From a virus, in the IMG/VR virus record IMGVR_UViG_3300037264_005455, positions 1 to 23,172 of that record: a stretch of 23,172 nt of DNA; one strand, 5' to 3'. Below the pieces are notes generated by a model that worked only from the letters and a program-made list of their open reading frames with translations, did no database searches and was not told the origin of the DNA. The position numbers and the translations under genes were made by a program. Below are positions 1-23,172 of the stretch, one piece after another (position 1 is the stretch's first letter; each line of letters begins with the position of its first letter).

Positions 1-184
1 AAGACGGGTTCTCCGTCGCTTGCGCGAGCCAGCGCGCGTCCCCGCGCACCTGCTCTACTGTGGCGGTGTGGTAGCGCGCCGGGACGCGCGCGCGGCGCAG
101 CGCGGCAGCCCACTCCTGCGGCTCCTCAACTGGATCAAGCCTGCGTTCCCGTACCCAAGTCAAACGCCCCTCCACCCTTGCCAT
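1..184 (-). CDS. Partial protein, possible DnaC-type helicase loader N-terminus
   Basis: This frame runs off the left edge; the first 61 residues are visible. It begins MARVEGRLTWVRERRLDPVE and contains EWAAALRRARVPARYHTATV at about 24-43. This resembles the (A/G)-(I/V)-P-x-R-Y/F…A-(T/S) segment found before the ATPase core of DnaC-like loaders. No Walker motif lies within the window, so the assignment is tentative. The ATG start makes a 50-base overlap with the preceding gene. A TTG eight codons in, with GGAGG four bases upstream, would shorten it to about 27 bases. Its position after a winged-helix protein suits a replication pair. Confidence 0.45.
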   Translation of the reverse strand, partial: MARVEGRLTWVRERRLDPVEEPQEWAAALRRARVPARYHTATVEQVRGDARWLAQATENPS

Positions 185-614
185 GCTCGCCTGTCCACCT
201 ACGCGCAGCGCCGCGCTTCACTGCCGTCTTCGCGACCGGTGTGGGGCCTGGAATCTTGATGCCCAATACTACCCGAGACACGAGCCGCCCCTCACCCGTC
301 ATGCCGTGTGCGGCCACGTCTGCAATGAGATGAAACACGCAGTCGATGCGTCGTCCCAGGAACCTGACGTTCCCAGCCTGACTGATGATCCACGCGTTGC
401 TCTGAAGCCAGCGAAGCTCGTTCTGCACGACGCTCGGCGAGCGCCCCGGCATGGCCAGCGACAAGTCGCGCGCCGTGTAGTGGCACTCGACGTTGTGCTC
501 CCCAGCCGGGTTCATGGGCATGGTCGTCACACACGCCTCGAACAGCTTCACGTAGAGCGCCCGCGCTTGGGCCGACCGCGCGATGTAGTCGTCGGGCTGG
601 ATGACTACGCTCAC
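135..614 (-). CDS. Probable winged-helix DNA-binding protein
   Basis: The 159-residue product begins SVVIQPDDYIARSAQARALY. At about 45-82 it has a helix-turn-helix-like segment: CHYTARDLSLAMPGRSPSVV, then QNELRWLQSNAWIISQAGNV, with a following strand pair (RFLGRRIDCVFHLI). That is the usual winged-helix order and suggests a DNA-binding protein, perhaps a replication or regulatory factor. The C-terminal 45 residues are basic and glycine-rich (TAVKRGAARRWTGEHGKGGG) and look disordered. The GTG start overlaps the glycosylase stop as GTGA; the frame is open further upstream only as a shadow of the glycosylase gene. I do not recognise a named family. Confidence 0.7.
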   Translation of the reverse strand: MSVVIQPDDYIARSAQARALYVKLFEACVTTMPMNPAGEHNVECHYTARDLSLAMPGRSPSVVQNELRWLQSNAWIISQAGNVRFLGRRIDCVFHLIADVAAHGMTGEGRLVSRVVLGIKIPGPTPVAKTAVKRGAARRWTGEHGKGGGAFDLGTGTQA

Positions 615-1516
615 GCGGACGCGTCTTCCGTGTCGCCGTCGGGCTCGCTCGTGCCCCCCGGCCACGCGACCACCGGGCCCTGGAGCGCAGACAGGTACCT
701 GGGCGGGAAGTGCCACCGCTCGACCTTCGTGAGCCCGACCATGCGCTGCGCGAGCGTCGAGTAGAACGTGCGCTGCGCCGCGTACTCTTTGTACATGGAC
801 GGCGCGGCGATAACTCGCACGAGGTAGGCCGGGTGGTGCGCGTAGCCCACCATGACCCAATCCTGTGGAGCGTCCGGCGGGGCGAAGCGGGTGAAGCTCC
901 ACACCGGCGGCGGCTCATCGAAGAAGTAGCGCGTAGCGACCTTACCCAAACACACCACGATGCGCGGGCGCACGGCCTGCAACATCAAGTAGGTACGCTC
1001 AGAGCACGCTGCAAGCTCCGGGAACGTGGGCGGACGGTCATCACCCCACCGCGCACCCGCCCGACACCCCAGCACGTTCATCCAGAACACTTGCGTGACC
1101 GGGTCAATGGACGCCGCACGCGTGATCTCGTCCTGTAGCTTGCCGGAGCGTCCGACGAACGGCTCTCCAATGTCGTTCTCGTCCTTCCCGGGGCCTTCGC
1201 CGAGGAATGCGAGCACGGCAGCCGGGTTGCCACGGCAATGGACCACCCGCATGCGTGATGAGCTAAGGTGGCACCGCGCGCACGACTGGTACGCCGCCAT
1301 GACCCGCTTCACGCCGTCGAGCGAGTCGGGCCCGAGCGTGGGGTAGTCCAGATAGGCGCGGTTGATACCGGTCGCAGGGGGGTAGCTCGTAGTGCGCAGC
1401 GCCAAGGCGTGCGCAGCCGTCACGTCAAGCGGCGCTGGGCCCACCACGCTCGAAGCAAGGACCGGCGCGCCGTCGGGTGGGGCATGCCAGAAGGTAGCGG
1501 TCTCCAGGCGGCGCAT
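611..1516 (-). CDS. Uracil-DNA glycosylase, family 4-type with Fe-S cysteines
   Basis: The 301-residue product resembles family 4/5 uracil-DNA glycosylases, which excise uracil from DNA. CARC at 79-82 starts the domain, followed by AAVLAFLGEGPGKDENDIGE at 99-118 and PFVGRSGKL, the substrate-pocket motif 1 (GE-x-PG-x-x-E-D…G-x-PFVG). NVLGCRAG at 147-154 and C171 supply the remaining cysteines, so the four [4Fe-4S] ligands (C79, C82, C151, C171) appear present. AHHPAYLVR at 226-234 is the second catalytic motif (HP-x-Y…R). The 78-residue N-terminal part and 40-residue C-terminal part are unassigned. AGGAG lies four bases before the ATG. Family 4 members are related to the N-terminal region of SPO1-type DNA polymerase. 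The role here could be repair or a phage-specific function in DNA metabolism. Confidence 0.87.
   Translation of the reverse strand: MRRLETATFWHAPPDGAPVLASSVVGPAPLDVTAAHALALRTTSYPPATGINRAYLDYPTLGPDSLDGVKRVMAAYQSCARCHLSSSRMRVVHCRGNPAAVLAFLGEGPGKDENDIGEPFVGRSGKLQDEITRAASIDPVTQVFWMNVLGCRAGARWGDDRPPTFPELAACSERTYLMLQAVRPRIVVCLGKVATRYFFDEPPPVWSFTRFAPPDAPQDWVMVGYAHHPAYLVRVIAAPSMYKEYAAQRTFYSTLAQRMVGLTKVERWHFPPRYLSALQGPVVAWPGGTSEPDGDTEDASA
692..701. repeat. Palindrome CAGGTACCTG, copy 1
   Basis: Ten-base perfect palindrome inside the glycosylase gene, read on the minus strand as AGG-TAC-CTG (Arg-Tyr-Leu). It is one of four copies in the window. Confidence 0.6.
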
Positions 1517-1536
1517 CGCTCTCCTGCTCTCGCGGA

Positions 1537-1567
1537 GCGACGCGGCGGCTCCACTCCGCCGCGTCGC
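1537..1567 (-). terminator. Perfect 12-bp inverted repeat after the holin-like gene
   Basis: Between the holin-like stop and the glycosylase start lies GCGACGCGGCGG, a seven-base loop, and the exact complement CCGCCGCGTCGC. This very stable hairpin ends 20 bases before the glycosylase ATG, and no T-run follows on either strand. It sits exactly at the change from structural/lysis genes to DNA-metabolism genes. It may therefore act as a partial terminator, an RNA-processing or stabilising structure, or a protein-binding site. The hairpin is certain; termination is inference. Confidence 0.5.
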
Positions 1568-1598
1568 CAGGAGAACCTAACGCACGCTGATCGCCCCG

Positions 1599-1919
1599 TC
1601 AAGAACCTGCTGCGGGCGGCCCAGGGGCGGCGGGCGGAGGCGAGAGCGACGCCGCGTCCGCTGCGTGGTCCGCAGCGTCCGCCACGATCTCGGCGCGCGC
1701 CTTCCCGTGGTCGGCCACGCCCTGACCGACGATGTATGCGCCGGCGAGGACCATGATCTGGTTCGCGATCTCAGTCGCGGTCTGGTGGTCGATGTACTCG
1801 CCGAGCCCCGCCTTCGGGGCGAGCCGCACGAGGAGCGCGGTCAGGCTCGACGTGATGCCGACCACGAACTTCTTGGAGCGGAGCAGGTCTACCAGCACGC
1901 CACACAACGCTTCTCTCAC
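1599..1919 (-). CDS. Holin-like membrane protein
   Basis: The 106-residue product fits a small holin: residues about 18-33 (FVVGITSSLTALLVRL) and 51-68 (IANQIMVLAGAYIVGQGV) are two hydrophobic segments separated by a short loop. The second is followed by ADHGKARAEIV, the YIVGQGxAD-GK pattern seen in several phage holin families. Holins accumulate in the inner membrane and time cell lysis. The C-terminal 30 residues are alanine/proline-rich and presumably cytoplasmic. AGGAGG lies five bases before the GTG start. It is the last gene before a strong inverted repeat, and no recognisable endolysin gene neighbours it. Confidence 0.75.
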   Translation of the reverse strand: MREALCGVLVDLLRSKKFVVGITSSLTALLVRLAPKAGLGEYIDHQTATEIANQIMVLAGAYIVGQGVADHGKARAEIVADAADHAADAASLSPPPAAPGPPAAGS

Positions 1920-1928
1920 GTCGTCCTC

Positions 1929-2381
1929 CTACAGCGCTGCCAGAAGCAGCGGGAGCGCCGCCTGGCCCATGGTCTTCAGCACGTAGAGCGCGGTCGCCTT
2001 CACCTCGTCCCACGCCTCAGCGCGCGCCACGCTCGCGTCATAGGCGACGCCCATGGCCTTCTTGATCGCGGACTGACGCTCGTCGTGCGACGCGCGCTCG
2101 CGCAGGTAGACGAGCCGCGCCTCCTGCTCCATGCCGAGCGCGAGGTAGCTCGTCACCTGCGTGAACGCGCTGGCCGACACGGTGCCGATCGCGTTCTTGC
2201 TGCCAGCGATCTTGGCGATGGACTTCTCGGCGCTGTCGCGCATCCCCTCCGGCAGCGCCGGCACGATCTCGGCCTTCCCGCGCGCGGCGAGGCTGTCTAC
2301 CCAGGAGCCTTCCGCGATCTTCTCGGAGCCCTTCTCGACGCCCTTGGAGATGATCTTGTCGAACTTGTCGAGGATCGCCAC
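1929..2381 (-). CDS. Unknown 150-residue protein with hydrophobic C-terminus
   Basis: No family recognised. The protein is largely helical, starting with an amphipathic lysine-rich stretch (ILDKFDKIISKGVEKGSEKI, 3-22) and carrying charged helices in the middle (EQEARLVYLRERASHDERQS, 85-104). It ends in a hydrophobic segment, LYVLKTMGQAALPLLLAAL (132-150), that could anchor it in a membrane by its tail. It lies between a lipoprotein and a holin-like gene, so a lysis-related or membrane role is plausible but unproven. The GTG start follows the previous TAG by three bases and has only a weak upstream GGGG. The end of the gene holds AGGAGG for the holin-like GTG. Confidence 0.75.
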   Translation of the reverse strand: MAILDKFDKIISKGVEKGSEKIAEGSWVDSLAARGKAEIVPALPEGMRDSAEKSIAKIAGSKNAIGTVSASAFTQVTSYLALGMEQEARLVYLRERASHDERQSAIKKAMGVAYDASVARAEAWDEVKATALYVLKTMGQAALPLLLAAL

Positions 2382-2384
2382 GGG

Positions 2385-2636
2385 CTACTGCCCCGACGTG
2401 ACGGGGGCGTACTCCGCGGGGAGCGCCCTGTCGTTGATGTTGTGGTCGAGGACGTGGAACGCCGCGACCAGGTTGAACTGCGACTCCTTCTGCTGCGCGG
2501 GCGAAAGCTCGTCCCACTCGCGCAAGTTGCCGTGCCCGACCGCGGCAGCGGTCGAGATGAGGTCACGATCCTCCTTCGCGATACACCCGCTGAGCACCAA
2601 CATCAGGCTCAGCACGAGGGCAAACACCGGCCTCAC
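2385..2636 (-). CDS. Small lipoprotein, possible outer spanin-type lysis protein
   Basis: The 83-residue product begins with a clear lipoprotein signal peptide: RPVFALVLSLMLVLSGC, a short basic n-region, a hydrophobic core and a lipobox LSGC with the cysteine at residue 18. The mature part of about 65 residues is hydrophilic and helical, without further hydrophobic stretches. A small lipoprotein beside a holin-like gene suggests a spanin-type role in outer-membrane disruption. However, it lacks the proline richness usual in Rz1, and no nested Rz partner is seen, so this is only a positional guess. AGGAGG lies five bases before the GTG start, an excellent site. The stop precedes the next GTG by three bases. 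Confidence 0.8.
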   Translation of the reverse strand: MRPVFALVLSLMLVLSGCIAKEDRDLISTAAAVGHGNLREWDELSPAQQKESQFNLVAAFHVLDHNINDRALPAEYAPVTSGQ

Positions 2637-3052
2637 TTCTTCCTCCTGTTCATCACCTTGCTCATCATGCCGCCTACTGCCGACATGACCTGAACGTTCT
2701 GTGCTGGGTCCAAGCGAGAAATGATGTCCAACACCGCCCCGCCGACCCCGCTGCCGCCGAGGAGGTTCTCAACGAGCCGCGTGTCTGCGCCGGGCTTGTC
2801 GAGCGGGCCGGCCAGATGCGCGACGATCGCGTCCGTCATCTCGTCCCCGACCACCGCGGCCAGTGCCGAGAAGAACTCCTCCACCACCTCAGGAACGAGG
2901 AGCCCAGTACCACGCATCTCTACACCCTTGCGCCGGAACATGGCATGCGGCATCCGACCTGCCGCGCGCAACAGTCGTGGGAGGCCGGGGTGGTCGCGCT
3001 TGATGCGCAAGCGGAACGCTGGGACGTCCTTCGTGGGCTGCTGATGTGCCAT
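2633..3052 (-). CDS. Unknown 139-residue protein before the lysis-like genes
   Basis: I do not recognise this protein. The first 45 residues are very basic (RLRIKRDHPGLPRLLRAAGR). The middle is acidic and helical (VPEVVEEFFSALAAVVGDEM). A glycine-rich stretch follows (ENLLGGSGVGGAVLDIISRL at about 95-114) and the protein ends in a lysine/arginine cluster (SKVMNRRKK). There is no signal peptide or clear membrane segment. It starts three bases after the fibre stop and its stop overlaps the lipoprotein GTG by four bases. Its last codons (AGGAGG) form the ribosome binding site for that gene. It could be a fibre-associated or lysis-accessory protein; the sequence does not decide. Confidence 0.75.
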   Translation of the reverse strand: MAHQQPTKDVPAFRLRIKRDHPGLPRLLRAAGRMPHAMFRRKGVEMRGTGLLVPEVVEEFFSALAAVVGDEMTDAIVAHLAGPLDKPGADTRLVENLLGGSGVGGAVLDIISRLDPAQNVQVMSAVGGMMSKVMNRRKK

Positions 3053-3055
3053 GCG

Positions 3056-4630
3056 CTAGTACCTGTTACCGATGAGCCCAAGTAGACGTGAGTTGATGTT
3101 GACCGCGCCGGCCGTCTGAGTCACCGTCATCGAATTGGTCGTCGGGAAGGACGCGGTCCACGTCGCGGTAGCGCCCTGGTTGTTGAACCCGATGCTGCTG
3201 TTGACTGTGTCCAAGTTTCCACCGTCTCCGTCGATCATGAGGCAGAACTGCTGAAGCGGCGACCGGCGCGCGAACCCGAAGTTGAAGATGTCTGTTGAGA
3301 AGTGGACGGAGAACAGAAACCCGAACTCGGCGGTGTGCCCACCAGGCAGACTCACTGAGAACGGACCACCGGTTGATGCTTCCACAGCATCGAACACAGA
3401 CGAGATGCGGTAGTCCGTGGACAGGTCATGACGGTGGTCCGTGCGCGACACGAGGGACGACGCCCCGGCACTACCTCCGGCCGTGTCACTACCCACACCC
3501 GTACCGTACCCCGGGAAGGCGCCGCCCGTCGCCGCAATGGTGATCTCGACTTCGTCGTCACCACCGTCGTCCACGATGGCGATGGAGATGTTCGAGCCCT
3601 CGATGAAGTTGTACTGCGGCCGGCGTGCCGTCGCCGCGCCGCTGTTGCGGCGCCCGCGGATGCCGGTCAGGCGCGAGTCGCTACCCTGCACCGCCTCCAG
3701 CGCCGTCGTCTCGCCGTCGGTCGCGTACAGTACCTTGCCACGCACGGTCGTGGTTGCGTCCGGGATGTCGCCGGCCACCTGGTCGCGCAGGCGGTAGACG
3801 GTCGAATCGAACAGCGGGCGCGCCGGGTCGTTCCGCGAGAACACCTTGGGCGTGCCCACAAGCTTGACATCTGTAGGGGCGCCGCCAGCGACTTCCGTCT
3901 CGATGGTGACGATGGCCGTCTCGACGCCTGACGCGTTCAGGTAGAAATAGGTCAGCGTCCAGATGCCGCCTGCCTCCGTGATCCGCCCGTAGATGACGGA
4001 GCCCACCGTGATGTGCAGCATCTCGTCGCCGGCCTGGTCCACGATGCCGACGTAGTTCGCGGGTGGCGACGTGATGATCCCTCGGATGCTGGAAGTCCCG
4101 CCCGGCGTCTCGCCCACGAACAGCGCCGTGACGACGTCGCTCGTTCCTGTAGGCGCGGCGCCCAACGCACCCTTGTCGATCAGGTACCCGTCCAGGTCGC
4201 GCGACAGGTAGAAGATCCCCGCGATGCCGGTGATGTCCGTAGCCGTCACCGTCACGGCCCCGATCTCGGTGACGAGCACATAAGCAACGGGGATGGCCTG
4301 GTCGGGAAGATCGGGGCCCGCCGTGAAGCCGGGCGCGCCCTGGAACACGGGCGACGCGACGGCCACCTCAGTGCCGACCGCGATCTGCACGGCGCCGGTG
4401 ACGTCGATGTAGACGAGGTCGTAGCGCTTGAGGCCGGCGCCGCTCACGCTCGTGAAGCCGGCCGACGTCTGGTCTCCGCCCGTGAAGCGGTCGTACACAC
4501 GGTAGGCACCTGCGAACAGGAAACCCGCACGCACGACGACCTGGTTCCCGGGCGGGCTCTCAGCCTCCGCCCGGAAGAACCCAGCCGGCCCCAGGTTGAG
4601 TTGCCGTTCCGCAATGCGATCGATGGTCAT
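3056..4630 (-). CDS. Tail fibre protein
   Basis: The 524-residue product shows several fibre hallmarks. TVRGKVLYATDGETTALEAV at 295-314 followed by QGSDSRLTG is close to the shaft repeat found in many fibres (V-x-G-K-V-x-L-A-x). NFIEGSNISIAIVDDGGDDE at 341-360 and SAGASSLVSRTDHRHDLS at 387-404 are the typical linker motifs before a head domain. The last 120 residues are beta-rich and would be the receptor-binding tip. The N-terminus (IAERQLNLGPAGFFRAEAES) is likely the baseplate-binding end. AGGAGG lies five bases before the ATG. It is the largest of three consecutive fibre-type genes and the best candidate for the main receptor-binding fibre. Confidence 0.78.
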   Translation of the reverse strand: MTIDRIAERQLNLGPAGFFRAEAESPPGNQVVVRAGFLFAGAYRVYDRFTGGDQTSAGFTSVSGAGLKRYDLVYIDVTGAVQIAVGTEVAVASPVFQGAPGFTAGPDLPDQAIPVAYVLVTEIGAVTVTATDITGIAGIFYLSRDLDGYLIDKGALGAAPTGTSDVVTALFVGETPGGTSSIRGIITSPPANYVGIVDQAGDEMLHITVGSVIYGRITEAGGIWTLTYFYLNASGVETAIVTIETEVAGGAPTDVKLVGTPKVFSRNDPARPLFDSTVYRLRDQVAGDIPDATTTVRGKVLYATDGETTALEAVQGSDSRLTGIRGRRNSGAATARRPQYNFIEGSNISIAIVDDGGDDEVEITIAATGGAFPGYGTGVGSDTAGGSAGASSLVSRTDHRHDLSTDYRISSVFDAVEASTGGPFSVSLPGGHTAEFGFLFSVHFSTDIFNFGFARRSPLQQFCLMIDGDGGNLDTVNSSIGFNNQGATATWTASFPTTNSMTVTQTAGAVNINSRLLGLIGNRY

Positions 4631-4639
4631 GGCAACCTC

Positions 4640-5569
4640 CTAGCCAATGGTCCGCTGAACCAGATAGCAGACATCTCCGGGGATGAGCGTGAACGAGATG
4701 AGGTTCACACCCTTGTTCCCCGCCGGCCCACCGATCGGAGCCGTGAGCGGCGGCCCCGCTTCGAGGTACTGCTGTGTGCGCACCATGCGCTGGCCGTTGA
4801 TGAAGAAGTCGATGTGACCGGCGCCCACGGCGAAGTCGAACGTCGCCGCCACGCTGGCTTCACCGCCCAGGAGCGACTCGTAGATGGTCTCGTTGACCAC
4901 TGTGGACGGACCGATGAGCGCGATGCCCGCGCAGTCGCCCGAACTGGTCGGGTTCACGAGGAACGTGATGATCCACGTGAAGCGCATCTCGAAGCTGCTG
5001 GTCTTGATGATCGGGTTGAACGTCTTCCGCGCGAACATCGAGCCGGCCGCGAACGGCCCCGTGAACAGCCCCGACTCGGTGTAGGTGAAGCCGTTGCCCT
5101 CAGTCGTGAGGAAGGTCGTCTCGGCCGTGAGGATGTTGCCGTTGACTGTGATGCTAACAGCCTTGCGCACGCTGGTGGTCTGCTGGAGCGTGATGTCACC
5201 GAGCGCCGGGGGGTTGGCCGGGAAGGTGGGGTCGCCGAGTTCGATGTAGTTGAGCGCGGAGTTGATGACCCCGGCCATGGCGTTGGCCATGAGCGACTCG
5301 GCCAAGGTCACGACCAAGTTCGGGTCGTCCTCATGCGTGACCCACGGCCCGGTCACGCCGTGCGGCGTCACCTCGCGCGTCTCGACACGCAGGTGCCCGG
5401 ACGGGCCCGGCATCCGGTCACCGAACAGGCTCACCCCCGACACGGAGCGCGGCAGGACCACGCCGTCGGCGCGCCGCACGAGATGCTCCGGGAACCCGTC
5501 ACCGGCCAGGTAGTGCCCGAGAAGCTGCGCTTGCCGACGCAGCACGTAGTCCGTCGCCTTCTTGGTCAT
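4640..5569 (-). CDS. Tail fibre-like structural protein
   Basis: The 309-residue product has a central region (about 85-205) typical of phage fibre/appendage proteins: NLVVTLAESLMANAMAGVIN, then NYIELGDPTFPANPPALGD, RKAVSITVNGNILTAETTF, FTYTESGLFTGPFAAGSMFA, and FNPIIKTSSFEMRFTWIITF. The pattern of LG-x-G/D…P, an early arginine, E-x-GLF and K…W-x-I-x-F recurs in many virion proteins that decorate fibres or baseplates. The N-terminus (TKKATDYVLRRQAQLLGHYL) is helical and may be the attachment part. It sits between two other fibre-like genes and its stop is nine bases before the next ATG. Confidence 0.65.
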   Translation of the reverse strand: MTKKATDYVLRRQAQLLGHYLAGDGFPEHLVRRADGVVLPRSVSGVSLFGDRMPGPSGHLRVETREVTPHGVTGPWVTHEDDPNLVVTLAESLMANAMAGVINSALNYIELGDPTFPANPPALGDITLQQTTSVRKAVSITVNGNILTAETTFLTTEGNGFTYTESGLFTGPFAAGSMFARKTFNPIIKTSSFEMRFTWIITFLVNPTSSGDCAGIALIGPSTVVNETIYESLLGGEASVAATFDFAVGAGHIDFFINGQRMVRTQQYLEAGPPLTAPIGGPAGNKGVNLISFTLIPGDVCYLVQRTIG

Positions 5570-5582
5570 CTCGTGTCTCTTC

Positions 5583-6431
5583 CTACCCGACGAGCACCAC
5601 GAAGCCCGTGCGGGCCTCGGGGTGCGTGACCGTGACGCGGTTCTCGTTGACGTGGAGGATGAAGCAGTGGTCAGCCTTCCGCACCTGGAGGAAGAGGCTC
5701 ACCGACCCGCCCGTGGGCACGACGTTGCCCACGTTCAGGCGCGTGCGCACCGTCTGCCCGGCCAAGAACTTGTTCGCCGCGGTGACAGGAGTGCTGTTCA
5801 CGATGGCGCCTGTGGCCAGCGGTCCTGTCACGGACACCAACCCACCCGTGACCGGCGTCCCGTTGATGGTCGGCTGGTAGACGAAGTTCGGCGCGCCCGT
5901 GATGGCCTCCGCCACGACGAGGTACGCACCGATGACGAACCCGTCCCACGGGGCCACGAACCCGCCGTGATCCTCCGGGCCTACCGCGACCGTCAACACC
6001 GTGCTCGGCACGAAGCCGGCGGTCCACTGCTCGGTCGGCGGGTTGGCCGACGTGTAGGGCGTGAGCAGGCGGAAGCTGGCGTCGTACGCCTGCACGAGCG
6101 GCTGCGAGCCGAGGTTGTGGTCCACGATCCACGAAGCGAGCGCCGTGTCGAACTGCGCGATCTGCTTGACCGGCGCCGGGATGCTTCCTTCGATCCGCTG
6201 GAGCATCGTGCGCCACGCGCCGTTGAGGAAGGTCTCCAGCTTGAAGTTGGCCGGATCCGCGGCGTTGACTCGTAACTGCCCCTGCCGCGCGCTGAGCGGG
6301 AACGCGGGATCCGACGTGTAGTGCGTCTGCGCCAGCGCGCGGAAGTTCTGCTCCACAGCTACCGCATCCACGAACGCCCCCACGATGGGTGTGTCGTAAG
6401 CGAAGAGCCGCGCCGGTTCCAGTTCAGCCAT
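5583..6431 (-). CDS. Tail fibre or appendage protein
   Basis: The 282-residue product lies just after the I-like gene, where fibre genes normally start. The N-terminal third is probably an attachment or structural region (VEQNFRALAQTHYTSDPAFPL, then NFKLETFLNGAWRTMLQRI). Residues 94-117 contain FDTALASWIVDHNLGSQPLV, the W-x-V-x-HNLG-x-x-PLV motif common in phage fibre and virion proteins. The remainder is predicted beta-rich, with VTVTHPEARTGFVVLVG at the end resembling a lectin-like strand pattern. It probably helps build the host-recognition apparatus. No chaperone-like gene is obvious beside it. The start is two bases after the previous TAG. Confidence 0.65.
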   Translation of the reverse strand: MAELEPARLFAYDTPIVGAFVDAVAVEQNFRALAQTHYTSDPAFPLSARQGQLRVNAADPANFKLETFLNGAWRTMLQRIEGSIPAPVKQIAQFDTALASWIVDHNLGSQPLVQAYDASFRLLTPYTSANPPTEQWTAGFVPSTVLTVAVGPEDHGGFVAPWDGFVIGAYLVVAEAITGAPNFVYQPTINGTPVTGGLVSVTGPLATGAIVNSTPVTAANKFLAGQTVRTRLNVGNVVPTGGSVSLFLQVRKADHCFILHVNENRVTVTHPEARTGFVVLVG

Positions 6432-6433
6432 CG

Positions 6434-7723
6434 CTACACCGCCTGCGAATACGGACCCGCGTCAATGTCGAGCAGGTCCGTGCCGGGGCACAGGAACCCG
6501 TCGAGCTTGTCCTCGATCAACACATCCGTCTCCGCCGTCCCGCTGCTCTCGTGCTCGATGAAGAGGTCATCTTGCCCTACGCCCGGGGAGGCGTCGAGGA
6601 TGTACCGCGCCTCCAACCCCGGCCCGCTAACGGGGTGGCGCGAGTCTACCCGGAACGTCACGCACGCTGCGGCGTCCGTAGCGCCGGGGTTCACGTCGTC
6701 CAGTACCTCGAAGGCAAGCGTCAACGCACGCAAGAGGACATGGATGGGCCGCACCTCGTCCAGCCGGTCCAACACGGAGCGCAGCACCTCACTGTCCACG
6801 AGCGGGATGGGAGCACCTCCCGGGTTCATGAGGATCTCCAGGTCCATGCGCGCGGCGCGGTAGGGGAACTCGTCCTCGACCTTGTCGTAGCTCGCCGTCA
6901 CTGCGCCGGCCGCGGGGGTACCGAAGTTGATCGTGACAGCGCCGGTCTGGTAGTTGACGGTTCCGCTCTGGCCTCCGGGCCCGACGATCGGTGCCGTGAT
7001 CCCGAAGAAGATGCCTTCCTGGAGGTAGCCGTCGGGCTCGTCCTTCAGGACCACCGTGCCGTCCGTGATGCGCAAGCTGCCCGGGACGATCGGCGCGTCC
7101 GAAAGGATGGTGTTGTACTCGACGCTGCCGGACAACCCCACGGGCTCGGCGACGATCGCCATGCGCACGTAGCGCTCGCGGTTGTAACGGTTCTGGTCCT
7201 CGAACACTTCCTTCTTCCACAGCGGGAACACGCGAATGATGCGGAACCCCACCATGCGATAGAACACGTCGAAGCCGACGCGCTGCCCGAGCGCCTTGTA
7301 GGCGTGGAACAAGCCCTGCACCACGACGCGCTTGGTAGCCACGTCGAGTTCCTGCTTCAGCCGGTAGCCGAACCCAGCCGCGAGGGTTGGCAACAACTCC
7401 TCGGGGCATGTGAGCGGATCCGTGAGCGCGTCCATGCCCTCCAGGATCCCAAGCTCCTCGCCCTCCATCGATTCGATGACGTAGAACAACGTCTGGATCG
7501 CTGGCGCCAAACCGATGGAGTTCCACACCGCACGGATGTCGTTGAGCTTGTTCCATTGCGCGTCGGGGTCGTTCCAGTGCAAGTTGTAGCCCTGCATCCC
7601 GCTCTGCTGATCCTGCGTCTGGATCTGCGGGCGAAGGCGCCGGTAGAGGTCCACGCGGAGCTTGTTGTTCGCGCCGCCGATGCGGTCGTCCGGTGAACGT
7701 GCGCGCTCGTGACTGTTCGCCAT
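6434..7723 (-). CDS. I-like tail/baseplate protein (P2 gpI family)
   Basis: The 429-residue product fits the P2 gpI tail-formation family, the partner of J in the wedge. The characteristic helical segment lies at about 108-170: PEELLPTLAAGFGYRLKQEL, ATKRVVVQGLFHAYKALGQR, VGFDVFYRMVGF. P2 gpI is about 175 residues, so this protein is extended. Residues 212-281 carry one copy of the module seen in the sheath and J proteins. Beyond it LRSVLDRLDEVRPIHVLLRAL (314-334) resembles the usual gpI end, followed by an acidic tail of about 95 residues. The ATG comes three bases after the J stop, and the TAG stop two bases before the next ATG. Confidence 0.85.
   Translation of the reverse strand: MANSHERARSPDDRIGGANNKLRVDLYRRLRPQIQTQDQQSGMQGYNLHWNDPDAQWNKLNDIRAVWNSIGLAPAIQTLFYVIESMEGEELGILEGMDALTDPLTCPEELLPTLAAGFGYRLKQELDVATKRVVVQGLFHAYKALGQRVGFDVFYRMVGFRIIRVFPLWKKEVFEDQNRYNRERYVRMAIVAEPVGLSGSVEYNTILSDAPIVPGSLRITDGTVVLKDEPDGYLQEGIFFGITAPIVGPGGQSGTVNYQTGAVTINFGTPAAGAVTASYDKVEDEFPYRAARMDLEILMNPGGAPIPLVDSEVLRSVLDRLDEVRPIHVLLRALTLAFEVLDDVNPGATDAAACVTFRVDSRHPVSGPGLEARYILDASPGVGQDDLFIEHESSGTAETDVLIEDKLDGFLCPGTDLLDIDAGPYSQAV
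6881..7090 (-). repeat. Beta-rich module, I-protein copy
   Basis: Residues 212-281: IVPGSLRITDGTVVLKDEPDGYL (read in parts), then GTVNYQTGAVTINFGTPAAG, then AVTASYDKV. It keeps the opening P-G-S-x-x-I, the D-G-x-L turn and the GT-V-N-Y-x-TGA segment, so it matches both the sheath and J versions. Confidence 0.65.
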
Positions 7724-7726
7724 GGC

Positions 7727-10700
7727 CTACGCTTCAGCTTCCGTTTCCGGTGCTTGTTCCGTGAGCTTGATCCGCCCAGCGACGGCGATCTGGTCGCCAG
7801 CTACCGGAACATCCCGGACCGGCGGGACGCCAGTCAGCGCGTCGTAGGTGAGCACCTGCGAACGGCCCGCTGCGATCGGCGAGCCCGCGAGCGCCGCCGT
7901 GAGGCGCGCGCGCAGATGGTCGAGCCTGTTCTGGGGGAACGGGTTGGCGCTATTGCCCCAAAGTCGTCCCCCGTTGTCCGCGAAGAGGCCCTTGTCGAGC
8001 CCTGGTCCGGTAGGCGTCTTCACGCGGTAGACGAAGGCCGAGTACATGAACGTGGTCACGTTCGTGATCTGCGCTTGGAAGTCTTGCGACGTGCCGACCG
8101 GGAGCGCCTGCAAGAAAGTGAGCGCGCCAACGCCCGTAGAGTAGACGATGTTGTTGGCGTTCTCGTTGTCCAAGCTCGGCCCGTGGAGCCCGCCCTGCCA
8201 GTTGTCGTAGGCGTCCTGAAGCGTGAAGCCAACGGTGCTCAACTCGCTCAGGCGAAGTCGCGTGCGGCCCTCGCCGTCGTCGCCGCTGGAAGAGATGTTC
8301 GCGAGCACACCACCACCGCCGGTCGCAGTACGGATCTGGAGCGTGAAGTCCTTCCGCACCCCGTCCGGCACCTCGACCAGCCGTCCGAAGCGCGCAATGC
8401 CGCCAGCGATCCCGGGCGGGGGGCTGGCGTTCCACTCGAAGACGACATGGCCCGTCTCATAGATGACGAAGCCGCCAGCGAGCACGTCGCCCACGATGTT
8501 GCCGTCGCCGTCGTCGAAGGCAATCAACTCGCCGCCGGGCTGCGCGCCGTCCTTCCCGAAGCCGCCCCAGAAGAAGAGGCGCCCCGGCTCCAGCGGGAGG
8601 AACTCCTCGGGCACGTAGATGTCCACGGTGCGCGTGCTCCACTCGACACGCACCGGCAGCGTCGGAGCGGCCAGGTACGTGAAGTTGAACACGCCCGTGC
8701 TGTAACCGATGGTTCCGATCGGCGTGAAGCCCTGGTTGAGCACGCCCGCTCCGTTGTCGAGCGCGATCTGCGGGGCACCTGTGCTATCGATGAACCGCAA
8801 CGGGCGCGGGATGGGCTGCGGAATGATCCCGACGGGCAGCGTGCCGCGAAACTGCGCCGACGCGCCCACCTGGTTCCCGTCCACCACCGCGGACTGGTCT
8901 CCGCTCCACGCCCCGAGCGGCCCACGGTGAACGATGGGAAAGTAGGTCGCCGCCACGTCCACGAACTGCACAGAGCCGTCGCTCGTGCCGATCTCCTCGC
9001 TGAACGGGAAGAACACCTCGACCTTGGCCTCCGCCACGATGACGGAGTTGAGCGCCGGCGCCTGGAGGAACGTCGCCTCGAACTTGCCCGTGGCGTAGTC
9101 GGCCGTGTTCCCCGGGCCAGGGAGCACCGAGGGATCTACGTCGCCCGTGAACGCGCCGTCGCCGTCATCCACCATCTGCTGTCCGCCGTCGCTGACGGTG
9201 ATGGACTCGCCGACCACGGCTGTCCCACTCTCCAGCACGAAGTCGCCCGCGAACAGCTTCGTACTGCCGTCGCCCGTCCCGAGCGTAAGCTGCACGAGGC
9301 GCGAGCCACGGATGGAGTCGATCTGCGAGCGGTCCACGCCGTCCACCGCCTCGATGGCAGCGAACAGCCCACCGATCGGCAGGTCCACGCCTGGGCGAAC
9401 GAAGGCCGAGTTGAAGAACGTCTCGATGGCCTCCGTCACCGCAGCGAACACGACCTGGCGCGTGGCGCCTTGGATGAGGAGAATCGACACCTCCACGTCC
9501 ATGAGGATGACCTGCCCGTCGATCACCTCGACCGCGGTCGTGAAGGTGCGCTTCGTGTCAAGGAAGCGCTTGATGCCGACCTTGAGCGGCGTGCCCGGCG
9601 TCGCGACGCGGCCGAGGTCGTCTCGACCCCACACTGCGACGCGCACGGTGTTCAACTCGGGGCGCTTCTGCTTCAGGAAGGCGTTGGCGTGCGACGGCGC
9701 GCCGAACACCGGGTCGATGTAGGTGGAAGCCGCCTGGACCCAATCCTCCTTCCGCACCGCGCGATCGTTCGACTTGGCGAAGCGCGGCGCGAAGAAGCGC
9801 GCCGACTCGACGGACTGCGGTGGCTCGCCGCCGCTGCCGCGCTCGATGTTGCGCAAGCGCACGGGCGTCCGCGCACCGCTCGGGAGCACGCCCTGGACGG
9901 CCTGGTCGAGCCGCCCCGGCGCGATGTTGCCACGGACTCCGCCGCCCACACGGTACGTGACCACGATGTCCGCGCCGTTCGGCGGGATGACACCGAACAC
10001 ACTGTCCCCGAACGTGATTCGGCCGGCGTCGAACTCGTCGTAGACGAGTTGGTAGCGCTTCTGTGCGCCCGTGACGAGGTAGAGCACCTGAATGATGTCG
10101 CCGGCTCCGGGAGCAGCCCCGTCGGCGGCGTCGCCGAAGCGGACACGCACCACGCCGTTGATGTCCAGGAAGGTGATGAACTCACGCGGTGCCCCCGTGA
10201 AGTCCTCGACCTGCTGCCACACCTGCACCGCGGACTGGTCCTGTCCGAGCGGGAACACGAGGACCGTCAGCGCGTCGTCGTCGCCCAAGTCCGTCAGCGC
10301 GTTGAGCAGCGAGAGCGTGTACTCCTGCGCCGAGAGGCCCGTGCCTGTGAACGTGTCGCGCCCGCTCTGTGAGCCCTCCACGAACACCAGCGACGCCACC
10401 TCTTCCCATGTCTCGCCAAGGACGACGACGACCACACTGCCGTCGATGGTCCCGGGCTGCGACAAGGCGAACGACTGGAACTTGGTGCCGTCGCTCACGA
10501 AGCGGTCCGTGCGCGTGAGCCCCTCCGTAAGCGCGATGACGTCGTCCGTCGTGCCGTCCGGCCATGCCGTGACACTGGCCGGGATGGTTGCGGGGTTGAT
10601 TAGCTCGTAGGTGAGGTCACCTACGACCACCTTGGTCCCCGCCGGCAACATGATCGGTGCCGGCTGCGGCGGCTCCGGCTCGGCCAGCACAGCGACGCTC

Positions 10701-10990
10701 GCTGCCGTCGCGGGGCGCATGCGGAAGCCCTGCGCACGCGTCAGGATGCGCATCGACTCCAGCGTGTCGGCCAGGAAGAGCAGCGAGTTGCGAAACCGCC
10801 GGTCGTAGTAATGCGCGTTCTGCTCGTGGAACCACGAGACCACGTCGATGATGGCGGGGGCCACACCCGTCGCGACCACGTCGTTGAACGCGAACTGCCC
10901 GATCCGCGCCTTGAGCAGCGCGAGCGCGCGCTCGCGGATCGCAGAGAAGGTGCGGGCTGTAAAATCGACCGTAACGGTAGTCTGAGCCAT
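7727..10990 (-). CDS. Baseplate J-like wedge protein, very long
   Basis: The 1087-residue product belongs to the baseplate J/gp6 family, which forms the iris-like wedge ring. The N-terminus (VDFTARTFSAIRERALALLKA, 8-28, with a WFHEQNAHYYDRRF helix) is typical. The core follows: NIAPGRLDQAVQGVLP (355-370), KSNDRAVRKEDWVQAAS (406-422) and PIGGLFAAIEAVDGVDRSQI (538-557). J proteins are usually 300-500 residues and T4 gp6 is about 660. Here an extension of about 520 residues after position 561 holds at least four copies of a DxGxG…Y-x-TG module shared with the sheath and I-like proteins. The ATG has GAGG five bases upstream. The stop is followed three bases later by the I-like ATG. Confidence 0.92.
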   Translation of the reverse strand: MAQTTVTVDFTARTFSAIRERALALLKARIGQFAFNDVVATGVAPAIIDVVSWFHEQNAHYYDRRFRNSLLFLADTLESMRILTRAQGFRMRPATAASVAVLAEPEPPQPAPIMLPAGTKVVVGDLTYELINPATIPASVTAWPDGTTDDVIALTEGLTRTDRFVSDGTKFQSFALSQPGTIDGSVVVVVLGETWEEVASLVFVEGSQSGRDTFTGTGLSAQEYTLSLLNALTDLGDDDALTVLVFPLGQDQSAVQVWQQVEDFTGAPREFITFLDINGVVRVRFGDAADGAAPGAGDIIQVLYLVTGAQKRYQLVYDEFDAGRITFGDSVFGVIPPNGADIVVTYRVGGGVRGNIAPGRLDQAVQGVLPSGARTPVRLRNIERGSGGEPPQSVESARFFAPRFAKSNDRAVRKEDWVQAASTYIDPVFGAPSHANAFLKQKRPELNTVRVAVWGRDDLGRVATPGTPLKVGIKRFLDTKRTFTTAVEVIDGQVILMDVEVSILLIQGATRQVVFAAVTEAIETFFNSAFVRPGVDLPIGGLFAAIEAVDGVDRSQIDSIRGSRLVQLTLGTGDGSTKLFAGDFVLESGTAVVGESITVSDGGQQMVDDGDGAFTGDVDPSVLPGPGNTADYATGKFEATFLQAPALNSVIVAEAKVEVFFPFSEEIGTSDGSVQFVDVAATYFPIVHRGPLGAWSGDQSAVVDGNQVGASAQFRGTLPVGIIPQPIPRPLRFIDSTGAPQIALDNGAGVLNQGFTPIGTIGYSTGVFNFTYLAAPTLPVRVEWSTRTVDIYVPEEFLPLEPGRLFFWGGFGKDGAQPGGELIAFDDGDGNIVGDVLAGGFVIYETGHVVFEWNASPPPGIAGGIARFGRLVEVPDGVRKDFTLQIRTATGGGGVLANISSSGDDGEGRTRLRLSELSTVGFTLQDAYDNWQGGLHGPSLDNENANNIVYSTGVGALTFLQALPVGTSQDFQAQITNVTTFMYSAFVYRVKTPTGPGLDKGLFADNGGRLWGNSANPFPQNRLDHLRARLTAALAGSPIAAGRSQVLTYDALTGVPPVRDVPVAGDQIAVAGRIKLTEQAPETEAEA
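8063..8173 (-). repeat. Beta-rich module, J-protein copy 4 (partial)
   Basis: Residues 940-976: LDNENANNIVYSTGVGALTF followed by LQALPVG. Only the second half of the module (V-Y-x-TG and the following strand) is clear, with a degenerate DNE turn before it. Confidence 0.45.
8387..8527 (-). repeat. Beta-rich module, J-protein copy 3
   Basis: Residues 822-868: LIAFDDGDGNIVGDVLAGG, then FVIYETGHVVFEWNASPPPG, then IAGGIARF. The pattern is D-D-G-x-G, then I-Y-x-T-G, then an S-P turn. Confidence 0.55.
8636..8797 (-). repeat. Beta-rich module, J-protein copy 2
   Basis: Residues 732-785: RFIDSTGAPQIALDNGAGVL, then GTIGYSTGVFNFTYLAAP, then LPVRVEW. This is the J copy closest to the sheath consensus (DNG-x-G…GTI-x-Y-x-TG). 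Confidence 0.65.
9014..9193 (-). repeat. Beta-rich module, J-protein copy 1
   Basis: Residues 600-659: VDDGDGAFTGDVDPSVLPG, then NTADYATGKFEATFLQAP, then SVIVAEAKVEVF. It preserves the D-x-G-x-G turn and the Y-x-T-G segment of the sheath copies, followed by an A-P turn and a strand. Confidence 0.6.
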
Positions 10991-10998
10991 GATGTCCT

Positions 10999-11586
10999 CT
11001 AGACTGCCAAGCTCAAGGTTCCGAACTCGATCGGAGCACTGAACACACGCCCGTCCGGGTCGCCCACGATCTGGAACGCGATGGTCACCACTACCTTGTG
11101 CGGGTCGTCCTCAGGGACGACGGTGCGCACCGTGCGCACCACCACACGCGGCTCCTGCCGCCCAAGGTCACGCCGCACGTAGTAACGAATGAGCCCCTGC
11201 GTGACCGAGTCGTTGGGCTCGAACACGAGGTTCGGGATCTCGCTCCCACCGAACGGATCGTAGGGCAGCGACCCAATCGGCGTAGTGATGATGTTGGCGA
11301 TGGACGTGAAGACTACCTCCAAGTCCGTCTTCGGTCCGAGCGTGAGCGCCCACGACGGACCGAACTGGTAGGCCGGGCCCGTGAAGCGCCCGACCCGCGA
11401 CTGCGGCAGCGCGCCGTCGGCCCCCATCTGTCGCCGGGCGAGGAAGGCGTACTGCGTAGGCGTGAGCGTGTTGAGCGCCGAGTACGTGTCGGACTGCTGC
11501 GGGCCGCCCTGAATCACGACGAACTGCCCCGAGGCCGGATCGAACTGCGTGACGAGCGCGTCCGGTGCGATGGTGGGCTCAGTCAT
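10999..11586 (-). CDS. Baseplate wedge protein, gp25/gpW-like
   Basis: The 195-residue product carries the GPW/gp25 fold at about residues 90-178: EVVFTSIANIITTPIGSLPY, then NDSVTQGLIRYYVRRDLGRQEPRV, and finally VVVTIAFQIVGDP. In T4, gp25 is the wedge protein that nucleates sheath assembly. About 85 extra N-terminal residues (TEPTIAPDALVTQFDP…) precede the core, making it longer than T4 gp25 (about 130). The ATG is preferred because it comes two bases after the spike TAG; the frame is open far upstream but only as a shadow of the spike gene. The J-like gene follows eight bases after the stop. Confidence 0.88.
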   Translation of the reverse strand: MTEPTIAPDALVTQFDPASGQFVVIQGGPQQSDTYSALNTLTPTQYAFLARRQMGADGALPQSRVGRFTGPAYQFGPSWALTLGPKTDLEVVFTSIANIITTPIGSLPYDPFGGSEIPNLVFEPNDSVTQGLIRYYVRRDLGRQEPRVVVRTVRTVVPEDDPHKVVVTIAFQIVGDPDGRVFSAPIEFGTLSLAV

Positions 11587-11588
11587 CG

Positions 11589-12608
11589 CTAGTTGGCCTC
11601 GGTGGTAGTAGTGGACAGCACCGCGGCGGACGGCGTGGCCAGGACCAACGGCGGCCCCGTGACACCAGGCGCGCTCGTGACGGTGTGCGTGTGCGCGTCG
11701 TAGAAGGGGAAGAAGCGCACGTCCACCAGCTTGAACTTGGCGCCAGCCGCGCCTAGCGACACGAGCCCCGCCGTCACGAGGATGGCGATGCCTGCCGCAC
11801 CCGACAGCGTGAACAGTCCGGCCGCCGCGAGCGTGAGCAGGCCAAGGAAGGTGTACAGCGCCGTGCCTGTGAAGGTGCTCGTGAGCGTTCCGCCGCCTGT
11901 CACGGTAGTCGGGGCCGTACCCGTCGAGGCAAGTGTGATGCCCTGCCCCTGAACGGTCACGAGACCCGTGCTGATGATGTTGACCACAGGCAAGGGCAGG
12001 TCGATGGCTTCGATCCTCTGCGTCAACGTCTCCAACGCCACGCGCGAGAGAGCCGGGAAGTCTGACAACTCCATCCTGCGCAGCCCAGGCGTCTGCGCCA
12101 CGATCTTGACCCCGCCCTCCAACGGCGAATCGAGCATGTCGATGAACGACCCGCCTTGCGTGCGAATCCTGATCTTCTCCGCGCCGGCGACCCACCGCAT
12201 CTCGATGACGTGTCCGCCAGTGGTGCGTAGGATGCGCGTCTTCGGGGTCGGGGAGTAGGAACTAGTGAACTCGGGGGGCGCGTCGCCGTCGCCGACGAAC
12301 TGGCCGTGCCAGATGGGCTCGTGCGGACAGCCGCCCCAGAACGAGACCCACACGCCGTCGCCAGGCTCGAAGTCCGCATGGTAGTCGTGGACCGGGAAGC
12401 TCGGCTTCGCCCACGGCAAGCCAGCGTCCGGGATGAACTCGTCCTCGCTCTCGTCACCGTACACCTGCGGCACGCGCACGCGCACGCGCCCCAGGCGCAG
12501 CGGATCCTCCGTGCTCACGACGACGCCAGGCCACAGCCCATGCCACACCGTCGGCGGGAGTGGCTCGTCCGTGAGCGGAGTCGCGTCGATGGTAGTCGCC
12601 TGGTTCAC
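11589..12608 (-). CDS. Baseplate spike protein, gp5/gpV-like, without lysozyme domain
   Basis: The 339-residue product is a central spike protein. An OB-fold spans about residues 24-105: GVVVSTEDPLRLGRVRVRVP, then EPGDGVWVSFWGGCPHEPIW. A T4 gp5-like strand region follows (RTTGGHVIEMRWVAGAEKIRIRT). Residues 210-295 are a glycine/threonine-punctuated beta-helix with strikingly hydrophobic turns (LYTFLGLLTLAAAGLFTLSG at 251-270). Near the end PFYDAHTHTVTSAPGVTGPP (301-320) is the usual tip motif; its HTH residues could bind metal as in P2 gpV. The lysozyme domain of T4 gp5 is absent. It starts with GTG overlapping the hub stop and ends with TAG two bases before the gp25-like ATG. Confidence 0.87.
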   Translation of the reverse strand: MNQATTIDATPLTDEPLPPTVWHGLWPGVVVSTEDPLRLGRVRVRVPQVYGDESEDEFIPDAGLPWAKPSFPVHDYHADFEPGDGVWVSFWGGCPHEPIWHGQFVGDGDAPPEFTSSYSPTPKTRILRTTGGHVIEMRWVAGAEKIRIRTQGGSFIDMLDSPLEGGVKIVAQTPGLRRMELSDFPALSRVALETLTQRIEAIDLPLPVVNIISTGLVTVQGQGITLASTGTAPTTVTGGGTLTSTFTGTALYTFLGLLTLAAAGLFTLSGAAGIAILVTAGLVSLGAAGAKFKLVDVRFFPFYDAHTHTVTSAPGVTGPPLVLATPSAAVLSTTTTEAN

Positions 12609-13801
12609 GGCAACTCCTGCGCCACGACGATGGTAGTCGGCAGGATGCCCGCCGCCTGGAACTGGTCACGCGTCGCGGGCGTGTCCGCGTTGGCGCCGGT
12701 CGGCTGCGCGGCGCCCTCCTGCGCCTCACGCCGGTAGGCCGTGAAGTTCGTCACCACCACACCACGCTCCAGCACGTGCTGCACTTCGAGCACAGCGTAG
12801 CGCCCCATGAACGGCGTTTCGCGGCCGGCGTCCAGGTTGGCTTCCATCGAGATCACGCTGTTAGGGCGCAGCGTGACGTCGGGCCGCGTCCGAACACGCA
12901 GCCCCAGGTACCTGGGCGCGAGCCGGCCCCATCTCCCGCGCACCACCTCCTCGACGCGCGGCGGGGTGCGTTCGCAGACAGGGAAGGCGCGCGCGCCGTC
13001 GTCCATGCTGCGCGGCAACCGCGCGGCCAGCGCAGGATGAGTCTGCGCAGTCCCCGCGTTCATCTCGAACGTCACGGCCTGCTTCGTGCGGTAGTCGAAG
13101 CCCACGCCGCGCAGCGTGGCGGCTCCCATACGATCCGCCTCTCGCCCGTGGTAGGTCGCGGCGTAGCCGTCCACACGGTTCTCGACCGTGCTCATGTCGT
13201 AGCGACGAATGGATGGCGCGGCCAACGATGGAGACTGAAAGCGCAGCGTGTTCTCGTCAACCCACAGGTAGGCGTCACCACGGCCCGACGCCGTGGAGAG
13301 CCCACGCGCGACGCGCCGCACGAAGGCCCAATCATCCTCGCGGATCTGGTACCAGTCACGCGTGCCGCGCGTGTCTTCGATGTCCGACACCAGGTTGTGC
13401 TCGCTCGCGATCTGGCGCAGCACCTCAGCCGCGGTGCGCTCGCGAAACATGCGCAGCCGAGCCGTCTGCGCCAGGCGCAGCCCTGCGTCGGCCCCGCGCA
13501 CCATGGCGCGCATGCTCGTGTCCTGACTGAACGCGGCGCGGCTCTTGTCCACCACGGCGGTGCGCCACTCCGTAGACTGCGGACCCTGGTCCTCCTCGAC
13601 GCGCAGGCGGAACTGCACAGCCGTGTTGCGGTCCCTGCCCATCATCAAGTCGTCCCACTCGTTCCACGCTGACGCCGTGAAGTCGATCGTCCAGTAGAAG
13701 CCGCCGAGGATCAGACTCTCAGTCCACGAGAAGCGCGACACGAGCGGTGTGATGTCGAGCGCCGTCGAGTCGGACACGCGCATCTCCAAGCTCGAACTCA
13801 C
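12605..13801 (-). CDS. Baseplate hub protein, gpD/gp27/XkdQ-like
   Basis: The 398-residue product fits the phage late control gene D family, which forms the ring joining the tail tube to the spike. Recognisable elements are TAAEVLRQIASEHNL at about 123-137, WYQIREDDWAFVRRVARGL at 150-168 and the following LWVDENTLRFQSP strand pair at 179-191. The C-terminal part ends in RYAVLEVQHVLERGVVVTNF, the usual barrel strand pair, plus a disordered Thr/Ala/Pro-rich tail. The GTG start forms a GTGA overlap with the LysM-like gene and has GGGAGG about eleven bases upstream. The open frame extends another 45 codons upstream through the LysM-like gene, but that part is a shadow. The spike gene follows with a four-base overlap. 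Confidence 0.88.
   Translation of the reverse strand: MSSSLEMRVSDSTALDITPLVSRFSWTESLILGGFYWTIDFTASAWNEWDDLMMGRDRNTAVQFRLRVEEDQGPQSTEWRTAVVDKSRAAFSQDTSMRAMVRGADAGLRLAQTARLRMFRERTAAEVLRQIASEHNLVSDIEDTRGTRDWYQIREDDWAFVRRVARGLSTASGRGDAYLWVDENTLRFQSPSLAAPSIRRYDMSTVENRVDGYAATYHGREADRMGAATLRGVGFDYRTKQAVTFEMNAGTAQTHPALAARLPRSMDDGARAFPVCERTPPRVEEVVRGRWGRLAPRYLGLRVRTRPDVTLRPNSVISMEANLDAGRETPFMGRYAVLEVQHVLERGVVVTNFTAYRREAQEGAAQPTGANADTPATRDQFQAAGILPTTIVVAQELP
12903..12916. repeat. Palindrome CAGGTACCTG, copy 2, extended to 14 bases
   Basis: CCCAGGTACCTGGG inside the hub gene, again encoding Arg-Tyr-Leu on the minus strand. The palindrome extends two bases on each side beyond the shared ten. Confidence 0.6.
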
Positions 13802-14145
13802 GCCGTGTTCGCCCTCCCGCCAGCTTCCTGGTAGGCGGCTCGGACACGCTCCAGCTTGGGAATGATGATCTCGTCGCCGACGCGCACCTCCTCCAACGGG
13901 TAGTCGATCTTGTTGACCTGCGCGATGGCGCGCCAAAAGCGCCGGTCGCCGAGCGTGACTTGCGCAATCAGGTCGAGGTGACCTTCCATCCCAAGCGGGA
14001 TGCGAATGCGCTCCTCGTCACCGTCGAGCGCGATCTGTGGTGGGCGCCACAGCCCGAAGAAGGCCCGCCCGCGCTGAATGAACAGCGCGGTTTTCTTGTA
14101 AGGCGACGAGAAATGGTGCTCTAGCTCAAAGGGGCGCGCGGCCAC
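13798..14145 (-). CDS. LysM-like baseplate protein
   Basis: The 115-residue product has a C-terminal LysM-like segment at about residues 56-97: LDLIAQVTLGDRRFWRAIAQVNKIDYP followed by EEVRVGDEIIIP (each read from the translation in parts). That is the motif of small baseplate proteins such as T4 gp53 and XkdP, which join hub and wedge components. In tails this domain is thought to help assembly rather than cut peptidoglycan. The N-terminus (SSPYKKTALFIQRGRAFFGLW) is unassigned. The GTG start has GGGGGG six bases upstream and comes three bases after the preceding TAG. The stop overlaps the hub GTG by four bases. Confidence 0.75.
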   Translation of the reverse strand: MAARPFELEHHFSSPYKKTALFIQRGRAFFGLWRPPQIALDGDEERIRIPLGMEGHLDLIAQVTLGDRRFWRAIAQVNKIDYPLEEVRVGDEIIIPKLERVRAAYQEAGGRANTA

Positions 14146-14148
14146 AGG

Positions 14149-14994
14149 CTACCCACCCCCCACACTCAGGAACGCTGCCGCAGCCGCGCCGGGGTTGCGC
14201 GCGCGTGCCTCTGCGGCGGCTGCGGCGTTCGCGGCGGCGTTGTTGCCGGCCAGGATCCCCGCCGCCGTGAACACGAGCACTCCGGGCAACCTCGGTAGGA
14301 ACGGTGACTGCGGAAGCCCGCCCGCCTGGTTCCGCACCGTCTTCCAGGTCGGGTAGTCCAGGTCGAGGCGCTGAAGTGACAGCGTGACCGTGGCCCCGTA
14401 CGGCTGCACCGTGATGGGATGAAAGGGGTGCTCCCACTTGATGGAATAGCCCGTCGCGTAGCACCGCAAAGTCATCCAACTCCCGAACTGGACAAGCACG
14501 TACGGTGGGTCGTGCCGCGGAAACTGACTACGGTTCACCCCCTGAAGATCCTGCTCAGAGAAGCCGACTGCGCGCGCGTTGCTGAGGATCCGCTCCTTGA
14601 GCGCCGTTGCCTCACGCTGTAGCGGGAAACAGAGCGCCTGGCACCACCGCGCCTTTCGCTCCATCTGCGTGAGGATGCTCTCCAGGTCCGTGACGGCCAA
14701 CTCCCGGATGTTAACCTCGCGCCCGAGCGTGCTCCCCGCCCGGAACTTCAACTCCAAGTTGAACGCGGACCAGTTGCCGCCACGGTAAGCCGCGAACCCC
14801 GGCTGCGGCATGCGGTCCGCCGCGATCTCGCGGTACCCCGCGACGGCGTAGGACTCCTCGATGCCGTCCATTGGAAAGCTCTCGAAGTCCAACTTGCTGT
14901 CCTTGCCAACCGGGTCGTCCTCCAACACGAGCGCACACATCGCCATTTTGGCGAAGCCGACCCCAGGCGTGAAGTCCGTAGGGCGGTGGGTCAC
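14149..14994 (-). CDS. Tail/baseplate protein of unknown fold, alanine-rich C-terminus
   Basis: I do not recognise a named family, but the position between the tape measure and a LysM-like protein is that of a baseplate or tube-initiator protein. The 281-residue product has a long soluble part, including VLVQFGSWMTLRCYATGYSI (about 166-185) and a strand-rich GATVTLSLQRLDLDYPTW (200-217). Its low-complexity end runs from a hydrophobic LPGVLVFTAAGILAG (236-250) through alanine repeats to AAAAAFLSVGGG. The GTG at 14994 is preferred over a TTG one codon earlier because GGGGG lies six bases upstream of the GTG and it forms a GTGA overlap with the tape measure stop. Function is inferred from context only. 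Confidence 0.75.
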   Translation of the reverse strand: MTHRPTDFTPGVGFAKMAMCALVLEDDPVGKDSKLDFESFPMDGIEESYAVAGYREIAADRMPQPGFAAYRGGNWSAFNLELKFRAGSTLGREVNIRELAVTDLESILTQMERKARWCQALCFPLQREATALKERILSNARAVGFSEQDLQGVNRSQFPRHDPPYVLVQFGSWMTLRCYATGYSIKWEHPFHPITVQPYGATVTLSLQRLDLDYPTWKTVRNQAGGLPQSPFLPRLPGVLVFTAAGILAGNNAAANAAAAAEARARNPGAAAAAFLSVGGG

Positions 14995-17075
14995 CAACTA
15001 CCCCCGTTCATACCCGGAGCCATGTAGATGTCGCCCATGCCGCGATCTTCGTCCTGTGCCGGCGTCTCCGTGTTCATCGACAGAACGCGCATAGTCCCAC
15101 GCGACAGCGTGCGGTCGATGCTCATGGCGATCTCCACGAGCCGATCCAACGCCGGGAACTTCATGTCAGGGAGGATGGGTGCGAGCGTGCGCTCGACCAC
15201 GTCAGGACTGAGCGGGAGGACCATCTCGGGCCCAGCCTCGCCGATCAGCTTGCGCGTCGGGCCGGTGACCACGCCGCCCGCGGCCATCCCACCTTCGCGC
15301 GCCACCTTGAGCGCGCGCATGCGCTTGTTGAACTCCTCGCGGTCTTGCGTCTGTAGCACGCCCGGGTCGATCTCCGCCGACAGCGGCGCGGCCCCGCCTG
15401 CCTCCTTCAGCGCGTCCGTCAGCCCAGCGCCCGCACCTTCGGCTTCCTCCTCAGCGAGCCCCACCATGACGAGCAACTTGTGGATCGCCCCGCCAAGGAA
15501 GCCAAAGTAGTCCGTGACCATCTTCTTGAGCCCCGCGAACACACCCTCCATCCTGAATACGTTCACCAACTGCTGCGCGTAACCGATAACGCCGTTCACG
15601 AAACCGATGATTGGGTCGATCCAAAGCAGCTTGAAATCGCTCAGGTACTTGCCGAGCTTCGGACCGAAGAAGTCATCCAAACGGTCTGCAAGCTGACCGA
15701 CCAAGTCCGCAACCGCCGCAATCCACAACTCGATCTGAGGCATGTTCTGGTCAAGCCACTGCGCGACCTTGAGCAACAGCGGGACGAACACCTTCTCCAA
15801 CAACGTGACCACAATGCGCGTGAGTGGTGGGATCAGTGGAATGAGCGCCCCCAACAACTCCACCGCAACCTTGACGAGCGCCGGCCCCACCTGCACAACG
15901 GCACGCATTAGCGCCCCACCGATCTCCTTCCCAGCCGTGAGCAACGTACTCATCAACTTCAACAAGACTGGCTTAGCGGCCTTGATGATGTCGAACAACC
16001 CCGCCATGATCCCCTCAGGGTTCCCCTTGAGAAGATCGGCAAGCATGGTACCCAACTGAAGGGCCGCCAACTCCAGGAAGACCGCCAGCGGCTTGATGTA
16101 GGGCACAATCGCATCGGCCAAGTTCTGCGCGATCAACTCCAGTGTCATCGAAAACGGCCCGAACGCCGTCTCGACAATGGCGGCGAAGGTTTGGATGGCT
16201 GGGGTGACCTGCTCCACGATCATGTCAAGCAGAGGCGAAAACAGGTCGAGCAGCTTCCCGAAAGGACCGAGCATCACCCCCGCGATCCCGCCCATGTCCC
16301 GAAACGCGTTGGCAATCGACTGGATGTCTATGACCTTGCGCAAGAAGTGCCCAGCCTGTTGCGCGACCTTCACGAACCCCAACCCAGCAATCTTTGAGAA
16401 CTGAGCGACAAGATGCGTCGTCCTCTTTAGTAGCGACGGGAACTTCTCCAACTCCGTGCGGGCCTTATCCATATCCTCGCGAGCATCCTTCAACTTCTCG
16501 AATGCTTCGCCCAATGCTCGCGCACGCTCTACTGGATCTCCGATCTTGGAGATGCCCCGAAGGGACTTCTCGATGTCACGAACCTTCGTAGCAGCGTCTG
16601 CGTACTTGAGGCGCGCCGCCGCGCGCTCGAACATCCCAAGCCGGCGCTGCACACTGAACGCAACGGACTCGAAGCCCTTCTTAATGATGGGAAGCGTCTT
16701 TAGCAGGCCGCCCGCGACGCGCCCCGCCGGCGTAGTCATGAACCTGTTAACGACCTTCTGCACGTCGGTCGAAAGCATCCGCACACCAGCGTGGGCGAAA
16801 TATAGCGCCTTCGTCAACCGCGCGCCAAGGTTCATCTTCGCCAGAGCGATGACTTGCCCAAACGACCGCGACGCACCCTCCGCCATCCCGGCGAAGCTCC
16901 GCAACAGCGGACCACGCTTTGACCCCCACTGCGCAATCTGGTCCGAGAAGTTACCGGCGGAGTAAGCGGCCTCCTCTATGCGTGCTTGGACAAACGTCGT
17001 GATCTTGTCGATGGAGGACGTGGCCTTGTCCTCCACCTTGAGGATCCAACCGATGGTCTCGAACCCGTCGGCCAC
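14991..17075 (-). CDS. Tail tape measure protein
   Basis: The 694-residue product is the tape measure protein that templates tail tube length and occupies the tube lumen. It is almost wholly helical, with long hydrophobic stretches between about 220 and 545 (for example LLGALIPLIPPLTRIVVTLLEKVFVPLLL at 408-435, read in segments). A charged coiled-coil-like segment spans 165-215. The C-terminal motif AAGGVVTGPTRKLIGEAGP at 598-616, followed by EMVLPL, is a classic tape measure signature. At about 1.5 Å per residue it would imply a tail of roughly 100 nm, which is inference. The GTG start follows the previous TAG by one base. Sampled lines of this gene are about 52-60% GC, lower than neighbouring genes. 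The stop overlaps the next GTG by four bases. Confidence 0.92.
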   Translation of the reverse strand: MADGFETIGWILKVEDKATSSIDKITTFVQARIEEAAYSAGNFSDQIAQWGSKRGPLLRSFAGMAEGASRSFGQVIALAKMNLGARLTKALYFAHAGVRMLSTDVQKVVNRFMTTPAGRVAGGLLKTLPIIKKGFESVAFSVQRRLGMFERAAARLKYADAATKVRDIEKSLRGISKIGDPVERARALGEAFEKLKDAREDMDKARTELEKFPSLLKRTTHLVAQFSKIAGLGFVKVAQQAGHFLRKVIDIQSIANAFRDMGGIAGVMLGPFGKLLDLFSPLLDMIVEQVTPAIQTFAAIVETAFGPFSMTLELIAQNLADAIVPYIKPLAVFLELAALQLGTMLADLLKGNPEGIMAGLFDIIKAAKPVLLKLMSTLLTAGKEIGGALMRAVVQVGPALVKVAVELLGALIPLIPPLTRIVVTLLEKVFVPLLLKVAQWLDQNMPQIELWIAAVADLVGQLADRLDDFFGPKLGKYLSDFKLLWIDPIIGFVNGVIGYAQQLVNVFRMEGVFAGLKKMVTDYFGFLGGAIHKLLVMVGLAEEEAEGAGAGLTDALKEAGGAAPLSAEIDPGVLQTQDREEFNKRMRALKVAREGGMAAGGVVTGPTRKLIGEAGPEMVLPLSPDVVERTLAPILPDMKFPALDRLVEIAMSIDRTLSRGTMRVLSMNTETPAQDEDRGMGDIYMAPGMNGGSW

Positions 17076-17076
17076 G

Positions 17077-17250
17077 CTAGAACCCCAGCAACTTCGACGC
17101 GAGCATCCCGAGCAAATCGCTCAAGCTGTCCGCGCCCTCCAGCCGCTTCTTAACCGCCGCCTGCTCAACCGTCCGACGCGCGAGGTAGTCCCTACGCTGG
17201 AACGGCGCCATGAGACGCCAGTCCGAGTAGAGCACCCCAGCACGCATCAT
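17077..17250 (-). CDS. Small 57-residue protein upstream of tape measure (tail chaperone position)
   Basis: This short frame, starting MMRAGVLYSDWRLMAPFQRR, fills the gap between the gp26-like gene and the tape measure gene. The ATG is supported by AGGAGGAG about nine bases upstream, and the TAG stop lies one base before the tape measure GTG. The DWRLMAPFQRRDYLARRTVEQ stretch resembles the small W-x-L-x-x-(L/M)-x-x-x-(E/Q)R-R proteins found before tape measure genes in many contractile tails and in extracellular injection systems. These are thought to act as tail assembly chaperones, like the P2 E family. That assignment rests on position and a weak motif. The rest is charged and helical, with no membrane segment. 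Confidence 0.7.
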   Translation of the reverse strand: MMRAGVLYSDWRLMAPFQRRDYLARRTVEQAAVKKRLEGADSLSDLLGMLASKLLGF

Positions 17251-17275
17251 GGCGAAGCGCTCCTCCTGTACCTGC

Positions 17276-18349
17276 TCAACGGACCGTAGCGCCGAGGCGA
17301 CGACGAAACATCGCGCCGTTCAGCGGAAGCTGCTGCCTGAACGAGTGCCCATTGGGGCACCGGAACGAAGGCGAAAGCTCGTAGCCGAACGACCTCCTCT
17401 CCGCTGCGCGTCGCAGTTCCGAGAGCAGCGGTAGCGGCGCCTGCTTGACCCACCGCATCGCGTCCAACACGCCGACGCGCTTGCCGTCGAGCGTGGCGAT
17501 GGTGCGCGCGTGGATGAAGCTGTGCAGCTTGGCGCCGGGCGTCGTGGCTTGCGTGTTCTGGGCACGCTCCGCGAAGTCCTCGGCCTGGATCAAGTCCTCC
17601 AGGCGAAGGTAGCGAAGGCCCACGGTCTGCCCATTCGCGAGCGTCACGTCGATGGGCTCCGCGAGCGGCCCCGACACGTAGACCTGCTGCGCCTCGATGG
17701 CCTCCACACCGTCGATGCCCATCTCACGTAGGACGCGAAGATCCTCGTCCTCGTCCTGCGCCGTGTCGGGCGGCCACGTCGTCGGCTCGCCCAGCGCCGC
17801 TCGACGCAGCACGCGGCACGGCACCTGCGACAGCGGGCGCGAGCCGTCGAACTGCGTGTTGCACGATGGGCACACCGGGTAGAGCGGGATGTTGTCCTCG
17901 CCAAGCGAGAGCGCGAGGACGTGCAGGAGGACGGCGCTCCAGTCCGACAGTTCCAGCTTCTCGTACGGGATGCCGGCGCAGTCCACGCACTGGCTCACGA
18001 CGTGGCGGAGCACCGGCGTAGCGGACAGGCCGTCACCCGCGCCGGCCAGGATCTCCTCCTGCTCTCCACGCATTGGAGAGATGACCACTACCCCCGGGTG
18101 GTCACCGTAGAGGAGCCCACCCGACGGGAGGCTGTACGGGCGCCCCAACGGGTCGGGCGCCCGAGGCGAGATGAGCTTGGGCGACGGGAGGCGGCGCCCA
18201 GGTACCTGTGCGCCCGGTAGCGCTGGGGGCGCAGCCTGCGCCACGGGAGGCCCCTCAGGACCGACGGGGCTGGCCACGCCCAGGTTCGTGGCGAGCTTGC
18301 GCAGCGGGTGTTGCGAAGGGAGTTGGCTCGGGTCCATGTTGGGGTTCAC
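17276..18349 (-). CDS. T4 gp26-like baseplate protein with zinc-ribbon cysteines
   Basis: The 357-residue product looks like the T4 gp26-type baseplate family often found just upstream of the tape measure gene. Residues 25-66 are proline-rich. The core begins at YSLPSGGLLYGDHPGVVVISPM (72-93) and continues with a helical LELSDWSAVLLHVLALSLGEDN region. Cysteine pairs follow: CVDC at 121-124, CPSC at 160-163 and RCPNGHSF at 330-337, suggesting a zinc-binding ribbon. The GTG start is chosen because GGGGAGG lies five bases upstream and it overlaps the preceding stop as GTGA; the frame is open further upstream without a comparable site. An ATG four codons in is the alternative start. It is probably a hub or assembly protein of the baseplate. 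Its length exceeds T4 gp26, mainly through the N-terminal extension and an acidic central insert. Confidence 0.7.
   Translation of the reverse strand: MNPNMDPSQLPSQHPLRKLATNLGVASPVGPEGPPVAQAAPPALPGAQVPGRRLPSPKLISPRAPDPLGRPYSLPSGGLLYGDHPGVVVISPMRGEQEEILAGAGDGLSATPVLRHVVSQCVDCAGIPYEKLELSDWSAVLLHVLALSLGEDNIPLYPVCPSCNTQFDGSRPLSQVPCRVLRRAALGEPTTWPPDTAQDEDEDLRVLREMGIDGVEAIEAQQVYVSGPLAEPIDVTLANGQTVGLRYLRLEDLIQAEDFAERAQNTQATTPGAKLHSFIHARTIATLDGKRVGVLDAMRWVKQAPLPLLSELRRAAERRSFGYELSPSFRCPNGHSFRQQLPLNGAMFRRRLGATVR
18199..18208. repeat. Palindrome CAGGTACCTG, copy 3
   Basis: Inside the gp26-like gene. Here the same bases are read in another frame (Gln-Val-Pro), so the shared sequence cannot be explained by one conserved peptide. 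Confidence 0.6.
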
Positions 18350-18672
18350 GCGATCCTCCCCGCCGCACGCTCCACAGCCTGTTCGCGAGTGTGCTCCTCC
18401 TCCAGCCTCTTGCGCTCCCACAGGAGCGCTTCGTCCAACTTCGTGATGACGCACGCACGATCGCGCGACGGCTCCGCCCGTTGGAGCGCGCGTGCGTAGT
18501 CCACGCACACCTTCAACACTTCGATGAGTTCGACGCCGTTGGTGCCGCGCGTCTGGGCAGGCCCGTTCTGGAACTGAATCATGAGGGCGCTACCACCCTC
18601 AATGAGCGCACGATCCCAACAGCCGTGGTCCTGTCCCCAGCCGCCGGGCGTCGTGACGTAAGTCGCTGGCAT
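18346..18672 (-). CDS. Acb2/Tad1-like small protein (possible anti-CBASS/anti-Thoeris sponge)
   Basis: The 108-residue product resembles the Acb2/Tad1 hairpin family of small phage proteins. Family members form oligomers that sequester cyclic nucleotide or gcADPR signals and so block CBASS or Thoeris immunity. Seen here: IQFQNGP at 32-38, a TNGVELIEVLKV helix at 44-55, R-x-C at 72-74, and TKLDEALLWERKRLEEE at 77-93. This matches, from memory of the family, an FQ-x-GP / NGV..E.LL / C / KLEEAL-W pattern. The usual C-terminal R-GVEGT motif is not clear; the tail reads TREQAVERAAGRIA. AGGAG sits seven bases before the ATG, and the stop overlaps the next GTG by four bases. Such a gene among tail genes looks like an inserted accessory gene. 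Family membership is fairly likely; ligand and function are inference. Confidence 0.6.
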   Translation of the reverse strand: MPATYVTTPGGWGQDHGCWDRALIEGGSALMIQFQNGPAQTRGTNGVELIEVLKVCVDYARALQRAEPSRDRACVITKLDEALLWERKRLEEEHTREQAVERAAGRIA

Positions 18673-18684
18673 GTTGCCGCTCCT

Positions 18685-18699
18685 GGCCCATGTTGGGCC
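18685..18699 (-). promoter_or_regulatory. Short inverted repeat beside the ribosome binding site of the Acb2-like gene
   Basis: GGCCCA-ACA-TGGGCC forms a perfect six-base-pair stem with a three-base loop in the tube/Acb2-like gap. It ends two bases before the AGGAG that serves the Acb2-like ATG. No T-run follows, so it is not an intrinsic terminator. It could modulate access to that ribosome binding site or mark the edge of an inserted gene. Confidence 0.4.
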
Positions 18700-18729
18700 G
18701 TCACATCAAGTTGTAGAAACTGCTACCTC

Positions 18730-19290
18730 TTACGTTCCGCTCACCGGGGCTAGGAGGTTTTGATCCCAGATGACGCGGTCGCAGGCGAGGTCCATCTCCA
18801 TAACCATGAGTTCACCCGACGCGAAGTCCACAGCGATGTCCGGCATCTTCATGGGCCAGATGCCTTCCAGCTTCGCCGTGCGCTCCGCCGTGCCGTCTGA
18901 CTGGAACAGCACGAGGTTGCCCGTGGTCTTCACGAGGCCCATGGGGAGCATGAGCCCCGTCTCCTCGTTGTAGACCAGCGAGAACCACTGGAACAGGATG
19001 CGCCGCGTGCCGGGGAGGATGAAGTCCCGGAACGTGACGGTGATGTTCCCCTGCGGCTCCGGCTTCGTGGCGTAGCCCGCGACGCCGTTCAGGTAGTGCA
19101 GGTCCGCGCGACCGACGGTCCGGCCGGGCACGTTGAACTGCTGCACGCTCAGGATCAGCACCTCCTTCGCGCCTGGGATGAGTTGATCGAGGTTCAACTC
19201 CAGCATCCCCATGTTCTGCTTCTGGTGATTCCAGATTGAAGCAGCTTGGGATAGGACATTCCCGGCGTACCGATAAGCGGTGACGGCCAT
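18730..19290 (-). CDS. Tail tube protein
   Basis: The 186-residue product fits the T4 gp19-like tail tube family, whose subunits form the inner tube through which DNA passes. Its length is in the usual 140-190 range. Visible family features are the central VQQFNVPGRTVGRADLHYLNGVAGY region (49-73), a strand-rich middle (NITVTFRDFILPGTRR) and a C-terminal LEGIWPMKMPDIAVDF segment resembling the gaWP strand of tube proteins. It directly follows the sheath gene, the standard myovirus pairing. GGGGAGG lies about ten bases before the ATG, inside the preceding small frame. A 57-base gap then separates it from the next gene, the longest gap in the tail block apart from the sheath-tube one. Confidence 0.9.
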   Translation of the reverse strand: MAVTAYRYAGNVLSQAASIWNHQKQNMGMLELNLDQLIPGAKEVLILSVQQFNVPGRTVGRADLHYLNGVAGYATKPEPQGNITVTFRDFILPGTRRILFQWFSLVYNEETGLMLPMGLVKTTGNLVLFQSDGTAERTAKLEGIWPMKMPDIAVDFASGELMVMEMDLACDRVIWDQNLLAPVSGT

Positions 19291-19294
19291 ATAG

Positions 19295-19357
19295 CTAGTG
19301 CCTCCCCTCGCAGGCTGCGAGGACTACTACGCTGACAAGTAGAAGCGCGATGTGCAT
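19295..19357 (-). CDS. Possible 20-residue lipoprotein-like micropeptide
   Basis: An ATG two bases after the sheath stop opens a 20-residue frame, MHIALLLVSVVVLAACEGRH. It reads as a complete lipoprotein signal peptide: a short n-region, a hydrophobic core and a lipobox LAAC, leaving only five residues (CEGRH) after processing. The frame fills most of the sheath-tube gap, and its last codons provide the GGGGAGG ribosome binding site of the tail tube gene. No clear ribosome binding site precedes its own ATG, so expression would rely on coupling to sheath translation. It may be a chance frame over a ribosome-binding region, hence the low confidence. Confidence 0.3.
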   Translation of the reverse strand: MHIALLLVSVVVLAACEGRH

Positions 19358-19359
19358 GA

Positions 19360-22300
19360 TTACGCGGCTGCCACGTCCGCAAACGATGCGCCCGAGGGGG
19401 TGAGAATAACATCGAAGTCGAGGTACTCGGTCGCGCGCGCAGGCTTGATGAACACCTTGGCGTTCACGCGCAGGTTGTCGATGTCCTCCGCCGTCGTGGT
19501 GGTCTGGTCCACGATCACGAAGTAGTCCTGGAGCCCGCGGCGCTCCTTGATGGGCGCCAGCACCGACTCGATGAACGCCTTGATCGACCGCCACAGGATC
19601 GTGTCGTTCAACTCGAACTGGAACTCCTTGGCCCCAGCGTCGAGCTTGTTCGCGATCACGTTGACGGTCCACGACACGTTGATGCGGTCGAGGCTCGTCG
19701 CCGCGCGTTGCGCCGTGCGCTGCCCGTTCAACTGGAGCCCACGGCCCGAGTAGGCCGCGATCACGTTAACGATCTCCGTGCGCTGACCGACCAGCCCGTA
19801 GACGAGGTTCTGGTCGTCCAACTCGACCGAGTACTTGACAGCGTCCGCCAGCACGCGCCCGCGACGCCCACCAGCGATGGGGAACCACGGCGCCGCCACC
19901 GAGTCCGTGTTGGCCACGAGCGCGGCCACGTCACCGTCCGGCGGTTCGATGACCTGCTGGTTCACGTACTGGTCGAGGTAGCTGAGCCACGGGGCGAACA
20001 CGGCCATGAGCCGCGAGTCGATCGCCACCGACGGCGGGAAGGGCACGCGAGCCGTGGCGACGGGCGGTAGCGACGGGCCCGAGTTCCACTCGCCGTTCAC
20101 GAAGTCGCGCACCTGGAACACGTCGTCAGTATCCGGGGTGGGAACGATGCCGATGCACCGCCGGCCCTTGCGCTCACAGAGCGTCTGAAGCGCGGTGATG
20201 ACGGGCGCGTGCCACTGGCCCGGCACCATGATCCAGTCGAGAGGAACGATGTCCGCGTTGCGGAACATCTGGAGCCCGGTCGTGACGGAGCCCACCTTGG
20301 TACCGACCACGTCCGCGTTGGTGAAGGCGCCGCTCATGCCCGCCGACTGCGCTGCGGTGAGGTCCACGTCGAGGATCCCGCCGTCGTCGGTGACGGTGGC
20401 GCGGATGAAGTCCGAACCGTTGAGCGGATCGTTGATGGCGTTCGCGAGATCGTTGAGCGTGGGGGCCTGGCCGAACGACTCGATGATGTTGAGCGCGCCG
20501 AAGTAGACGCGCGCGAGCAGCGTCCCCGCCAGCGACGGGTCGGCCAGCACCTCCAGCCACAGACCGTCGGTCAGGATCGGGCGGTGGTTGCCGATGTCGC
20601 CCGGGTAGCGACTCGTGAAGTGGAGAACCACCTCGTCAGCGGCCACGAAGACAGCCTCGTCGAGCAGGGGCGCGCTCGTCCACTGGATGGACGTGCTGCC
20701 GTCGCGCAGGTCGAGGAAGTTGTCGGGGTCGCTGGGCGCGGCGACGTTCTGGCTCCAGTAGTCGGCGTCCTGCGATGCACCGAGCGTGGCGAACGACACC
20801 TGCGGATCGCCAGCGCCGAACGCGCTCGCCTGCGCGCCCTGGAACGCTACGAGGCGGTTCGCCTGGCGCCGGAACGGGGCAGGCGACAGCGAACCCACGA
20901 ACACGGTGTTGGTCCCGTCTCCGAAGCCGAGGATCTCGGCCACCGGCATGTACACCGCCGTCATCGTGCCGTTGTCCAGCACGTCGAACGTGTTGGGGCC
21001 GGTTGTGATGAGGTCCAGCGCGAGCGCGAACGCGCCCGTGGTGTGGTCGAGGTAGTTCGTCCCGTTGTAGTTGTTCGCCGCCGCGGGGTTGGTCAGGTCC
21101 ATGCCCGCGACGTTGGCCGTGGTGTCCGCGACGAACTGCGGGCCCGTGCCGCGCAGGTTGCGGCGCGCCTGGTCGAACGGACCGGACGTGTACACCACGC
21201 TGATCTGCGCAGCAGCCGTGATGGCCGCCGAGTAGGTGACCGTCCACGCCCCCGTAGCGTAGTCGATGGTTCCCGTGACGGCGACGGCGCGCGGGTCGCC
21301 GCGCGGGCGCGTGAGCCACCCGCCCACGCCGTTGTCGTAGACCGTCACCGGCGAGCCGGCCACGTCGCTCGTGGTGAGCACCACGCTACCAGGGGAGATG
21401 GGCGTCACGAGACGTGAAGCGCCCGGATCGGTGTCGGCCGCCGTCGCGTCACCGCCCGCGTCGCTGGGCTGGAGCACCTGCTGCTTGGCCGCGTCCACCT
21501 CACCAGGGACGGCGCCGCCGCCCATGTCGAGGAGTTGGATGTCGTAGCGCGCCTGGATGGTGGCCGCCGTCACGGCCGGGAACAGCACGCCGCCGATGGG
21601 ATCCCAGGTCGTGACCGTCCACGCACCCGTGCGGTAGTTGATGGTCCCCACGACGACCACGCTCGGCTGTCCGATGGGGGCGGTGCGCCAGCCGCCGAGG
21701 CCGTCGTCGTAGATCGCGGGCGGCACCGGGTCGGTCGGGTGCTCCGGCGTGAGCACGACGGAGCCGGGGATGAGCCACCCCGCCAGCGTCTTCAGCGTGG
21801 CGACCGACGACGCGGCCCCAGCCGCCGCAAGGGCCGCGGTCCCCACCTGCTCCTCGATCGGGACCGTGATGACGACCTTGTTGGCGTTGAAGAACCCGAC
21901 CCCGAGCTTGGGACGGGACAGGTTCCCAGCGTACGAGCCGAGCCCCGCCGCGGTCGCGCCCACGGACTCGGACACGGCCTTCACGAAGATGGCGCCGAAG
22001 GTGCCGCCAGCGAAGAAGGTGGAGCCAGACGCGAAGATGTTGATGCCGTAGGCCCCCGTGCGGTAGTCCACGTAGCCGACCACGCTCGCGGCGCCAGTCA
22101 GGATGCCGAGCCCAGCACCACCCGGCGTGTAGGCCAGGTTCCCGTTGTCCGTGAGTTCCACGAACGCCGAGGCGCCCGTCTGCGCGCGGATGGTGAAGGT
22201 GCCGGGGACGATCGGCTGGCCGATGCTGCCGTAAGCGACGGTCTGGCCAGCGAGCGGAGCGTCGATGGTGCGGATGGTGGTGAACACCCGCGAGCCCGCC

Positions 22301-22980
22301 ACCGAGTCCATCTTGCCGAAGAAGCGCCGGCCCGCGATCCCTGACGTGGCCGACGCCACGCTCGCCGTCTTCGCAAAGGCGCCGTCGTCGCCACCAGAGA
22401 ACGGGCGGGGCTGGAGCGCCCCCGTGACCGGATTGAGCGTGGGCGCCGGGAACGTGTTGCCGGCGCCAGGCGCAAGCTGGATGCGGATGTTCCGCGACGC
22501 GTTGTTGACGCGCGTCTCCACCACGCCGTTGTTGAGACCGATGTAGATGTCGGCACCGATGGGCGCGCCGTCAGCGAACACCTGGAGGTTGTAGGTCTGC
22601 GTGCCGTTGTGCGTGACGGACACGGACAGGCCGCCGTCGTTCGCCCACGAGCCGGGGCTGGCCGCCGAGACGAGGAGGATGGGGGTGATGCCGTCGGCCG
22701 CGAACAGCGTGAGCGTGGCCGTCGCGAGGTTGGGGCCAGCGACGCGCACGAACTTGCCCTGATCGCCGCGCGACAGGTACCTGTTGAACCCGCGCTGCGC
22801 GTACATCCGATCGACCGGCTTGCCGTGCGTGCCGGCGAAGTTGCCCTCGTCCGTGAAGTCGGTCAGGCGGTTGATCGGGCCCTTCGTCGCCGGGCCCACG
22901 CACCCCATCACGGCGTTGGTGGTCCGCGGCGCGTAGAGGGTGAGGTCCGTGATCCGAATGGTGATCTGTGGGGCGACCAT
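19360..22980 (-). CDS. Contractile tail sheath protein, unusually large
   Basis: The 1206-residue product is a myovirus tail sheath subunit, which polymerises around the tail tube and contracts to drive the tube into the host. The N-terminus has the typical sheath opening: GPATKGPINRLTDF at residues 29-42, followed by a segment ending in KFVRVAG at 76-82. The C-terminal 200 residues carry the conserved sheath handshake region: RINVSWTVNVIANKLDA near 1099-1115, FIESVLAPIKERRGLQDYFV near 1136-1155 and NAKVFIKPARATEYLDFDV near 1173-1191. Sheaths are usually about 400-700 residues. The excess lies in the middle and includes at least three copies of a beta-rich module (258-316, 404-481, 529-600). 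The ATG has a GGAGG eight bases upstream. The tail tube gene follows. Confidence 0.93.
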   Translation of the reverse strand: MVAPQITIRITDLTLYAPRTTNAVMGCVGPATKGPINRLTDFTDEGNFAGTHGKPVDRMYAQRGFNRYLSRGDQGKFVRVAGPNLATATLTLFAADGITPILLVSAASPGSWANDGGLSVSVTHNGTQTYNLQVFADGAPIGADIYIGLNNGVVETRVNNASRNIRIQLAPGAGNTFPAPTLNPVTGALQPRPFSGGDDGAFAKTASVASATSGIAGRRFFGKMDSVAGSRVFTTIRTIDAPLAGQTVAYGSIGQPIVPGTFTIRAQTGASAFVELTDNGNLAYTPGGAGLGILTGAASVVGYVDYRTGAYGINIFASGSTFFAGGTFGAIFVKAVSESVGATAAGLGSYAGNLSRPKLGVGFFNANKVVITVPIEEQVGTAALAAAGAASSVATLKTLAGWLIPGSVVLTPEHPTDPVPPAIYDDGLGGWRTAPIGQPSVVVVGTINYRTGAWTVTTWDPIGGVLFPAVTAATIQARYDIQLLDMGGGAVPGEVDAAKQQVLQPSDAGGDATAADTDPGASRLVTPISPGSVVLTTSDVAGSPVTVYDNGVGGWLTRPRGDPRAVAVTGTIDYATGAWTVTYSAAITAAAQISVVYTSGPFDQARRNLRGTGPQFVADTTANVAGMDLTNPAAANNYNGTNYLDHTTGAFALALDLITTGPNTFDVLDNGTMTAVYMPVAEILGFGDGTNTVFVGSLSPAPFRRQANRLVAFQGAQASAFGAGDPQVSFATLGASQDADYWSQNVAAPSDPDNFLDLRDGSTSIQWTSAPLLDEAVFVAADEVVLHFTSRYPGDIGNHRPILTDGLWLEVLADPSLAGTLLARVYFGALNIIESFGQAPTLNDLANAINDPLNGSDFIRATVTDDGGILDVDLTAAQSAGMSGAFTNADVVGTKVGSVTTGLQMFRNADIVPLDWIMVPGQWHAPVITALQTLCERKGRRCIGIVPTPDTDDVFQVRDFVNGEWNSGPSLPPVATARVPFPPSVAIDSRLMAVFAPWLSYLDQYVNQQVIEPPDGDVAALVANTDSVAAPWFPIAGGRRGRVLADAVKYSVELDDQNLVYGLVGQRTEIVNVIAAYSGRGLQLNGQRTAQRAATSLDRINVSWTVNVIANKLDAGAKEFQFELNDTILWRSIKAFIESVLAPIKERRGLQDYFVIVDQTTTTAEDIDNLRVNAKVFIKPARATEYLDFDVILTPSGASFADVAAA
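21181..21396 (-). repeat. Beta-rich module, sheath copy 3
   Basis: Residues 529-600 of the sheath protein: SPGSVVLTTSD, then VYDNGVGGWLTRP, then GTIDYATGAWTVTYS, ending in ISVVYTSG. It aligns almost position by position with copy 2. A weaker trace (NYLDHTTGAFALAL, near residues 642-655) follows and may be a degenerate fourth copy. Confidence 0.75.
21538..21771 (-). repeat. Beta-rich module, sheath copy 2
   Basis: Residues 404-481 of the sheath protein: IPGSVVLTPE, then IYDDGLGGWRTAP, then GTINYRTGAWTVTTW, ending in IQARYDI. This copy and copy 3 are the most alike, and similarity is also visible at the DNA level around the Y-x-TGAWTV segment, which points to internal duplication. Confidence 0.75.
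22033..22209 (-). repeat. Beta-rich module, sheath copy 1
   Basis: Residues 258-316 of the sheath protein match a pattern that recurs twice more in the same protein: V-P-G-T-F-T-I, then a DNG-x-L turn, then GYVDYRTGAYGINIF. The consensus I read is P-G-S/T, alternating hydrophobics, D-N-G-x-G, and G-x-I/V-D/N-Y-x-T-G-A-aromatic. The alternation of hydrophobic and polar residues suggests beta strands. Confidence 0.6.
22773..22784. repeat. Palindrome CAGGTACCTG, copy 4, extended to 12 bases
   Basis: ACAGGTACCTGT inside the 5' part of the sheath gene, encoding Arg-Tyr-Leu-Ser on the minus strand. Confidence 0.6.
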
Positions 22981-22983
22981 GCG

Positions 22984-23172
22984 CTAGTCCTCCGCGCTCA
23001 CGTTGAGCGTCTCCAGCAACGCGTTGCTGTCCTGATCGAAGATGTCGATGTTGAGGTCGCGAACGATGCGACCTTCCTCCGGTCGGTAGGGCAGGTAGAA
23101 CTCGTAGCGGCCCTGCCAAGTGAGACGGACTTCCTTGTTGCCTGCGGCGTACTCCAGGTTGGTGTTGTCGGT
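22984..23172 (-). CDS. Unidentified phage structural-region protein, C-terminal 62 residues
   Basis: This reading frame enters from the right edge of the window and ends at a TAG stop, so only the last 62 residues are seen and the start is missing. The visible part is mixed and acidic at its end (…LNVSAED) and contains an aromatic stretch, WQGRYEFYLPYRPEEGR, with no membrane segment. I do not recognise the family. It lies directly upstream of the tail sheath gene, where phages often carry tail-completion or neck proteins, but that is only positional inference. Its last codons contain the GGAGG that serves as ribosome binding site for the sheath ATG four bases after its stop, so the two genes are probably translationally coupled. 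Confidence 0.75.
   Translation of the reverse strand, partial: TDNTNLEYAAGNKEVRLTWQGRYEFYLPYRPEEGRIVRDLNIDIFDQDSNALLETLNVSAED

Follow-up and report, generated by a model that had tools for sequence, protein, structure and literature searches.

Tad1 (Thoeris anti-defense 1) and Acb2 (anti-CBASS 2) are sponges that bind gcADPR or cyclic di- or trinucleotides and counteract Thoeris and CBASS. Sponges of the Tad1 type define the bacterial alarm signals that a phage has to neutralise. The closest described systems to the one reported here are the Tad1 proteins of solved structure, CbTad1 (PDB 7uav and 8smd) and CmTad1 (8kbb), and gp184 of phage phiKZ (PHIKZ184, a chain in 8y6v). The phiKZ protein carries a Tad1 domain, is annotated as a structural protein and is encoded near late structural genes, with a tail-associated endolysin upstream. 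It is a validated injected protein (PMC10449902) and is published as virion-borne; once injected, the Tad1 of phiKZ reportedly blocks CBASS/Thoeris (PMC13282480, a 2026 review; PMC12043709).

The window, meaning the whole 23,172-nt stretch of DNA from an uncultured bacterial virus that was analysed (IMG/VR record IMGVR_UViG_3300037264_005455, positions 1 to 23,172), encodes a Tad1-like protein. Like gp184, this protein has a Tad1 domain and a gene placed among late structural genes. Unlike the genes of the solved Tad1 proteins, its gene belongs to a tail operon and is preceded by a conserved RNA hairpin. The reading that we tentatively favour is that of a late-made, possibly packaged sponge with an altered ligand.

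Organization of the tail operon

The tail genes of the window lie on one shared strand. The 108-residue ORF that the first-pass annotation had singled out as an immune sponge candidate is present on the minus strand, and its proposed position between the tail tube and gp26-like genes is right. The features of this region are as follows:

18346..18672, minus strand: gene encoding the Tad1-like hairpin protein, 108 aa
17276..18349, minus strand: T4_baseplate/gp26-like gene (PF12322), 357 aa, downstream of the Tad1-like gene
18346..18349, minus strand: GTGA overlap of 4 nt between the Tad1-like stop codon and the gp26-like GTG start codon
18730..19290, minus strand: tail tube gene (PHROG 45), 186 aa, upstream of the Tad1-like gene
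18673..18729, minus strand: intergenic gap of 57 nt from the tube gene to the Tad1-like gene
18685..18699, minus strand: covarying RNA hairpin GGCCC-AACAT-GGGCC, just upstream of the ribosome-binding site
18680..18684, minus strand: Shine-Dalgarno sequence AGGAG, directly after the hairpin and 7 nt before the ATG

The tail tube protein matches PHROG 45 with an E-value of 2e-7, its Pfam gp19 score being under the cut-off, and the gp26-like protein scores 26.3 bits against PF12322 (Pfam cut-off 24.5). The 57-base gap had been given exactly, and together with the Tad1-like gene it marks an accessory slot. The 4-nt stop/start overlap with the gp26-like gene is found in eight of the ten distinct tail-clade sequences and likely couples the translation of the two genes. 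No PADLOC or NCBIfam match and no tRNAs were found.

Two further minus-strand genes of the window may be recorded here. A uracil-DNA glycosylase superfamily gene (611-1516; PF03167, E 4e-16) borders the tail/baseplate cluster, and the tail sheath gene (19360-22980) encodes an unusually long product of 1206 aa in which the recognised domain is the C-terminal sheath only.

Homology to Tad1 and predicted structure

Sequence comparison leaves the Tad1-like protein almost certainly related to Tad1, as had been proposed. It matches the solved Tad1 chains of the PDB by phmmer (E 2.7e-5) and PHROG 2428 (E 2.4e-9), and a profile built from three tail-clade proteins matches the solved chains with an E-value of 2e-7. 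Alignment of the tail-clade profile with Tad1 homologues by hhalign, using a partner set of eight more distant homologues (seven canonical proteins and that of contig L013, described below), gave a probability of 99% and a P-value of 6.8e-18. The Pfam hairpin model PF24729 scores 18.6 bits, short of its gathering cut-off of 27, and the proteins of contigs L002, L003 and L030 reach 18.1, 21.2 and 18.4 bits respectively.

The initial assignment had named Acb2 and Tad1 together. Acb2 has the PF24729 model in common with the tail protein, though the latter scores below the cut-off. The N-terminal strand region of the tail protein aligns with Tad1, and the sequence matches in the PDB include no Acb2 chain at E <= 1; the tail protein and Acb2 may still be distantly related.

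The tail protein is homologous to CbTad1 and CmTad1 across the hairpin domain and retains FQNGP, GxNGV and R89. The motifs FQNGP (residues 34-38), TNGVELIEVLKV (44-55), R-A-C (72-74) and TKLDEALLWERKRLEEE (77-93) occur in the order first described. It differs from Tad1 in an N-terminus shorter by approximately 10-20 residues and in the replacement of several canonical pocket and C-terminal positions. Since defining features of Tad1 that were tested are absent, functional membership in Tad1 is not claimed.

The AlphaFold model features two long antiparallel helices (residues 49-66 and 70-107) after an N-terminal strand region, which agrees with the two-helix hairpin anticipated in the first pass and shared with Tad1. 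Mean pLDDT is at least 90 over residues 51-90, and the N-terminal half is poorly defined with low pLDDT; a deeper alignment provided no gain (pLDDT 66 vs 69). Tad1 entries are the best three Foldseek matches for the first model (E about 7e-3, probability 1.00) and the best six for a second, separate model. The remaining matches are generic helices and the E-values are modest, so the fold backs the sequence result and does not stand alone. VIA-align returned many unrelated helical bundles with Z-scores of 7-8 and therefore adds nothing beyond Foldseek.

Distribution and evolution of the tail-operon gene

The Tad1-like gene is found between the tube and gp26-like genes in 13 other contigs; these include near-identical copies, and the distinct sequences, counting the window, number ten. 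The relatives with the gene in the same slot are viral contigs L004-L012 and L030/L031, plus contig L025, assigned by binning to a Candidatus Eisenbacteria MAG. Wherever a close relative shows the slot, the gene occupies it (L005 begins too late for its tube to show). Ten distinct distant tail clusters carry the gp26-like gene 10-74 nt after the tube gene with no gene between. These Tad1-less tails have tube identities of 36-63%, and two large Tad1-less contigs (116-118 kb) contain no Tad1-like copy anywhere in them. Because the slot is empty in these distant relatives, the Tad1-like gene is an inserted accessory gene, as the first-pass annotation had supposed, and it is now fixed in one lineage.

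The tail-clade proteins form a single clade in the protein tree (support 100/99) on a long stem of 1.36 changes per column. A single origin is clear on this tree. The short tube tree, where only 57% of bootstraps recover it, clusters presence and absence but by itself does not prove one gain. The Tad1-like gene is under purifying selection, with a dN/dS of 0.29 next to 0.32 for the gp26-like gene and 0.21 for the tube gene. The sister of the tail clade (support 99/97) is encoded on a 120-kb viral contig in which no related tube was found:

L013 5989-6327: Tad1 relative, 112 aa, outside a tail operon

The L013 protein has the short N-terminus of the tail clade, the INGVQL...VLRIC sequence and a Leu where the canonical Phe stands. 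It differs from the clade in keeping REN, the second Arg and GVEG, and its gene is flanked by dUTPase-like and Nudix-like ORFs (read from sequence) in place of tail genes. As a sister that keeps most canonical positions, it is a useful comparison for the tail clade.

These data bear on the main rival to a sponge, in which the Tad1 fold would have been exapted to form part of the tail or to help assemble it, for example at the tube, hub or chaperone step, with its immune role gone. The position between the tube and gp26-like genes is fixed in all close relatives, the stop codon overlaps the next tail gene, selection resembles that on the tail neighbours, and the canonical pocket was lost on the long stem while new residues became fixed, such as R72 in 10/10 sequences. 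However, related tails with 36-63% tube identity manage without the gene, which argues that its product is not a core tail part, and the sister protein of L013 keeps most canonical positions outside a tail operon. On balance, exaptation appears unlikely, and a sponge with an altered ligand is preferred.

The slot also holds further small variable genes in L008/L028 and in L030/L031, a pattern typical of a site for accessory genes. A 90-aa ORF of unassigned family (L028 3558-3830) lies between the tube and Tad1-like genes, and the same slot of L030 (3561-4480; also in L031) contains three small ORFs, starting MRTFNQYLSES, MRTFNQYLAET and MKTFEQHYLAEA, which have no Pfam or PHROG match. We take these starts to resemble the capsid-targeting start of the internal proteins of T4, a set of packaged proteins that the phage injects. 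The Tad1-like protein itself shows no capsid-targeting start of the T4 type.

Pocket residues and ligand

Conservation was compared between the ten distinct tail-clade sequences and 15 other family members (14 canonical proteins and L013). FQNGP, GxNGV, A82, W85 and the invariant R89 are common to both groups. Other positions are replaced throughout the tail clade. The Asn of the REN motif, found in 14/15 other members, is Arg in 10/10 tail-clade proteins (R72). The Arg two turns past the helix-2 Trp (15/15) has become Asp, Glu, Ala or Thr; the C-terminal Gly (14/15) has become Ala, Val or Thr; and the helix-1 Arg (14/15) has become Tyr, Phe, Gln or His, with the canonical residue in 0/10 tail-clade proteins at each of the three. 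A canonical Phe, present in 11/15 other members, is Leu or Met in the clade. The C-terminal R-GVEGT motif, first described as unclear, is in fact absent, and the protein has no tail of the RGVEGT type.

In CbTad1, residues F82, N92, R109 and R113 reportedly contact gcADPR. We take these to correspond to L63, R72, R89 and E93 here; the numbering serves as a lead, and the residue types agree with the aligned CbTad1 chain. By these positions, one of the four residues of the canonical gcADPR pocket (R89) is kept and three are replaced.

An ordinary Tad1/Acb2 sponge, expressed late and using the known pockets for gcADPR, cyclic dinucleotides or cA3, would account for the Tad1 homology and fold and for the retention of FQNGP, GxNGV and R89, the equivalent of R109, and a separate cyclic-trinucleotide site may survive. 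It fits poorly with the single contact residue kept out of the four of CbTad1, the missing C-terminal GVEGT, and the Asn and R113-type positions, which are held by 14/15 and 15/15 members elsewhere and by 0/10 in the tail clade. A conventional Tad1 with known ligands thus seems improbable, more so than exaptation. The originally suggested binding of cGAMP, cA3 or gcADPR is weakened, since PF24729 scores below its cut-off (18.6 bits) and no or almost no tail-clade member keeps the residues found at near-invariant canonical positions. Alignment of the pocket residues leaves relatedness to Tad1 standing, but the canonical-ligand claim largely fails. The protein is probably a re-tuned Tad1 rather than an ordinary one, judging from its residues, although loss of the canonical positions could equally mean that nucleotide binding has been lost.

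RNA hairpin and control of expression

The small hairpin noted beside the gene exists, and its arms covary among relatives. It precedes the gene in every distinct tail copy: a first arm, GG(C/T)(C/T)C or a variant of it, is followed by an A-rich loop of five bases and the matching arm, and the end of the hairpin abuts the Shine-Dalgarno sequence 10-12 nt ahead of the ATG. All 50 of 50 cells pair, three of the five pairs show changes on both sides, and no shuffle out of 500 scored as high for covariation; when the partner is shifted by one column, pairing falls to 60% or less. These statistics rest on ten related sequences and the counts are small, but the hairpin is strikingly specific in its site and in the gene that it precedes. 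In the contigs searched, a covariance model of the hairpin gave strong matches (E 1e-9 or better) before the Tad1-like gene only, the next best match having an E-value of about 0.05 in a single-genome search. The hairpin lacks a U tract, and Rfam holds no match for it. Its derivation from the ancestral operon was considered and rejected, as Tad1-less slots do not have it and the contigs searched hold no other strong match.

No promoter or terminator was found on the coding strand between 18200 and 19500. The gene had been suggested to have its own promoter; this is unlikely because the coding strand has no promoter-like site and the gene overlaps the gp26-like gene by 4 nt in 8/10 sequences.

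That the protein binds the hairpin and mainly controls translation of its own or the gp26-like gene, as RNA-phage coat protein does on its operator, would suit a gene-specific element that abuts the Shine-Dalgarno sequence, covaries in 3/5 pairs and is missing wherever the gene is missing, as well as the overlap with the gp26-like gene, but a processing, stabilising or host-factor role accounts for the hairpin equally, we know of no RNA-binding activity in the Tad1 family, and this explanation is very improbable.

Proposed role of the Tad1-like protein

The lost ligand-holding residues together with a conserved RNA hairpin of its own suggest that the protein is probably a late-made, re-tuned Tad1. 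In the favoured reading of a sponge with an altered ligand, a Tad1-family gene would have been captured between the tube and gp26-like genes in one lineage of contractile-tailed phages, and the 5' hairpin would have come along with it or been gained soon after. The gene would now be co-transcribed with the late tail genes, and its output may be set by the hairpin and ribosome-binding site. Tad1 itself forms a hexamer of three dimers, and oligomerisation through the helical hairpin is probably kept. The product is probably still a sponge, a protein sequestering a nucleotide-type immune signal, but one whose pocket differs and whose ligand probably differs as well. Its action may come late in infection, once structural proteins have set off a defence, or in the next infected cell after delivery with the virion, in the manner of phiKZ gp184.

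The first-pass annotation considered late expression unusual for an anti-defence protein. This overlooks the virion-borne, injected phiKZ Tad1 gp184 (PMC10449902, PMC13282480), given which delivery late or by the virion is nothing exceptional in the Tad1 family. Late expression would likewise suit defences that respond to structural proteins; ThsB1, for instance, senses a major head protein (PMC12043709). The phiKZ protein differs from the tail protein in its 230-aa length with a long N-terminal extension and in belonging to a different phage family; it groups with canonical Tad1 in the tree and keeps the canonical Asn, Arg and EGT. Another Tad1 homologue annotated as structural, orf71 of Lactococcus phage 1706 (L050 4872-5225), is a possible second virion-borne Tad1.

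A lineage of phages may have made a Tad1 sponge a permanent member of its tail operon, with a novel pocket and a covarying hairpin of its own at the ribosome-binding site, serving either as a virion-borne sponge for an uncharacterised nucleotide signal or as a tail-assembly exaptation. A conserved, tail-linked branch with a rebuilt pocket would point to an uncharacterised ligand or to an anti-defence fold reused in virion building, and the gene-specific hairpin offers a handle on the dosing of late-made sponges.

Candidate frameshift in the gp26-like gene

The end of the gp26-like gene (window 17308-17077, minus strand) contains an in-frame TTT CGT, and the +1 frame is open for approximately 76 further codons (FVVASALRSVEQ...), as far as the tape measure gene. 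This site resembles those at which tail assembly chaperone pairs undergo programmed +1 frameshifting. A search of the +1 frameshift literature found no direct precedent for the gp26-like site. All 10 other loci checked conserve TTT CGN as well as the +1 extension, whether or not they carry the Tad1-like gene.
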